Shown: piece by piece, positions 1-64,000 of the stretch
Layout of the letters: each line of letters starts with the position of its first letter
Numbering within the stretch: position 1 is the first letter of the stretch
IMG/VR virus record: IMGVR_UViG_3300045973_000529
Location: 62,001-126,000 of that record
Length of the DNA: 64,000 bases
Source of the DNA: a virus
Reading direction: 5' to 3' (one strand)
Notes under the pieces: generated by a model
What the model saw: only the letters and a program-made list of their open reading frames with translations
Database searches by the model: none
Told to the model about the DNA's origin: nothing
Translations under genes and position numbers: made by a program

Positions 1-1
1 T

Positions 2-379
2 TATGAGAATGTCGAGTCACTTCTCGTCGATTTCGTGAAGTGGCGGCTCGATCGTTACGAAGACCGTCGTCAGGCCCTGATCAAGAAGGTGCAAGCCGAC
101 ATCGCCTGGGCGAACCTCAAGGTGCGCTTCATCAAGTTCTACCTGACGAACTACAAGTTCTTCCGTGACACCGGGAACAAGGAGCTTGCAGCTCGCCTCG
201 TCGCTGAAGGGTTCGAGCGGCACGACGAACTGCTCAGCATGCCGATGCGGAACCTGACGCACGACAAGATCGCCGAGCTCGAGAAGGACGTCGAGGATCT
301 GAAGGTTCAGCTCAAGAGCCTGCAGTCAGATGACGCGGTGAGCATGTACCGTCGCGAACTGAAGGAGCTGAAGCTGTGA
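2..379 (+). CDS. 52: C-terminal end of a type II topoisomerase subunit (partial, 5' end outside window)
   Basis: The frame is open from the first bases, so only the last 125 residues are present. Near the window start a helix of the form R-L-x-x-Y-E-x-R is followed about 25 residues later by V-R-F-I-K. This resembles the end of the breakage-reunion core in T4 gp52, GyrA/ParC and eukaryotic Top2. The rest is a charged helical tail. In T4-like phages this subunit joins the ATPase subunit to relax DNA during replication. The catalytic tyrosine would lie upstream of the window, so the call rests on the tail alone. The stop overlaps the next start (GTGA). Confidence 0.62.
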   Translation, partial: YENVESLLVDFVKWRLDRYEDRRQALIKKVQADIAWANLKVRFIKFYLTNYKFFRDTGNKELAARLVAEGFERHDELLSMPMRNLTHDKIAELEKDVEDLKVQLKSLQSDDAVSMYRRELKELKL

Positions 380-630
380 TCATCGCCTCGCGAACTGAAC
401 CAGTTGCACCAACGGAGCTGGCTGACATCATTGCGCTAGCTGAGATCACGATCAAGATCATCGTGGATCGATCAGTAGATCCACCCGAGGTCCGTGTCAT
501 GCGGCAGCAGCCGGGTCGGCAGATGGATCTGCTTATGATCAATCCAAGCGATGAAGAAGTACTGTCGCTTGTTGATCTGGCGCAGATCCTCGATCGACTT
601 GGCTTCCCAGTCGATTACGAGGAGATGTAA
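376..630 (+). CDS. Hypothetical protein, 84 aa
   Basis: Family not recognised. It starts with GTG overlapping the TGA of the topoisomerase gene and ends in a TAATG overlap with the next gene, so it is translationally coupled on both sides and almost certainly real. The sequence is mixed hydrophobic and acidic with predicted helix-strand character, and has no signal peptide, membrane segment or cysteine motif. Confidence 0.7.
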   Translation: MIIASRTEPVAPTELADIIALAEITIKIIVDRSVDPPEVRVMRQQPGRQMDLLMINPSDEEVLSLVDLAQILDRLGFPVDYEEM

Positions 631-896
631 TGCACTCTGGCCGCTCGCATCCGTACTACTTGACGTTCGTGGTGTACCACCCAACTGCGGGTGGTGCCCC
701 CAACGTTCAAGACTTCATGTTCACGGAAGTGGAGCGAGCAACCGAGTGGCTTGCAGAACAGTTCTTCGAAGGTATGCAATGCATCGCCTTGGCTGATGGT
801 CGAGTAAACCCTGGGCTACCGGTGCAGAAGGACTTCGTTGATCAGGTGGTCAAGAATGCGCGGTCACGCGCGGAGTTCGATCGTGGCAATCTATGA
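630..896 (+). CDS. Hypothetical protein, 88 aa
   Basis: Family not recognised. ATG overlaps the previous TAA. The N-terminal part ([11 protein letters not shown]) looks like a beta strand in a small alpha/beta fold; the C-terminus is charged. Its end overlaps the first J-domain gene by 14 bases, which places it in the same transcription unit. Confidence 0.7.
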
Positions 897-1440
897 TCCG
901 TACGCGATCCTTGGGGTCGCGAAGAACTGCAGCGTAGAAGACGCGAAGAACGCGTACCGCAGGCTCGCCAGCAAGCACCACCCAGACAAGGGCGGCTCGA
1001 AGGAGAAGTTCCAGGAGATCAAGGAAGCTTTCGAGCTCATTGAGCGCGGTGGAGCATCGACCTTCGTACCTGGTCCTACCTCGCATCCGAACCCGCCAAC
1101 ACCATCATCCTTCACAGCCGGCATCAAGCCGAAAGCTTCACCATACGCTGGCAAGCCGGCACCTGGCTATGAGGCTGTGCGGAAGCCAATCGTGTACCCG
1201 CACACTGCTCGAAAGAATCCGGGCCGGTACAGCGAATTTGAAGTACATCTGACTGTCACTCGCGAACAAGCTGAGCGCGGTTGCACAGTGCCGTTCTGGC
1301 ACGACGGCACGATGCGTGACTACGTGGTTCAACCGTTTTCAAGCTCGCATACCCAAAAGCTTGCCTATCCTCTCGACGCTATGGTCGGCCGCTCGGTCGG
1401 CACCGTCACCATCGAAATCCATCTCACAGTAGAATCATGA
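883..1440 (+). CDS. J-domain co-chaperone, short form (DnaJ-like)
   Basis: Residues 4-53 form a J domain with the HPD tripeptide at residues 33-35, the signature that stimulates Hsp70 ATPase activity. A Pro/Ser-rich linker follows, then a beta-rich C-terminal region (about residues 115-185) that looks like half of a DnaJ substrate-binding domain. There is no Gly/Phe region and no zinc finger. I prefer the GTG at 883 (V-A-I-Y-D-P-Y, typical J-domain entry) over an upstream TTG in the same frame that would add 15 unrelated residues. Its stop overlaps the next J-domain gene by ATGA. Probable role: recruiting host DnaK to phage replication or assembly proteins. The client is unknown. Confidence 0.85.
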
Positions 1441-2273
1441 CCAAAGACTACTACGCAACCCTTGGTGTCGATAAGGCCGCAAGCGACGAAGACATCAAGA
1501 AGGCATACCGCAAGCTGGCGAGTCAACATCACCCGGACAAAGGTGGCACTAAGGAGAAGTTCCAGGAGATCCAAGAGGCGTACTCGGCGCTCGAGACGTC
1601 TGAGAAGCGAGCTGTATACAACAACCCGCAGCCGCAGCGCCAGCATTTCAATGGTCGCTCTGCAGAAGAGATGCACGATGAAATCCTGCGTGCCATGCGT
1701 GCAGCGCATGAGCATCAGCAGCGGAATGCTGTCCCATTCATTCGCCTGAACATCTCCATTGAGCGGGCGTTCAGTGGAACAACGGTTCCGCTCAGCGTGT
1801 TTGGTCATAGCATCGCATACAAGCTCCGTGCTGGTCTGCCGCAAGGTGTCGCGTACAGTGATGCTGTACCAGTTGATGACAAGCAACGTCAGATCCAGGT
1901 CCAGTTGAACATTGACGGCGGCCGGTTCCGGTTCCTGCACGTCGGCAGTGAAGATGGGCTGAACTTCAGTGGTGATCTGGAGACGGAGATCGATGTTGAT
2001 GCGCTCGACATTCTGGCTGGCGGCTTCGTGATTGCTCAAGACTTCCTCGGCAAGAAGCTCCAGGTGCGTGTACCGTCTGGATTCGATCCCAAGCTCCGTC
2101 TGAAGATTGCAGGTCACGGGTACACGAACTGGCACGGCGACAAGCCCGGTCCTCGAGGCGATCTGTACCTGCGCGTTACACCACGTTTCAAACCGTTCGC
2201 CGAGCTCGACAAGGACAAGATCGAAGCGTTGTATAATCTCACGAGAACACCACCCATCGAAAGAGTAGCATGA
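1437..2273 (+). CDS. J-domain co-chaperone, CbpA/DnaJ-like, 278 aa
   Basis: Residues 4-60 are a J domain (HPD at 32-34, followed by K-G-G and a helix IV ending in Y-S-A-L). Residues 100-260 read as DnaJ C-terminal substrate-binding domains: L-N-I-S-I-E-x-A-F-x-G, a segment like V-R-V-P-x-G, and G-D-L-Y-L-R-V-T near the end. The CxxCxGxG zinc finger is absent, so the order is that of CbpA rather than DnaJ. The N-terminal 60 residues are very similar to those of the gene just upstream (K-E-K-F-Q-E-I shared), suggesting a tandem duplication followed by divergence of the C-terminal half. Coupled upstream by ATGA and downstream by a 4-base overlap. Confidence 0.88.
2232..2237 (+). promoter_or_regulatory. 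Possible -10 element inside the J-domain gene
   Basis: TATAAT lies about 33 bases before the start of the 2270 gene, inside the end of the J-domain gene. No good -35 box is visible. Chance occurrence is possible. Confidence 0.3.
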
Positions 2274-2557
2274 GTAAGTCCGAAGGCGTCAAGGACGTCG
2301 TCAAGTGGCTCGAGGAGCAGTGCAAGATCGCCAAGGCAAGCGTCGAGGTTGCCAAGCGCGAGAACTTCGCCATGGGCATGTACGAGGACTGCGGTGACTA
2401 CTACCGTGAGAAGCTCGTCGAGGCTGAGGCCAAGCTGGCGACGCTGGTGTCGGTCAAGATCAGCACCGAGAAGTACATGAAGAAGCTGCGGCATGAGGAA
2501 GAAGAGGCCGCGACTCTCAGAGCCGATCCTTTGAATGACGGATGGAACTACCAGTGA
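2270..2557 (+). CDS. Hypothetical coiled-coil protein, 95 aa
   Basis: Family not recognised. It is Lys/Glu-rich and almost entirely helical, with heptad-like spacing of Ala, Leu and Val (residues 5-70) and an acidic E-E-E-E stretch near the end. The ATG overlaps the end of the CbpA-like gene, and the TGA overlaps the next ATG (TGATG). A purine-rich Shine-Dalgarno lies in front of the start. Confidence 0.7.
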
Positions 2558-3123
2558 TGGACCTCAGCAAGCGATACACGGGCCTGTACAAGGTCATCAG
2601 CGGCGGTCAGACCGGTGCCGATCAGGGCGGGCTGCTTGCGGCTCATCAGCTTGGCGTCCTGACCGGTGGCACGGCTCCGGCCGGTTGGATGACGTCCCGC
2701 GGCCCGCAACCGCTGCTCGAGTGCTTTGGCCTGAAGGCCGAAGGCACGCTCCAGACCCGCACGAAGAAGAACATCAAGGACTCGGGCGCCACCGTCGTGC
2801 TGTCTGGCGACTTGGCTTCGTCCGGGACCGTGCTGACGATCCGGCTTTGCAAGGAACTGAACAAGCCATGTCTGGTGCTCGACATCAACAGTGTCTGTAC
2901 TGCCTTCGGCGACACCGGATTGTTCCCGATGGAGACGTTCGATCAGTTGAGTAGGCCTCTATACGAGTTCCTTCTGCAACACCAGGTGCGCACTCTGAAC
3001 GTCGCTGGAAACCGCGAGCGCTTCGATGATTTGCGCACGACCAAGGCGGTGGCCGGCATCGTCGCCACGGCCCTCTCCTTCCTGGACCTCGACAATCTGC
3101 TCATTCGGGACTCGGACTTGTAA
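2557..3123 (+). CDS. SLOG-superfamily protein, putative molybdenum-carrier/YpsA-like
   Basis: The N-terminus carries K-V-I-S-G-G-Q-T-G-A-D-Q-G-G-L, the nucleotide-binding loop of the YpsA/MoCo-carrier branch of the SLOG (LOG/DprA-like) Rossmann superfamily. It is followed by G-G-T-A-P-A-G-W and, near residue 75, R-T-K-K-N-I-K-D-S-G-A-T, the usual position of the second nucleotide-contact motif. These proteins bind nucleotides or nucleotide-derived ligands; the 'molybdenum carrier' name describes one member only. A start at 2542 would add five residues; the ATG at 2557 fits the TGATG coupling. In a phage it might sense or sequester a signalling nucleotide, but that is inference. Confidence 0.72.
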   Translation: MDLSKRYTGLYKVISGGQTGADQGGLLAAHQLGVLTGGTAPAGWMTSRGPQPLLECFGLKAEGTLQTRTKKNIKDSGATVVLSGDLASSGTVLTIRLCKELNKPCLVLDINSVCTAFGDTGLFPMETFDQLSRPLYEFLLQHQVRTLNVAGNRERFDDLRTTKAVAGIVATALSFLDLDNLLIRDSDL

Positions 3124-3150
3124 CAATAGGCGGTATCCACTCCGCCGTTA
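3121..3150 (+). promoter_or_regulatory. Leader of td with -10-like site and hairpin
   Basis: TAACAAT overlaps the stop of the upstream gene. It is followed by a 5-bp hairpin (GGCGG/CCGCC, 3129-3146) and then GTTACA, 12 bases before the td ATG. Hairpin and GTTACA recur at other promoters in this window, but the -10 is weak here. Confidence 0.35.
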
Positions 3151-3161
3151 CAAGGACCGAC

Positions 3162-4118
3162 ATGACCTCTCTCGACTACTCGCTGTACTCCCCGACGTGG
3201 GAGGATGATTACCTGAATCTGCTCGACACGATCCTCATGTTCGGTGAGGATCGGGCCGATCGAACCGGCACTGGAACCCGCGCGATCTTCGGCGACACGC
3301 TTCGCATCAATCTCGCCGATGGCTTCCCGGCCGTGACCACCAAGAAGCTCGCCTGGAAGGCAATGGCTGCTGAACTGCTCTGGTTCATCGAAGGCAGCGG
3401 TGATGAGCGTCGGCTCTGTGAAATCCAGCACGGTACTCGCGACGATTCGAAGTCCACGGTCTGGACTGCCAATGCGAATGCTCCGTACTGGCTGCCAAAG
3501 GCCAAGTTCCCAGGTGACCTCGGCCGTGTGTACGGTGTGCAGTGGCGTCACTGGAAGAACATCACCTTCCAGGAATCGGGCGACTGGCTCAGCCATCCAG
3601 CCGGTGGTGAGACGCACTTCAATGCCAAGGTCCTCGTTGAGGAAGTTGACCAGATGAAACGCGTCATCGAGACGCTGAAGACGAATCACACTGATCGTCG
3701 GATCATGCTGTCGGCCTGGAACCCAGGTGAGCTGCACCAAATGGCCTTGCCACCATGCCATCTGTTCGCACAGTTCTACCTGAGCAACGATCGCAAGCTC
3801 TCGTGCCAGATGTACATGCGCTCGATCGACACATTCCTCGGGCTGCCGTTCAACATCGCCAGCTACGCACTGCTGACACATCTGATTGCTCACGTGATCG
3901 GTGCTGACGTTGGTGAGTTGATCATGGTGTTGGGCGATACGCACATCTATAAGGACCACATCGAGCAGGTGAACGAGCAACTGAGCCGTGAAGTCAAGAA
4001 GGCGCCGAAGCTTGTGTTCAATCGGCAGGTCACAAGCATTGATGACTTCACCCTGGCTGACTTCGAGCTGGCCGACTACGATCATCACCCTGCAATCAAC
4101 GCGAAGATGAGCACCTGA
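3162..4118 (+). CDS. td: Thymidylate synthase (ThyA type)
   Basis: Converts dUMP to dTMP with methylene-tetrahydrofolate. The family signatures are in order: D-R-T-G-T-G-T-R near residue 30 (folate and phosphate loop), W-x-A-N-A near 105, the catalytic P-P-C-H with Cys199, and the R-S-x-D-x-x-L-G-L-P-F-N-I-A-S-Y block near 225. It ends with the usual dUMP and folate contacts. Length (318 aa) is slightly above the bacterial enzyme because of an insertion around residues 85-140, as in T4 td. Unlike T4 td there is no intron. Its own leader separates it from the gene upstream. It should raise dTTP supply for phage replication. Confidence 0.96.
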   Translation: MTSLDYSLYSPTWEDDYLNLLDTILMFGEDRADRTGTGTRAIFGDTLRINLADGFPAVTTKKLAWKAMAAELLWFIEGSGDERRLCEIQHGTRDDSKSTVWTANANAPYWLPKAKFPGDLGRVYGVQWRHWKNITFQESGDWLSHPAGGETHFNAKVLVEEVDQMKRVIETLKTNHTDRRIMLSAWNPGELHQMALPPCHLFAQFYLSNDRKLSCQMYMRSIDTFLGLPFNIASYALLTHLIAHVIGADVGELIMVLGDTHIYKDHIEQVNEQLSREVKKAPKLVFNRQVTSIDDFTLADFELADYDHHPAINAKMST

Positions 4119-4120
4119 AC

Positions 4121-4477
4121 ATGGGTCACTACCGCGCCGAAATGTGGTGCAACACGTGCAGCAATCATCCCTGCACGTGTACGCCAAAGCCCGAGCCAGT
4201 GCAGTGGCTTGTCGATGACGATGATGTCGTCATGACAACAGCTGCCTTCGATCTGAAATACGCGTCGATCAAGACAAAGTACGGTCCGATTCCCGGATCG
4301 CCGATGCTGAAGCGCATGGGAATGAAGCTGTACCCGTCGAAAGCGGCTGCTGAAGCCGCAATCCCAGCGCTGCTCACTGAAGAGATCGAGCACCGTGCCA
4401 AGAACATCAGAGCTCTCCAGGTGGAACTGAAGAAGCGTCAGATGAAACTGAGACGACTGATGAAGGAGCAAGCATGA
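4121..4477 (+). CDS. Hypothetical protein with N-terminal Cys cluster, 118 aa
   Basis: Family not recognised. Cys10, Cys13, Cys18 and Cys20 form a compact cluster (C-x2-C-x4-C-x-C) that could bind one zinc ion. The C-terminal 45 residues are a basic amphipathic helix (Lys/Arg-rich, coiled-coil like). It starts two bases after the td stop and its ATGA end overlaps the next gene, so the three genes are co-transcribed. Confidence 0.68.
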   Translation: MGHYRAEMWCNTCSNHPCTCTPKPEPVQWLVDDDDVVMTTAAFDLKYASIKTKYGPIPGSPMLKRMGMKLYPSKAAAEAAIPALLTEEIEHRAKNIRALQVELKKRQMKLRRLMKEQA

Positions 4478-4953
4478 CCAAGTTCTACCGCTACTACCGC
4501 CCGATGAAGTACTCCGAGGACCGGGCGACGTTGGACACCCTACCACGAGGCGGTGTCTGTCTGCGGTTCGAAACCCTCGAGGACCGGCCGAACACCATGT
4601 GGTTCACACATGCCCGTTGCCACGAGACGGAGCTTTTCTCGAAGACCACCGCTCGCCAGATCGTCGATCAGCGGGCGACCCTGCTGTATGAACGTCGCTA
4701 TGATCTGCCACTGCTGCCTGCTGCGACCGATCCAGGTGCACTGTTGATGTACGTCATCCAGATGATCCACTGCTGGCAGCCGCTACCAGAGCCGATGTTC
4801 ACGGAGTACCTTGCGAAAGAGTACGAAGAGCTAGCGTCGACGATCCACGGTGTCATCACCCAGAACACGCTCGCGACTATGAAGCAGGAAGCACACACTC
4901 TGCATCTGGCTGCTCTGCAGTACGGAGAGCTCTATGCGAGTCTTGCACGGTAA
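4474..4953 (+). CDS. Hypothetical protein, 159 aa
   Basis: Family not recognised. A Tyr/Arg-rich start (F-Y-R-Y-Y-R-P-M-K-Y) is followed by an alpha/beta region and a long helical C-terminus (residues 110-159). No membrane or catalytic motif is visible. Coupled to the upstream gene by ATGA and overlapping the macro-domain gene by 20 bases. Confidence 0.68.
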   Translation: MTKFYRYYRPMKYSEDRATLDTLPRGGVCLRFETLEDRPNTMWFTHARCHETELFSKTTARQIVDQRATLLYERRYDLPLLPAATDPGALLMYVIQMIHCWQPLPEPMFTEYLAKEYEELASTIHGVITQNTLATMKQEAHTLHLAALQYGELYASLAR

Positions 4954-5425
4954 CATGCTCGAGGAGGTCACCAAAGGGGTGATTCTCCAGCAAGTGAATG
5001 CCCAGGGCGTGATGGGCTCTGGGTTCGCCAAGGCCATTCGGGACAAGTGGCCGGCCGTCTGGGACGAGTATCATCAGTGGTGTCTCCCAAACCCAACTGC
5101 TGCCGAGTCAGCTGCGATGCTCGGCAAAACTCTGCTCGTCGAAGTCGAAGATGGTCTGTTCGTAGCGAACATCGTCGGTCAGAACCGGTTCTATAGGCAG
5201 GGTGAACCACGTGGCACCCGGTTCACCTCGTACGATGCCGTTGATAAGGCTCTCACCGACTTGGCTGAGGTGCTCCAGGGGCTGCCGGTGTCGTTGCATT
5301 TTCCACTTCTGGGCTCGGACCGCGGTGGTGGTCATTGGCCCGTCGTGAAAGAGATCATCAAGCACCGGCTGTCAGGGTTCGAGTTGACCCTGTGGCTGCT
5401 GGCAGGTACAACAGAACCCGCCTAA
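4934..5425 (+). CDS. Macro-domain protein (ADP-ribose / Appr-1''-p processing type)
   Basis: Macro domains bind ADP-ribose; the Poa1-like branch dephosphorylates ADP-ribose 1''-phosphate and other branches reverse ADP-ribosylation or bind O-acetyl-ADP-ribose. Here the strand/loop Q-Q-V-N-A-Q-G-V-M-G-S-G-F-A matches the adenosine- and ribose-binding loop (N-x-x-G-x-M-G-x-G), N-I-V-G-Q follows near residue 78, and a second loop near residue 125 (L-L-G-S-D-R-G-G-G) matches the phosphate-binding P-L-x-G-x-G-x-G-G. At 163 aa it is a single stand-alone domain. Substrate choice cannot be decided from sequence. Functional partners may be the ADP-ribosyltransferase at 39344-40666 and the RNA-end enzymes of this window. 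Confidence 0.88.
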   Translation: MRVLHGNMLEEVTKGVILQQVNAQGVMGSGFAKAIRDKWPAVWDEYHQWCLPNPTAAESAAMLGKTLLVEVEDGLFVANIVGQNRFYRQGEPRGTRFTSYDAVDKALTDLAEVLQGLPVSLHFPLLGSDRGGGHWPVVKEIIKHRLSGFELTLWLLAGTTEPA

Positions 5426-5429
5426 ATAG
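5422..5429 (+). promoter_or_regulatory. T4-type late promoter
   Basis: CTAAATAG lies 30 bases before the 5460 start. Its TAA (5423-5425) is also the stop codon of the macro-domain gene. First in the series of late promoters that leads into virion genes. Confidence 0.75.
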
Positions 5430-5459
5430 CAACGTACTATCACAGTCCACAAGGACACC

Positions 5460-5633
5460 ATGGGCGAGCACATCTACCGCGATCCAAAGAAGAAGAAGAT
5501 CAAAGAGCATGACACCGGGGCACGTCGCACCCGCGTGACCTTCAAGAACTACCTGCGGGCGCTTGAAGAAGAGCTTCTTGAAGAAGAGCTGGACGCAACT
5601 GAAGAACAACCGGAAGACAACCAGGACGATTGA
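5460..5633 (+). CDS. Small charged protein, 57 aa
   Basis: Family not recognised. The N-terminal half is basic (P-K-K-K-K-I-K) and the C-terminal half strongly acidic (repeated E-E-E-L-L), giving a polarised small protein. It is preceded by a late promoter and an AAGGACACC ribosome site, so it should be made late with virion proteins. It might be a small head or assembly factor, but nothing in the sequence proves that. Confidence 0.65.
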   Translation: MGEHIYRDPKKKKIKEHDTGARRTRVTFKNYLRALEEELLEEELDATEEQPEDNQDD

Positions 5634-5655
5634 GCCGGCCAGGTGCACGTCTGGG

Positions 5656-5663
5656 CTAAATAG
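5656..5663 (+). promoter_or_regulatory. T4-type late promoter
   Basis: CTAAATAG, 21 bases before the 5685 start and 22 bases after the preceding stop. Confidence 0.75.
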
Positions 5664-5684
5664 CCTAGTCACTACACCAACGCC

Positions 5685-6173
5685 ATGTTCATTGTCCCGC
5701 TTCGAGGCGATAAGATCCTCTGCGCTTCCGGCGCAACGTACACCGTTCTAGGGTACACGAACCACAAGGACCAACCGTCCTTGTACGTTCAGGGGCCTGA
5801 TGTCAAGACTGACACCATTGGCTTCAGCGAGGTTCAGAAGGTGAATAGCGCAGTAGTGAAGCTTGGCCCAGGAAAGATCTTCCTTAGCGCCACCAAAACC
5901 AATCACAAGTTCACCCTCCCACAAAGGGATGACCGCGTCAAGTATCGCAATGCGACGGTGAAGGTCACCGGGCTGAAGCTGAATGAACGCGGGCATCTCG
6001 GTGCAGGTATGCTTGTCGTCGGCACGAATGTGGAAACCGATGAGAAGGTCACTGCGCGGCTGGCAAATCTCGTAAGTATCCAACGCGCCAGTGGTGATGA
6101 ACTCTTTGACTTGAAGGCTTTCAAGAGCCAGTTCCATGACTACCTTGGCTCGGAAACCGGAGCAACAGCGTGA
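5685..6173 (+). CDS. Hypothetical late protein, 162 aa
   Basis: Family not recognised. Beta-rich throughout (alternating hydrophobic and polar strands, G-Y-T-N-H and V-K-V-T-G blocks) with a short helical end. It has its own late promoter, and the fibre cluster follows, so a virion or assembly role is likely. The TGA overlaps the GTG start of the next gene. Confidence 0.65.
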   Translation: MFIVPLRGDKILCASGATYTVLGYTNHKDQPSLYVQGPDVKTDTIGFSEVQKVNSAVVKLGPGKIFLSATKTNHKFTLPQRDDRVKYRNATVKVTGLKLNERGHLGAGMLVVGTNVETDEKVTARLANLVSIQRASGDELFDLKAFKSQFHDYLGSETGATA

Positions 6174-6376
6174 AGAAACTTATCGCCGACATCGACAACA
6201 ATGCTGGCAAGACAGCTTGGCAGTCTTACACCGTCCGGCACGGGATTGAGACCTTCGAAGTTCTGGTTCCGCTCAAGAATGCAATGCTTTTCGAGGTGAA
6301 GATGCTGGACCCGCTGCCAACACGGTATGCGGTGCTGGATGTTCTCCGCGAATGCGGTGGCGAACTGAAGAAGTAA
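6170..6376 (+). CDS. Hypothetical protein, 68 aa
   Basis: Family not recognised. GTG start overlaps the preceding TGA. Small alpha/beta protein with no special motif; it lies between a late gene and a virion appendage gene and is presumably transcribed from the 5656 late promoter. Confidence 0.6.
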   Translation: MKKLIADIDNNAGKTAWQSYTVRHGIETFEVLVPLKNAMLFEVKMLDPLPTRYAVLDVLRECGGELKK

Positions 6377-6385
6377 GGACGCCAC

Positions 6386-7231
6386 ATGCCTATCTCCCTG
6401 TCGCTCAAGCAGCTCTTCACTAACAACGCAGTCACACTGCTTGCGCTGCCACTGGCAGCGACCGACACCTCGATGACGGTCATGACAGGGTATGGAACCC
6501 TGTTCCCAAATCCAGGGGTGAATGAGTTCTTCCTCGTCACGCTTGAGAATCAAGCTGCCACTGCTCGTGAAATCATCAAGGTCACCGGACGAACCGGTGA
6601 CGTCTTCACCTTTGCGCTTGCTGATCGCGGGCAGGAAGGTACCACAGCCCAAGCGTGGGGCGCCTCCTCTGGCAACGACACTCTCGTCGATCATCGAGTT
6701 ACCGCCGAGACGATGGACAGGGCGCTTGCTCTTCCACAGGCTGGGCTGAATGGCATTACGGTTCAAGATCACGGAGTACCAGTTGCTCCTGATGCTACGA
6801 CTTTGAACTTTGAAGGTGACGTCTCTGTCACCGGTTCAGGCTCAACGAAGACCATTACCATTGGAGCGGTTTCAGCCAATGCTATCCATGGTGAATCAAG
6901 TTCCCCAATCGTCATTGACCCGGGCTGGACAATCCCTGGGAATGTGGCGACGTACTCTGAGACGCAGCGCGGATTCAAGTTCTTCGTCACCGTCACTATG
7001 CCTGTCAATCACCTCTCGTCTTCATTCGAAGTTCTTGGCAACATCAGCGGGAACCTGAGCGCAAACACCGAGACTGTGTCCTTCAACCGTGTTTCACGCG
7101 TTGGTCACAAGTTTATCGGCGAGGTGAACATGGCCCTAGACACAGCGCTGAAGCAAGTCAGCCTCACGTGGACGAACAACGAAGCAAACCCCGTTGTTAT
7201 CCAATGTGTGCGAATCCAGCACACCGTTTAA
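6386..7231 (+). CDS. Virion appendage / tail-fibre-like protein, 281 aa
   Basis: The first 110 residues match a domain found at the N-terminus of many phage appendage proteins: N-N-A-V-T-L-L, then D-T-S-M-T-V near residue 28, a G-x-x-F-P segment, E-I-I-K-V-T-G-R-T-G-D, and D-R-G-Q-E-G-T-T-A-Q-A-W. It ends with a V-x-H-R-V-T-A-E-T segment. This domain usually fixes a fibre to the baseplate. Residues 120-281 are beta-rich with T-V-x-G-S-G-S-T-K-T-I-T-I, typical of fibre shafts and tips. Co-transcribed with the two genes upstream. Confidence 0.75.
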   Translation: MPISLSLKQLFTNNAVTLLALPLAATDTSMTVMTGYGTLFPNPGVNEFFLVTLENQAATAREIIKVTGRTGDVFTFALADRGQEGTTAQAWGASSGNDTLVDHRVTAETMDRALALPQAGLNGITVQDHGVPVAPDATTLNFEGDVSVTGSGSTKTITIGAVSANAIHGESSSPIVIDPGWTIPGNVATYSETQRGFKFFVTVTMPVNHLSSSFEVLGNISGNLSANTETVSFNRVSRVGHKFIGEVNMALDTALKQVSLTWTNNEANPVVIQCVRIQHTV

Positions 7232-7239
7232 GGCCTTGG

Positions 7240-7247
7240 CTAAATAG
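7240..7247 (+). promoter_or_regulatory. T4-type late promoter
   Basis: CTAAATAG, 45 bases before the 7293 start, followed by a strong AGGAG ribosome site. Confidence 0.75.
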
Positions 7248-7292
7248 CAGGCATTGATCAACGCGCCTGGCGGCGCTTTCACAGGAGTTTTT

Positions 7293-8705
7293 ATGGCACT
7301 CGACTTCTTCCGCGTAGAACGCGGTATTGAACTGGATGACCTCGTCCAGTACCTCCAAGGCTCTGGCATCCCAGGTGCATCTGGCGACACCGCTGCTGCA
7401 TTCGTTGGTTCGGTCTATACCGACAACGCTGATGGCTCGCTGTACACCAAGTTCGCTGCCGGTACAGGTACCGACAAGTGGCAGAAGATGGCATCGGAAA
7501 CGTACGTCGACAATGCTCTCGGCGCAACCGTTTCTTGGCGTGAACCAGTTGTTGTTCGCAACAACGTCGCGACGACTCTGCCAACCGGCACGGCTACCCA
7601 GCCGATCACGGTTGATGGTGTTTCGGTCACGAATGGCCAACGTGTTCTGTTCGCTGCCATCGTTGGTGGCGCTGGCAAGAACGTCTATGTCTACGACCAA
7701 GCCACTGGCCTCTTCAGCGAAGATCCACTGAACTCGGAATCGGGCGGTGACGCGGTCTACGTTCTGGATGGCACCTCAGCCGGCAAGACGTACATCTACA
7801 ACGGTTCAGACTGGGTCCAATCTGACCAATCGTCCCTTGACGAAGAAGGCTACATCCGTGCCTTCATCGGCAAGGCAACGGCTGGTGCAGTCATGCCAAC
7901 GTACTCGAGCACGAACTTCGTTGCTCAGTCGTCCTCGCTGCAAACCGCTGTCTCGGCTCTCGATGCTGAGTTTGGCCCGAACGTTTCCCTCGGGAACTTC
8001 ATCGATCCAGCCTTCAAGGTCAACGGCAACATCCAAGCCCTCGACACTGAAATCGGTCCGAACGTCACGAATGGTGGCTTCATCACCGCTGGCAACAGCG
8101 TCAACCAGAACGTCCAAGCGATCGACACCCATCTCGGTGTGAACTTCGCTGCTGGCAATTACATCTCCCTGAACCAGACGGTTTCGGGTGCTGTGACTGC
8201 CCTCGACGTGGCCATTGGCCCGAACGTCGTCAATGGCAACTGGATCCTCGCATCGAACAAGGTTCAAGCGAACATCCAAGCTCTTGACAGCCAGATCGGC
8301 GCTGCAGTCACCACTGGTGGCTACATTGTCAACACGAACACGGTCAACCAGAACGTCCAAGCTCTTGACGCTGCGGTCACGCAAGTCACGCAACAGACTT
8401 CTGTCACGAACGTCACCTCGGTCCAGACCATCGACACCGTCGTTGCTGACGCTGCCAAGTGGTTTGTTCGCGTTGAACTCGTGTCTGACACGACCCGCGT
8501 GTACGCTACCGAAGTGTACGCTCTGAGCGACGGTGAACTGAACACCGACTTCACGCGTTACGCAACCCTCAAGCTCGGCACTGCCATCCCAGGCCTCGTG
8601 GTCTCGGTTGACAATGACGGCGCAACCAACGGTCAGCTGCGCCTTCGCGTTGCTGCTACCGGCGCCGTGAACGTCATCGCCCGCCGCGCATCGGTTCTCG
8701 TGTAA
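7293..8705 (+). CDS. Virion protein with five 27-residue repeats, 470 aa
   Basis: I place the start at 7293 (AGGAG nine bases upstream) rather than an upstream ATG in the same frame. The N-terminus (M-A-L-D-F-F-R-V-E-R-G-I-E-L-D-D-L) resembles that of the giant fibre protein encoded next, suggesting a common attachment domain. Residues 90-200 contain a module with I-T-V-D-G-V-S-V-T-N-G-Q-R-V-L, also seen in the giant protein at the right end. Residues 222-356 are five tandem 27-residue repeats (A-L-D-x-x-I-G-P-N-V-x-x-G). The C-terminal 110 residues are beta-rich. Likely a trimeric fibre or baseplate appendage. It is followed by a strong terminator. Confidence 0.75.
   Translation: MALDFFRVERGIELDDLVQYLQGSGIPGASGDTAAAFVGSVYTDNADGSLYTKFAAGTGTDKWQKMASETYVDNALGATVSWREPVVVRNNVATTLPTGTATQPITVDGVSVTNGQRVLFAAIVGGAGKNVYVYDQATGLFSEDPLNSESGGDAVYVLDGTSAGKTYIYNGSDWVQSDQSSLDEEGYIRAFIGKATAGAVMPTYSSTNFVAQSSSLQTAVSALDAEFGPNVSLGNFIDPAFKVNGNIQALDTEIGPNVTNGGFITAGNSVNQNVQAIDTHLGVNFAAGNYISLNQTVSGAVTALDVAIGPNVVNGNWILASNKVQANIQALDSQIGAAVTTGGYIVNTNTVNQNVQALDAAVTQVTQQTSVTNVTSVQTIDTVVADAAKWFVRVELVSDTTRVYATEVYALSDGELNTDFTRYATLKLGTAIPGLVVSVDNDGATNGQLRLRVAATGAVNVIARRASVLV
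7956..8378 (+). repeat. Five tandem 81-bp (27-aa) repeats plus a partial sixth
   Basis: Units begin at 7956, 8037, 8118, 8199 and 8280, with a truncated unit from 8361. Each encodes A-(L/I)-D-x-x-(I/L/F)-G-x-N-(V/F)-x-x-G-(N/G)-x-I and ends with V-x-x-x-(I/V)-Q. Unit three is the most diverged. The repeat is conserved more as protein than as DNA, consistent with a fibrous shaft. Confidence 0.85.
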
Positions 8706-8728
8706 TCAACCTCAAGAGTTGAATCCTC

Positions 8729-8758
8729 AAGGGCTCCTTCGGGAGCCCTTTCTGTTTT
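8729..8758 (+). terminator. Rho-independent terminator
   Basis: 8-bp stem AGGGCTCC/GGAGCCCT with a TTCG tetraloop, followed by TTCTGTTTT. It ends the transcript of the repeat protein just before the next late promoter. Confidence 0.9.
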
Positions 8759-8763
8759 CCGGC

Positions 8764-8771
8764 TTAAATAG
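8764..8771 (+). promoter_or_regulatory. T4-type late promoter
   Basis: TTAAATAG, 25 bases before the GTG start of the giant fibre gene, directly after a terminator. Confidence 0.75.
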
Positions 8772-8796
8772 GTCATCACCCCTATGAGTACAGTCC

Positions 8797-11700
8797 GTGG
8801 CAAACATCGCACTTGCATTCCAGCCAGAAAACGGCATCAATCTTGACGACTTGGCCGGTATCTTTGCAGGTACCGCCGACCCGACAGTTCTTGGTGAAGC
8901 CGCACCAATCGGTTCTCTGTACCTTCGCACGAATGGTATGCTGTTCCAGAAGATTGGGTCAGCTGATACTGCTTGGATGGTCTTCTCGCAAGGCCTCGGC
9001 GAAGCAGTCAAGATTTCGGCGACTGACACGAATGCAGGATACCTGAACGCCAAGTTGCTGGTCACCTCTTCGCTCTCGAAGTCGGTCCAGAACGCGGGTG
9101 CAAATGAGACCCTGACGCTTGATCTGGCGAATGTCGGCACGGCAGGCACTTACACCCAGGTCACAACGAACGCCAAGGGACAAGTTACCGCAGGTACCAA
9201 TCCAACGACGCTCGCTGGCTATGGCATCACGAACGGTCAACCACTCGATGCAACGCTGACAGCACTTGCCGCGTACGCCACTGTTGGCTTCGTAGCAATG
9301 ACTGCGACGGACGTCTTTGCCGGTCGCACAATGACCGGCACCGCGAACCAGATCACCGTTACGAACGGTGCTGGCACTGCTGGCAACCCAACGTTCTCGT
9401 TCCCAACGACCATTCTGTTCCCAGGCACCACTGGTGTTCGTCCGCCATCTGGCACGACTGCTCAGCGAGTTGCCACAGCCCCGTACCTGCGGTACAACAC
9501 CGACACGACTCGGATGGAGTACTTCAATGGCACCGTATGGGTTGAACTCGTTGCTTCGACTGGTGGTACTGTCACCTCGGTCGCCACCTCAGCACCGGCA
9601 CAAGGTCTCACAATCTCTGGCGGTCCTGTCACTACCTCTGGTACGCTGACCTTTGCTCTTGCAAACGATCTGGCTGCCGTTGAAGGACTGGTGACGACTG
9701 GCTTCGCTACTCGAACCGCAACCGACACGTGGGCAACTTGGGCGATGGCCGGCACAACGGATCGCATCACGGTCACGAACGGCGATGGTTCCATTGGCGC
9801 CCCTACCTTCGACATCGCGGCAACGTACGTCGGTCAGACCTCCATCACGACGCTTGGCAACATCAGCACTGGTACTTGGCTCGGCACGACAGTTGACACC
9901 GCACACGGCGGTACAGGTCGTACCTCCATCGGCACGGCAAACACGTTGCTCGGTGTGAACACCACGGCAACTGGGCTTGAGTACAAGAACCTCGTCGCTG
10001 GCGCCGGTATCACCATTGCACCAGCTTCGCAGCAGATCACGATCACCAACACTGGTGTCACCTCAATCACAGGTACTGCGAATCAGGTCATCGCATCTGC
10101 TGCTACTGGTGCTGTGACTCTGTCGCTGCCACAGAGCATTGGAACTGGTTCATCGCCGACATTTGCTCAGGTGACTCTCGCTGCTGATCCAACGACTCCA
10201 ATGTCGGCGGCAACGAAGCAGTATGTCGACGCTCGCTCGAACGGTCTGATTTGGCGTGCCCCAATCTTCGCGAACGGACTGCTGGACGATTCGATCACTG
10301 CTCCTCCATCGACCCCGAACTCGCACGACTCGTACATCGTACCAACTGGCGCGACAGGTGTTTGGACCGGTTTGGCTGGGCATCTCGTTGAGTACACTGG
10401 TGTCTCGTGGGTTGATCTTGGTCTCATTCCAAGTGGCACCCGCATCGGCATTTCACTTGAATCAGGGTCAACACCAACTGGCACCTTTGCTGGCAAGGCG
10501 AATCAGATCGTCACGGTCACTGGCACCTTCCCATACTCCTACGCGTACACCGCGCCATCGGATGGCGATGCAGTGCTGGTGTCCAATCCAGATGCCTATG
10601 ATGCGTACCACCAGTACACGTACGTTGCTGCAACGTCTTCGTGGATTGAGTTCTCCGGTCCTGTCACGATTGACGCTGGCACTGGGCTGGCGTTCGCTGG
10701 CAACACGCTGAACATTGCTGATGTTGGCACCGCGGGCACGTACAACAACGTCACAACGAACGCACAGGGTCAGGTCATCAGCGGTTCCTCCGTGGCGTAT
10801 CTGACTGGAAACCAAAACATCACGCTCAGCGGCGACGTCACTGGCGTCGGTTCAACCTCTATCACGACGGCACTGTCTGCGACTGGCGTCACCGCTGGTA
10901 CATACAAGTCGGTGACCGTTGACGCCAAGGGTCGTGTCAGTGCGGGTACCAATCCGACGACGCTTGCTGGGTACGGCATCAGCGATGCTCAGGGGCTGGA
11001 TGCTTTCCTGACAGCGCTCGCCAACGCAAGTACTGATGGCATCATGATCCGCTCTGGTGACACGGTCCTGACACGCGCCGTCATCGCTGGATCGACGAAG
11101 GTCTCAGTGGCGAACGGCGACGGCATTGCTGGCAATCCATCAGTCGATGTCATCGAAGCAAATCTGACGCTGACCAACATCGGTGGAACCTTGAGCGTTG
11201 CAAAGGGCGGCACCAATCTCACGTCACTTGGAGCTGCGAACCAAATCCTAGGTGTGAATGCTGGTGGTACAGCACTTGAGTACAAGGCAGTCACCGCTGG
11301 CTCAGGCATCACCATCACCCCTGGCGCGAACAGCATCACCATTGCAGCAGTGAACTCAGGCACCGTGACTTCGGTGGCAGCGACTGGTTCGACCGGTCTG
11401 ACAGTCGGTGGATCACCAATCACATCGAGCGGCACACTGACCTTCACACTCGGCACTGAACTCCAAGGTCTGTCGGCCCTGTCAGCCGTTGGTCTCGTGA
11501 CACGCACTGCTGCTGGTACGTACGCTTCTCGTTCCGTGGTCTCGGGCGTTGGCACCATCTCCATCACCAATCCAACAGGTGCTGCTGGAAACGTTGCTCT
11601 CGATCTGACGACAGTTGGCACCGCTGGCACCTATCGCTCAGTCACCACTGACACCTTCGGCCGTGTCACTTCGGGTACCAATCCAACGACGCTCGCTGGG

Positions 11701-14688
11701 TACGGTATCACTGACGCTGCTCCGATCACGACTCCGTTCGTTACCATCGGCGCTGTCGCAGGTATGGCAAACGAGCGGGCCCTGACTGGTTCGGCGAACA
11801 TCACGATCACCGACAACGGTGCGAACTCGACTGTTGCTATTGGTCTTGCTGACAATCCAATTTTGGTTGGTACCGCGAACCTGCGCCTGCCAGTTGGCAC
11901 CACTGCTCAGCGTCCAGGTACAGCGGCAACTGGTGATACCCGCTTCAACACTGATCTTTCGGTTGTTGAGTACTACGATGGCACTTCGTGGATCCGCGTT
12001 GGCAACCAACCGTTCGTCGATTCGAAGATGACACAAGGCTTCATCGACAACACGCAATCAGTTCTCTCCTTCACGGCAGGTACTCGAACCGTCACCATCA
12101 CGCCGACTGGTGCGAACTTCGTGTACTACTTCGCTGGCTCCAAGATCGTCAAGACTGTGGCAGACAGCGTAGTGTTCCCGAACACCAATGGTCTGTGGTT
12201 CATCTACTACGACGCCAACTCGGTTCTCACCGCCTCGGCTTCATTCTATGACCTGAAGACGATGGTGCCGGTGGCGGTCATTTGTTGGGATGCGGCGAAC
12301 AGCAAGTTCGTCACCATCGCTGATGAGCGGCACAATGCTACGATGGACTGGTCGACTCACCTGTACTTGCACGTCACAAATGGCACCAAGTACGCGAATG
12401 GTCTTGGCATCCAGAACTTCACGACTGCGGGCACTGGTGCCGCAAACACGGACGCCCAGATCGGCTTCGCAAACGGTACACTGTACGACGAAGACCTGAA
12501 GATCTCGATCACGCACTCAGCAACTCCGACTGCTGAGTTCGAACAGGTGTTGTCATCGGCTGCAAAGCTCCCGGTGTTGTACCGCGTCGGCACAGGCGCG
12601 TCGAACTGGACTGCTGACACGGCCACAGTGTACCCAGTCAAGCAAGGCACTGCGCGCATCAAGTACAACTTGAACACCGCAGGCACCTGGTCGGCTACCG
12701 ACGCTGGTGAAGGCGAATACGTTGCAATGTGGGTGTTCGGTTCGAATGGCTACTTCGAACCAATGATCGCCTTCATGGGCCAACGGTCAGATGCATCACT
12801 GCAGACGGCCAAGGACAACAACACGATTGACTTGGCTGACTTCGGGAACATCCCATCGCCAGAGACCAAGATCCTGTATCGTTTGATCTTCCAAACATCA
12901 TCTGGCTACGCGAACGCTCCAAAGGCGCGACTGGTTGATGTGGTGGACATGCGCACGGTGACCGTGCTGGTCACCTCGACCGCTGGCGCAAACTCGCACA
13001 GCCTGTTGTCGGGTCTCTCTGCTGATGACCACCCACAGTACGTGCACAACACGACACCTCGCACCATCAGCGCGGTTCACACCTTCAACCCAATCACAGC
13101 CACGGCACCATTTGCGTTGGGTGCGAATGCAACTGGACAGTTGGTCACAGGTCTGAATGCTGACACGGTTGACGGCTTCCATGCAGCATCGTTCCAACCA
13201 GCTGACACTGACTTGACGGCCCTTGCGAACATTGCAAGCACTGGTCTATACGCCGTCACAGGCTCTGGCACTTCGACAACTCGCACGATCTTGGCACCTG
13301 CTGCCGGCATCACGGTGACGAATGGTTCAGGTGTCGCTGGTAATCCAACCCTGGTGCTGGCCAACGACTTGGCTGGTGTCGAAGGTCTTGCTGGTACCGG
13401 TCTCGCAGTCCGTACAGCAACCGACACCTGGACCACTCGCACTCTGGTTGCTGGCTCTGGCATCAGCATCACGAACGCTGATGGTACTGCTGGTAACATC
13501 ACCATTGCCCTTACTGGTGGTGGCACGGGTACTGTCACTTCAGTTGGTCTTGCGCTGCCAAACATCTTCACGGTCTCGAATTCGCCAGTCACAACGACTG
13601 GTACCTTGACAGGAACACTGGCAACTCAGACTGCTGGCACGTTCTTCGTTGGTCCGACCACTGGCTCTGCTGCTCCGACCTTCCGCACTGTCTCCATCGA
13701 CGAAATGTCGGATGTGGTCATCACGACGCCGTCGACCAATCAGGTCATCGCGTACAATGGCACCAGCTGGGTGAACACTGGTGCTGTGGGTTCCAATGCT
13801 GCTGGTCTCGTTGGTGTTGGACAGGCTGGTGCAGCTGCTTGGACGCTAGTCTCTGGCTCCACGTACACTGCTGACTTCGCGCACAATCTCGGCACCACGA
13901 ATGTCGTCATCACGGTCTTCGACAGCAGCACACTTGCAGTCGTTGTTCCGGATCTCGTCACTTGTACGAACACGAACACGGTCCGCATCCGTGTCATTGG
14001 CAACACCCGTACCCTGAAGGTCGTGGTTGTTGCAAACGGACAGTCGATTGTCGCTGGTGGTTCAACTCCTTCGTCGGTCATCACTGCCAAGGACGGTGTC
14101 ACGGTCTCTGCTGCAGCCACGAAGTTGAACTTCACTGGCCAAGCCGTGAACGTCACTGATGCTGGCTCAGGTACCACAAACATCTCGATTGGTGCTCGCT
14201 TCGCGTACGTCGCGAACTCGCTCGACAACCCAAGCAATGCTGACTTCGCGGTCAATGCACTGGCGCCAACGACCACTGACCCAACGTTCAACTCACTGAC
14301 CGTTCGCTCGTTCTCGAATACGGTGGAACAGGGTGTCGGCTTCACCTGCTCGATTCCGCCGAACGCGACACAGGTGACCTTCAAGTTCCGCGGTCGTGCT
14401 GCAACGGCTCCTGGTGCTGCTTCTGTGGTTCAACCACGACTGTACGCTCGTCAGATTCCGAACAACAGCGCCGTTGGTGCTTGGTCGGCTGCGAACGAAC
14501 TGGCGAACATCAGCATCCCAACGAATGCGTTCTTCCAGTACGCAACACAGACGATTGCGTTGTCAACGCTCGGTCTCACTGCTGACCGGTTGTACCAGTT
14601 CGAGTTGACTCGTCGCATCGCTGGTGTCACGGGTACCAATCTTGCTTCAGCCTTCTACCTGGCTGAGATCATTGCTGAGTTCGCCTAA
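8797..14688 (+). CDS. Giant tail-fibre protein, 1963 aa
   Basis: GTG start 25 bases after a late promoter. The N-terminal 70 residues (F-Q-P-E-N-G-I-N-L-D-D-L) resemble the start of the upstream repeat protein and probably dock on the same site. The shaft consists of fibre modules: T-A-G-T-Y-x-x-V-T followed by G-x-V near residues 114, 644, 698 and 939, usually running into N-P-T-T-L-A-G-Y-G-I; G-T-T-A-Q-R units near 215 and 1030; K-Q-Y-V-D-A near 470; and a D-D-H-P-Q-Y-V-H segment with N-A-D-T-V-D-G-F-H-A near 1405-1460. The last 170 residues form a separate beta domain, the likely receptor-binding tip. Functionally it should be a long tail fibre. Module repetition makes it prone to recombination. 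Confidence 0.88.
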   Translation: MANIALAFQPENGINLDDLAGIFAGTADPTVLGEAAPIGSLYLRTNGMLFQKIGSADTAWMVFSQGLGEAVKISATDTNAGYLNAKLLVTSSLSKSVQNAGANETLTLDLANVGTAGTYTQVTTNAKGQVTAGTNPTTLAGYGITNGQPLDATLTALAAYATVGFVAMTATDVFAGRTMTGTANQITVTNGAGTAGNPTFSFPTTILFPGTTGVRPPSGTTAQRVATAPYLRYNTDTTRMEYFNGTVWVELVASTGGTVTSVATSAPAQGLTISGGPVTTSGTLTFALANDLAAVEGLVTTGFATRTATDTWATWAMAGTTDRITVTNGDGSIGAPTFDIAATYVGQTSITTLGNISTGTWLGTTVDTAHGGTGRTSIGTANTLLGVNTTATGLEYKNLVAGAGITIAPASQQITITNTGVTSITGTANQVIASAATGAVTLSLPQSIGTGSSPTFAQVTLAADPTTPMSAATKQYVDARSNGLIWRAPIFANGLLDDSITAPPSTPNSHDSYIVPTGATGVWTGLAGHLVEYTGVSWVDLGLIPSGTRIGISLESGSTPTGTFAGKANQIVTVTGTFPYSYAYTAPSDGDAVLVSNPDAYDAYHQYTYVAATSSWIEFSGPVTIDAGTGLAFAGNTLNIADVGTAGTYNNVTTNAQGQVISGSSVAYLTGNQNITLSGDVTGVGSTSITTALSATGVTAGTYKSVTVDAKGRVSAGTNPTTLAGYGISDAQGLDAFLTALANASTDGIMIRSGDTVLTRAVIAGSTKVSVANGDGIAGNPSVDVIEANLTLTNIGGTLSVAKGGTNLTSLGAANQILGVNAGGTALEYKAVTAGSGITITPGANSITIAAVNSGTVTSVAATGSTGLTVGGSPITSSGTLTFTLGTELQGLSALSAVGLVTRTAAGTYASRSVVSGVGTISITNPTGAAGNVALDLTTVGTAGTYRSVTTDTFGRVTSGTNPTTLAGYGITDAAPITTPFVTIGAVAGMANERALTGSANITITDNGANSTVAIGLADNPILVGTANLRLPVGTTAQRPGTAATGDTRFNTDLSVVEYYDGTSWIRVGNQPFVDSKMTQGFIDNTQSVLSFTAGTRTVTITPTGANFVYYFAGSKIVKTVADSVVFPNTNGLWFIYYDANSVLTASASFYDLKTMVPVAVICWDAANSKFVTIADERHNATMDWSTHLYLHVTNGTKYANGLGIQNFTTAGTGAANTDAQIGFANGTLYDEDLKISITHSATPTAEFEQVLSSAAKLPVLYRVGTGASNWTADTATVYPVKQGTARIKYNLNTAGTWSATDAGEGEYVAMWVFGSNGYFEPMIAFMGQRSDASLQTAKDNNTIDLADFGNIPSPETKILYRLIFQTSSGYANAPKARLVDVVDMRTVTVLVTSTAGANSHSLLSGLSADDHPQYVHNTTPRTISAVHTFNPITATAPFALGANATGQLVTGLNADTVDGFHAASFQPADTDLTALANIASTGLYAVTGSGTSTTRTILAPAAGITVTNGSGVAGNPTLVLANDLAGVEGLAGTGLAVRTATDTWTTRTLVAGSGISITNADGTAGNITIALTGGGTGTVTSVGLALPNIFTVSNSPVTTTGTLTGTLATQTAGTFFVGPTTGSAAPTFRTVSIDEMSDVVITTPSTNQVIAYNGTSWVNTGAVGSNAAGLVGVGQAGAAAWTLVSGSTYTADFAHNLGTTNVVITVFDSSTLAVVVPDLVTCTNTNTVRIRVIGNTRTLKVVVVANGQSIVAGGSTPSSVITAKDGVTVSAAATKLNFTGQAVNVTDAGSGTTNISIGARFAYVANSLDNPSNADFAVNALAPTTTDPTFNSLTVRSFSNTVEQGVGFTCSIPPNATQVTFKFRGRAATAPGAASVVQPRLYARQIPNNSAVGAWSAANELANISIPTNAFFQYATQTIALSTLGLTADRLYQFELTRRIAGVTGTNLASAFYLAEIIAEFA

Positions 14689-15407
14689 TGCCGATCCAAC
14701 TGAACGCCTCTGACATTCATCTTCGCTCCAGCCAAGCGATGGGGCTGCGTACCAGTGATGCACTCAGCATCTCGGTGTGGATCAATGCCACTTGGACTGG
14801 TGGTGCTCGTATCTCATTGATCGGCATCTACGGTCCAGCTACCGACGTGCCGCTCGGAGCTCCAATCACTGCCGTGCAGATTGGCAGCACAGCCGGTGGT
14901 GGCGAACTGTCCTGCTGGACTTGGGGTGGTGGAACGCTTACCACTACTGTAGCGGGCTCGATGACGGCGTTCAATGGTCAGTGGGTGCACCTAGTGTACA
15001 CCCACAACGGTGGTACTCACACGCTCTATCGAAATGGTGTTCAGGTTTCCACATCAACGACAGCGCAGATCACTGGCTTCTTGAACCAGGTATACGTGAA
15101 CGGTTTTCCGGGTGGCGGTACCAGCGAAGTTGCCTCGTTCCAAGCTGACGCGTATACTCTCTATCGTAGAGCATTGACCGCCGATGAAGTGCTTACGATC
15201 TACAACGCGCAGGGTGACCGTCACGGGATCGTTACCTCGCTGATCTGCCACTACGACTTTGACGAACTTGGTCAAGGTGCTACCTGCACCAGTGTCAATG
15301 ATACTTCAGGGACAGGGCTCAATCTGACAGTTACTGGAGTGGGGACAGCGATCACCCATACATACACTGCCGCCCTCGCAAACTCCAACCTTAGGCCAGT
15401 CCAATGA
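14688..15407 (+). CDS. LamG / concanavalin-like lectin-fold protein, 239 aa
   Basis: Residues 1-185 follow the laminin-G-like jelly roll: S-I-S-V-W-I-N-A-T-W near residue 28, W-V-H-L-V-Y-T-H-N-G-G-T-H-T-L-Y-R-N-G-V near 97, and Y-R-R-A-L-T-A-D-E-V near 158, the classic end of the fold. Such domains bind glycans or sit as decorations on fibres. The ATG overlaps the giant fibre's stop (TAATG), so it is made together with the fibre and is a good candidate for a fibre tip or receptor-binding partner. Confidence 0.8.
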   Translation: MPIQLNASDIHLRSSQAMGLRTSDALSISVWINATWTGGARISLIGIYGPATDVPLGAPITAVQIGSTAGGGELSCWTWGGGTLTTTVAGSMTAFNGQWVHLVYTHNGGTHTLYRNGVQVSTSTTAQITGFLNQVYVNGFPGGGTSEVASFQADAYTLYRRALTADEVLTIYNAQGDRHGIVTSLICHYDFDELGQGATCTSVNDTSGTGLNLTVTGVGTAITHTYTAALANSNLRPVQ

Positions 15408-16264
15408 GCAATGAAGTCCTCGGTTCTTCAACCTTCCTTGTCACCCCAACGGTGAACGGCGCTGATGTGCTGCTGAACGCTGGCGGTGTCCCTGCTATTC
15501 TGTCCGACACTACTGCGAACCGGCCCGCTGCCGGCAGTACCGGTCGACTGTTCCTTGACACTACGCTGAATGCGTTCTATCGGGACAACGGAGCTAGCTG
15601 GGACGCAATCGTCGCAGCAGCCTCGGTAAGCGGCACCACCAACCAAATCAACGTCGCGGGTGGCGTAGTATCGATTGCTGACAATGCTGTGCTACCGGGC
15701 ACCGGAGCCTTCCGTCCACCAGTTGGAACAACAGCTCAACGACCTGGTGCACCGACTGCTGGTGACACTCGGTGGAACACTACAACGGCTGAATCTGAAG
15801 AGTTCAACGGCACGTTCTGGAAGCCAAAGGGCGTCGTGCTCCAAATGGTCTCAGGTTCCATCGCGGCTTCTACTGGCACGTCACAGACACCGCTCGACAA
15901 CACCGTACCAACGAGCACTGAAGGCACGCAGATCTGGACGCAATCATTCACACCGTTGTCGACGACATCGAAGATTATGATCATGTTCAACCTTGTGCAC
16001 TCGAACTCGAGCAACGCGAACACGAACATCTTGGCCGTGTTTGCTGGCACTACGAACATCGGAGCATCCATTGGTCGTGTCAGCGCCAACAACGGCGCTG
16101 GTTCCATGGGGCTCTGTATCACATACACACCAGGTTCGACTGCTGCCATCACCTTCTCGGGACGGCTTGGAAGCACTGGCGGTACCTGGTATGTGAACCA
16201 AACATCAGCCGCAACCCTCGGTGGCTCATTGGCTACCGAGTACACCATCACCGAGTACGCATAA
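15404..16264 (+). CDS. Fibre-tip-like virion protein, 286 aa
   Basis: Contains the module P-V-G-T-T-A-Q-R-P-G followed by D-T-R-W-N-T near residue 108, the same unit found in the giant fibre. The C-terminal 120 residues (L-S-T-T-S-K-I-M-I-M-F-N onward) look like a C1q/TNF-type jelly roll used as a trimeric receptor-binding head. ATGA coupling to the lectin-fold gene upstream and TAATG-type coupling downstream put it in the fibre operon. Confidence 0.72.
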   Translation: MSNEVLGSSTFLVTPTVNGADVLLNAGGVPAILSDTTANRPAAGSTGRLFLDTTLNAFYRDNGASWDAIVAAASVSGTTNQINVAGGVVSIADNAVLPGTGAFRPPVGTTAQRPGAPTAGDTRWNTTTAESEEFNGTFWKPKGVVLQMVSGSIAASTGTSQTPLDNTVPTSTEGTQIWTQSFTPLSTTSKIMIMFNLVHSNSSNANTNILAVFAGTTNIGASIGRVSANNGAGSMGLCITYTPGSTAAITFSGRLGSTGGTWYVNQTSAATLGGSLATEYTITEYA

Positions 16265-16779
16265 TGGCCATCATCCGTCCTACCTACATTGACGTCATCT
16301 CAACAATGACACCAAGGATCGACGTCACCGCGATGGGTGACGGATCCGACTATGACTCACTTGTGGCGCATGGTGGTACCTTGCCGTCGAAGGACACTCT
16401 TGATGCGCTACTCATCGCCGCCACAAAAGAGAAGGCGTGGCTGGCCATCAAGGAGAAGCGCGACTTCTTGAAAGGAAATGGCACCAAGGTCGGGAACTAT
16501 TGGTTTCACGCCGATGATGCTTCTCGCATTCAACAACTTGGCCTTGTGATGTTTGGCGCCAATCTTCCAGCCGGCATCATGTGGAAGACTATGTCGGGTG
16601 CTTTTGTCCCGATGACACAACAACTGGCCATGCAGATCTTCATTGCACAGGCGACGCATGACACAATGCTCTTCACGATTGCTGAACAGAAACGACAAGC
16701 AATGATGGTCAGTGCTGACCCGGCGCAGTACGATCAGGATTCTGGTTGGCCGGAAACTTATCAAGGAGCAGCAACATGA
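16264..16779 (+). CDS. DUF4376-domain protein (fibre accessory)
   Basis: Residues 55-150 match the DUF4376 pattern: A-I-K-E-K-R-D, then G-N-Y-W-F-H-A-D-D-A-S-R, then I-M-W-K-T-M-S-G-A-F-V-P-M-T. Proteins with this domain lie next to tail-fibre genes in many phages, and some act as fibre assembly or tip proteins. The function here is inferred from that context. Coupled to neighbours at both ends. Confidence 0.75.
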   Translation: MAIIRPTYIDVISTMTPRIDVTAMGDGSDYDSLVAHGGTLPSKDTLDALLIAATKEKAWLAIKEKRDFLKGNGTKVGNYWFHADDASRIQQLGLVMFGANLPAGIMWKTMSGAFVPMTQQLAMQIFIAQATHDTMLFTIAEQKRQAMMVSADPAQYDQDSGWPETYQGAAT

Positions 16780-17393
16780 ACGTTTTTCAACGCATTGAGC
16801 GTGGGATCGCACTGGGGATCGGCAAGATCCACTGGAAGGGTACCAATGAACTCGATCAAGAGCAGGTCAGTCACATCAAGGGTCTCCTTGAGAAGGACTA
16901 CTACATCCTTCTGTCACATCGAAACAACCATCTGAGCACGTTCTTCATTGGACTGCTCTCGTTCTGCCTCACAGGTAAGTGGGCATACTGGTGCCACGCG
17001 TTGATGAACGTTGAAGATGAGGTCAAGACGGATGATGACTACCGCTTCATCGAGGCAGTTGGTACCGGTGTCCGGTATGCTGGGGTCAGTGAAGTCCTGG
17101 ATGTGCACGGCATCGTGCTCTTGAAGCCGAAGAACATGTCACTCGAAGAGTGGACGGCGGCCCTGGACAGGGCAAAGACGGAACTCGGCAAGCCTTATGA
17201 CACGTTGTTCGACCTGAGCAATGATCAGTCGTTGTCATGCGTCGAGCTTGTTCGTGTTGCACTTCAAGGCAGCCCGAACTACGCGGCGGACTTTGCGAAC
17301 TTCGAAGCCATGATCAAGGCAAAGAAGAACCTGACGCCTTCAATGTTCTACGACTGCCCGGACTTCGAGGTGGTGTACGAAGTTCGTCGGTAA
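16776..17393 (+). CDS. YiiX-like permuted papain-fold protein, 205 aa
   Basis: I choose the ATG at 16776 (ATGA overlap, GGAGCAGC upstream). The arrangement fits the permuted NlpC/P60-like (YiiX/DUF830) family: an I-L-L-S-H-R-N strand, then the active-site His74 in W-C-H-A-L-M, then Y-D-T-L-F-D-L-S-N-D and the nucleophile Cys155 in L-S-C-V-E-L-V. A short hydrophobic stretch (residues 55-68) precedes the His. Family members cleave amide bonds in peptidoglycan or lipoproteins, or act as acyl transferases. Encoded in the fibre operon, it could be a virion enzyme for cell-wall penetration. Confidence 0.75.
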   Translation: MNVFQRIERGIALGIGKIHWKGTNELDQEQVSHIKGLLEKDYYILLSHRNNHLSTFFIGLLSFCLTGKWAYWCHALMNVEDEVKTDDDYRFIEAVGTGVRYAGVSEVLDVHGIVLLKPKNMSLEEWTAALDRAKTELGKPYDTLFDLSNDQSLSCVELVRVALQGSPNYAADFANFEAMIKAKKNLTPSMFYDCPDFEVVYEVRR

Positions 17394-17397
17394 ATAG
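17390..17397 (+). promoter_or_regulatory. T4-type late promoter touching a start codon
   Basis: GTAAATAG contains the stop of the papain-fold gene (TAA 17391-17393) and ends 3 bases before the next ATG. By T4 geometry the transcript would begin at or just inside that ATG. Confidence 0.55.
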
Positions 17398-17400
17398 AGC

Positions 17401-17784
17401 ATGTCCATCAACGCCTGCTCCATCAACGGTTTCACCATTGACGCCAGGCGTTGCCGTGACAAGTTCCACGACCTGATTCCGATTCTGCACCCACCAACCA
17501 CCACACCGACATCGAACGGTGGTTGGACGCAGAAGCGGCCGCCTGAGCATTATCGTGGCATCAACCCGCCACGCTGGGATGACAAGCAGGTTCCGACCCC
17601 GACCGAGCTGGATCGCGTTACCGTCACTGTCGAGATCTTCGGCATGAAGGGCTCTGATGAACAGCAGATCGTACCGCGTCTGGATCTGGTCACCGTCACC
17701 GACATCCACATTGAGAACGGTGATGTTGACGTCCACATCGACAACTTCCAAGTGACCATTCATGCTGACACTGACAAGCACTAA
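17401..17784 (+). CDS. Hypothetical late protein, 127 aa
   Basis: Family not recognised. An N-terminal stretch rich in Cys and Ile is followed by a Pro/Thr-rich linker (residues 28-60) and a beta-rich acidic C-terminus with repeated D-x-H-I strands. It has no clear Shine-Dalgarno and a late promoter almost touches the ATG, so either the mRNA is leaderless or translation is coupled to the gene upstream. It overlaps the next gene by 23 bases. Confidence 0.6.
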   Translation: MSINACSINGFTIDARRCRDKFHDLIPILHPPTTTPTSNGGWTQKRPPEHYRGINPPRWDDKQVPTPTELDRVTVTVEIFGMKGSDEQQIVPRLDLVTVTDIHIENGDVDVHIDNFQVTIHADTDKH

Positions 17785-18370
17785 TCGGGTAACCTTCAAC
17801 GTGAACGTGTTCGGCACTGCCGCAACACCAACGGTGAGGTGCATCCTGGGTGAAGGTCCTGGGCTGTCGTTCCCAGCGACGAAACTTCAGGACGGACAGT
17901 ATGAAGTTCTCATGGACCTGCCGAAGGACCTGAAAGTGGGTGCGCACCCGTTCAAAGTCGAAGTACTATTGAACGGTCGGCTGTTCACTCCAGTGACTCA
18001 CAGCGTCGAGGTAACAGGCGGAGCCACTAATCCTGTTCCACCTGTTGTTGCACCTGCCGTGCCTGTAGCCACACCAGAGTCCGTGGCTCCTGCACCGACC
18101 GTTTCACTGATGGCCAGTGTCACCGAAACTGGCGCAAAAAGCCGTGCAGCTATTTCAGCACTCGAAGCACTGGCAAAGAAGCCAGTCGAGCAGCGGGTCG
18201 CGCCAAAGCATGAGCCTGTTCGGGCGAAACTCACAATGGCTGACATTGCTATGACAGCGGAAGCCATTGAGCCGACTCGCAAGCCAAAGAAGGCAGCCAA
18301 AGTTCCTGAAGCCATCTGCACTCCAACCGTCCCGGTCACAATGACCAAGGGCGCCATCATCTACAAGTGA
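17762..18370 (+). CDS. Putative virion protein, Ig-like domain plus Pro/Ala-rich tail, 202 aa
   Basis: Residues 8-85 form an Ig-like beta sandwich by eye (F-N-V-N-V-F-G, Y-E-V-L-M-D-L-P, F-K-V-E-V-L-L-N-G-R-L-F). A Pro/Ala/Val linker (residues 90-118) leads to a basic, Ala-rich helical tail. The layout is seen in phage head or decoration proteins and in scaffold-associated proteins, but I cannot assign a family. It is the last long gene of the late block. Confidence 0.6.
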   Translation: MLTLTSTNRVTFNVNVFGTAATPTVRCILGEGPGLSFPATKLQDGQYEVLMDLPKDLKVGAHPFKVEVLLNGRLFTPVTHSVEVTGGATNPVPPVVAPAVPVATPESVAPAPTVSLMASVTETGAKSRAAISALEALAKKPVEQRVAPKHEPVRAKLTMADIAMTAEAIEPTRKPKKAAKVPEAICTPTVPVTMTKGAIIYK

Positions 18371-18380
18371 CATACACATC

Positions 18381-18560
18381 ATGAAGATCCTCAGCGACAA
18401 CGCCGTCTCGAAGACTGAACTCAACGACCTCCTAGCAAACCAGACCGTTCTCCTGAACGAGTGGGCGGTCCAGAAGAACCAAATCACGGACCTGAAGGCA
18501 ATGCTCTTCGCCTCATTCGTCGTGAACATCGTGGTGGCGCTCGTCTGCAAGTTCGTCTAA
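18381..18560 (+). CDS. Small C-terminally anchored membrane protein, 59 aa
   Basis: An N-terminal helical, charged part is followed by one hydrophobic segment (M-L-F-A-S-F-V-V-N-I-V-V-A-L-V) that ends three residues from the C-terminus. This is a tail-anchor topology seen in some phage holins, antiholins and envelope-modulating proteins. No partner lysis gene lies next to it, so the role is open. Confidence 0.6.
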   Translation: MKILSDNAVSKTELNDLLANQTVLLNEWAVQKNQITDLKAMLFASFVVNIVVALVCKFV

Positions 18561-18611
18561 CGCGCGGAGCGTAGCAGGCATTAGCCGACGAATAGCCCGC
18601 CGCCGTTACAG

Positions 18612-18628
18612 ACCCGTTCAACACGGGT
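18612..18628. other. Hairpin upstream of an early promoter
   Basis: ACCCGT/ACGGGT stem with a 5-base loop, between a GTTACA element and the TATAGT -10. No T-run follows, so it is not a normal terminator. Confidence 0.5.
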
Positions 18629-18639
18629 TCAAGGTTCTG

Positions 18640-18648
18640 TGGTATAGT
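18640..18648 (+). promoter_or_regulatory. Extended -10 early promoter
   Basis: TGGTATAGT, an extended -10 with GTTACA about 35 bases upstream. The first ATG (18655) is 7 bases downstream and opens a 12-codon frame that overlaps the 18680 gene in another frame. Confidence 0.6.
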
Positions 18649-18679
18649 GCTCCTATGCACTTCCACAAGGACCTTTCCA

Positions 18680-18898
18680 ATGCTCACTGCTAGCCAAATC
18701 GCTGTCCTCAACGGCGTGATCTCTCGTCTCCAGGAATTGGTCAACATCAAACGGGACTCCGTCAGAGACCTGCTGCAGGTCTACACCGTCGGTGGTCACG
18801 ACGCCGAAGCCGCTCGGGTCCTCGCCGAGACCGAATCCATCGAAATCGCCCACATCGTCACCACCATCACGGAACTGCGCAACCTGCGCGGGAACTGA
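18680..18898 (+). CDS. Hypothetical early protein, 72 aa
   Basis: Family not recognised. Fully helical by composition, with an Ile/Leu/Val heptad pattern, and acidic toward the C-terminus. The ATG at 18680 follows AAGGACC and is preferred to in-frame upstream codons that would overlap the promoter. First gene of a small early operon that leads to RNA ligase. Confidence 0.65.
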   Translation: MLTASQIAVLNGVISRLQELVNIKRDSVRDLLQVYTVGGHDAEAARVLAETESIEIAHIVTTITELRNLRGN

Positions 18899-18899
18899 C

Positions 18900-19109
18900 A
18901 TGACCATCGAAACCAACGTACAAGCCACGCTCGAGTACCTGGATGCGGCCATCGATGCAGCGCATCGCGGCATCGCCTTGGTGCACCAGACGCTCGGAGC
19001 AGCCCGCAACAGCGATCAACGCAAGGGGTCCGAACTCGCGCTGGCCGTGGCAGAACGCCGCCTCGACGAGCTGAAGACGGTCCGCAAGCTGCTGACCAAG
19101 GTTGCCTGA
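18900..19109 (+). CDS. Hypothetical early protein, 69 aa
   Basis: Family not recognised. Starts one base after the previous stop. Helical, Ala-rich, with a basic C-terminal third (A-E-R-R-L-D-E-L-K). Probably part of a small helical-bundle protein. Confidence 0.62.
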   Translation: MTIETNVQATLEYLDAAIDAAHRGIALVHQTLGAARNSDQRKGSELALAVAERRLDELKTVRKLLTKVA

Positions 19110-19111
19110 TC

Positions 19112-19435
19112 ATGTCTGAAGTCCTCGATCGTCAAGCCGCGATCCTCACGGCCGCCCGCCACGCTGGTGATCACATCGCCCGCGTCGTGCAGCTGCTCAT
19201 CGACGGTGTTGCCTTCCCGACGGACGGCAAGACCTACGAGGTCTTCAGTCACGAGGGTGACGAGCTCGGTTCCATCACTACCGCCGATCTTGGCTTCGCC
19301 ATCAACCTCATGCGTCGCATGGGCCGCGAACCTGGTAAGTGCAAGCACTACACCTACGACCCAGCCACGAAGACCTTCCCACCGACCTACCAACCAGCTT
19401 TCACTTTCGCGTGGGTTGGTTGGATCGGCCACTGA
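19112..19435 (+). CDS. Hypothetical early protein, 107 aa
   Basis: Family not recognised. N-terminal helices with A-A-R-H-A-G-D-H are followed by an aromatic, Pro-containing C-terminal third ending in F-A-W-V-G-W-I-G-H. No membrane segment. Two bases separate it from the gene upstream and 16 from RNA ligase. Confidence 0.65.
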   Translation: MSEVLDRQAAILTAARHAGDHIARVVQLLIDGVAFPTDGKTYEVFSHEGDELGSITTADLGFAINLMRRMGREPGKCKHYTYDPATKTFPPTYQPAFTFAWVGWIGH

Positions 19436-19451
19436 ATCGCTAAGGACATCC

Positions 19452-20603
19452 ATGTTCCCGAACATCAAGCATCTCTCCGATCTGGTCCCGCACATCCAGG
19501 ACAACCCGCAGATCCGGGTGAAGGTCGAGCCGAATGGCTTCACCGTCGTGTGCTACATGCTGCAGGACGAGGACACCTTCTCGGGTGCCAACGCCGAGTT
19601 CGCAGCCGAGTGCCGCGGTATCACGTTCGACACGAACGGCAAGATCGCGGCTCGGACGCTGCACAAGTTCTTCAACGTCGGCCAGGAAGACAGCACCCGT
19701 CCCGAGGTGATCCGCTGGCAGGACGTCGTTCGCATCATGGACAAGCGTGACGGATCGATGATCACGCCGGTGCTGGTGAACGGCGGCGTGAAGTGCAAGA
19801 CCAAGAAGTCGTTCGACACCAAGGAAGCGGCCCTGGCCGACGAGATCCTGCACCAAATCGAAACCATCGATGGTGCCAAGGACCAGTTCAAGCTCGAATG
19901 GACGCGCAATCTGCTTCGCTTCGGCTACACGCCGACCTTCGAGATCACGTCACCGAAGTTGCCGATCGTGCTGCTGTACGACAAGGACGAACTGACCCTG
20001 CTGCATGTTCGCGAGAACGTGACCGGCCGGTACCTCGACGAAGACGAGGTGAAGGCGCTCGAGCCGCCGTTCCCGATCGTCGAGAACGTGATGCGGCAGT
20101 TCATGCGCCCAGGCGTGCCGGCCAATCTCGTGTCCTGGGACCTGCTCAAGACCGCGGCCGAGACGGCCGAAGGTGTCGAGGGCTGGGTGATCCAGTTCCG
20201 CAATGGCGATATGGTCAAGCTCAAGACGGCCTGGTACTGCGCGCTGCATCACTCGGTGACCTTCACCCGGTGGCGTGACATCGCTCGCTCGGTGGTTGCG
20301 GATCAGTCCGATGACCTGAAGGCGGCGTTCGCGATGACGGGCCGCTCGATCGAGCCGATCCTGTTCGTGGAACGCGCCATCAAGAACAAGATCGCGCTTG
20401 ACCGTGGAACGGCTGAAGTGCATGCACTTATCGGCACGCTGGGCAAGACGGCCAAGGACATGGCGCTCATGCACAAGGGCCATCCGCTGTTCGGCCAGAT
20501 CATGCGGCTGTTCCGTGGTCAGGAAGTGAACTGGATGGAGTTCTACGAGAAGAACCATCTCGACACCGACTGGTCGCTGGAAGTCGTGGGAGAAGAAGCA
20601 TGA
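19452..20603 (+). CDS. rnlA: T4-type RNA ligase 1
   Basis: ATP-dependent ligase that joins 3'-OH and 5'-phosphate RNA ends; T4 Rnl1 reseals tRNA cut by host anticodon nucleases. Start taken at 19452 behind AAGGACATCC. Nucleotidyltransferase motifs: I with the adenylated Lys98 (K-R-D-G-S), the upstream R-G-I-T-F-D, motif III-like F-E-I-T-S-P, motif IV-like E-G-W-V-I-Q-F, and motif V K-L-K-T-A-W-Y. The C-terminal 110 residues are helical as in T4 Rnl1's tRNA-specificity domain. Length (383 aa) is close to T4 (374). No polynucleotide kinase/phosphatase partner is visible in the window. Confidence 0.93.
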   Translation: MFPNIKHLSDLVPHIQDNPQIRVKVEPNGFTVVCYMLQDEDTFSGANAEFAAECRGITFDTNGKIAARTLHKFFNVGQEDSTRPEVIRWQDVVRIMDKRDGSMITPVLVNGGVKCKTKKSFDTKEAALADEILHQIETIDGAKDQFKLEWTRNLLRFGYTPTFEITSPKLPIVLLYDKDELTLLHVRENVTGRYLDEDEVKALEPPFPIVENVMRQFMRPGVPANLVSWDLLKTAAETAEGVEGWVIQFRNGDMVKLKTAWYCALHHSVTFTRWRDIARSVVADQSDDLKAAFAMTGRSIEPILFVERAIKNKIALDRGTAEVHALIGTLGKTAKDMALMHKGHPLFGQIMRLFRGQEVNWMEFYEKNHLDTDWSLEVVGEEA

Positions 20604-20929
20604 GCTATCGCGAACGCAGTCACTGGCTTCTCCTCACGCAGGAGGAGCTGAATGCCAAGCCGACTCGTGAGCTGCTCGCCATCCTGCAGTGGGCGCGGTA
20701 CGTGCCGAAGTGCTCTTGCGGTCAGATGCTCGGTGACTGCGACGGTGGCCTGACTGAGGACGAGCGCCAGCGCGTTCAACAGCGCTTCGCGCTGAAGATC
20801 CGTACCAAGACCGCGCTGAACACGCAGTACGACGGCGTCGTTCGCGGTCATGTCCCGGGTCGCGCCGAAGGCAAGAAGATCCGCCGTGATCGTCAAGCCC
20901 GCAAAGAACGCAAGCAATTGGAGTATTGA
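20600..20929 (+). CDS. Hypothetical basic protein, 109 aa
   Basis: Family not recognised. Contains C-S-C-G-Q-M-L-G-D-C near residue 38, a possible half zinc site, and a very basic C-terminus (K-K-I-R-R-D-R-Q-A-R-K-E-R-K) that could contact nucleic acid. ATGA coupling to RNA ligase suggests shared expression and perhaps a related task. Confidence 0.65.
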   Translation: MSYRERSHWLLLTQEELNAKPTRELLAILQWARYVPKCSCGQMLGDCDGGLTEDERQRVQQRFALKIRTKTALNTQYDGVVRGHVPGRAEGKKIRRDRQARKERKQLEY

Positions 20930-20930
20930 C

Positions 20931-21143
20931 ATGGCCTGCAACTGTCCCGATGCCGAGTGGCACTACACCTCTCGCTGCGCTGGTGCTCAACGACTGCCAG
21001 CGGCGCAGCCTGCGACGTACCAACCGGCTCGGCCGGCCGAGCCGCGACAAAACATGCTGGCCTGCAAGTGCCCAGATGCCGAATGGCACCACTACGGCTG
21101 CGCCTTGTCTGTGCAGCGCCACCCGTTCACCTTCAACGCGTGA
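20931..21143 (+). CDS. Small protein with duplicated Cys/His motif, 70 aa
   Basis: The motif C-x-C-P-D-A-E-W-H followed by C-A occurs twice (from residues 3 and about 44), separated by a Pro/Ala-rich linker. Each copy has three Cys and one His and could hold one zinc ion. I know no named family. The internal duplication and the position one base after the previous gene support a real product. Confidence 0.66.
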   Translation: MACNCPDAEWHYTSRCAGAQRLPAAQPATYQPARPAEPRQNMLACKCPDAEWHHYGCALSVQRHPFTFNA

Positions 21144-21148
21144 AGATC

Positions 21149-21445
21149 ATGTCCGAATACACCATCACCCACGACACTGGCATGGAAATCTGGCGCGGCC
21201 AGGCGCCGTGTCCCGAGCAACTCCCGTACGCAGGTGATGTGCTCGAGGTCGTCAAACCGTTCTGGACGCTGGGCGAGTACCAGTACCTCGAAGGCGACAC
21301 GCTGACGCTCGAGCAGCGGACCCGCAAGGCACCCTTTGGCCGGTCCAGCTCGCTCGGGAATTGGATCGTCAAGGACAAGTACCAGACCTCGATCTGGACA
21401 AACATCGAGTGGATGCTGGCTGACGGCATCGTGAAGGTCAAGTGA
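21149..21445 (+). CDS. Hypothetical protein, 98 aa
   Basis: Family not recognised. Beta-rich with several Trp/Tyr residues (E-I-W-R-G-Q, P-F-W-T-L-G-E-Y-Q-Y-L-E-G-D-T-L-T-L), reminiscent of a small barrel. I place the start at 21149, five bases after the upstream stop, since longer in-frame options run through the previous gene. TGATG links it to the next gene. Confidence 0.64.
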   Translation: MSEYTITHDTGMEIWRGQAPCPEQLPYAGDVLEVVKPFWTLGEYQYLEGDTLTLEQRTRKAPFGRSSSLGNWIVKDKYQTSIWTNIEWMLADGIVKVK

Positions 21446-21603
21446 TGATCACCGATTTCAGGGGCGTGGTCGATGACCTCTTCGAGTACCTGTACCGGCA
21501 GCGCGACGATTCGCTCCGTGCTGGCGACATGGCTGGGTACTCTGAAGCCGTCGACGCGCTGAATCTGCTTCGCGACATGGTCGCCAAGAACACAACATCA
21601 TGA
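21445..21603 (+). CDS. Small acidic helical protein, 52 aa
   Basis: Family not recognised. Two helices are predicted by composition (V-V-D-D-L-F-E-Y-L-Y-R and A-V-D-A-L-N-L-L-R-D-M-V). The ATG overlaps the previous stop and the end overlaps the next start by ATGA, so it is kept in a strict coupling chain. Confidence 0.62.
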   Translation: MITDFRGVVDDLFEYLYRQRDDSLRAGDMAGYSEAVDALNLLRDMVAKNTTS

Positions 21604-22013
21604 CCACCTTCAAGCACTACGAGCTGGGGTCGCTGAAAGTAGGTGCGCAGCTCGCGCTCTCGAATCGGCTCTACGTCTCTGGTTGGACGTTGTCGAATCT
21701 CTACCGCGACTTCGTCGACGGTTACAGGGCCGAGGGCTCGCAGATCGTGATCGCAAGCCATGGCTCAAATCCAGCAACCCCAGTCGCCCTGGCGCTGTAC
21801 TACGGGCGGGACCATCAGGTCATGGCTTTCACGCGTCAGTCATTCCGCCGTCAGGGGCTGGCGGTCGAGTGCGTCAAGCGACTGAAGAACCTCCCAGAGA
21901 ACGTCGTCGCTGGTGAAGGCATTGATGGCACGCTCGAGTTCTGGCAGAAGGCCGGCATCCCAGCCCACGCCCGCGACTACAACTTTTGGCCAAGAGGTCA
22001 TCGCTTCGAATAG
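21600..22013 (+). CDS. GNAT-like acyltransferase-fold protein, 137 aa
   Basis: The segment F-R-R-Q-G-L-A-V-E-C-V-K-R-L near residue 80 fits the acetyl-CoA pyrophosphate loop and following helix of GNAT enzymes (R/Q-x-x-G-x-G/A). The preceding strand (V-A-L-A-L-Y-Y-G) and the later W-Q-K-A-G-I (compare F-Y-x-K-x-G-F) match the GNAT order. It is short for the family, so it may be a trimmed version. No substrate can be named. Last gene of the early operon before a bidirectional terminator zone. Confidence 0.5.
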   Translation: MTTFKHYELGSLKVGAQLALSNRLYVSGWTLSNLYRDFVDGYRAEGSQIVIASHGSNPATPVALALYYGRDHQVMAFTRQSFRRQGLAVECVKRLKNLPENVVAGEGIDGTLEFWQKAGIPAHARDYNFWPRGHRFE

Positions 22014-22017
22014 CGGT

Positions 22018-22056
22018 CGGCGACACCAGGAATGCACCAGGGACCCTAGGGTCCCT
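22018..22056 (+). terminator. Palindromic terminator after the early operon
   Basis: Perfect 18-base palindrome AGGGACCCTAGGGTCCCT (22039-22056) followed by GAGTTGTTT. An outer 9-bp inverted repeat CGGCGACAC/GTGTCGCCG (22018-22026 with 22088-22096) encloses it. The same palindrome core appears at 39291. Confidence 0.75.
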
Positions 22057-22119
22057 GAGTTGTTTGGTACTACACCGACACCTTCGAGTGTCGCCGGCCT
22101 GGAACTGTTACATCTGCTG

Positions 22120-22141
22120 AAGAAAGCGGGGCCGTAGCCCC
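22120..22141 (-). terminator. Terminator of the minus-strand PhoH operon
   Basis: On the minus strand GGGGC-TACG-GCCCC is followed by GCTTTCTT. It lies just past the phoH stop. Confidence 0.7.
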
Positions 22142-22149
22142 ACTGAAAC

Positions 22150-22902
22150 TTACGCGCGACGGCGGACTTGGCCGCCAGCGGAGACGCGCTCTTCAGGCGC
22201 GTCGAGGTGCGTGAGGAGCTCACGCACGAGTTCAGAACGTTGGATGTCGCGATGGGTGAACTGGATCACCTGAATCATGCGTGACTTCCCAGCCAAGCGG
22301 CGCGTCAGCCACTCAAGGCCATTCTCGGCGATACCGCGAAGATCGCACTGAGAACCGTCGCCGTTCACGACGAATGTGCTGTAGTTGCCGGCACGTGTGA
22401 CGAAGAGCTTGATCTGCTCGATCGTCGTATTCTGTGCTTCGTCCAGAATCACGTACGAGTTGTTGAACGTTCGACCACGCATGTACGCGAGCGGCGCGAA
22501 CTCGATCTTGCCGCTGTCCATGAGCTTCTTGGCCATGGTAACGCCGACGAGCTCTTCAAGCGCGTCGAGCAGTGGGCGGAGATACGGACTGATCTTCTCT
22601 TCGAAGGTGCCTGGAAGGAACCCAAGGCTTTCACCTGCTTCGCAGACCGGGCGTGTCAGCACGATCTTGGAAACTTCATTGGACAGAAGCTTCTCAACGC
22701 CAACAGCCATGGCGAGGAAGGACTTACCGGAACCTGCAGGACCATCGCCAATCGTCAGCGGCATTTGGCGCAGCGACTCAAGGTAAAGTTCTTGTGCAAG
22801 TGATTTCGGTTGTGGAGTGAAGCGGAGTTTGATAACCTTTGGACCCTCTTGGGAAATCGGTTGTGGATACTTGTTTTCGCGGTTGAGAAGCTTACGACCC
22901 AT
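22150..22902 (-). CDS. phoH: PhoH-family ATPase
   Basis: P-loop NTPase of the PhoH family, common in large phages. Walker A is G-P-A-G-S-G-K-S (residues 54-61), the P-V-C-E-A-G-E-S-L-G-F-L-P-G-T segment near residue 84 is the family hallmark, and Walker B is Y-V-I-L-D-E-A-Q-N. The Q-R-S-E-L-V-R-E end matches the usual C-terminus. It has an excellent AGGAGG site on the minus strand. It is last in a three-gene minus-strand late operon. The cellular role of PhoH is unsettled; links to RNA metabolism and phosphate stress have been proposed for host proteins. Confidence 0.93.
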   Translation of the reverse strand: MGRKLLNRENKYPQPISQEGPKVIKLRFTPQPKSLAQELYLESLRQMPLTIGDGPAGSGKSFLAMAVGVEKLLSNEVSKIVLTRPVCEAGESLGFLPGTFEEKISPYLRPLLDALEELVGVTMAKKLMDSGKIEFAPLAYMRGRTFNNSYVILDEAQNTTIEQIKLFVTRAGNYSTFVVNGDGSQCDLRGIAENGLEWLTRRLAGKSRMIQVIQFTHRDIQRSELVRELLTHLDAPEERVSAGGQVRRRA

Positions 22903-22938
22903 GTGATCCTCCTACAGGACTGGGTGATGGCGAACTCG

Positions 22939-23103
22939 TCAGAGCAGGAGGTTGGCCTCCTGATGGCGGGCGATAACAGACAAACGGGCCGGAGTAAAAG
23001 GCTGTGCGACGATTGTTCGCACCTGTTGTAGGGGTTGGCCCTCATCTGCCTCGAGAACGATGCAGGCTTGTTGCTGCACCGGGGAGTTCCTTGTGTTGGA
23101 CAT
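22939..23103 (-). CDS. Small hypothetical late protein, 54 aa
   Basis: Family not recognised. Its ATG overlaps the TAA of the gene upstream on the minus strand (TAATG), which supports the start. Gln-rich, with no membrane segment or cysteine pair. Lies between a 127-aa gene and phoH in one operon. Confidence 0.6.
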   Translation of the reverse strand: MSNTRNSPVQQQACIVLEADEGQPLQQVRTIVAQPFTPARLSVIARHQEANLLL

Positions 23104-23486
23104 TAGTCCTGCTTGTAGGTAACGAACTTCATCCAATCGACGACGTTCTGTTCCTTGTTGTGCAGCATGCACTCACCAGCGGCGAGGCAGTCCAACAGGT
23201 ACTGCGCGAGCTTCACATGCTCAGCGTCCTTCATTTTCAACAGCGCTTCCTTGACTGCGGCTGACGTGCTGTCATCACCGTAGTTCACAGGATCTTCCAT
23301 CTGGAGATCGGCGCTCTTCAAGCCGTTCTTGAAGAAGCCACTGACCTTCGCGAGGACAAACAGCTGATAGGGGTTCGTGACCTTGCCGGCACTGACAATT
23401 TCCTGCAGCGTGAGATCGACGAGACGTGGAGTGTGCGTTGGAGCACCGTACACGGTATCGCTTTCGATCAGTTGATGGAGTTTCAT
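23103..23486 (-). CDS. Hypothetical late protein, 127 aa
   Basis: Family not recognised. Mostly helical. A late promoter lies 27 bases upstream on the minus strand, so it is the first gene of the operon ending in phoH. No catalytic signature is visible; the C-L-A-A-G-E-C-M-L-H-N segment holds two Cys and one His but has no zinc spacing I recognise. Confidence 0.68.
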   Translation of the reverse strand: MKLHQLIESDTVYGAPTHTPRLVDLTLQEIVSAGKVTNPYQLFVLAKVSGFFKNGLKSADLQMEDPVNYGDDSTSAAVKEALLKMKDAEHVKLAQYLLDCLAAGECMLHNKEQNVVDWMKFVTYKQD

Positions 23487-23513
23487 AGTGCTGCCGGTTA
23501 GGTTGACGATGTG

Positions 23514-23521
23514 CTATTTAG
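23514..23521 (-). promoter_or_regulatory. T4-type late promoter (minus strand)
   Basis: CTAAATAG on the minus strand, 27 bases before the 23486 start. Only four bases separate it from the plus-strand late promoter at 23526, forming a back-to-back pair. Confidence 0.78.
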
Positions 23522-23525
23522 CCCC

Positions 23526-23533
23526 GTAAATAG
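23526..23533 (+). promoter_or_regulatory. T4-type late promoter
   Basis: GTAAATAG, 20 bases before the 23554 start, followed by an AAGGAG ribosome site. Confidence 0.78.
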
Positions 23534-23553
23534 GTTGTGCCAAGGAGAGAACC

Positions 23554-23775
23554 ATGTCCGAGACCTTTGTTGATCAGCCTACGAACCCTATTCCTCCGCC
23601 AGACACCTGGCATGAGCTATCGTATAACCAATTGCTCGATGCTAAGACCCAACTTATGAACAAGCTCTACCTGGCCCGCGGGAAGCCTCTGTACCTCAAA
23701 CCGCTGAATACGGCGCTTGAGCGCATCGAGGCCTTCATTGCAGCGAAGCTGCAAGATCCGCGCGGTTTGGGTTAA
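23554..23775 (+). CDS. Hypothetical late protein, 73 aa
   Basis: Family not recognised. A Pro-rich start (residues 8-17) is followed by two basic helices. It is a single-gene unit under its own late promoter. It overlaps the convergent gene's stop by 4 bases, with no terminator hairpin between them. Confidence 0.66.
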   Translation: MSETFVDQPTNPIPPPDTWHELSYNQLLDAKTQLMNKLYLARGKPLYLKPLNTALERIEAFIAAKLQDPRGLG

Positions 23776-24026
23776 TGCGCCTTGTAAGTTTCGAGCATGC
23801 GCTCGAGCTGCGCGTGCAGGTTCACTAGATCGGCCGTCAGGCCCTTCGGAAGCTTTCGCTCCAGGACCTGCCCGATGAGGTAGTACGCCTCATCGATGAC
23901 ATCAGCCCAGTCTTGTTCGTCCATTTCATCAGGTGGAACGACATCCAGCAGATACATGTCGTGAACCTCGACTTTCTCGAGGAGCTCCTCGACTGTCGGT
24001 TCATTGGGCTCATTCTTGCTAGGCAT
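23772..24026 (-). CDS. Hypothetical acidic late protein, 84 aa
   Basis: Family not recognised. Very acidic (E-E-L-L-E-K-V-E-V, D-E-M-D-E-Q-D-W-A-D-V-I-D-E-A), helical. Minus-strand gene with an AAGGGGA ribosome site, driven by the late promoter at 24095. Its 5' leader overlaps that of the 703-aa virion gene on the other strand. Confidence 0.66.
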   Translation of the reverse strand: MPSKNEPNEPTVEELLEKVEVHDMYLLDVVPPDEMDEQDWADVIDEAYYLIGQVLERKLPKGLTADLVNLHAQLERMLETYKAH

Positions 24027-24048
24027 CCTGTTCCCCTTACACGTGGCA

Positions 24049-24056
24049 CTAAATAC
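24049..24056 (+). promoter_or_regulatory. T4-type late promoter
   Basis: CTAAATAC, 69 bases before the 24126 start. It faces the minus-strand late promoter at 24095. Confidence 0.7.
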
Positions 24057-24094
24057 GACAGCACCGTCAACCTAGACAGCCGACCGTGACGGAG

Positions 24095-24102
24095 CTATTT
24101 AC
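24095..24102 (-). promoter_or_regulatory. T4-type late promoter (minus strand)
   Basis: GTAAATAG on the minus strand, 68 bases before the 24026 start. With the 24049 site it gives transcripts whose first 30-40 bases are complementary. Confidence 0.72.
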
Positions 24103-24125
24103 CATCAGTCGGCGGAGGTATCACC

Positions 24126-26237
24126 ATGGCTTATTCTCTCTTCTGGCGCTCGCCAGCGCTGCCGTTCACCCAGAAGCAGACCGCAATCAGCGTTCCAGCT
24201 GGCGCGGTAGTTTCAAACGCAGCGTCACTTCGCTTCACCGGCAAGGGTGCGACGAACTACGGCAAGGTTCAACAAGAGAACCTGCTCCGTCTGCTCGAGA
24301 ACTTCGCAGGCCCAACAGCTCCAGACTTTCCAACTGTTGGCCAGTGCTGGTACGACACCACGGAAAACAACCTCAAGGTCTGCATTGCGACCTTGGGTGC
24401 TGGCTATCCAGCGGTCGTTTGGCAACAGCTGAACGCCACGCAAATCACCGGCGTTGGTGATGCACCGCCACCAAATCCAGTGCTTGGTGATACTTGGTTC
24501 TCACGGACTGGCAGCGCCTCTGGCATCATGTACATGTACACTGGCATTGGCCGGTATCCACAGCAAGCGTGGGATGCAACGATCGACTACTGGCCAACAA
24601 CCTCCACCACTGCCGCTGTCAAGCTGAACACCACGACCTTTGCAGGTGCCGTTGGTTCAGGTTATGGTGAAGCCTACGTCAGTGCTCCAGCTTCAGACAC
24701 GAATGGCACTATCAGTGTGCTCGGTGTTACCACTGCACTGCCGCGTGGTATCATCGGAAGCCGTTGGCCTGTGACTGATGCCCTTATTGTCTGGGACCAG
24801 GGTGGCACCATCAGTGCACCGCTTTCAACGTATGTCATCGTACAGCAAACGGTAGATGGTAGCCGCTGGTTCTACGACAATCAGACAACGCTTGTGGAGT
24901 TCACTCCGACTGCCAGTCAGTATGCCATTGGCGTGATCACCGTTGGCGTCCAAGATGACCAGCTCTCGCCTGGTATCACCTCCGCCACGTTGTGGAGCAC
25001 CGCGATGCCTCTCAAGAACATGATGCAGGCTCCAGCTGCACTTGCTGAAGGCGCCATTGGCGGTTGGGAACAGATTTGGCCAACAGTTGAGACCCATGGT
25101 GGTCGTGCTGAGTATGAGTACGTGTACAACCAGCTGGCGCAGCTCATTGGCGATCCAATCATCTTCGGTGGCTCAGGCGCCGAAGGTCGTTCCATTCCGT
25201 GGCTCACCGATTTCCGCGCTCTCGATGCAAGCATGCAGCTCGCGTACACCAACATCACACCGCTCGACACGAACGTATCCGCTGGATCATACACGGTGGC
25301 GAATGGGTTGAACGCATTGAAGGTCGACGTGAACTCCCAGGACTGGGACAAGCTGCTTGCCGCATGCCGTTATGCGGTGAACCGGCTTGAGCTGCCAAGT
25401 GGCATCACTGATGACATTGCCTTTCATCCATTCGTGCAAGACGGCCTGCCTGGGGACCCGAACATCACGGCACTGTCCGGTATTCGTGCAATTCCACGTG
25501 ATCGCCGCCAGCGCAATCGCATCGGCGGTCTGACTGTGTTCTCGTCCTATCAGGAAACACTGAACGTGCTGCGCGCTGCGATTCAAAACCGCTACCTGCT
25601 CAAGGGCATTCTCGAGGCTTCCGGTGTTGGCAACGCGCTGTACACGAATGCGGCCATCACTGCTCAAACAGCGTTCACCGCCACAGCAGCGTCATTCACA
25701 GGAACAGTCACGCACGGTCTCGACTTCGTGTTCACTGATTCGACACCTGACGTCGAACAGTTCTTCCGTTCTGGTGGTGCTCTGCAGTTCATCATCTCAC
25801 ACGTGCCATCTGCATCGCCAACTGCAGCCGACACAGCATTGAAGTCGATCTGCGATACGATGGGCCGCGTCCGGGTGTTGAACAGCTCGACTCTGGTGAT
25901 GTCTCCATCCCCATCCCCAACCGCAACCTTGGCGCAAGCCCCTGGTGCAAGCGGGTTCGCAAACATGACGTCCACTGGTGTGACATTGGCAACAATGACT
26001 AGCGGCACTGCAACGGTTACAGTTCGTGGGTTGGTGGTACAGGTGAACTTCGTGAACACCCGAGCTCGGGTGTTGTTCGACATCACTCCAGGTGGTGCAA
26101 CGACCGGCACGTTCTCGGTGGCTTGGAGCTACATCTCTGACAACGAGATGTACAACAATCCTGGTGCGGTGCACGTCTATCCGGTGCCAATCGCGTATGT
26201 CGCTGCACACAAGCAAGGCTCGGCGTTGTTCATCTAA
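24126..26237 (+). CDS. Large virion structural protein with GQxWYD module, 703 aa
   Basis: Residues 35-90 carry a segment common in appendage proteins of T4-like and jumbo phages: G-K-G-A-T-N-Y-G-K-V, then L-R-L-L-E-N-F-A-G-P-T-A-P, then V-G-Q-C-W-Y-D-T, then V-W-Q-Q-L. A further G-D-T-W-F-S repeat of the idea follows near residue 120. The central part is mixed; the last 200 residues contain S-T-P-D-V-E-Q-F-F-R-S-G-G and beta strands. GGAGGT ribosome site and late promoter fit a structural protein, probably baseplate or fibre attached. It forms its own transcription unit. Confidence 0.72.
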   Translation: MAYSLFWRSPALPFTQKQTAISVPAGAVVSNAASLRFTGKGATNYGKVQQENLLRLLENFAGPTAPDFPTVGQCWYDTTENNLKVCIATLGAGYPAVVWQQLNATQITGVGDAPPPNPVLGDTWFSRTGSASGIMYMYTGIGRYPQQAWDATIDYWPTTSTTAAVKLNTTTFAGAVGSGYGEAYVSAPASDTNGTISVLGVTTALPRGIIGSRWPVTDALIVWDQGGTISAPLSTYVIVQQTVDGSRWFYDNQTTLVEFTPTASQYAIGVITVGVQDDQLSPGITSATLWSTAMPLKNMMQAPAALAEGAIGGWEQIWPTVETHGGRAEYEYVYNQLAQLIGDPIIFGGSGAEGRSIPWLTDFRALDASMQLAYTNITPLDTNVSAGSYTVANGLNALKVDVNSQDWDKLLAACRYAVNRLELPSGITDDIAFHPFVQDGLPGDPNITALSGIRAIPRDRRQRNRIGGLTVFSSYQETLNVLRAAIQNRYLLKGILEASGVGNALYTNAAITAQTAFTATAASFTGTVTHGLDFVFTDSTPDVEQFFRSGGALQFIISHVPSASPTAADTALKSICDTMGRVRVLNSSTLVMSPSPSPTATLAQAPGASGFANMTSTGVTLATMTSGTATVTVRGLVVQVNFVNTRARVLFDITPGGATTGTFSVAWSYISDNEMYNNPGAVHVYPVPIAYVAAHKQGSALFI

Positions 26238-26254
26238 CGGTCCCAACTTTCACA

Positions 26255-26283
26255 GTTTACACCTCTGGCACGATACGCTACAA
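26255..26283 (+). promoter_or_regulatory. Sigma70-like early promoter
   Basis: TTTACA, 17 bases, TACAAT (26278-26283). One of the few promoters here with a good -35. The -10 overlaps an ATG at 26283, which argues for the start at 26316. Confidence 0.7.
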
Positions 26284-26315
26284 TGAACTCTGTCCCACCA
26301 CCAACAGGAAAATTC

Positions 26316-26591
26316 ATGTCGCGTACCCCCATCATTGTGCCAGGTCAAGTGTACCTGCATCCCGTGTTCAACGAGTACTTCGTTGTGACGAAGGCAACCC
26401 GCGGTGACATCCAATTTCGGGGACCCGGTTTCAGGGGGATGCACGAGGTCGAGTTGTTTCTCCAGCGCTTCCAACCGGTCGACAGCAATGATCTGAACGG
26501 CGCGGAAATCCAAGCGCTTGCCGAGTTCACAACCGCGCCGCTCAGCACCGGCTGGGTTGCCCGCGATGACGACGAGTTCGATGAGGAGTGA
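26316..26591 (+). CDS. Hypothetical early protein, 91 aa
   Basis: Family not recognised. A beta-rich first half (V-P-G-Q-V-Y-L-H-P-V-F-N-E-Y-F-V-V) resembles small SH3/KOW-like barrels, with an acidic tail (D-D-D-E-F-D-E-E). The start at 26316 has an AGGAAA ribosome site; the in-frame ATG at 26283 falls inside the promoter. Confidence 0.66.
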   Translation: MSRTPIIVPGQVYLHPVFNEYFVVTKATRGDIQFRGPGFRGMHEVELFLQRFQPVDSNDLNGAEIQALAEFTTAPLSTGWVARDDDEFDEE

Positions 26592-26594
26592 CCT

Positions 26595-27074
26595 ATGGCG
26601 AAGATTCTTACTTCACGCGATGATGAACCCAGTGTCATCGGCACCATTCAAGAGCTCATTGGCATTGGGTGCGATGTCATGGGGCTTGACACCGAAGAAC
26701 CATCTGATGATCTTGAAGACACAGTTGGTGAGCTGATCGACGTGGTCGTCGGCATGGCGAACAAGATCGACGATCAAGCGACAATGATCGGGGTCCTGAA
26801 CATGGACGCGCTCGGGATGAGCATGGCGAACATGGCGCTTCGCAGTGACCTGATGCAGGCGGTTCGCGTCATCAGCGCGCTTGGTGCGCGCGTTCAAGAC
26901 GGTGGACATGCGTTCCAGCATGCGTACACGGCGTTTACCGCGAACTCAGTCGCGAGTTACGACCACACGAATGGCGCAATCGAGATCACGTACCGCGAAG
27001 ACGATCTTCGCAAGGCACTTGCCTCGGCCATCGAGGACTACATCACCGAAGTGGCGCGTTCAGCACTTGCCTGA
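26595..27074 (+). CDS. Hypothetical early protein, 159 aa
   Basis: Family not recognised. Helical, rich in Met, Asp and Ala. A central stretch (M-D-A-L-G-M-S-M-A-N-M-A-L) looks like a coiled coil or bundle. Three bases after the previous gene. Its stop lies inside the end of the convergent GIY-YIG-like gene (15-base overlap). Confidence 0.66.
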   Translation: MAKILTSRDDEPSVIGTIQELIGIGCDVMGLDTEEPSDDLEDTVGELIDVVVGMANKIDDQATMIGVLNMDALGMSMANMALRSDLMQAVRVISALGARVQDGGHAFQHAYTAFTANSVASYDHTNGAIEITYREDDLRKALASAIEDYITEVARSALA

Positions 27075-27494
27075 ACCATGCGGCCGTGTTAGCACGGCAT
27101 CTCCATAAAGGGACCTCAGGTACGCTGAGTGTCCCTTTTCTGCTTCCTTGGCTTCAGCCATCGTTAGCCCACCCTCAATGACCCTGAAGGATAACTGCAC
27201 CGCGGTGACGTCGTAGAGTTCATCGGTGAAGAGCTCGCTGATGCCGACGTTGATCGTGGCTCGCGCATTTCGGAAGTTGCTCTTGTGCCCAGAGAGACGG
27301 GTCTTCGGACTTTTGGTACGGCCTGCGTACCAAAAGGTTTCGGTCTGCGCACCTCGCGTTAGATCGAACTGCAACTCGTAGACGCTTTGCTTCCCGGGTT
27401 CGTGGCTCCCGTCGTCAAGGCTATCCGTGAAAGGAATGGATTTGAGATGCTGCGCGTATTGAGCAGCAAGCCCGTTCAAAGAGTTGGTGGTCAT
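27060..27494 (-). CDS. GIY-YIG-like nuclease-fold protein, 144 aa
   Basis: The spacing V-Y-E (residues 38-40), W-Y-A-G-R-T (55-60), Arg66 and H-K-S (from 70) follows the GIY-YIG order of paired tyrosine strands, a helix Arg and a His-Lys step. The metal-binding Glu would be one of E101-E121. The first motif is changed from G-I-Y to S-V-Y and the second from Y-I-G to Y-A-G, acceptable in diverged members. It could be a free-standing homing or restriction-like nuclease, or a repair enzyme. It is alone on the minus strand among early plus-strand genes, as expected of a mobile or selfish gene. It contains the plus-strand terminator near its 3' end. Confidence 0.55.
   Translation of the reverse strand: MTTNSLNGLAAQYAQHLKSIPFTDSLDDGSHEPGKQSVYELQFDLTRGAQTETFWYAGRTKSPKTRLSGHKSNFRNARATINVGISELFTDELYDVTAVQLSFRVIEGGLTMAEAKEAEKGHSAYLRSLYGDAVLTRPHGSGKC
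27083..27138. terminator. Two hairpins ending the convergent pair
   Basis: GCCGTG-TTAG-CACGGC (27083-27098) and AAAGGGAC...GTCCCTTT with an inner CTCAG/CTGAG stem (27107-27138). The second is followed by TCTGCTTCC on the plus strand and works in both directions in principle. Both lie inside the minus-strand coding region. Confidence 0.65.
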
Positions 27495-27524
27495 TGCTGC
27501 TCTTGGTGATGAACAGCTTCTGGC

Positions 27525-27530
27525 ATTCTA
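27525..27530 (-). promoter_or_regulatory. Possible early promoter of the minus-strand gene
   Basis: TAGAAT on the minus strand about 30 bases before the 27494 start, backing onto the GTTACA repeats of the plus-strand promoter. Confidence 0.4.
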
Positions 27531-27556
27531 AGTTACAGATTTCTTGGACCGTTACA
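27531..27556 (+). promoter_or_regulatory. Tandem GTTACA elements
   Basis: GTTACAGATTTCTTGG followed by ACCGTTACAC, upstream of the 27588 -10. The same tandem layout recurs at 32867-32892. Confidence 0.5.
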
Positions 27557-27584
27557 CTTCCGTGGTTCTCGAACCCGAAACTCA

Positions 27585-27593
27585 TGTTAAGAT
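27585..27593 (+). promoter_or_regulatory. Extended -10 promoter giving a leaderless mRNA
   Basis: TGTTAAGAT with a GTTCTC...CCCGA element upstream. Seven bases separate the hexamer from the ATG at 27601. Confidence 0.65.
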
Positions 27594-27600
27594 GCCTGTC

Positions 27601-27966
27601 ATGAACACCCCTACCTTCTTCTTCGCAGCCACGGACATCGTGGTCACGGGTTCCAACCCCGAAAACGCGGACGTCACGAATCCTCGCGGCGAGTACTTCG
27701 GTTCCGCAGGTTACGTGGTCGCTGAGGACGCCGTCGGCAATCGCGTTCGCCTGCACATCAAGACCGAGCAACGCGATGCCGACGCTCTTGCCGCAGCCGG
27801 TCGCGTTGCCGATGCGCTGAACGCTCGCCTGGCTTCTGGCAAGCTGCCCGTCGCGTTCGATCGTTGGGAGGAAACCTTCCCCGCCTACGGCTCCGCTGCG
27901 TACGACCCGCAAGAAGAGATTGAATGGGAACGTCGCGTCGAAGAAGACGCCGCCTGGTGTCAGTGA
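27601..27966 (+). CDS. Hypothetical early protein, 121 aa
   Basis: Family not recognised. An in-frame upstream start would run through the promoter, so I take the ATG 7 bases after the -10; no Shine-Dalgarno is present. Beta strands in the first half (F-F-F-A-A-T-D-I-V-V-T-G), a helix (A-D-A-L-A-A-A-G-R-V-A-D-A-L) and an acidic C-terminus. TGATG links it to the next gene. Confidence 0.66.
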   Translation: MNTPTFFFAATDIVVTGSNPENADVTNPRGEYFGSAGYVVAEDAVGNRVRLHIKTEQRDADALAAAGRVADALNARLASGKLPVAFDRWEETFPAYGSAAYDPQEEIEWERRVEEDAAWCQ

Positions 27967-28175
27967 TGGCAACCCCAGCGCAACCCATGCTCTGGACACA
28001 GAGCACGAAGACCTCGCTCGCCGCGCTGACCATCGGCACGGTCTGCTGGGTGTACTCGCAGGACACCACGCGCTGCCAGACCGCCGTGCGAGCCGAAGAC
28101 GGCTGGCGCTGCCACGGTCAAGACCACTTCTACGTTTCTGGCGTCTCCAAGTTCATCGTTCTCCCCACGAAGTAA
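27966..28175 (+). CDS. Small membrane or exported protein, 69 aa
   Basis: Family not recognised. One hydrophobic segment (S-L-A-A-L-T-I-G-T-V-C-W-V-Y, residues 16-29) is followed by a polar part with two Cys (T-R-C and W-R-C) that would face the periplasm and may form a disulfide. Early expression and envelope location suggest host-surface interference, but this is inference. Confidence 0.62.
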   Translation: MATPAQPMLWTQSTKTSLAALTIGTVCWVYSQDTTRCQTAVRAEDGWRCHGQDHFYVSGVSKFIVLPTK

Positions 28176-28180
28176 CCACC

Positions 28181-28396
28181 ATGAAACTGCATCGCGAAAA
28201 GGCGCTGCGCGAAATCCTCGCCAGCGAAGACACCATCGAAACTGCCGTGAACGGGCAGACCGCTCAAGAGCAGCGCCAGGCGGGATACGCCGCGCGCCGC
28301 GAAGCCGAGCTGGACGCCCTGGGCCGCTGGATGAACTCCAAGCAGCGCCGTAATCTCCGCAAGACACTGGAACGCGCGAACGCGCAAGAGGACTGA
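28181..28396 (+). CDS. Hypothetical basic protein, 71 aa
   Basis: Family not recognised. Highly charged single helix or hairpin, rich in Arg, Lys, Glu and Gln (A-A-R-R-E-A-E-L-D-A-L). Five bases after the previous stop. Possible nucleic-acid or protein adaptor. Confidence 0.62.
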   Translation: MKLHREKALREILASEDTIETAVNGQTAQEQRQAGYAARREAELDALGRWMNSKQRRNLRKTLERANAQED

Positions 28397-28399
28397 CTC

Positions 28400-28669
28400 A
28401 TGAAACTGCTCAAGGAACTCGCCATGTACAAGAGCCTGTACGTGATGCAGCTGCAGGCCGAAGATGCCCTGAAGACCTGCACACCCGCCGAGAAGCCGGT
28501 GCTGGAAGCGCTGCTGACCGTGAACGATCTCGACATGGCGCGACTGCTCATCGCCGAAGCCACGGGCGATGAAGAGACGGCCAAGACGCTGCGCGAGTGG
28601 CTCGTGAAGAAGACCATGCGCAAGGCCGGCACGTCGAAGTTCTCGGATCCGTTCGGGCTCCTGCCCTGA
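28400..28669 (+). CDS. Hypothetical protein, 89 aa
   Basis: Family not recognised. All-helical (K-E-L-A-M-Y-K-S-L-Y, A-L-L-T-V-N-D-L-D-M-A-R-L-L) with a basic end. Co-transcribed with the three genes upstream; followed by a new promoter for the MoxR gene. Confidence 0.62.
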   Translation: MKLLKELAMYKSLYVMQLQAEDALKTCTPAEKPVLEALLTVNDLDMARLLIAEATGDEETAKTLREWLVKKTMRKAGTSKFSDPFGLLP

Positions 28670-28675
28670 GAGATG

Positions 28676-28711
28676 TAACGGTCAGCACACCGTCCCGAAC
28701 CGTGATAGAAT
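28676..28711 (+). promoter_or_regulatory. Extended -10 promoter of the MoxR/VWA operon
   Basis: TGTAACGGT, then CCCGA, then TGATAGAAT (hexamer 28706-28711), then the ribosome site ACGGAGAAA. ACGGT...ACCGT forms a small hairpin. TGTAACGGT is the reverse complement of ACCGTTACA used elsewhere. Confidence 0.65.
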
Positions 28712-28732
28712 GATCTTCTCAACGGAGAAAAC

Positions 28733-30013
28733 ATGTCACTGTTCAACGTTCCCCGTCTTCAACAATACCGTGCTCTCGGCTACAACGTCCTGCTGTCCGG
28801 CCATGCCGGCGTCGGCAAGACGGCCGTGATCACGAAGGTCTTCGAAGGGCTGAAGTGGAAGTACTTCAGTGCCCCGACGATGGACCCGTGGGTCGATCTC
28901 GTCGGCGTGCCGCATCCAGTCGACGACAAGGTGCGTGGTGGCAAGGTCCTCGAGCTCGTGCGCCCCGAGTTCATCAAGGCTGATGACATCGAGGCGATCT
29001 TCATCGATGAGCTGAACCGCGCACCGGACAAGGTGCTGAACGCGCTGATGGAGCTGATCCAGTTCGGGAGCATCAACGGCCTGAAGCTGAACAACCTCAA
29101 GATGATCTGGGCGGCCATCAACCCTGACGACGACGAGGGCGAATACGCGGTGAACAAGCTCGACCGCGCGCTCAAGGACCGCTTCCAAGTCCAGATCGAA
29201 GTGCCGTTCAAGCTCGACGAGGAATGGTTCAACGCCAAGTACCCCGACGTCGGTCCCGCGTTCTGCAGCTGGTGGAATGACCTGCCGTTGGACCTCAAGA
29301 AGGACATCTCGCCGCGCCGCCTCGATTACGCAGCGGAAGCGTACCTGAACGACTGCCATCTCGGCGATTTCCTGCCGGAACGCGCGAACATCGGCAAGCT
29401 CCGCCAGTCCATCAAGGCCGTGCCATTCGCCGAGCAGCTCGCCGCGATCAAGACCGAAGCCGAGGCCAGGAAGTTCCTGAGCTCCATCAACAACGCGACG
29501 CGACTGCTGCAGCTCGCAACGGCCAAGAACCCGCAGGCCGTCGAGTTCTTCAACAAGTTCCGCTCAGTCATGCCACAGGAACTCGTGGATGCGTTGACAC
29601 CCGCGGTTGCTGCAGCCGCCGCGAATGCGCGAGTCACGACGCTGGCCGAGCTGCTGCCCTCGATCGACAAGGCCGGAAAGCTCGGCGAAGTCGAGCTCAC
29701 GCATCTCTTCAACGAGCCGGCTTTCGTGTACCAAAGCGGCTCGCTCGAGGAGGACATCAAGCGCCAGGTGCGAATCGGTTCCGCGTCGTTCCGCAAGCTC
29801 GTGGGACACCTGAACCTCGTGCTCGGCAAGGCCGCCAAGCCGACGCTCGCCAAGGCCTGCCTGAAAGCCGATGGAACTCGCACGAATCTCGCGACGATCG
29901 CGATGCACATCGCAGCGCACGACACGACGTTCCAGTGGTTCTCGAAGGAAGAGCGCAAGAAGATCAACGCCCACACGTACCTCCATGGCGTTGCCGCAGC
30001 GAAGTGGATGTAA
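28733..30013 (+). CDS. MoxR-type AAA+ ATPase, 426 aa
   Basis: AAA+ module: Walker A G-H-A-G-V-G-K-T (residues 23-30), M-D-P-W-V-D-L-V-G-V-P after strand 2 as in MoxR proteins, Walker B I-F-I-D-E-L-N-R-A-P (Asp92, Glu93), sensor 1 W-A-A-I-N-P, and a D-R-F segment with the arginine finger. The last 200 residues are helical and unassigned. MoxR ATPases act with VWA-domain partners to remodel or activate target complexes with metal cofactors. Here a VWA-like gene follows one small gene later, so the pair probably works together. No known phage target can be named. Confidence 0.87.
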   Translation: MSLFNVPRLQQYRALGYNVLLSGHAGVGKTAVITKVFEGLKWKYFSAPTMDPWVDLVGVPHPVDDKVRGGKVLELVRPEFIKADDIEAIFIDELNRAPDKVLNALMELIQFGSINGLKLNNLKMIWAAINPDDDEGEYAVNKLDRALKDRFQVQIEVPFKLDEEWFNAKYPDVGPAFCSWWNDLPLDLKKDISPRRLDYAAEAYLNDCHLGDFLPERANIGKLRQSIKAVPFAEQLAAIKTEAEARKFLSSINNATRLLQLATAKNPQAVEFFNKFRSVMPQELVDALTPAVAAAAANARVTTLAELLPSIDKAGKLGEVELTHLFNEPAFVYQSGSLEEDIKRQVRIGSASFRKLVGHLNLVLGKAAKPTLAKACLKADGTRTNLATIAMHIAAHDTTFQWFSKEERKKINAHTYLHGVAAAKWM

Positions 30014-30020
30014 CGCTCAG

Positions 30021-30047
30021 CCCAAGCCTTCGGGCTTGGGATAGAAT
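30021..30047 (+). promoter_or_regulatory. Hairpin plus -10 element giving a leaderless mRNA
   Basis: Perfect 8-bp stem CCCAAGCC-TTCG-GGCTTGGG (30021-30040), then TAGAAT (30042-30047), then six bases to the ATG at 30054. The hairpin fills the space where a -35 box would be and has no T-run. Confidence 0.6.
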
Positions 30048-30053
30048 GTCTCT

Positions 30054-30272
30054 ATGAACGCCGAAACCATCCTCACCGCCGCCTTCCTGTCGCTTCTCAA
30101 CGCCGAGGAACAACAGCTCGTTTGTGATCGCATGCGCCACGGGTACGCGCTCTTCGACGCTGGTGAAGCCGAAGCCTGGCTGCGCCGGATCCTCGACGAG
30201 AAGCTGCATCTGAGCGTCAGCTACTCTGGCTTCTACAGCGGCCAGAACATTCCGGCCCCCTGCCTGCGCTGA
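30054..30272 (+). CDS. Hypothetical protein between MoxR and VWA genes, 72 aa
   Basis: Family not recognised. Helical with a Leu/Ala-rich start and an acidic middle (D-A-G-E-A-E-A-W-L). No Shine-Dalgarno; the ATG follows the -10 by six bases, as in other leaderless genes here. It may be a small adaptor of the ATPase-VWA pair given its position. Confidence 0.62.
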   Translation: MNAETILTAAFLSLLNAEEQQLVCDRMRHGYALFDAGEAEAWLRRILDEKLHLSVSYSGFYSGQNIPAPCLR

Positions 30273-30275
30273 ACC

Positions 30276-31535
30276 ATGAAGCACGACTTCAAGTCCATCG
30301 AGCCGATCTCGGCTGAGCTGAAGCGCGAGATCAGCGCGGAGCTCGAGCAGTTCCATCGCGTCTTCGACGTGTTCTGGGGCCTGTCCGAGATCTTCTTCGC
30401 GCCGGCCGGACACTCGCTGAAGACCGCCTGCGTCGCCTTCCCGCCCGGTGGCAAGTGCCACATGATCATCTCGAAGCCGTTCTGGGACGGCCTGAACGCT
30501 GACGAGAAGCTCTTCGTGATCATCCACGAGTGCTTGCACGTGATGCTGGACCACGGCCTGCGGAACGCGCGGAACATCCCTGGTGCGACGCCCAAGCTGA
30601 TCAACATCGCGCAGGACATCACGATCAACGAGATGATCGTCGACATGTTCAACTTCATGCGTGGCCTGATGCGCGACTGGCGCAAGTACTGCTGGATCGA
30701 GACCTGCTTCGCGGATCCGAGCCAGATCGAGCGGAACCAGGTCTTCGAGTACTACCTCAAGGAGCTGATCAAGAATCCGCCGCCCGAAGACATGGACTCC
30801 ATGGATGACCACGACGAACTCGGCGGCTACAATGACGGTGATCCGGATCCGCTCGCGCAACAGCTCGGCGAGTACCTGACCTGGGACGAACTTCAGGCCA
30901 TGGTGAAGTCCATGGGCAAGGAAGACGGTCGCGGCATCGGACTCTCGCCGTTCAACGTGATCCTCGAGAATCGCACTCCCGCGGTCGTGGACTTCAACAT
31001 GCTCGTGCGGAAGCTCAAGCGGAATGCGAAGGCCAAGGCCTACAAGGAAGAAGACTCGTTCGCTCGCAGCCCGCGCCGCTTCGCCAGCGTCTCATCTTCC
31101 ATCATCCTGCCGGGCCGGCTCGAAGGCAAGCCGCACCATCAGACCCTGATCACTGCGCTGTTCTTCGACGTGTCTGGCTCCTGCATGAGCTACTTCAACA
31201 CCTTCAACGCGGTGCGCCAGGCCTTCGAGAAGGAAGAGAAGCTCTTCGACATAAGGACCTATGCCTTCGACACGCGAGTGCAACCGGTGAAGCCTGGTGA
31301 GAAGCTGGCTGTAGGCGGTGGCACCTCGTTCGACATCATCGAGACCGAGTGCCGCAAGCTCGAGCTCGAGACCGGCAAGTACCCTGATTGTGTCGTCGTC
31401 ATCACGGACGGCGAAGGAAACCGCGTCGCTCCGAAGCACCCTGGCCGCTGGGTTTGGCTGCTCACGAAGGGTGCCAAGCAGACATACATCGATTCCCGCT
31501 CAGCCGCCTGGCCAATCGCCAACGTCACCTTCTAA
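30276..31535 (+). CDS. VWA-like protein with metallopeptidase-like N-domain (DUF2201 type), 419 aa
   Basis: The N-terminal domain has I-I-H-E-C-L-H-V-M-L-D-H-G (His84, Glu85, His88, with Asp92-His93), the H-E-x-x-H zinc motif seen in the DUF2201/VWA-like family. The C-terminal domain from about residue 290 has a MIDAS motif F-D-V-S-G-S-C, then V-G-G-G-T-S-F-D near 350 and V-V-V-I-T-D-G-E-G near 380. In bacteria such proteins are encoded next to MoxR ATPases, as here. They may serve as a metal-dependent adaptor, and peptidase activity is possible but unproven. A linker of acidic residues separates the two domains. Confidence 0.85.
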   Translation: MKHDFKSIEPISAELKREISAELEQFHRVFDVFWGLSEIFFAPAGHSLKTACVAFPPGGKCHMIISKPFWDGLNADEKLFVIIHECLHVMLDHGLRNARNIPGATPKLINIAQDITINEMIVDMFNFMRGLMRDWRKYCWIETCFADPSQIERNQVFEYYLKELIKNPPPEDMDSMDDHDELGGYNDGDPDPLAQQLGEYLTWDELQAMVKSMGKEDGRGIGLSPFNVILENRTPAVVDFNMLVRKLKRNAKAKAYKEEDSFARSPRRFASVSSSIILPGRLEGKPHHQTLITALFFDVSGSCMSYFNTFNAVRQAFEKEEKLFDIRTYAFDTRVQPVKPGEKLAVGGGTSFDIIETECRKLELETGKYPDCVVVITDGEGNRVAPKHPGRWVWLLTKGAKQTYIDSRSAAWPIANVTF

Positions 31536-31543
31536 GGACCACC

Positions 31544-31906
31544 ATGAACTTTGCCCTTGAACTCGCTCGCGAAATGGATCGTCGCTTCCAGAGCGGAAAC
31601 GCGATCGCCATCGAGAAGGCCACTGTCCCGACTTTCGAGTGGAAGCTCCTGTACGCGGCCATCGAGACTGACACGGCTTCGCTCGCGGATGCGCTGACCC
31701 GCATCGACGCGATGCAAGCCAAGATCGACGCGCTGATGCTCGAGTTCTGTCCCGAGGACATGACGCCTGAGCAGATCGCTGAATGGGGTGCGCACCAGCG
31801 CCCGGTCAGCGAAGTCGACGCGACGTTCGATCTGTCGTTCGCCGCGAGAGACCTGCCGCCCGCGGATCTGGCCGAGTTGGCCGGGTCTCGTCACATCCCC
31901 ACCTGA
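31544..31906 (+). CDS. Hypothetical protein, 120 aa
   Basis: Family not recognised. Helical with a coiled-coil-like middle (A-D-A-L-T-R-I-D-A-M-Q-A-K-I-D-A-L) and an acidic second half. Starts eight bases after the VWA gene and is probably in the same transcript. An upstream in-frame start would run back into the VWA gene. Confidence 0.64.
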   Translation: MNFALELAREMDRRFQSGNAIAIEKATVPTFEWKLLYAAIETDTASLADALTRIDAMQAKIDALMLEFCPEDMTPEQIAEWGAHQRPVSEVDATFDLSFAARDLPPADLAELAGSRHIPT

Positions 31907-31915
31907 GGAAATCAC

Positions 31916-32230
31916 ATGACCACTGTTGCCGAAGACCTGCTGAACTCCATCCAAGCCGCGTACGACGAGCGTGCCCGGCTGCTCCACGCCGCCGAGATGA
32001 CGACCGTGCGTATCAAGCGCCTCCAAGCCGAGCACGGCGTCGCGAGCAATCCGCCGACCTGGAAGAACACGCTGAAGAACGACGGCCGCGTCAGCGGCGA
32101 TGCCTTCAGCCGCATGGCCAGCGAACTCGGGTACAAGTACACCCTGTGGAACGACCGCATCTATCACGTGGATCACGACGCCGAGAACAACGACACCGGC
32201 CTGACGGTCGAATACCTGGAGCGGACATGA
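31916..32230 (+). CDS. Hypothetical protein, 104 aa
   Basis: Family not recognised. N-terminal coiled coil (residues 5-40) followed by a mixed alpha/beta domain with two Trp and several Tyr (G-Y-K-Y-T-L-W-N-D-R-I-Y-H-V). ATGA coupling to the next gene. Confidence 0.64.
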   Translation: MTTVAEDLLNSIQAAYDERARLLHAAEMTTVRIKRLQAEHGVASNPPTWKNTLKNDGRVSGDAFSRMASELGYKYTLWNDRIYHVDHDAENNDTGLTVEYLERT

Positions 32231-32487
32231 ACAAAGCAGAACTGAAGGCCCTCATCACGCGCGAGCTGACGGCCGCCGCTCAAGCCCAGATTCGTGAAGC
32301 GCTCGAAATGCGGATCAAGGCAGCTCGCATGCTGACTGAAGCGAATGCGCTGCTGGAGGCCGCCACCAAGCGAATCGACTGCGACACTAATGGGCAACAC
32401 GAGTTCCAGACGGTGCCCGGCACCGGCATGATGGGCGACCGCTTCGAAGAGAAGTGCATTCACTGCGGATGGGTACACACATGCTGA
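32227..32487 (+). CDS. Hypothetical protein with C-terminal zinc-ribbon-like end, 86 aa
   Basis: A helical first half is followed by C-D-T-N-G-Q-H-E-F and a terminal K-C-I-H-C-G-W-V-H-T-C. The end looks like a half zinc knuckle common in small phage proteins (D/N-G-x-H-x-F ... K-C-x-x-C-G). Overlaps both neighbours. Confidence 0.65.
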   Translation: MNKAELKALITRELTAAAQAQIREALEMRIKAARMLTEANALLEAATKRIDCDTNGQHEFQTVPGTGMMGDRFEEKCIHCGWVHTC

Positions 32488-32861
32488 TCTCTGAACACAT
32501 CGCGTTCCTGCAACGCCAGCTCGAAGAACTCGGCGACGTCGAGTTCCTGAAGCTCGACTGCGAATGGGGTGCAGCCGAGTTCGATCACAAGCCGAGCGAG
32601 TACCGGCGCGTGACCTTGCCTGAAGGCACCGAGCTGATCAGCGTCGAACACTACCAGCTCTCGCACCAGAACATCCAGCAGCACAATGAAAGCTTCACCG
32701 CGCTCGAGGACCTGATCGAAGAAGCGAAGCACAACCCAGCCAGCGTGAACGCGCTCTTCGGCGATCCGGACGAGGTCATGAAGTTCTACATGATCGGCTA
32801 CCACCGCGATCTGGCCATCGTCAAGGCCTGGCACGAGTCGCCGAGAGTTCTGGTGCTCTGA
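32481..32861 (+). CDS. Hypothetical protein, 126 aa
   Basis: Family not recognised. Start at 32481 overlaps the previous gene's end; a longer in-frame start is possible but less likely. Strongly acidic and helical, with two copies of an aromatic Tyr-rich strand. Last gene before a new promoter. Confidence 0.62.
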   Translation: MLISEHIAFLQRQLEELGDVEFLKLDCEWGAAEFDHKPSEYRRVTLPEGTELISVEHYQLSHQNIQQHNESFTALEDLIEEAKHNPASVNALFGDPDEVMKFYMIGYHRDLAIVKAWHESPRVLVL

Positions 32862-32866
32862 GGACA

Positions 32867-32928
32867 GTTACAGATCTCTGGAACCGTTACACTCTCCGGC
32901 AGTTTTCTGGCCGAAACCGGGTTATAGT
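32867..32928 (+). promoter_or_regulatory. Early promoter with tandem GTTACA elements
   Basis: GTTACAGATCTCTGG and ACCGTTACACTCTCCGG precede GCCGAAACCGGG and TATAGT (32923-32928). CCGGAGAAA ribosome site in front of the 32962 gene. Confidence 0.62.
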
Positions 32929-32961
32929 TCACCTATCGCATCGACAACCCCGGAGAAACGA

Positions 32962-33963
32962 ATGTCCAATACCTGCCAAGTCGCGTTCAACCAAGTCCTC
33001 GGTCGCTGGGAAGCGAACTTCAACGGCCGCACGCTGGCCTCGTCGAAGGACCCGGTCGGCGGCCCCGAGTATCTGAAGCGCGTCATCGAAGGCGGCTTCA
33101 GCAACAAGGCCAAGAACCTGAACGTCACGAAGTGCAACGTTATCGGCGGCCCGGTTCTGAACGCCGTCACCGCGACTCTCGAAGCTGCCGAGCCCGAAGC
33201 GCCGGTCGTGACGCTGGAAAGCGAATTCAGCATCAACGAGCGCTTCGACATCATGGTGGACTACGCCGACATGGTCGCCAAGCGCGAACTCGCTTCGGCC
33301 CTGGTCACTGGCGACGGCGGTCTCGGCAAGACCTTCACAGTCATGAAGACCCTCCGCGCCAGCGGCCTGCAGGATGTCAGCAAGATGGACATCGGCGCCA
33401 AGTTCGATGGCCAACGCGGTTACGTCGTCGTTAAGGGCTACAGCACTGCCAAGGGTCTCTTCCGCACGCTGTACGAAAACCGCAACCAAATCATCGTGTT
33501 CGACGACTGCGACAGCGTCCTGAAGGACCCGACCGCCGTGAACATCCTGAAGGCCGCGCTCGACAGCTACGACGTTCGCATGGTCACCTGGAACGCCGAA
33601 GGCTGGGGCAGCGACGAGGATCTCCCCAAGAGCTTCGAGTTCACTGGTGGTGTGATCTTCATCAGCAACATGCCGAAGCACAAGGTGCCGTCGCCGATTC
33701 GCAGTCGCGCTATGAGTGCTGACGTGAGCATGACCCGCCTCGAAGTCATCGAACGCATGCGCATGATCGTGGCGTCGCCCGAGTTCATGCCCGAGTTCGA
33801 TGACGAGCACAAGCTCGAAGCGCTCGAGTTCGTCGCCGACAACGCGAACCACCCGCTCGTTCCGACGCTGAATCTCCGCTCGCTCGTGAACGTCGTCAAG
33901 GCCCGCGCCGCGAAGCCCGACACGTGGCGCCGCCTGGCTCTGTACTCGATGGCCAACGCCTAA
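32962..33963 (+). CDS. P-loop ATPase (AAA-like), 333 aa
   Basis: Residues 1-80 form a separate N-terminal domain. Walker A is G-D-G-G-L-G-K-T (117-124), Walker B is Q-I-I-V-F-D-D-C-D-S (Asp180, Asp181), and sensor-like F-I-S-N-M-P follows near 236 with S-R-A at 249. Order and spacing are those of small AAA+ ATPases such as DNA-loading or remodelling factors. It has its own well-formed early promoter and ends at a hairpin, so it is a single-gene unit, probably expressed strongly. Target unknown. Confidence 0.82.
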   Translation: MSNTCQVAFNQVLGRWEANFNGRTLASSKDPVGGPEYLKRVIEGGFSNKAKNLNVTKCNVIGGPVLNAVTATLEAAEPEAPVVTLESEFSINERFDIMVDYADMVAKRELASALVTGDGGLGKTFTVMKTLRASGLQDVSKMDIGAKFDGQRGYVVVKGYSTAKGLFRTLYENRNQIIVFDDCDSVLKDPTAVNILKAALDSYDVRMVTWNAEGWGSDEDLPKSFEFTGGVIFISNMPKHKVPSPIRSRAMSADVSMTRLEVIERMRMIVASPEFMPEFDDEHKLEALEFVADNANHPLVPTLNLRSLVNVVKARAAKPDTWRRLALYSMANA

Positions 33964-33972
33964 TCGGCCACC

Positions 33973-34001
33973 GACCAGCGACACGACGTGCGTCGCTGGT
34001 C
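33973..34001 (+). terminator. Stem-loop after the ATPase gene
   Basis: 10-bp stem GACCAGCGAC/GTCGCTGGTC with a 9-base loop, then ACCTTCTTC. Strong stem but poor T-run: attenuator, weak terminator or mRNA end protection. Confidence 0.6.
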
Positions 34002-34029
34002 ACCTTCTTCAACTTCGATGAGGTACCCT

Positions 34030-34197
34030 ATGTCCGCCGCCAGAACATCAACGATGGAGCTCGAGCTGCAACGCCTGGCCCTGGCCGCGGCAGTGGAACG
34101 CCTCATCGCTACGCTCCCCGCCGAGTCGCTCGAAAAGCGCGACGCGATCAAGACCCTGGAGGCCAGCGGCTTCCAACCGAAGGAGACCCTGCAATGA
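34030..34197 (+). CDS. Small helical protein, 55 aa
   Basis: Family not recognised. Ala/Leu-rich amphipathic helix (L-E-L-Q-R-L-A-L-A-A-A-V) and a basic second helix. An AGGTACC site precedes the ATG. It overlaps the lipoprotein gene by ATGA, so it probably helps set that gene's translation. Confidence 0.58.
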   Translation: MSAARTSTMELELQRLALAAAVERLIATLPAESLEKRDAIKTLEASGFQPKETLQ

Positions 34198-34463
34198 ACC
34201 TCAAGACCACCGCAGCGCTGATCTGCATTGCGCTCGCTGGCTGCGACGCACGGCTGACCGTCGAGTCGGACAGCGGCAAACCGGTCGAGGTCAAGATCGG
34301 CTCGCAAGATGGCACCAAGACGACCATGTACATCTCCGAGATCTGCTACGACGGTGTTGTGTACCTCGTGACGCCGCAAGGTGGCATGGCTCCGAAGGTG
34401 AACAAGGACGATGACGGCGCGATGATGGGCATCAGCAAGTCACCGTTCGTCAAGTGCCGCTGA
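34194..34463 (+). CDS. Phage-encoded lipoprotein, 89 aa
   Basis: A short N-terminal signal with Lys4, hydrophobic residues 6-14 and the lipobox L-A-G-C (Cys17) predicts cleavage by signal peptidase II and lipid attachment at Cys17. The mature part is a small beta-rich domain (L-T-V-E-S-D-S-G-K-P-V-E-V-K-I) with two further Cys (residues about 48 and 88) that may pair. Asp18 after the lipidated Cys favours retention in the inner membrane under the enterobacterial sorting rule. Known phage lipoproteins block superinfection (T5 Llp), which is a testable role here. Confidence 0.78.
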   Translation: MNLKTTAALICIALAGCDARLTVESDSGKPVEVKIGSQDGTKTTMYISEICYDGVVYLVTPQGGMAPKVNKDDDGAMMGISKSPFVKCR

Positions 34464-34517
34464 CCACGACGGCCACCCCTGCGACACCGAATCTGAACTT
34501 CCAATAGGACATACACC

Positions 34518-34946
34518 ATGGACTTCGAACGCTACAAGAACACCGCCGAGTACCCGTCCAAGGCGGCGTACACCACCACGTACTGGTACCGCGCCGGCAA
34601 GACGGTTGCACAGCGCACCGGCAATGGCGAGATCGAGATCCTCGACTCCCGGGTCGGTGCTACTCATTCCTCTGACGGCATCGAACTCGGCGCCTGCGCC
34701 AAGGAATCGGTGACTGACACGACCTCGTTCAACGCAGCGAAGCGCCTGTACAACGACGAGACCGGCCGCCTCACGAACATGTTCAAGCAGGACCTGTTCG
34801 CCGAGCTCGGCATCGTCGGTCACCCGAAGGCCGAGAAGCTGTACTCCATCGCCTGGGACCGCGGCCATTCCGGCGGCCTGGCCGACGTCGAGTCCGTCGC
34901 CTGGGACCTGCTGCCCCTGATCCAGGGCGACCCCTTCACCAGCTGA
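34518..34946 (+). CDS. Hypothetical protein, 142 aa
   Basis: Family not recognised. A conserved-looking second half with K-Q-D-L-F-A-E-L-G-I-V-G-H-P-K-A-E-K-L and W-D-R-G-H-S-G-G-L suggests a folded alpha/beta domain. The N-terminal third is Tyr/Thr-rich. A weak ribosome site (AGGACAT) is present. Confidence 0.66.
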   Translation: MDFERYKNTAEYPSKAAYTTTYWYRAGKTVAQRTGNGEIEILDSRVGATHSSDGIELGACAKESVTDTTSFNAAKRLYNDETGRLTNMFKQDLFAELGIVGHPKAEKLYSIAWDRGHSGGLADVESVAWDLLPLIQGDPFTS

Positions 34947-34954
34947 TCGTTCGT

Positions 34955-34962
34955 GGTACGAT
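34955..34962 (+). promoter_or_regulatory. Extended -10 early promoter
   Basis: GTGGTACGAT (hexamer 34957-34962), followed by CCGGAGACC in front of the 34992 ATG. Confidence 0.5.
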
Positions 34963-34991
34963 CAGACAAAGCCACCACACCGGAGACCATC

Positions 34992-35429
34992 ATGACACAA
35001 CGCCTGCCCGCTGGCAAGTACTACATCGGCGATCCCTGCTACGTCTTCAACGACAAGACCTGGGATCATCTCAACGAGGTTCACTGGGACTCCATGTCCA
35101 CTGGCGAGATCTTCGAACACGGCGGTGGCCAAGTCTGGATGCACACCACCAAGTTCGGCGATGGCGTGTACGATGATCAGAACGGCACCGAGTACGGCGT
35201 CGACTCCGGTCTGATCGGCATCGTGCCGATCGCGCTGATCGAAGACCCGGCTGGCGAAGAGAACGGCACGATTCTCGAATTCGCGCGCGGTGTCACCGTG
35301 TCGTACGACAACGGCACGTTCTACATCGGGAACATCACGATCAAGACGAACAGCGACATCGATCTGGACTTCGACGAAGATGAAGTCGACGGCGGGTACG
35401 GCGATGCTGACAACGATCGCTTCATCTAA
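34992..35429 (+). CDS. Conserved phage hypothetical protein (YIGDPCYV type), 145 aa
   Basis: Starts A-G-K-Y-Y-I-G-D-P-C-Y-V-F, a motif I know from small proteins of many T4-like and other phages without known function. A beta-rich body with V-D-S-G-L-I-G-I-V-P and a very acidic tail (D-I-D-L-D-F-D-E-D-E-V-D). Start set at 34992 because the upstream in-frame codon lies in the promoter. It overlaps the next gene by 26 bases. Confidence 0.72.
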   Translation: MTQRLPAGKYYIGDPCYVFNDKTWDHLNEVHWDSMSTGEIFEHGGGQVWMHTTKFGDGVYDDQNGTEYGVDSGLIGIVPIALIEDPAGEENGTILEFARGVTVSYDNGTFYIGNITIKTNSDIDLDFDEDEVDGGYGDADNDRFI

Positions 35430-35664
35430 GCTGGCGAATACAGCGCTGAACGCGCTGAGCATGCTGTCTGGTATGCTCGGCGCGGTGATGATGGCCGCGA
35501 ACGTTGGACATGCACCACTCGCATTCGGCCTGTTCCTGATCAGCTCGTCAACCTCAGTGATCTTGATGTGGGGCAACGCACAACAGCGCGGACTGCTGGC
35601 GACGCAGATCTTCTTCGTAGGGGTGAACGTCTTCGGGTTGCTGCGCTGGAGCAATGTGCTTTGA
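35404..35664 (+). CDS. Small multi-pass membrane protein, 86 aa
   Basis: Three hydrophobic segments by eye: residues 14-33 (L-N-A-L-S-M-L-S-G-M-L-G-A-V), 38-55 (L-A-F-G-L-F-L-I-S-S-S-T) and 62-82 (L-A-T-Q-I-F-F-V-G-V-N-V-F-G-L). The end V-N-x-F-G-L-L-R-W recalls small PnuC/YgjV-like membrane proteins, but 86 residues is too short to be a complete transporter. It may oligomerise. Confidence 0.6.
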   Translation: MLTTIASSKLANTALNALSMLSGMLGAVMMAANVGHAPLAFGLFLISSSTSVILMWGNAQQRGLLATQIFFVGVNVFGLLRWSNVL

Positions 35665-35666
35665 CC

Positions 35667-35681
35667 ACCCGGGCACCGGGT
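35667..35681. other. Small GC hairpin before a late promoter
   Basis: ACCCGG-GCA-CCGGGT, whose last base starts the TAAATA of the next late promoter. It may separate early and late transcription. Confidence 0.4.
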
Positions 35682-35687
35682 AAATAG
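35680..35687 (+). promoter_or_regulatory. T4-type late promoter
   Basis: GTAAATAG, only 9 bases before the 35697 ATG, so the leader would be a few bases long. Confidence 0.65.
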
Positions 35688-35696
35688 CTCCAAATC

Positions 35697-36116
35697 ATGG
35701 AGCTTACCTTGGCAGATCAACAACTGGTGCTTGCGAAAGCCATCGACGGCGCCGTGCTGCTGGACCAACAGCTGAACAAGCTGTTGGATCTGTTCGACTT
35801 CTACGTCGAGCGCTATCCAGCTGACACCCCCTCTGAGCGTCTCGAGCTCACTGATCTATCCGTCTCCATCAAGGAGCTCGGCACCCTGCCACGAGTCGTG
35901 GCCCTCAATCTCCATGCTTGGCGCCACGGCACTCCGCCAGTCCTCAGCCGTCAGGGCTTCGAGGAACACGCCCTCGGAGAGCTCGAGCTGCATCTCTTCG
36001 CGCTGCATTCGTTCTTCGAACGCAAGGGACTCGACACCTCAGCATACAGTCCAATCTTGGTGAACGATTCAATGGACGCTCTGCGCCTGGCGAACAAGCT
36101 GCTCTGCCCGGCCTGA
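35697..36116 (+). CDS. Hypothetical late protein, 139 aa
   Basis: Family not recognised. Leu-rich helical protein (L-A-D-Q-Q-L-V-L-A-K-A and L-L-D-Q-Q-L-N-K-L-L-D-L-F-D-F) with a basic middle. A single-gene late unit inside an otherwise early region. No Shine-Dalgarno is visible. Confidence 0.65.
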   Translation: MELTLADQQLVLAKAIDGAVLLDQQLNKLLDLFDFYVERYPADTPSERLELTDLSVSIKELGTLPRVVALNLHAWRHGTPPVLSRQGFEEHALGELELHLFALHSFFERKGLDTSAYSPILVNDSMDALRLANKLLCPA

Positions 36117-36140
36117 CCCACGAGTGGTGCCTGAAGCACC

Positions 36141-36157
36141 TTGCAGTGTGAGACAAT
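36141..36157 (+). promoter_or_regulatory. Extended -10 early promoter
   Basis: TTGCAG upstream and TGAGACAAT (hexamer 36152-36157), followed by ATCGGAGACC before the 36181 ATG. The spacing between the two boxes is short, so the extended -10 probably carries the site. Confidence 0.5.
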
Positions 36158-36180
36158 AGACTCACAATCGGAGACCTTCT

Positions 36181-36711
36181 ATGCGACTGCTGGCGTTCCT
36201 CGTGGCCTTAGTGACGTTCAGCGTCCAAGCCCAATCTGTCCCTCAAGCTTGGGAAGAGCTTCGGCCAGGCGGTCCAGTCGAGATCTACTCGGTTGACACG
36301 GATCAGCCTACCCCGTTCCTGACGGGGTACATCCCTGAGACGAGAACCTGCCATCTGCTCGTGAACAACGCGGCAATTCAGCCGACTGAGCTCGAGTACC
36401 GCATCCAGGTCGCGCATGAAGCTGGGCACTGCGTTGCACTGCGAACCGGCAAGCAGACCCTCGGCGATCTTGGCATCAGCAACCGACGGTACGGCGAAAC
36501 GTTTGGCGACATCTACGCGCTCGCTTGGGTGTTCGTGAATGAGCCGCAGAATCTTGATGAAGCATTCCGGCTGCTGTCTGAGACTCGCAAGCGCGATCTG
36601 CGACAGGACCGAGCATACGACACCCTTCGTGGTATGAACCTCGCGTACCGGTTGCTCAAGTCTTCGACCACTGGTGATCCAGCAACCTTTACCCTGAAGC
36701 TTTATGAGTGA
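36181..36711 (+). CDS. Exported zinc-metallopeptidase-like protein, 176 aa
   Basis: Signal peptide: Arg2, hydrophobic residues 3-15, then V-Q-A-Q, a plausible signal peptidase I site (A-x-A-like, after Ala17). The mature part has Q-V-A-H-E-A-G-H-C (His79, Glu80, His83), the H-E-x-x-H zincin motif. A third ligand could be a residue of G-E-T-F-G-D-I-Y-A-L-A-W about 25 residues later, where E-x-x-x-D occurs in many gluzincins. It should act in the periplasm. Family not named with certainty; an inactive binding role is possible. First gene of a short operon of membrane-related proteins. Confidence 0.72.
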   Translation: MRLLAFLVALVTFSVQAQSVPQAWEELRPGGPVEIYSVDTDQPTPFLTGYIPETRTCHLLVNNAAIQPTELEYRIQVAHEAGHCVALRTGKQTLGDLGISNRRYGETFGDIYALAWVFVNEPQNLDEAFRLLSETRKRDLRQDRAYDTLRGMNLAYRLLKSSTTGDPATFTLKLYE

Positions 36712-36898
36712 CATCTGTGTGTACATGGAGCAGCTTCCTTGGAAGGAAGCGATGCAGAAGATCAAGGCCCTGAAGGTCAAGAAGCATGCGAAGCTCGGGT
36801 TCTGGTACAAGCTGCTTGAGCTCGAGACAGGCGGCACCGGGCAAGTGGTTCTCTCAATCTACAGGCCGCCGTATCGTGTTGTCAAAGAAAACCGCTAA
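36704..36898 (+). CDS. Small basic protein, 64 aa
   Basis: Family not recognised. Lys-rich helix (A-M-Q-K-I-K-A-L-K-V-K-K-H-A-K-L) followed by a short beta part. It overlaps the peptidase gene by 8 bases and the next gene by 23 bases. Confidence 0.58.
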   Translation: MSDICVYMEQLPWKEAMQKIKALKVKKHAKLGFWYKLLELETGGTGQVVLSIYRPPYRVVKENR

Positions 36899-37094
36899 GA
36901 AGGTCATCGAGTACTCGGCGGCTGCATTCCTGCAGACGTTGATCTTGGTGTGCATCTTCCCCGAGTTCCGCGCTCCGCTCGCGGCGCTGATCGCCACGGT
37001 GACGCTCGTGACTGCGGTGGTGCTGACTGTCGAGCACTTCTACGACGGTAACGATCCTGAGAAGGACCCGCCCAACGATAAGCGGAAACGCTAA
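36876..37094 (+). CDS. Small two-span membrane protein, 72 aa
   Basis: I take the GTG at 36876; longer in-frame readings start inside the previous gene and lack a ribosome site. Two adjacent hydrophobic stretches (F-L-Q-T-L-I-L-V-C-I-F and L-I-A-T-V-T-L-V-T-A-V-V-L-T-V) with a P-E-F-R turn, and a charged tail (D-P-E-K-D-P-P-N-D-K-R-K-R). Both ends face the cytoplasm by the positive-inside rule. Could be a holin-like or exclusion protein. Confidence 0.55.
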   Translation: MLSKKTAKKVIEYSAAAFLQTLILVCIFPEFRAPLAALIATVTLVTAVVLTVEHFYDGNDPEKDPPNDKRKR

Positions 37095-37145
37095 AATAGA
37101 CATGTTGCTGATGAGGCGACGTTCCTAAGTCCTGCGACGAGCAGG
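37092..37145 (+). promoter_or_regulatory. Leader of the Thg1-like gene with hairpin
   Basis: TAAAAT (37092-37097) may serve as -10. Downstream is a perfect hairpin CCTGC-GACGA-GCAGG (37131-37145), then a CTCGGAGAACGAG ribosome site. The long leader is unusual in this window. Confidence 0.4.
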
Positions 37146-37171
37146 CCACCTTCAACCACTCGGAGAACGAG

Positions 37172-38047
37172 ATGTCACAAACCGACAAGACCACGCTTGG
37201 CGACCGCATGAAGTCGTATGAGCAACCCACCACCTCGCGCAAGGCCTTCAAGGGCCAGCCGATCATCGCTCGCCTCGATGGCAAGAGCTTCCACACCTTC
37301 TGCAAGGGCCTCAAGCGCCCGTTCGACGAGCGGCTGTCGCAGCTGATGGTGATCGTCATGAAGGAACTCGTTGATCGGTACCAAGCCGTCGTTGGGTACA
37401 CGCAGTCCGACGAGATCACGCTCATGTGGTACACCGCGGCCGACTCGCAGCAGGACTACCCGTTCGACGGCCGGATCCAGAAGCTTGAGAGCCTGCTCGC
37501 TGCGTTCGCCACGGCCGTGTTCAACAAGCACCTCGCCGAGTTCCTTCCCGAGAAGGCGGACCTCCTGCCGATCTTCGACTGCCGCGCCTTCGTCGTGCCA
37601 AACAAGCAAGAAGCCTATCACGCCTTCCTGTGGCGTCAGCAGGACGCGACCAAGAACGCCATCAGCATGGCAGCCCAATCGATGTTCACGCACAAGTCAC
37701 TGCAGGGCCTGCACGGCCCTGAGATGCAGGAAAAGATGTGGAAGGAAAAGGGCGTGAACTTCAACGACTACCCGCCGTTCTTCAAGCGCGGAACTTTCGC
37801 TCGTCGTGCCAAGGTCCGTCGTCAGATGACGGACATGGATTTCGAACGCATCCCCGAGAGCTACCGTCCGGCTGATGGCATGATCGAGCGGACCGAGATC
37901 CAGGCCTTCGACTGCTGGCTGTCACGCGAAGAAGATCCAGTGGCTGTGCTGTTCGATGGCCAGACCCCTGGCATCGAGAAGAAGGCTTGGGTGCCTGGAA
38001 CTGGCAACTTCGCTGACTCTCGCGAGTCGTACCTGAACCACTCCTGA
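37172..38047 (+). CDS. Thg1-like protein (tRNAHis guanylyltransferase family, 3'-5' polymerase), 291 aa
   Basis: Thg1-family enzymes add nucleotides in the 3'-5' direction: eukaryotic Thg1 adds G-1 to tRNAHis, while bacterial and archaeal Thg1-like proteins repair 5'-truncated tRNAs in a template-dependent way. Signatures: an opening M-K-S-Y-E-Q; I-I-A-R-L-D-G-K-S-F-H (metal ligand Asp36); G-Y-T-Q-S-D-E-I-T (Asp80, Glu81); F-D-C-R-A-F-V-V-P near 140; and L-W-R-Q-Q-D-A-T-K-N near 160. The eukaryotic H-I-N-N-L-Y-N sequence is replaced, as in Thg1-like proteins. No tRNA gene is seen in the window, so the substrate is probably host tRNA or tRNAs encoded elsewhere in the phage. Confidence 0.9.
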   Translation: MSQTDKTTLGDRMKSYEQPTTSRKAFKGQPIIARLDGKSFHTFCKGLKRPFDERLSQLMVIVMKELVDRYQAVVGYTQSDEITLMWYTAADSQQDYPFDGRIQKLESLLAAFATAVFNKHLAEFLPEKADLLPIFDCRAFVVPNKQEAYHAFLWRQQDATKNAISMAAQSMFTHKSLQGLHGPEMQEKMWKEKGVNFNDYPPFFKRGTFARRAKVRRQMTDMDFERIPESYRPADGMIERTEIQAFDCWLSREEDPVAVLFDGQTPGIEKKAWVPGTGNFADSRESYLNHS

Positions 38048-38057
38048 AAGAGACCCC

Positions 38058-38267
38058 ATGATTCCGAAACCTTTCGCCCTGACCTGGGAAGAACAGTCAA
38101 ACCTCGCGCACTTCCTTGAGGGTCCGGCGAAGAAGATGCTGGACAAGGGCGCTCAATGGGCGCTTGTCTTCAGCGCTGGTTCTGGTATCGGGACCTCCGT
38201 CACCGTGACTGCGAAGCTCGGTGACGAGATCTTCAGTGAAGACATCACTGACTACAGCGACTGGTGA
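38058..38267 (+). CDS. Hypothetical protein, 69 aa
   Basis: Family not recognised. Follows the Thg1-like gene by ten bases. A helical start (T-W-E-E-Q-S-N-L-A-H-F-L) and a beta C-terminal part (V-T-V-T-A-K-L-G-D-E-I). Probably co-transcribed with the Thg1-like gene. Confidence 0.6.
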   Translation: MIPKPFALTWEEQSNLAHFLEGPAKKMLDKGAQWALVFSAGSGIGTSVTVTAKLGDEIFSEDITDYSDW

Positions 38268-38312
38268 CCGTTACACTTCTCTGGTGTTCTGATCCCGAGG
38301 TTGTGTTATGAT
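38268..38312 (+). promoter_or_regulatory. Extended -10 early promoter with ACCGTTACA element
   Basis: ACCGTTACACTTCTCTGG overlaps the end of the upstream gene, then GTTCTG, CCCGA and TGTTATGAT (hexamer 38307-38312). Nearly the same CCCGA-to-hexamer block occurs at 55764-55781. Confidence 0.7.
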
Positions 38313-38331
38313 GCCATCATACCAACCTCGG
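38295..38331. repeat. Inverted repeat flanking the -10 element
   Basis: CCGAGGTTG (38295-38303) and CAACCTCGG (38323-38331) are exact 9-base inverted arms around the -10 and probable start site. The right arm overlaps the CGGAG ribosome site. Operator-like at DNA level; in read-through RNA it could hide the ribosome site. Confidence 0.65.
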
Positions 38332-38338
38332 AGCCATT

Positions 38339-38539
38339 ATGCGCTACGACAAAGTGAACCCCTTCGAACTCGGCCGTCAGCACGCGCAAGAGTGGCTCGA
38401 CGCCGGCAAGCCGCGGGTCGGCGCAAGCCGGAATCCGTTCCAACAGCCCACCGGCAAGTGGTGCGAGTACAACAAGGGCTACAACCGCACGGCCCTGCCC
38501 GAGTACTACGCGCCGAAGAAGGAGCTGGTATGCGCGTGA
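38339..38539 (+). CDS. Hypothetical early protein, 66 aa
   Basis: Family not recognised. Looks like a small family of phage proteins with N-P-F-E-L-G-R-Q-H-A-Q-E-W-L-D-A-G and N-P-F-Q-Q ... C-E-Y-N-K-G-Y-N. Arg/Asn-rich and likely compact. First gene of an operon of five small genes. Confidence 0.62.
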   Translation: MRYDKVNPFELGRQHAQEWLDAGKPRVGASRNPFQQPTGKWCEYNKGYNRTALPEYYAPKKELVCA

Positions 38540-38616
38540 TCCTCATCGAGCTGGAAATCATCTGGCTCGACTTCCGAATCCTTGTTCTCGACACACTGGA
38601 GTTCCTCCTATCATGA
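38530..38616 (+). CDS. Possible 28-aa hydrophobic peptide
   Basis: Starts inside the end of the previous gene and ends in an ATGA overlap with the next. The sequence is almost all Leu, Ile, Val, Phe with Glu and Asp (I-L-I-E-L-E-I-I-W-L). The couplings at both ends are the only support; it may be a linker frame. Confidence 0.38.
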   Translation: MRVILIELEIIWLDFRILVLDTLEFLLS

Positions 38617-45836: not shown

Positions 45837-47009
45837 ATGAAAAAGTATGTGACGATGAAGTGCTCCGTGTGCGCACGGACACGCGATTCGCTGATTGACA
45901 TCACGCACTACGCCACCGACAAATGCACCATCACTTTGGGGTGCGAAGGTCGGTTGGCCCCAATTGGTTATACCAGTGATGGCACGGTGCTGAACAGCAT
46001 TCCTCCAACGGGATTGACGAACTGGTATCCGCGCGGCAGTGCTGTCACCGGCATCATTCCCCTAACTGAACAAACGCTGTACGACACTGCCACGGGAGCC
46101 ACTAAGCGGCAGTTCATTCTCGCCGTGTCAAACACTTCACTGGGGTTCGTTCCAAGCGACAACGCCACCATTGCACTGCACCTCGCCGGTGAGCCGCAAT
46201 CAGCGAAAGACTATCGGCAGTACCTGTACCGCAAGTCTGGTTCGTTCACTACTGTGAACGGCACTGAAGATGGTGCCAGCAAGAAGGTGCTGCGGTATGA
46301 CATCACAGGCACCAATCCTGATGTGGTTGACGTGTACGTGAACGGGGTGAAGTACGTCAGAGGCACGACTGCCGGTACCTATCGGCTCTATGATGGCACC
46401 GTCACCTCGGCAGCGCCACCGAACACGGTTCTGTTCAACACCACCATCACCGGTTCCTCTACCCAAGTGGATGTGATCGTCACGAAGGCAGCAGTTCCGA
46501 CTGAGCTGACACTGAACTTCTCGCGCATGATTCTTGACGAGTCACGCACTGGCACCGGCGCATGGGAGGGCATTGACGCCGTCAAGCATCAAGCCACCAA
46601 GGTAATGCACTCGCTGTTCTACTGCGACGTCTCTGAGGTGGCACCTCTGCAAGACGTGAAGCTTCGACTTAGCAGCACGGCGAGCACGCTGCACGATGCC
46701 GCTACCGTCACGCTCAATCCGGCTTGGGGCATCATTCTGCTGTCGCATGAAAAGCTCTACACACCACTGGATCGTCAGCGTGCCATGTACGTACCATTGA
46801 GTGCATTGAACAATGCAACCAATTACCTCGTGATGAAGTTCATCGACGGGGTGTACCAATTGCTCGTCACGAAGGACTCTGCAGTGGACGTGTTTCCACC
46901 GTTTGAAGTCATTCGCCTGAGCACCGCTGCGCTGGTGAAGACTGGCGTCACAGGCGATTCGAGCGCGCAGCAGCTCAACAACTCTGTCATCGTAGGACCA
47001 GACGCATGA
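45837..47009 (+). CDS. Virion structural protein, 390 aa
   Basis: N-terminal Cys pairs C-S-V-C (residues 8-11) and C-T-I-T-L-G-C (about 27-33) suggest a zinc-ribbon-like start before a long beta-rich body. That N-terminal layout is familiar from uncharacterised jumbo-phage virion proteins. A late promoter and structural-looking neighbours support a virion role, perhaps baseplate or tail. No enzymatic motif. Confidence 0.62.
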   Translation: MKKYVTMKCSVCARTRDSLIDITHYATDKCTITLGCEGRLAPIGYTSDGTVLNSIPPTGLTNWYPRGSAVTGIIPLTEQTLYDTATGATKRQFILAVSNTSLGFVPSDNATIALHLAGEPQSAKDYRQYLYRKSGSFTTVNGTEDGASKKVLRYDITGTNPDVVDVYVNGVKYVRGTTAGTYRLYDGTVTSAAPPNTVLFNTTITGSSTQVDVIVTKAAVPTELTLNFSRMILDESRTGTGAWEGIDAVKHQATKVMHSLFYCDVSEVAPLQDVKLRLSSTASTLHDAATVTLNPAWGIILLSHEKLYTPLDRQRAMYVPLSALNNATNYLVMKFIDGVYQLLVTKDSAVDVFPPFEVIRLSTAALVKTGVTGDSSAQQLNNSVIVGPDA

Positions 47010-47461
47010 TCACTCCCCCTCTCGTTGTTCCAAGTTTCTACACGGCATTGTTCGAGCGCACAGGCGCTCAAGAGATCATGAAGCTGGTCGCGCCAACGAG
47101 TGGCAAGGACATTGACCAAGTGCTCGTGACGTCAATCGACATGGCATCAGATCTTGAAGCCAGCGTTGAGCTTCGTGATGCGATCATGAAGGTCATGGAC
47201 GGCGCTGGCGTGCTGTTCGATGAGAAGTTGAAATTCAATCCGCTGTACCTCCCCACTGATTCAGACGTGCTGGCAGAGGCGATGGAGGTTGACGACGACG
47301 GTGTAGTCAAGTCTATCAGCGGGTTCGACAATCCGTTCATCACCATGAACATGTCAATTATGACGGCTGATGAAGGTGAAGCGGTGCTTGGCAAGGTGTG
47401 CTACAAGCAGTTCGAGCTGCCACCATACAACGACATCTTCGAAAGCAGAAAGCCATCATGA
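47006..47461 (+). CDS. Putative structural or assembly protein, 151 aa
   Basis: Family not recognised. Helical and acidic first half (I-D-M-A-S-D-L-E-A-S-V-E-L-R-D-A-I-M-K-V-M), then V-S/I-x-G-F-D-N-P-F-I near residue 110. Coupled by ATGA to the 390-aa gene, so very likely part of the same complex. Confidence 0.6.
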   Translation: MITPPLVVPSFYTALFERTGAQEIMKLVAPTSGKDIDQVLVTSIDMASDLEASVELRDAIMKVMDGAGVLFDEKLKFNPLYLPTDSDVLAEAMEVDDDGVVKSISGFDNPFITMNMSIMTADEGEAVLGKVCYKQFELPPYNDIFESRKPS

Positions 47462-47865
47462 ACTTCGCCACCCCTGTGAACTATCGCTATGCGATGAACC
47501 TGAAGCTGAATCAAGTTCACGGCACTGCGCCAACTCAGCCGTTCTTCCCATCAATCGAAGACATCGTCTTCAGCTCCCGCGAGTTCAGGGAGTTCGACGA
47601 GGCAGTGCAGTCGGCAAACATGTTCGTGGCCGAGGTGACCAGAACGGCGAATGACATGGCGAAGCTTGAGAAGTACAAGATGATCAGTGAGATCAACCCC
47701 AAGTTCACCGGCAAGGAAACGATCTCGAAGAACTGGGACAGCAACGAGGTTGCGAAGCTGTGGATCATCGACGCAGCGCGACAGGAAAAGTACCCTGGTC
47801 AGATGCTGGCGGTTGGGCTGACCCAGATTCTCGAAGTGCCACAGGAACTGGTCCCGCTCATGTGA
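47458..47865 (+). CDS. Putative structural or assembly protein, 135 aa
   Basis: Family not recognised. Start 47458 overlaps the previous TGA. Helical middle with F-R-E-F-D-E-A-V-Q-S-A-N-M-F-V-A-E and a C-terminal part with several Met. Last gene of the late operon; followed by a GTCCC/GGGAC hairpin and a new promoter. Confidence 0.6.
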   Translation: MNFATPVNYRYAMNLKLNQVHGTAPTQPFFPSIEDIVFSSREFREFDEAVQSANMFVAEVTRTANDMAKLEKYKMISEINPKFTGKETISKNWDSNEVAKLWIIDAARQEKYPGQMLAVGLTQILEVPQELVPLM

Positions 47866-47869
47866 CCCA

Positions 47870-47885
47870 GTCCCTTGCTTGGGAC
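47870..47885. other. Hairpin between late operon and replication block
   Basis: GTCCC-TTGCTT-GGGAC, 5-bp stem. Possible weak terminator, no T-run. Confidence 0.45.
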
Positions 47886-47906
47886 GCCTCTCGTTACAGT
47901 TGGTTG

Positions 47907-47912
47907 TACAAT
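47907..47912 (+). promoter_or_regulatory. Early/middle promoter of the replication block
   Basis: TACAAT, with GTTACA 15 bases upstream. An AGAGGTGC ribosome site follows before the 47945 ATG. Confidence 0.55.
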
Positions 47913-47944
47913 GACGTTACGACTTACCAACCACAGAGGTGCAC

Positions 47945-48295
47945 ATGCGCGAACTCTCCAACACTGTCTCCGCCGACAAGCCGAACACCAAGTTCCGTTC
48001 CATTCAGGACATCCTCAAGGACCCGCTCCTGAAGGCCAAGCTGAACAATCTCGTCGACGAAGCGGTGCGCTGCAAGCAACGCATCTACGGCGAGCAGCAA
48101 GCGATCAAGGATCTGCGCGACGTCGCTCGCAATGATGTGTCGCTGAACCCGAAGCACTTCAACTACTACGTGGCGATGGTGTTCAACAACGACTACGCAG
48201 CGCGCAAGGAAGACGTCGATCAACTCGGCACGCTGATCGATGCAGTGCTGGCTCTGGGCATCAACGACGATGTGCCTGGCGATGCCGACGACTGA
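47945..48295 (+). CDS. dsbA: DsbA-like double-stranded DNA-binding protein
   Basis: Residues 30-100 resemble T4 DsbA: a helix with L-V-D-E-A-V, then I-K-D-L-R-D-V-A-R-N-D-V-S-L-N-P-K-H-F-N, then a D-x-Y-A-A-R-K-E-D-V helix. T4 DsbA binds dsDNA and stimulates late transcription in vitro. At 116 aa it is longer than T4's 89 because of an N-terminal extension. A start at 47939 is also possible but 47945 has better ribosome spacing. It overlaps the next gene. Confidence 0.72.
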   Translation: MRELSNTVSADKPNTKFRSIQDILKDPLLKAKLNNLVDEAVRCKQRIYGEQQAIKDLRDVARNDVSLNPKHFNYYVAMVFNNDYAARKEDVDQLGTLIDAVLALGINDDVPGDADD

Positions 48296-48596
48296 CCTGG
48301 TCGGGTACAAGCTCTTCAGGCTTCGGAAGGACGGGTCACTTGGCCCATTGTTCATCAACAAGCAGCTACGGCTGGATGTTGGTGGAACGTACGAAGCTGA
48401 AGAGCATCGCACCAAGGGCTACGCTTTCCGACCGGGCTGGCACCTGTGCAAGACCCCAACAGCGCCTCATCTGTCCAAGAACAACCGTGTTTGGGCGAAG
48501 GTCATGGCGTACGATGCCACAGAGTATCCGCGGCCTGAGTCACAGGGCGGCGCTTGGTTGTTGGCGAAACGAATCACCATTCTTGAACTTGCATGA
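48282..48596 (+). CDS. Conserved phage hypothetical protein, 104 aa
   Basis: Contains Y-K-L-F-R-L-R-K-D-G-S-L-G-P-L-F-I-N followed by R-P-G-W-H-L-C and R-P-E-S-Q-G-G-A-W-L-L-A-K-R. I have seen this pattern in uncharacterised proteins of diverse phages; it looks like a compact beta-rich domain. It ends in an ATGA overlap with the DNA polymerase start, so both are made together. Confidence 0.72.
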   Translation: MPTTDLVGYKLFRLRKDGSLGPLFINKQLRLDVGGTYEAEEHRTKGYAFRPGWHLCKTPTAPHLSKNNRVWAKVMAYDATEYPRPESQGGAWLLAKRITILELA

Positions 48597-51502
48597 ACAC
48601 TTCCTACATCAGCTCCACCACCGACTGGGATACCGATCAAGTCATGGTGTGGGAGCGTCCAGTCGACGGTGGCCCAAGAACGCTGCAGCTTCACAAAGCG
48701 CTGCGATACTTCTATGTGCCTGACCCGGATGGAAAGCACACGGCCATCGATGGTCGCCAGCTCAAGCGGATTGACTGCGACTCGAGGGACGAACTGACAG
48801 AGACGTTGAAGCGGTATCGCGACAAGTACGAGTCGGACTTCCAGCCTGAGGCCCGTGTTCTGATGGACAAGTACTACGGTCGGCCAACGCCAATCGTGCA
48901 CTATGCGTTCCTCGACATCGAGGTCGACTACAAGTCGAAGCTCGGTTTCAGCTCACCTGAGAATCCGTACGCACCAATCAACGCGATCACGATCTACCAG
49001 TCGTGGACACGCGAGTACTTCACATACGCCGTGCCGCCAAAGGGCTGGAAAGGCACGCAAGAGTCGCTCCAAGTCGAAATCGACAAGCTTTGGGCCGAGC
49101 ACAAGCTCGCCTTCAAACCAAACGTCACGATCTGCAACACGGAACGTGACTTGCTGCTGTACATGCTCGGCGACATCGAAGACGCTGACATCATCAGCGG
49201 TTGGAACTCAGAGTTCTTCGACAATCCATACATCATCAAGCGCCTTGAGCGGGTGCTTGGCAAGAAGGCCATGGCTAGCATGTGCTTCAAAGGAGCACCA
49301 GCTCCGAAGGAGCGTGTCGTCAAGCGATTCGGTAGTGATGCCATCACGTACACCTTGTACGGTCGTACTCATCTGGACTACTTGGACCTCTTCAAGAAGT
49401 TCACATTCGAAGGGCGGGTTTCGTACTCACTCGCGAACATCGCAGCCGAAGAGCTGGACGTTCCGAAGCTGGACTACCCTGGCACTCTTGAGCAGCTGTA
49501 CAACAACGACTTCGCGCACTTCATCACGTACAACGCACGTGACGTCGAAGTCCTCGTGAAGCTGGACGTGAAGTTCAAGCTCATGCAGCTCGTGAACCAG
49601 ATGGCGCATGAGAACACCGTGCCGTTCATGGCGATTCTTGGCACAGTGCGATACGTCGAGACGGGCATCACGAACCGCGCGCACAACGTGCACAACAAGA
49701 TCGTGCTTGACAAGCGCATGGGTGCGACCAAGAACAAGAAGGTCGAAGGTGCGGTAGTGATGACCCCGTTCGCGGGTCTGCATGACTGGCTCGGTTCAGT
49801 GGACATCACGTCCCTGTACCCGTCCGTGATCCGTGCTTTGAACATGTCGATCGAGACGTTCGTTGGTCAGTTTGTGGATGAAGAAGCCGCATGGGCTGGC
49901 ATTCGCAAGAAGGACCACAACGACTGGACGCTGGTGATGGCTGACGACACGGCCATGACGCTGACTGGCGCCAAGTGGCACGAGTGGATGCGTGAGATGA
50001 ACTGCGCCGTGTCCGCGTTCGGCACCGTGTTTGATCAGAACCAGGCTGGCATGGTGGCAGACACCCTCACGTACTGGTTCAACGAGCGCGTCAGATTGAA
50101 CGCGGAGAAGAAGAAGTACGCCAAGCTGGCCGAGAATGAGAAGGATCCAGAAAAGCAAGCCGAGTATCAGCGGCAAGCAGATCACTTCGACCTGTTGCAG
50201 CTCACCAAGAAGATCCAACTAAACTCGACCTATGGTGCCTTGTTGAATGAAGCCTTCCGCTTCGGTCGCCGTGAAATCGGTGCCTCAGTGACGGGCACTG
50301 GTCGTCAGATCAGCACGCACATGGCGCAGACGATTGGTGAGGTCATCAGTGGGCGACCATGCGAGCTACGCAAGCGGTTCGCTCCTGGCACGCATGATCT
50401 TGACGAGAACGAAATCCGTCAGAAGGCGGGTGATTGGATCGTCAAGAAGAACAAGCCAGCACCAGCACGCACCACTGAACCATACGCTCGTGCGCTGCAA
50501 GCTGGGAACATTGCCGCGTTGTCGGAGCTTCTTGCCACTGCACTTGAGCTTGAGCTGAAGAAGGATCCAGATACTGGCGACATGATTCTGGCTCCAACCG
50601 GTGCTGTGTACTTCCCGGTGTTCACGGACAAGGAAGAGCATGCTGGTGACATCATCTACGGTGACACCGACTCGTGCTACTTCAAGACGCACGGTGTGGA
50701 CTACGAGGATGCAGTCCAGAAGGCTGACTCCATTGCGGAGCAGACGAATGCGACCTTCCCAGCGTTCATGGCTGAGGCGTTCAACTGTACCGATGGCCGT
50801 GAAAAGCTGATCAAGGCGGCTCGTGAAGTCGTTGCTGAGCGTGGCCTGTTCATGCACGCCAAGAAGAAGTACACCTTGCGTGTCGTGAACTTGGATGGCA
50901 AGGATCTGCGTGCCAAGCCGAAGCTGAAGTCGATGGGCTCCGAAATCAAGAAGGCCGACACGCCCAAGATCGTGCAGGACTTCCTGAAGGACCTCATGGA
51001 CTTGGTGTTGACGGGCAAGGAGTACAAGACGCTGGAGGAGTTCGTGAACTCGCACCGTGGCGAGCTCCTTGGTCCTGGGGTTGACATCCTGTCGTTGGCA
51101 CCATCGAAGCAAGTGAACAATCTGGATGAGTACTACGCCGAATACAAGCGCACCGAGAAGATCAAGCGCGGCAAGATGAAGGTCTGTCCAGGTCACGTAC
51201 GCGCTGCGATCAACTACAACGAGATGATCGAGCAGTTCGATCCAGGTACAGCAAAGCCGCTCAAGGCAGGCGACAAAGCCGCGATTCTGTACTTGCGCGA
51301 GAACTCGTTTGGGCTGAAGTCGATTGGCTTCCCGGCCGACATGCAGCATCTGCCCGACTGGTTCAATAAGAACTTCAAGGTCGACATGAAACTCACCGAA
51401 GAGAAGATGGTCGACTCCAAGATCGATGGCATCTTCGAGGCGCTTGGGTTCGAGGTGCCGACCTTGCAGCGCTCCTTCCTAGGAACCATGTTCACATTTT
51501 GA
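48593..51502 (+). CDS. 43: B-family DNA polymerase (T4 gp43-like), 969 aa
   Basis: Replicative polymerase with proofreading exonuclease. Exo I F-L-D-I-E-V-D (Asp108, Glu110), Exo II I-S-G-W-N-S-E-F-F-D, Exo III Y-N-A-R-D-V-E-V. Pol A D-I-T-S-L-Y-P-S (Asp404), Pol B K-x-x-L-N-S-T-Y-G near residue 544, Pol C Y-G-D-T-D-S (Asp691, Asp693). The length is a little above T4's 898; extra residues lie mostly between Pol B and Pol C. No inteins or introns. It ends 22 bases before the clamp gene. Confidence 0.97.
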   Translation: MNTSYISSTTDWDTDQVMVWERPVDGGPRTLQLHKALRYFYVPDPDGKHTAIDGRQLKRIDCDSRDELTETLKRYRDKYESDFQPEARVLMDKYYGRPTPIVHYAFLDIEVDYKSKLGFSSPENPYAPINAITIYQSWTREYFTYAVPPKGWKGTQESLQVEIDKLWAEHKLAFKPNVTICNTERDLLLYMLGDIEDADIISGWNSEFFDNPYIIKRLERVLGKKAMASMCFKGAPAPKERVVKRFGSDAITYTLYGRTHLDYLDLFKKFTFEGRVSYSLANIAAEELDVPKLDYPGTLEQLYNNDFAHFITYNARDVEVLVKLDVKFKLMQLVNQMAHENTVPFMAILGTVRYVETGITNRAHNVHNKIVLDKRMGATKNKKVEGAVVMTPFAGLHDWLGSVDITSLYPSVIRALNMSIETFVGQFVDEEAAWAGIRKKDHNDWTLVMADDTAMTLTGAKWHEWMREMNCAVSAFGTVFDQNQAGMVADTLTYWFNERVRLNAEKKKYAKLAENEKDPEKQAEYQRQADHFDLLQLTKKIQLNSTYGALLNEAFRFGRREIGASVTGTGRQISTHMAQTIGEVISGRPCELRKRFAPGTHDLDENEIRQKAGDWIVKKNKPAPARTTEPYARALQAGNIAALSELLATALELELKKDPDTGDMILAPTGAVYFPVFTDKEEHAGDIIYGDTDSCYFKTHGVDYEDAVQKADSIAEQTNATFPAFMAEAFNCTDGREKLIKAAREVVAERGLFMHAKKKYTLRVVNLDGKDLRAKPKLKSMGSEIKKADTPKIVQDFLKDLMDLVLTGKEYKTLEEFVNSHRGELLGPGVDILSLAPSKQVNNLDEYYAEYKRTEKIKRGKMKVCPGHVRAAINYNEMIEQFDPGTAKPLKAGDKAAILYLRENSFGLKSIGFPADMQHLPDWFNKNFKVDMKLTEEKMVDSKIDGIFEALGFEVPTLQRSFLGTMFTF

Positions 51503-51511
51503 CCAATTTGT

Positions 51512-51517
51512 TACAAT
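51512..51517 (+). promoter_or_regulatory. Extended -10 promoter giving a leaderless mRNA
   Basis: TGTTACAAT, then TACATC, then the clamp ATG six bases after the hexamer. A weak TTCACA lies 15 bases upstream. Confidence 0.65.
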
Positions 51518-51523
51518 TACATC

Positions 51524-52246
51524 ATGAAACTTACACCCTCAGACATCTTGAAGATCCGTGGTGCGTTGATCGCAGCACGAACCGCTGGCATCAACTCGGT
51601 CGTGATCACGAACGGGTACGTGGCTGGCGTCCATGAGAAGCACATCGCTGCGATCTTCAGTGCGTTGGCACTTGATCTCGACCCCGCCATCAGCATTGGC
51701 CTTGCAAAGCTCACTGACCTGGAGAAGCGACTTTCGCTCTTCGGTGAGATTGAAGTCGAGGGCGAGGTGAACGCGAACCAGAAGATGTGCAAGCTTGCGA
51801 TCCGCGGCAAGGGTGGCAAGATCGACTATCGCTGCAGCGATGAGCGACTGATCACGTACCCCAAGTCGAACAGCGACGAGCCAGGCATCGTGGTCACGAT
51901 CTCGAAGCCAGAGATTGCGCTCCTTTCGAAGGGGGCCAAGACCCTCAGTGCTGAGCACCTGACCTTGCAGGTCAAGCGTGACGGCACCGTGCACTTCGAG
52001 TGCCACGACACCAATCAAGACGAGTTCCAGACGGATCTCGAAGCTCAAGCTGAGTTCGTCGATGAGGTGTACCCCTATGTGAACCCGTTCGACGTGTCAT
52101 CGGGCGGAGTGTTCCTTGCACTCCTCGAGCACATGGTGAAGGACGCTGACACCGCGCAGCTGGTGGTGATGAAGACCGGCAACATCAGCCTACAAGTACA
52201 CGGACACGAAGTGTTCGCTGTCCCAAGAATCCAACATGGAGAATGA
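51524..52246 (+). CDS. 45: Putative sliding clamp (gp45-like), 240 aa
   Basis: No catalytic motifs. It follows the polymerase gene and starts M-K-L like T4 gp45. Two similarly built halves can be traced, beta-rich with K-I-D-Y-R-C-S-D-E-R in the middle and K-T-G-N-I-S-L-Q-V-H-G at the end. T4 gp45 (228 aa) is a trimeric ring that tethers polymerase and activates late transcription with gp33 and gp55. The similarity is weak by eye, so the call depends on position, length and fold pattern. It has its own promoter with a leaderless ATG. Confidence 0.6.
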   Translation: MKLTPSDILKIRGALIAARTAGINSVVITNGYVAGVHEKHIAAIFSALALDLDPAISIGLAKLTDLEKRLSLFGEIEVEGEVNANQKMCKLAIRGKGGKIDYRCSDERLITYPKSNSDEPGIVVTISKPEIALLSKGAKTLSAEHLTLQVKRDGTVHFECHDTNQDEFQTDLEAQAEFVDEVYPYVNPFDVSSGGVFLALLEHMVKDADTAQLVVMKTGNISLQVHGHEVFAVPRIQHGE

Positions 52247-52610
52247 CATGGATGACATCGAAAAGAGTCGCGTGGACTACGTGACACGCCTGGAAACGCA
52301 GCTGCAACATGCGCAGTCAGAGCTGGCCAATTACCGTGCAATCGCTGAGAAGTGGCAGCCGGTGCTGCACTCGGAAATCAGCACCGCCGACAAGCAAGCT
52401 CGCTTCACGTTGTCCTTCGGTGGCAAGCGTTCAACGGCCACGGTGCCGTTCAACACGATGCTGCAGTCCGATGCATTGACCCTGGCCTCGGCCGTTGTTG
52501 ATGCGCTGGTGCAGAGCAACGTGCAAGACCGGCTCCGCGAACAAGTACTGCCTGAAGTGCAGCGACTGCTGCCGTCGATCAGTACCATCAACGGCGCGGG
52601 GCAGTGGTGA
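52236..52610 (+). CDS. Hypothetical coiled-coil protein, 124 aa
   Basis: Family not recognised. Residues 1-45 form a coiled coil (L-E-T-Q-L-Q-H-A-Q-S-E-L-A-N-Y), followed by a beta segment (R-F-T-L-S-F-G-G-K-R) and a helical end. Two ATGs (52236, 52248) are possible. It lies between clamp and RNase H and may be a replication accessory factor. Confidence 0.62.
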   Translation: MENDMDDIEKSRVDYVTRLETQLQHAQSELANYRAIAEKWQPVLHSEISTADKQARFTLSFGGKRSTATVPFNTMLQSDALTLASAVVDALVQSNVQDRLREQVLPEVQRLLPSISTINGAGQW

Positions 52611-52963
52611 TGAAGTGGCTCAAGAAACTGTTCGGGACGCGTGAGCTGACCGATGCTGAGCAGCTCTTGAGCACTCGTGACGCGTTCATGGCTTCGCAAG
52701 AGGGGACTGAAACCCCATGGGCCATGTTCGAAGTCATGGGGTTCGAGGCGAACGGCCAGATCCGCGTTGAGTTCAACTGGAACGACGCATTCATCAAGCG
52801 TATCAACGAGCTCGGCTTCCAGGCTGAGACTGCTGAAGACGCCGTGCAGTTGTTCTTCTATGCCAGTCAGATGAAGCCAACTGAACTTTCGGGCGGTGAT
52901 GATGCGGTGCAAGCCGATCAGACCCCGCATCTGAGTGCCCCAGCAAACAGGATCGTCGTATGA
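52610..52963 (+). CDS. Hypothetical protein, 117 aa
   Basis: Family not recognised. ATG overlaps the previous TGA. Basic start (K-W-L-K-K-L-F) like an amphipathic anchor, then an alpha/beta domain with F-E-V-M-G-F-E-A-N-G-Q-I-R-V-E-F. ATGA link with the nuclease gene. Confidence 0.62.
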   Translation: MKWLKKLFGTRELTDAEQLLSTRDAFMASQEGTETPWAMFEVMGFEANGQIRVEFNWNDAFIKRINELGFQAETAEDAVQLFFYASQMKPTELSGGDDAVQADQTPHLSAPANRIVV

Positions 52964-53997
52964 AACGCCTCGTGATTGACACCTCAAATCTCTTCTGGCG
53001 TGCCGTCTCCGCTCAACAGCGGTACGGTCCAGCAGATGCAGGCGACTCAGCCGGTCTTGGGCTGCATATGTCACTGATGTCGATGCGCAAGCATTGGAAC
53101 CACATTCAGCCGGACAAGTTGGCCGTTGTGTTCGAAGGCAAGGACAACTGGCGCAAGAAGTACACCCGCTCCGAAGAGTGCTACTCCAAGCGGCTGTACA
53201 AGGGCAATCGCGTCGCTGACCCCGGCATGGCGGTGTTGTTCGACGTCATGAAGGCGTTCGAAGACCTCGTTCGTGAGCACACGAACATCGTGACGCTTCA
53301 GCACCCAGAGCTCGAGGGCGATGACTTGATCGGTGGGTACGCCCAGCACTTCAGCGCATTGGGTGACGATGTCACGATCCTGTCGGGCGACAAGGACTTC
53401 GTGCAACTCCTCGGTGGCGATGGTCGCATCAGGCTCGTGAATCCGGACGACGGCAAGGAGCGGACCCTGACTGGTGTCTGCGAAGTCGACGACCCTGGGT
53501 ACTTCATGTTCGAGAAGTGCATGCGCGGCGACTCAGGCGACAACGTGCTGCCTGCCTTCCCGCGAGTCCGGAAGACGAAGCTGTACAAGGCCTATGGAGT
53601 CAAGGACGGCAAGGTGGATCCGGCACTGGCTGACTCGTTCGAGATGAGCAACCTGCTGAACAGTCAGTGGGAGTTCATTGACCCTGAGTCTGGTGACAAG
53701 CGCATGATGTCAGTCGAGAAGATGTTCGAAGAGAACCATCTCCTCATGAACCTTGCAGGTCAGCCAGCACACGTTCGCGAGAAGATCACGCAAGTGATTG
53801 AGCACGAGAGCGAGCACCATGGGTCCTTCAACTTCTTCAAGTTCAACGCGTTCCTCGGCAAGTACGAACTGAAGCAGATCGCTGAGCGTGCCAGTGACTT
53901 CGTGCCAATGTTCAGTGGCAAGCTGCCACAGGGCGAGACTGCGGCGCAGTCCAAGGTCAAGCGTCTGGCGGACAAGCTGTCAGGGTTCAACTTCTGA
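52960..53997 (+). CDS. rnh: 5'-3' exonuclease / RNase H (FEN-type), 345 aa
   Basis: PIN/FEN nuclease: I-D-T-S-N-L at the start (Asp7), H-P-E-L-E-G-D-D-L-I near residue 119, I-L-S-G-D-K-D-F near 146 and R-G-D-S-G-D-N-V near 190 with the helix-hairpin-helix after it. This order matches T4 RNase H, which removes RNA primers and 5' flaps on the lagging strand together with gp45 and gp32. Length (345) is above T4's 305; the extra residues are near the C-terminus. Confidence 0.9.
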   Translation: MKRLVIDTSNLFWRAVSAQQRYGPADAGDSAGLGLHMSLMSMRKHWNHIQPDKLAVVFEGKDNWRKKYTRSEECYSKRLYKGNRVADPGMAVLFDVMKAFEDLVREHTNIVTLQHPELEGDDLIGGYAQHFSALGDDVTILSGDKDFVQLLGGDGRIRLVNPDDGKERTLTGVCEVDDPGYFMFEKCMRGDSGDNVLPAFPRVRKTKLYKAYGVKDGKVDPALADSFEMSNLLNSQWEFIDPESGDKRMMSVEKMFEENHLLMNLAGQPAHVREKITQVIEHESEHHGSFNFFKFNAFLGKYELKQIAERASDFVPMFSGKLPQGETAAQSKVKRLADKLSGFNF

Positions 53998-54014
53998 CGA
54001 TCAATCTCTCCTTG

Positions 54015-54041
54015 CTAAATAGGTTGCGGCTTCGTCCGCAA
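54015..54041 (+). promoter_or_regulatory. T4-type late promoter plus leader hairpin
   Basis: CTAAATAG (54015-54022), followed by TTGCGG-CTTCGT-CCGCAA (54024-54041), 87 bases before the 54110 start. The hairpin would sit at the very 5' end of the mRNA. Confidence 0.65.
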
Positions 54042-54109
54042 CAAAGGGTTCGGGAAGACGTGTTGTCCTACCGGTAAATCGTTCACGATCACCCGCAAGG
54101 AGAGAAAAC

Positions 54110-54535
54110 ATGGCACAGAACACAATCGAAAAGCGCGCGACCGATCTCAAGCACGTTTGGCTCATCGACTGGAACGATGACGGACTGCTGAAGGAAATCG
54201 CGGTTGTGATGGAAACGCAGGACGGTACGCTCTTCGGGATCGAAGTCGACAAGCTGCATCCGATCGACAAGGCGCGTCTGAAGAAGGTCATCACATCGGT
54301 CCACGCCGACAAGTACCCGCTCTGGGAACTGCTGTCACAAGGTCGTCTGAACAACGGCCTGAACGCACTGGACTTCTTCCACCAGAACTACGTCAAGGTC
54401 AAGCGTCCTCGTGGCGCCGTGATCGGCGGCGGTCTCGCCTCCGTTCAGTTGGATCTCGACGACGGTCGCCAAATCGGCTCGTCATTCAGCAACCCGCGTG
54501 GTGCTGTGACGGCAGGTGAAGCACCGAAGATGTAA
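54110..54535 (+). CDS. Hypothetical late protein, 141 aa
   Basis: Family not recognised. Mixed alpha/beta with W-L-I-D-W-N-D-D-G-L near the start and a beta C-terminus (V-I-G-G-G-L-A-S-V-Q-L-D). Single-gene late unit bounded by a late promoter and a strong terminator, so it is probably abundant late; a virion or head protein is possible. Confidence 0.66.
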   Translation: MAQNTIEKRATDLKHVWLIDWNDDGLLKEIAVVMETQDGTLFGIEVDKLHPIDKARLKKVITSVHADKYPLWELLSQGRLNNGLNALDFFHQNYVKVKRPRGAVIGGGLASVQLDLDDGRQIGSSFSNPRGAVTAGEAPKM

Positions 54536-54557
54536 GATCAGAACGATCGACCATTGG

Positions 54558-54584
54558 CAAGGGTCGCTTCGGCGACCCTTTTCG
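54558..54584 (+). terminator. Rho-independent terminator
   Basis: 9-bp stem AAGGGTCGC/GCGACCCTT with a TTCG loop, then TTCGG. Ends the 54110 transcript. Confidence 0.85.
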
Positions 54585-54635
54585 GCCTCCGGGCCTCTGA
54601 CACAGAAAGGACTTCCCGAGTAGTAGCACGCTCTG

Positions 54636-54641
54636 TATAAT
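54636..54641 (+). promoter_or_regulatory. -10 element of the endolysin region
   Basis: TATAAT, perfect consensus, with TG directly before it. No clear -35. About 70 bases of leader and an AAGGAG site precede the 54712 ATG. Confidence 0.55.
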
Positions 54642-54711
54642 GCGCCTACCTCTGACCAATAGCCAGACGGAGCGGTTTACGCCCGCCAACTAACACTAAG
54701 GAGTATCCACA

Positions 54712-55350
54712 ATGTATAAGATCCATGCAACCCTCGCGGTTGTTCTAGCTCTTGTTTGCACCGCAGTTTTCAAGCTCGAAGTCTTGATGCCATCACCGAC
54801 GGCGAACGTCGTCATGGCCGAGAAGTCGACTACCGTCATGGGAGGCCAAGTCGCGGTGCTTGTCCCAAATGATCTGACCACATCTCAGCACCAGATCCTG
54901 AACAGGGCGTACGTGCAAGCGAAGGCCGATGGTCACCCGAATCCTGAGATCGTTCAGGGCGTTCTCCTTCAGGAGTCCAAGGCCGGTGGCATGGGTTCGT
55001 ACAAGGTTGCTGGGAACAAGGGTGACGAGTACTTCGGTCTCGGTCAGCTCAAGCTCGGCGCGACGCGCGAGGTCATGAGCACGTTCCCAGCACTCTGGAC
55101 GAAGTACGCGTTCCACACACGGACCGACGACGAGCTGAAGGCGAACTTGATTCTGAACCCGACCTTCAACATCGAGATCACCTCCAAGTACCTGCGGATC
55201 CTGCAGACCAAGTACGGGTTCAAGGGTCGTGAGCTGATGAATGCGTACAACCGCGGACCAGGTGGTGTAAAATTGGTCGGTGCCGATTACGGCTATGCAC
55301 TCAGTGCTGAGGCGAAGCTCGCCACCGCACGTCGTCAAGGAAAGCTATGA
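54712..55350 (+). CDS. Endolysin-like lytic transglycosylase with signal anchor, 212 aa
   Basis: The N-terminus (residues 6-20, A-T-L-A-V-V-L-A-L-V-C-T-A-V-F) is a signal-arrest or signal peptide. Residues 75-200 are lysozyme/SLT-like: G-V-L-L-Q-E-S-K-A-G-G (catalytic Glu88), G-L-G-Q-L-K-L-G near 113, and Y-N-R-G-P-G-G-V near 182, the usual SLT end motif. The enzyme cuts peptidoglycan glycan strands. Export through Sec would make it periplasmic. It appears to use an early-type promoter, odd for a lysis gene. A virion or superinfection role is an alternative. Confidence 0.82.
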   Translation: MYKIHATLAVVLALVCTAVFKLEVLMPSPTANVVMAEKSTTVMGGQVAVLVPNDLTTSQHQILNRAYVQAKADGHPNPEIVQGVLLQESKAGGMGSYKVAGNKGDEYFGLGQLKLGATREVMSTFPALWTKYAFHTRTDDELKANLILNPTFNIEITSKYLRILQTKYGFKGRELMNAYNRGPGGVKLVGADYGYALSAEAKLATARRQGKL

Positions 55351-55748
55351 CCAAGTTCGTTCCGAAAAGCACTGAAGTCGAGGTTGTCACCAAGTGCCGG
55401 GCCTGTGATGGGACCGGACAGAGCAATGGCGAAACTTGCCAGATCTGCGACGGTGAAGGTGTCGTGCCGTACCTTGCACCTCGCTCGATCTTCGCCATGT
55501 CGCCTGAAGAGCGGAAGGCGATCATGGAGGCCAATCCTCCTGAGGTCACCTGCATTCACGGAGCCAATGCGTACTTCGACTGGTCGTGGATGGGCTGTGG
55601 GCACGGTCAGCTTTCGTTCTCGGTCGACAGCTTCGGTCACATCACCTGCATGGATGAGCACATGGGCCGTGACCGCGTTCGCACGCTGCTGCATGCACTG
55701 GCCGATCACATCGCTGACAACGCGGTGCTGGACGGCGACGAGGTGTAA
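55347..55748 (+). CDS. Stand-alone DnaJ-type zinc-finger protein, 133 aa
   Basis: Residues 16-38 carry two C-x-x-C-x-G-x-G units, C-R-A-C-D-G-T-G (Cys17, Cys20) and C-Q-I-C-D-G-E-G (Cys31, Cys34), half of the four-repeat DnaJ cysteine-rich domain. This is the domain lacking from the two J-proteins at the left end of the window. The remaining 95 residues (with C-I-H and M-G-C-G-H) are unassigned. It could be a small zinc adaptor unrelated to DnaJ, since such motifs also occur alone in phage proteins. ATGA coupling to the endolysin gene. Confidence 0.74.
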   Translation: MTKFVPKSTEVEVVTKCRACDGTGQSNGETCQICDGEGVVPYLAPRSIFAMSPEERKAIMEANPPEVTCIHGANAYFDWSWMGCGHGQLSFSVDSFGHITCMDEHMGRDRVRTLLHALADHIADNAVLDGDEV

Positions 55749-55781
55749 CGGTTCTCCACGATCCCGAGATCGTGTTATGAT
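55745..55781 (+). promoter_or_regulatory. Extended -10 promoter with TGTAACGG element and hairpin
   Basis: TGTAACGGTT, then GTTCTC, then CACGATC-CCGA-GATCGTG (perfect 7-bp hairpin, 55757-55774), then TGTTATGAT (hexamer 55776-55781). The hairpin loop contains the CCCGA box. Confidence 0.7.
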
Positions 55782-55807
55782 GCAATCCTCGAATCAAGGA
55801 TAGCAAC

Positions 55808-56188
55808 ATGAGCTACGTTCAAGTCCCCCGCGAACTCTTCCTGGCCCGCCTCACCGAGTGCGGCTTCCAGGTGGACGAGACGCAGGAAGGCGGCGAGCTG
55901 GTCGTGACCCGCCAGCACCACAACGATGGAACGATGTTCGTGAAGATCTTCACCACGCTCCCGAAGGCTGGTGGTGATGTCCGCGCCAAGGGTGCTGACG
56001 CGATCCGCGTCGTGCTGATCTTCAAGAACGGCGATCGCTCTGGTTGCCTCATGAAGCTGCCCAAGGTTCTTCGCACCGGTTCTGCCGAGGCTGTGATCGA
56101 GCGCACGATCGAACGTGCTCGTGAAGCCTATGGCGAAGCCAATCGTCGCCACAATGAGCACGTTCTCGCTCGCCGCTCCAGGAGCTGA
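55808..56188 (+). CDS. Hypothetical protein, 126 aa
   Basis: Family not recognised. Alpha/beta: a helix near the start (R-E-L-F-L-A-R-L), strands E-L-V-V-T-R and A-I-R-V-V-L-I-F, and a basic C-terminal helix rich in Arg/Glu. Under a well-formed early-type promoter. Confidence 0.64.
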   Translation: MSYVQVPRELFLARLTECGFQVDETQEGGELVVTRQHHNDGTMFVKIFTTLPKAGGDVRAKGADAIRVVLIFKNGDRSGCLMKLPKVLRTGSAEAVIERTIERAREAYGEANRRHNEHVLARRSRS

Positions 56189-56191
56189 TTC

Positions 56192-56350
56192 ATGGATGCC
56201 TCCAACTTTCTCCTGATCCTCTTCGGGATCCTCGTGTTGTTGCTCATCGTGGCGCTCGTGATGTCGTTGTACTACAGCCACAAGTACCCATCCAAGCTGC
56301 CGCCGGCCTTTCCGAAGCAGACCAACGCCGACATCTACAAAGGACTGTGA
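56192..56350 (+). CDS. Small single-span membrane protein, 52 aa
   Basis: A 21-residue transmembrane helix (residues 6-26, F-L-L-I-L-F-G-I-L-V-L-L-L-I-V-A-L) followed by a polar, Pro- and Lys-containing tail. N-out/C-in or the reverse cannot be settled. Its location three genes after an endolysin makes a holin or spanin-related role possible. Confidence 0.58.
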   Translation: MDASNFLLILFGILVLLLIVALVMSLYYSHKYPSKLPPAFPKQTNADIYKGL

Positions 56351-56595
56351 TGCCAATCGTCAAACGTGTCCGCACCTCCACCTACGCTGTGGCCGTGATC
56401 TACGACCCGCTGCCGATGACCTTGCCCGCGAAACGCTTCGACGACTGCACGCACGAGGCTGTCGTTGCGGCCCTGGAGCGGGAATACGGCAACGATCTGA
56501 TCTGCGTCATGACGTACGATGTTCGTACGATCGATGTCGATGGTGAGCGGTTCCACTCTGACCCACAGAACAAGCGCAAGTGGAGCAAGGCATGA
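56350..56595 (+). CDS. Hypothetical protein, 81 aa
   Basis: Family not recognised. TGATG coupling with the membrane-protein gene. Alpha/beta with V-A-V-I-Y-D-P near the start and an acidic-to-basic end (D-P-Q-N-K-R-K-W-S-K). ATGA coupling to the next gene. Confidence 0.6.
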   Translation: MPIVKRVRTSTYAVAVIYDPLPMTLPAKRFDDCTHEAVVAALEREYGNDLICVMTYDVRTIDVDGERFHSDPQNKRKWSKA

Positions 56596-56702
56596 ACGAC
56601 AAGTACTCGAAGACCTGGGCCTATCGTGGCCCGTCCAAGAAGCAGATCGAAGCGATGGAACGCGCAGCGTTTCTGAGGAAGCTTCGGAAGTCCAAGTACT
56701 GA
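56592..56702 (+). CDS. Very small basic protein, 36 aa
   Basis: Starts in the ATGA overlap with the previous gene and ends just before a hairpin. Very basic (K-K-Q, R-K-L-R-K-S-K-Y). It may be a nucleic-acid-binding peptide or a by-product of coupling. Confidence 0.45.
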   Translation: MNDKYSKTWAYRGPSKKQIEAMERAAFLRKLRKSKY

Positions 56703-56717
56703 GCACCTCCTCGGTGC
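56703..56717 (+). other. Small hairpin next to terminator
   Basis: GCACC-TCCTC-GGTGC directly after the stop codon of the 36-aa gene; it may support the following terminator. Confidence 0.4.
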
Positions 56718-56724
56718 ACCAGAC

Positions 56725-56750
56725 AAAGGCCGGTTCATCCGGCCTTTTTC
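56725..56750 (+). terminator. Rho-independent terminator
   Basis: AAAGGCCGG-TTCAT-CCGGCCTTTTTC: 6-bp GC stem with a T-run. It ends the early unit before the giant virion gene. Confidence 0.85.
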
Positions 56751-56807
56751 GTTTGAGGAGACATACACCGCACCTAGGGAACTCCACCGGCACCACCTAA
56801 TGGTCGC

Positions 56808-56816
56808 CACCGTTAC
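56808..56816 (+). promoter_or_regulatory. Orphan ACCGTTACA element
   Basis: ACCGTTACA at 56808-56816 with no clear extended -10 downstream; only a late promoter follows at 56849. It may mark a cryptic or repressed promoter. Confidence 0.4.
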
Positions 56817-56848
56817 AGGTTGGTGATTTCGAGCCATTCAGTCAAGGT

Positions 56849-56856
56849 CTAAATAC
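56849..56856 (+). promoter_or_regulatory. T4-type late promoter
   Basis: CTAAATAC, 22 bases before the 56879 start. Drives the giant virion protein gene. Confidence 0.72.
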
Positions 56857-56878
56857 GGAACTTCGATGTGAATGCGCA

Positions 56879-59800
56879 ATGGCCAAAGACTACCACCTCC
56901 CGTACCTCGATCTGACCAACCTCGTTCCGAGTCAACAGCGGAACCCGATGGTCAAGTCGCTGATCGACAATCTGTTCAACCGGTTCCTGACCCAAGACGA
57001 GTCGGTTCCGCTGTATGGGTATGTGGGAGTGAAGCCAGCGTCAGTTGACGACAGCACTCCTAAGATCATGCAATCAACGGTCGAGCGTGATGTGAACTCA
57101 CTGGTTCCAGTGTTGTCGTTCACCGCTGGACAGGAGACCTTCTCGTACACGCCTCAGGACTTGATCCGCAAGGCAGAGGTGCTTGGTGTTTCAGCTGATC
57201 AGTCGTCATGGCTGTACTCGCAAGGGAACAACTACTGCCCACCGATTGATTTTGACCGGTTCACGAACTTCTTCAACTACTACTGGGTGGCGAAGGCACT
57301 ACCAACGGTGCCGGTTCTGCCGTGGAATCCAACAGCGGCACCTGAGTACTACATCATGGCTCGCCCAGCGCCAGCCGATCTGGACAAGCTGAACGTGCAT
57401 GTGGCGACCACCACGACCGTCGTGCTCACTGGCTCTGGGTACTACGATCAAACTTGGACGGTGACCTTCCTCACCCCAACTACGTTCATGATCCAAGCGA
57501 ACGGCTCCACAATTGGCTTTGCTCCAGGTGAAGATCTGCAAGGACCGTTTATTCTTCCTGATCTGCCACCAGTCAGTGCCCCAGGTCCGTACCCAACGAT
57601 CATCGACACCTTCCAATTCTCCATCGCCTCTTCAGTTGAACCACTGTTGATCTTCAACGTCGTGCGTGATGCGATCTTGGACAACAGCGGTGGACCATAC
57701 GCTTACGAAGGTTTCGAAGCGGGTGATGCTTTCCTAATCGACGCCCCATTCCTGTCGAGCACGTACTCCGTGTCGTTCAGCGGCGGCCCTGGTCAAAAGG
57801 GCAAGATCTCGGGTGTGAACTCACTGGATACGTTCCAGACAATTGACGGTCGTGTGCTGCAGGTCAATGACCGAGTGCTTGTTCGCCACGGTTCCCCGAG
57901 TGACCAAGGCATCTACGCCGTTCAATCAGGTGCCTGGGTCCGCACAGCTGATTTCGACGACAGCACTGGAACTGCCCAGGCGGGTGCTCGTGTCTTTGTT
58001 GTCAACGGCAGCCAAGCTGATACGCTGTGGGTGTCCTTTGCTTCGGGCGGCGGGTTTGGTTGGACGTCAACCGTCAACACTGTGTCGAACACGAGCAACT
58101 GGCAAGAGGGCAACTACTGGGTGCACCGTGATGCGCTGACTGGAGTTGACCTGACCAAGATCGTTCAGGCGTCTCGCCCGATCATTGAGTTCTCGGCGAA
58201 CCTCAAGCTGAACACTCGCGTCGCAAGCACCGGTCTTCCGACTGATACGGGTGGCACACTGTACGAGCAGGTCAAGACTGAGTTCAACCAGGCGCCGCTG
58301 TTCGATCTGTACCGGTATGATGGCAGCCACGCGCACTGTGTGTCGCCGATCTTCTTCTATGTCGAAGACGCGACTGAAGCTATCGACACTGTGCTGCAAC
58401 GACGTGTCAAGCACAGCTCCAATCTGTCAGGGGACTTCCTCTTTGATCACGGTCTGCGCGACACTGCTGGTCAGTTGTTCTACAAGGACACCAGCGGAGC
58501 ATTGCACTCGATTTGGCACCCTGGATACTCATCGCCGTCAGTCATCGACACGGTGTACGAAGGTGTTGGCGCTGGTACCATTGTGCTCGGCGCTGGAGCC
58601 AATGCCTTCGCGTCGCAACAGATCTGGACGCTGGTTGCTGAGACACCAACCACCTTCAGCGTCTCTGGCTCGAAGAACAAGACCCTGCCTACCCCTTACG
58701 ATGTCTTGACGGTTGGCACTCCGTATTCAAACGGGCTGTTCAACGCGACCCTCTTTGCGGGTGCTATTCCATTCGTGGCAGGTGACACTTACCAGTTCAG
58801 CTTCGGGAACTTCGAGACGACTCGGTACGTGTACCGTGAGACGAACAACCAGCTGTACGATCTGTTCGGTGGTCCTGCACTCGATTCTGATGGCATTGGC
58901 GCATGGCAGACTCCACGGATGTTCTTCCACAACTTTGCAGCTGCCAGTGGTGGTGAACTTCCGGAGGGCACGCTGTACAGCCACTTCCGAGGAATCCTTG
59001 CCAATCAACTGCCTGGAGCAGTGCAAGACAATGCGTTCGGTGGTTCCATCAAGTTGTGGTCTGAGCAAGAGAACTTGCTCGCCGCGCTGCTGATGCAGCG
59101 TGATGTGACCCCAATCAGCATGATCGACATGGCTCAACAGCAGTACCAAGTCGCGTTGAACTCTGTCACTGACATCTACCTGTCGAACATCTTGAAGTAC
59201 TTCAGCGAAGTTGAAGTGCTGAACCGGCCGTCTGACACGGCCGAGCTGCTTGATTACATCTTGGCGATCCGGGTCCAAGACAATGAAGTACGTACCGTGC
59301 TGTACGACAGCACCTCACCGGTACCTGGCTTCCCGGCAACGCTGCCGCAACTCGGTGTGCTGCCACTGGTCTTGCCTGGAGCCGTGTTTGACGATGAGCT
59401 CGGTGCGACGCTCTTCCAACACCATGATGGTCATCTGAGCTCGTTCTTCGAGCAGACCCCTGCATTCCGTGACCAGTTCCTCGGAGCAAACACGACCATT
59501 GTTCGCTCTGATGGTCTCGTGACACCAGCAGTTGGCTCATACACGACCACCGCTCCAGCAATGCCGTACAAGGGTCTGTTGTGGCAGTACCCAGGTGTGG
59601 ACACCGAGTTCCGCGTCTTTGACGTGGTGTCTGACTCCTTCATTGCTCCTGCTGCCGCTGGCCTCGTGACTGGCGACTATTGGTACAACCGCGGTGTGAA
59701 CATCCTGTATCGCTGGGCTGGCGCATGGGTCGTTGAACCGAACATGCTGGCTCCTTGGGTCACTATCAACATCGCTGAGCTGCTGAATGATCTCATCGAA

Positions 59801-62800
59801 GCTGTTGAGACCCGCCTGTACTACGGCATCTCGTCTGCTCAGCGACAGTACTTCTCTGCCAGCGATGTCAAGACCGCTGTCAATGGACCATTGGGTACAC
59901 AGCTGCAGCGTGAGCTCGCGACCTGGGCGGCGCAGAATCAGTTTGACCCGTTGGCACCTGACTTCGTGAGCACTGACGCATTCACGTGGAACTACAGCTC
60001 TAGCACGCTCATGGCCGCGATGACGCCGCCGTTTCCAGCTCGCTGGTTTGACGTTCTACGCGCCCACCAGGCAACGTTCGGCGCGCTGGTGATTCCGACC
60101 GCTCGCCCAAATCTCGAGCCGTGGAAGCTGCTCGGGAACCCTACCAAGCCATCGACTTGGGATACGACGTGGAAGAATCCTGTCACTCCAAGCGACGTGG
60201 CTGCTGATGCTTCGTACGCAAACAGCTGGAACGTGACGGTGGTGAAGTACTCGGCAACAAACATCACCACCGCGTTGACTGGGCTTCCAACGATCGACGG
60301 CGTCGTTCTGTCAGCTGGACAGGCCGTGCTATTGGTCAGTGAAGGTGTCGCCGCCAACAATGGGGTTTGGGTCGTCTCCTCTGGTCCTTGGACTCGCAGC
60401 GCTGTGGTGCCAATGACACTGCACACGGTGGTCACCGTCGATCGTGGTACGCTCTTCAGTGGCACCTCATGGGCGCTGACAACGGTTACTCCACTGACGT
60501 TCACGCAAATTCGACTGTGGAAGTCGACGATGTGGACATCCATTGCTGCATCACGTCCAACTTTGAAGCTCTCTGTCGATGTGAATCGCGATGCTCTGCT
60601 GCCACCGTACGTGTCGGCTTCGCTCCCGTGGTCGTCGAACGCACTGACAACCACGATGCCGTCGAATCCGTCAGCAGCATACACCTTCGGCCAGAACTCA
60701 CCAGTTGAAACCGTCTGGAAGAAGACGGTCGACTATCGGTATGCCCTTGCGCGTGCTCTCTTCCGTTCAGCACCACTGTCGTTCCTTGGGAACTGCTGGG
60801 GCTTCGAGTGGCAAGAGGTCGATGGCATCCTGTACGACGGCTTCGACATGGCAATGCCAGGGCAACCGAACTTCAGGCTCCATGGTGACACCATCAGCGA
60901 CGTGACCAGAACCGCTCCTTTCACCGCTGGGCTCATCACCAGCACCGCTGCTTACACGCTGACCATCAAGCATGACGGGTACACTGCAGCTCGTCGTCAG
61001 GCGTTCTCTGTGTATGACCAGAACGGTGTGTTCGTGACGACACTGCTTGAGGGTGTTGCCACTTCGATGTCCAATGCTGGCTTCACCTTCACGAACGTGA
61101 AGATCGAAGACGAAGGCAAGCCATTCCGTGTCGGTGACACTTTCACCGTGACTGGCAGCGCAAACGGCACCGGTCTCTCTGCCGTGCTGACACAGGCGAA
61201 CTACCACCAGATCAATGGCTTTGGCCAGACGTTCACACAAGCTCTGCGTGCCTCGAGCATCGACACCAGCGCTGGGTACGCTATTCAGGCCTTCAGGAAC
61301 TTCAACGTCAATCTCGGTTACCGCGCTGGTGGCCTCGTGAACACTGATGATCTGCGTGTGTACTCTGAGAGCGTTGAGCTTCCAAGCTCGTCGTATCAGC
61401 TGCGCTTCAAGAAGTCACAGTACGCGAACGATCTTTGGCTACAAGCCCTCCGTATCACCGTGGTGCAGCCAGGGGCGGCTACCGTTCAGGGTGATCGGTA
61501 CTATCCGGCTGGTGATGCCAGTGACTGGGTGTTCCGCATTGAAGGGTACAACACCCGGTATCTCGGACTGCAGTACTACCCGCTCGGTGGCGAGTACAGC
61601 ACCTTCAATGCGCTGAGCAAGGCACACACTACTCTTGCGTGGAAGCACCACTCTGACAAGCTTGGCACCCCAATCAGCACACAACTACCGCTGATCGTTA
61701 CTGGGCTGCAGAACGTCGTGAACATTCTGTTTGGCTACGCACTGAAGCTTGAGGAAGACGGCTGGGTGTTCAACGATCCAGATGCCTCGAACATCGACGA
61801 AGCGACTGGTCGTGTCCGGAACTGGCAGCTCGAAATCGAGAAGCTGGTGGATGCAGTGTACACTGGTCTGACGTTTGGTCAGGGTCATGTCTGCAATCCG
61901 TTCATTGACAAGGTGTGGCTCCAACAGCCAACAGGACTGTTGGCATCGTTCAGTGACACATCGCTGTTTGATGTGCATGCGCACCCAGCAGTGTTCGACA
62001 CTCTTGGGGTGAAGCTCAAGACCGATGATCTGACGGTGCTGCGTCAGCGCGGTGTTTCGCGTATCAGCGCTTCAGTTCCAATGTTCAGTGTGCACGCACA
62101 GGTCGATGAGTACGAGCACTTGTTCGTGTTCAATGACCTCTCATCGCCAAGCACAGGTGAAGGCACGATCTACGATCCGTTCTCGGGTGCTCGAGTTGTG
62201 ATGCTGAAGTTGAACGGTCGTCGTCAAGGACCTGGTACCATGCGGCCTGAGTTTGGTGGTCACTACATGTCAGGTGATGAAGTTCGTAAGAACTTCCAAG
62301 CTGCAACTCAGACGATTTCGAAGTACTATGACGCGGATGCAGTGTTCGAAGATGAGCTCAGCACCCGTCACGCGTTGGCGCTGCTCGGCTTCTCACCCAA
62401 GCAGTACATGACTGATCTCGATCTGAACAACAACACGCAGTTCAACTTCTGGCGTGGTCTGATCCAGATGAAGGGAACGAACGCCTCGATCGGTGCGTTC
62501 CTGAACAACGACCGCTTCGAAGACGCAAAGATCGACGAGTACTGGGCGTACAAGGTCGCTGAGTACGGTGACTCGCGCTCAAAGATCTTCCCTGAACTGA
62601 AGCTCACGGTTGATGACACCCTGCAGCAGTTCACGAAGTTCTTGTTTGACGACGCACCTGCCGCTGACTTCACTTCTTTCGTGCTGATCAAGTCAAGTGA
62701 CGAGACACGTTGGTTCACGCTTGACGACCTGTCTGACACCCCTGTGACCTTCGAGGCACAGGTTGTTGGCACGTACAGCGCGGATGTTAGCCCAGCGACC

Positions 62801-64000: not shown

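What the first reader, a model, noticed from the sequence alone, without database searches (positions are those of the whole stretch)
4934..5425. Stand-alone macro domain in a phage that also has an ART-fold gene
The macro domain has both nucleotide-binding loops (G-V-M-G-S-G and L-G-S-D-R-G-G-G). Together with the ART-fold protein it could form a write/erase pair, or it could remove host ADP-ribose marks used in defence (as in DarTG-type systems, where a macro domain reverses DNA ADP-ribosylation). It sits directly behind a pyrimidine-synthesis gene, which may be chance.
Basis: partly seen in the sequence, partly recalled or inferred. Interest (0 to 1): 0.6.

Follow-up and report, generated by a model that had tools for sequence, protein, structure and literature searches.

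The report
Jumbo-phage ADP-ribose eraser (macrodomain)
The gene is a real but common kind of phage enzyme that should clip ADP-ribose off other molecules; it is not a partner of the phage's own ADP-ribose-adding gene, and in its closest relatives it sits instead near an RNA-repair enzyme (KptA) that makes ADP-ribose by-products.

Summary
In detail: ORF 4934-5425 (+) is a stand-alone macrodomain (predicted model pLDDT 95; best solved matches BT1257, SCO6735, TARG1, Poa1p, DarG). The same phage record has an ART-fold (PARP-like) gene 34 kb away on the other strand. The proposed write/erase pair is not supported: the ART gene is missing from nearly all searched macro-bearing relatives, including the two nearest. 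The macrodomain is of the Gln-type, ALC1-like class. Across 59 diverse phage homologues only N22, G30, Y46 and Q83 never vary; N22 and Q83 match the Asn27 and Gln85 that SCO6735 needs to remove ADP-ribose. The catalytic Lys of DarG/TARG1 is absent. The gene lies in a conserved jumbo-phage locus, SLOG-[KptA]-thyA-unknown ORF-macro. In its clade of 11, KptA (an ART-fold RNA 2'-phosphotransferase whose product is ADP-ribose cyclic phosphate) is in that locus in 7 and elsewhere in one more record; the window lacks it at the slot. Most likely it hydrolyses ADP-ribose derivatives for clean-up or counter-defence; the substrate is undetermined. Macrodomains occur in 56% of jumbo phages, and a KptA-macro link was already proposed: a new member of a known kind.

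The parts
4934..5425 (+). Stand-alone macrodomain, 163 aa, ALC1-like, Gln-type (N22, Q83)
4924..4929 (+). Ribosome-binding motif (GGAG) of the macro gene, inside the upstream ORF
   Evidence: sequence; inferred
4474..4953 (+). Conserved ORF of unknown function (FYRY...RGGxCLRFE...ELFSK), overlaps the macro start by 20 bases; kept next to the macrodomain in its clade
   Evidence: no Pfam, PHROG, NCBIfam or PADLOC match
3162..4118 (+). thyA, thymidylate synthase; conserved neighbour
   Evidence: PF00303 E 6.3e-98; linkage
2557..3123 (+). cpYpsA-type SLOG domain protein, conserved neighbour
   Evidence: PF12694 E 4.2e-26 on ORF 2542-3123; linkage
3124..3161 (.). 38-base junction where most clade members carry kptA; no kptA here
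39344..40666 (-). PARP-like ART-fold gene (440 aa, His200 and Tyr237 present, third catalytic residue uncertain); judged not to be the macrodomain's dedicated partner

Best explanation
The gene makes a small soluble hydrolase that binds ADP-ribose in the macrodomain cleft and removes whatever is attached to its distal ribose. Asn22 and Gln83 would hold the distal ribose as Asn27 and Gln85 do in SCO6735, and the long loop after Gln83 would clamp the substrate. It belongs to a conserved jumbo-phage NAD/nucleotide locus (SLOG, thyA, an unknown ORF, usually kptA), not to a write/erase pair with the phage's PARP-like gene. Most likely job: clearing ADP-ribose derivatives formed during infection, by KptA-type RNA repair (ADP-ribose 1''-phosphates or ADP-ribosylated ends) and/or by host ADP-ribosylating or NAD-signalling defences. 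Shown: gene, predicted fold, class, conserved catalytic pair, conserved locus, co-occurrence with KptA. Inferred: hydrolase activity, substrate, role in infection.
For: Model pLDDT 95.1; nearest solved folds BT1257 Z 20.7, TARG1 19.0, Poa1p 19.0, SCO6735 18.1, DarG 18.1. Only N22, G30, Y46 and Q83 are invariant in 59 diverse phage homologues; Q83 aligns with SCO6735 Gln85 and N22 with Asn27, both shown by mutation to be needed (PMC9411070). The loop after Gln83 is long, as in SCO6735/BT1257 (PMC9411070). Locus conserved in about 17 viral contigs. In the window's clade (11 rows, support 100/99) kptA is in the locus in 7 and elsewhere in the record in one more. Among macro records over 250 kb, 7 of 8 thyA-linked against 2 of 18 others carry KptA (Fisher p 0.0004). 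Five of six named KptA phage records searched also carry a macrodomain.
Against: No activity is shown. The window record itself has no kptA in 190 kb (partial record) and no NADAR; 2H was not found in it and only weakly in 2 of 13 records of the group. SCO6735 Lys34 (needed for DNA activity) is Ser29 here, and Gly128 is Asp129, where an acidic mutant of SCO6735 loses activity. Poa1p His23 is Gln19 here. KptA is absent from most macro records outside this clade, so it cannot be the general partner. The records are related, and G049 was found through KptA, so the Fisher value overstates the independence.
Confidence: 0.7

Rival explanations
1. Counter-defence eraser: it removes ADP-ribose from phage DNA (or host proteins) put there by DarT-type or other host ART toxins, in the way SCO6735 reverses DarT. 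(A narrower version of the best explanation.)
For: SCO6735, which shares the Asn/Gln pair and the long loop, cleaves thymidine-linked ADP-ribose and protects E. coli from DarT (PMC9411070). PADLOC and NCBIfam give DarG as the nearest named model, well below the NCBIfam cut-off. DarTG is a known anti-phage defence (PMC11481870).
Against: SCO6735 Lys34 is Ser29 and Gly128 is Asp129 here; DarG catalytic Lys is Gln83. The known phage anti-DarT protein AdfB is a 77-aa antitoxin thought to act by direct interaction, not an eraser. The conserved neighbours are nucleotide and RNA-repair genes, not defence genes.
Confidence: 0.35
2. KptA-pathway clean-up enzyme: it dephosphorylates or opens ADP-ribose 1''-phosphate species, or removes ADP-ribose from phosphate ends, left by phage KptA (Poa1p-like job). 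(A narrower version of the best explanation.)
For: KptA in the record of 8 of 11 members of the window's clade, 7 of them in the same locus; five of six named KptA phage records have a macrodomain; Poa1p is among the nearest solved folds, Z 19; the KptA-then-Macro step was proposed for jumbo phages (PMC7824862).
Against: Window record lacks kptA; Poa1p His23 and Ser30 are Gln19 and Val26; SCO6735 is reported inactive on 5'-phospho-ADP-ribose ends (PMC11833690); KptA absent from most other macro-bearing records.
Confidence: 0.35
3. Write/erase pair with the phage's own PARP-like ART.
For: Both genes are in one record, and a second ART copy lies next to a Nudix gene in the same record.
Against: 34 kb apart on opposite strands; ART absent from nearly all macro records, including the two nearest; the macrodomain is kept in the lineage without it.
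Confidence: 0.06
4. Non-catalytic ADP-ribose sensor or sponge.
For: Asp129 replaces the Gly128-equivalent of SCO6735; some macrodomains only bind (PMC9503650).
Against: The catalytic pair N22/Q83 is invariant in 59 homologues and Asp at 129 recurs in 13 of them.
Confidence: 0.12

Closest known systems
SCO6735 / BT1257 macrodomains (ALC1-like, Gln type; PDB 5e3b, 2fg1)
   Same: Fold, Asn and Gln catalytic pair, long mobile loop; best sequence and structure matches
   Different: Lys34, Val25, Gly128 not kept (Ser29, Gln20, Asp129); first loop reads NAQGVMGSG, close to DarG, not NDLGGWGKG
DarG macrodomain (DNA ADP-ribosyl glycohydrolase)
   Same: ALC1-like fold and the NxxGVMGxG first loop
   Different: No catalytic Lys (Gln83), no C-terminal DarT-binding half, no DarT beside it or in the record
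Poa1p (ADP-ribose 1''-phosphate phosphatase)
   Same: Fold (Z 19) and a possible place downstream of a KptA/Tpt1 step
   Different: 18% identity; His23 and Ser30 not kept; Poa1p has no Gln at the Q83 position
Phage macrodomains, PHROG 335, e.g. Escherichia phage 121Q gp544, Salmonella phage Munch, RaK2 (annotated as Appr-1-p processing or ADP-ribose binding)
   Same: Same family: stand-alone, 30-39% identical, same invariant residues
   Different: In 121Q and Munch the neighbours are Nudix, glutaredoxin/thioredoxin and neck genes, not SLOG-KptA-thyA

Membership tests
ALC1-like macrodomain class | Macro fold with nearest solved structures in the ALC1/TARG1/DarG/SCO6735 group | tested here: met
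ALC1-like macrodomain class | Conserved Asn in the first loop (of most active macrodomains) | tested here: met
   N22 invariant, aligned with SCO6735 Asn27
SCO6735-like (Gln-type) hydrolase | Gln in place of the DarG/TARG1 catalytic Lys | tested here: met
   Q83 invariant, aligned with Gln85
SCO6735-like (Gln-type) hydrolase | Long mobile loop after Gln | tested here: met
   Loop at least as long as in SCO6735, longer than DarG
SCO6735-like (Gln-type) hydrolase | Val or Ile two residues before Asn (Val25) | tested here: not met
   Gln20
SCO6735-like (Gln-type) hydrolase | Lys34 (needed for DNA activity) and Gly128 | tested here: not met
   Ser29 and Asp129
DarG antitoxin | Catalytic Lys80 | tested here: not met
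   Gln83
DarG antitoxin | C-terminal DarT-binding domain and adjacent darT | tested here: not met
   163 aa only; no DarT model hit in the record
Poa1p phosphatase | His23 and Ser30 (positions mutated in PDB entries 6lfs and 6lft) | tested here: not met
   Gln19 and Val26; that these residues are catalytic was not read from a paper
Any ADP-ribosyl hydrolase | Enzyme activity on a named substrate | not testable with these tools
   needs purified protein
Phage macrodomain family PHROG 335 | Profile match | tested here: met
   E 4.9e-31
Write/erase pair with the window's ART | Conserved co-occurrence or linkage of the two genes | tested here: not met

The most novel reading that the evidence does not exclude
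A clade of uncultured jumbo phages carries a compact NAD-linked module (SLOG, KptA, unknown FYRY protein, Gln-type macrodomain, with thyA) in which the macrodomain processes the ADP-ribose phosphates made by the phage's own RNA-repair enzyme. This would be the first Gln-type macrodomain tied to that substrate, kept after loss or relocation of KptA because it also counters host ADP-ribosylation.
Probability: 0.2. Interest if true: 0.5.

Novelty: new member of a known kind. Interest (0 to 1): 0.3.

Why it matters
Phage macrodomains are very common (56% of jumbo phages, PMC9503650). I found no published substrate for any of them in the papers read here, but the search was limited. This clade gives a testable handle: a conserved locus with an ART-fold enzyme of known chemistry (KptA), natural members with and without it, and a catalytic pair shared with the characterised enzyme SCO6735. 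It could tell whether phage macrodomains serve RNA repair, anti-DarT counter-defence, or both.

Tried and rejected
Close-relative scans of viral contigs with P0001 or P0002 alone found nothing; relatives came through the DNA polymerase and alignments. No DNA-level match to named phages. AlphaFold2 of the ART (P0002) from a single sequence failed (pLDDT 35), so its catalytic third residue is undecided. DarT as a viral partner: 0 of 50 records. NADAR and 2H as partners: absent in the own record, rare in relatives. Bacterial relatives (59 loci): no KptA, SLOG, thyA or PARP-like gene within 5 kb. The unknown 159-aa neighbour has no match above chance. Rfam and tRNA scans of the window were empty.

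Full report
Observation. ORF 4934-5425 (+) encodes 163 aa with a GGAG motif just upstream of its ATG; it overlaps the previous ORF by 20 bases. It matches PHROG 335 (E 4.9e-31) and, in the PDB, BT1257, SCO6735 and DarG. A 60-member phage profile widens this to Poa1p and TARG1. Pfam's Macro model misses this member but finds 52 of 59 relatives. AlphaFold2 with 59 homologues gives pLDDT 95.1 and pTM 0.90; the nearest solved folds are BT1257 (Z 20.7), TARG1 (19.0), Poa1p (19.0), SCO6735 (18.1) and DarG (18.1). Codon positions differ 0.31/0.24/0.60 from the nearest relative, as for a gene under protein constraint.

Genome. The window is part of a 190,499-base virus record. Its DNA polymerase is nearest to jumbo T4-like phages (XacN1, RAS14/CM1, Munch, 121Q) and to two uncultured contigs, G001 (310,728 bases) and G002 (113,862 bases). 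At least 307 named phage records hold a relative of the macrodomain, all under 60% identity. A published survey already reported macrodomains in 56% of jumbo phages (PMC9503650).

The ART-fold gene. Window 39344-40666 (-) matches Pfam PARP at E 2.6e-6, over its cut-off, with His200 and Tyr237 in place; the third catalytic residue is uncertain. A paralogue lies near 170 kb of the same record, next to a Nudix gene. PARP-like genes in a few jumbo phages are known (PMC7824862). P0002 is absent from G001 and G002; among 49 macro-bearing viral records other than its own only one weak hit was found. So this ART is not the macrodomain's standing partner.

The locus. In the relatives the macrodomain sits in a conserved gene order: DnaJ, cpYpsA-type SLOG, [KptA], thyA, an unknown 'FYRY' ORF, macro. 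About 17 contigs show the thyA-macro linkage, and their macrodomains fall into two supported clades (11 rows at 100/99 and 7 rows at 100/93). So the thyA neighbourhood is a lineage feature, not chance. KptA, an ART-fold RNA 2'-phosphotransferase that releases ADP-ribose 1''-2''-cyclic phosphate, is in the locus in 7 of the 11 members of the window's clade and elsewhere in the record of one more (G005); the other three are the window record (partial), a 93-kb contig and a 7.5-kb contig. In the window only 38 bases separate SLOG and thyA, so kptA is missing from its slot. Among macro records over 250 kb, 7 of 8 thyA-linked and 2 of 18 others carry KptA (Fisher p 0.0004). These records are related and one (G049) was found through KptA, so the value is descriptive. 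In the reverse direction five of six named KptA phage records carry a macrodomain, against a published base rate of 56% for jumbo phages. Processing of KptA products by macrodomains in jumbo phages was proposed earlier (PMC7824862).

Catalysis. Over 59 phage homologues only N22, G30, Y46 and Q83 are invariant. By alignment Q83 is SCO6735 Gln85 and N22 is Asn27. In SCO6735, Q85A abolishes activity on DNA and protein and N27S nearly abolishes activity on DNA; Gln85 takes the place of the catalytic Lys of TARG1 and DarG (PMC9411070). The long mobile loop typical of that subclass is present. Against a full match: Val25 is Gln20, Lys34 is Ser29 and Gly128 is Asp129; Poa1p His23 is Gln19. The protein is therefore an ALC1-like, Gln-type macrodomain, but not a demonstrated SCO6735 orthologue, DarG or Poa1p.

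Mechanism. Most likely it hydrolyses ADP-ribose conjugates or ADP-ribose phosphates. Two uses fit about equally: clean-up after KptA-type repair and counter-defence against host ADP-ribosylation or NAD signalling. DarT was not found in any of 50 macro records, as expected if DarT is the host's weapon, so this does not decide. The only phage anti-DarT protein read about in detail here, AdfB, is a 77-aa antitoxin thought to act by direct interaction and not a macrodomain (PMC11481870).

Verdict. Real and well supported as an ADP-ribose eraser by fold and residues; ordinary as a phage gene; the write/erase pairing is not supported; the KptA-linked locus is the most useful new detail.

Noticed in passing
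window 4474-4953 (+): Conserved ORF of unknown function directly upstream of, and overlapping, the macrodomain in this phage clade; pattern FYRY...GGxCLRFE...FSK; no database match.
   Followed up: partly
window 39344-41486 (-) and L013 1174-2564 (-): Two PARP/KptA-like ART-fold paralogues in one phage record. One is next to a Nudix gene; the other stands at the end of a three-gene minus-strand run opposite a Nudix gene at 41573-42061. N-termini look like those of head-packaged proteins (recalled, untested).
   Followed up: partly
L108 166-2175: A 669-aa ORF in viral record G037 with a similar ART-fold stretch near its C-terminal end (AYHGT ... AYEGTI).
   Followed up: no
window 37172-38047 (+) and 19452-20603 (+): tRNA-His guanylyltransferase-like (Thg1) gene and T4-type RNA ligase gene in the same phage, further RNA-repair functions.
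   Followed up: no
L011 6359-7177 (+): GIY-YIG-like homing endonuclease ORF inserted between thyA and the FYRY ORF in relative G001 (by reading, not searched).
   Followed up: no
window 56801-64000 (+): Open frame of 2400 codons running off the window end; its start matches virion structural protein families.
   Followed up: no
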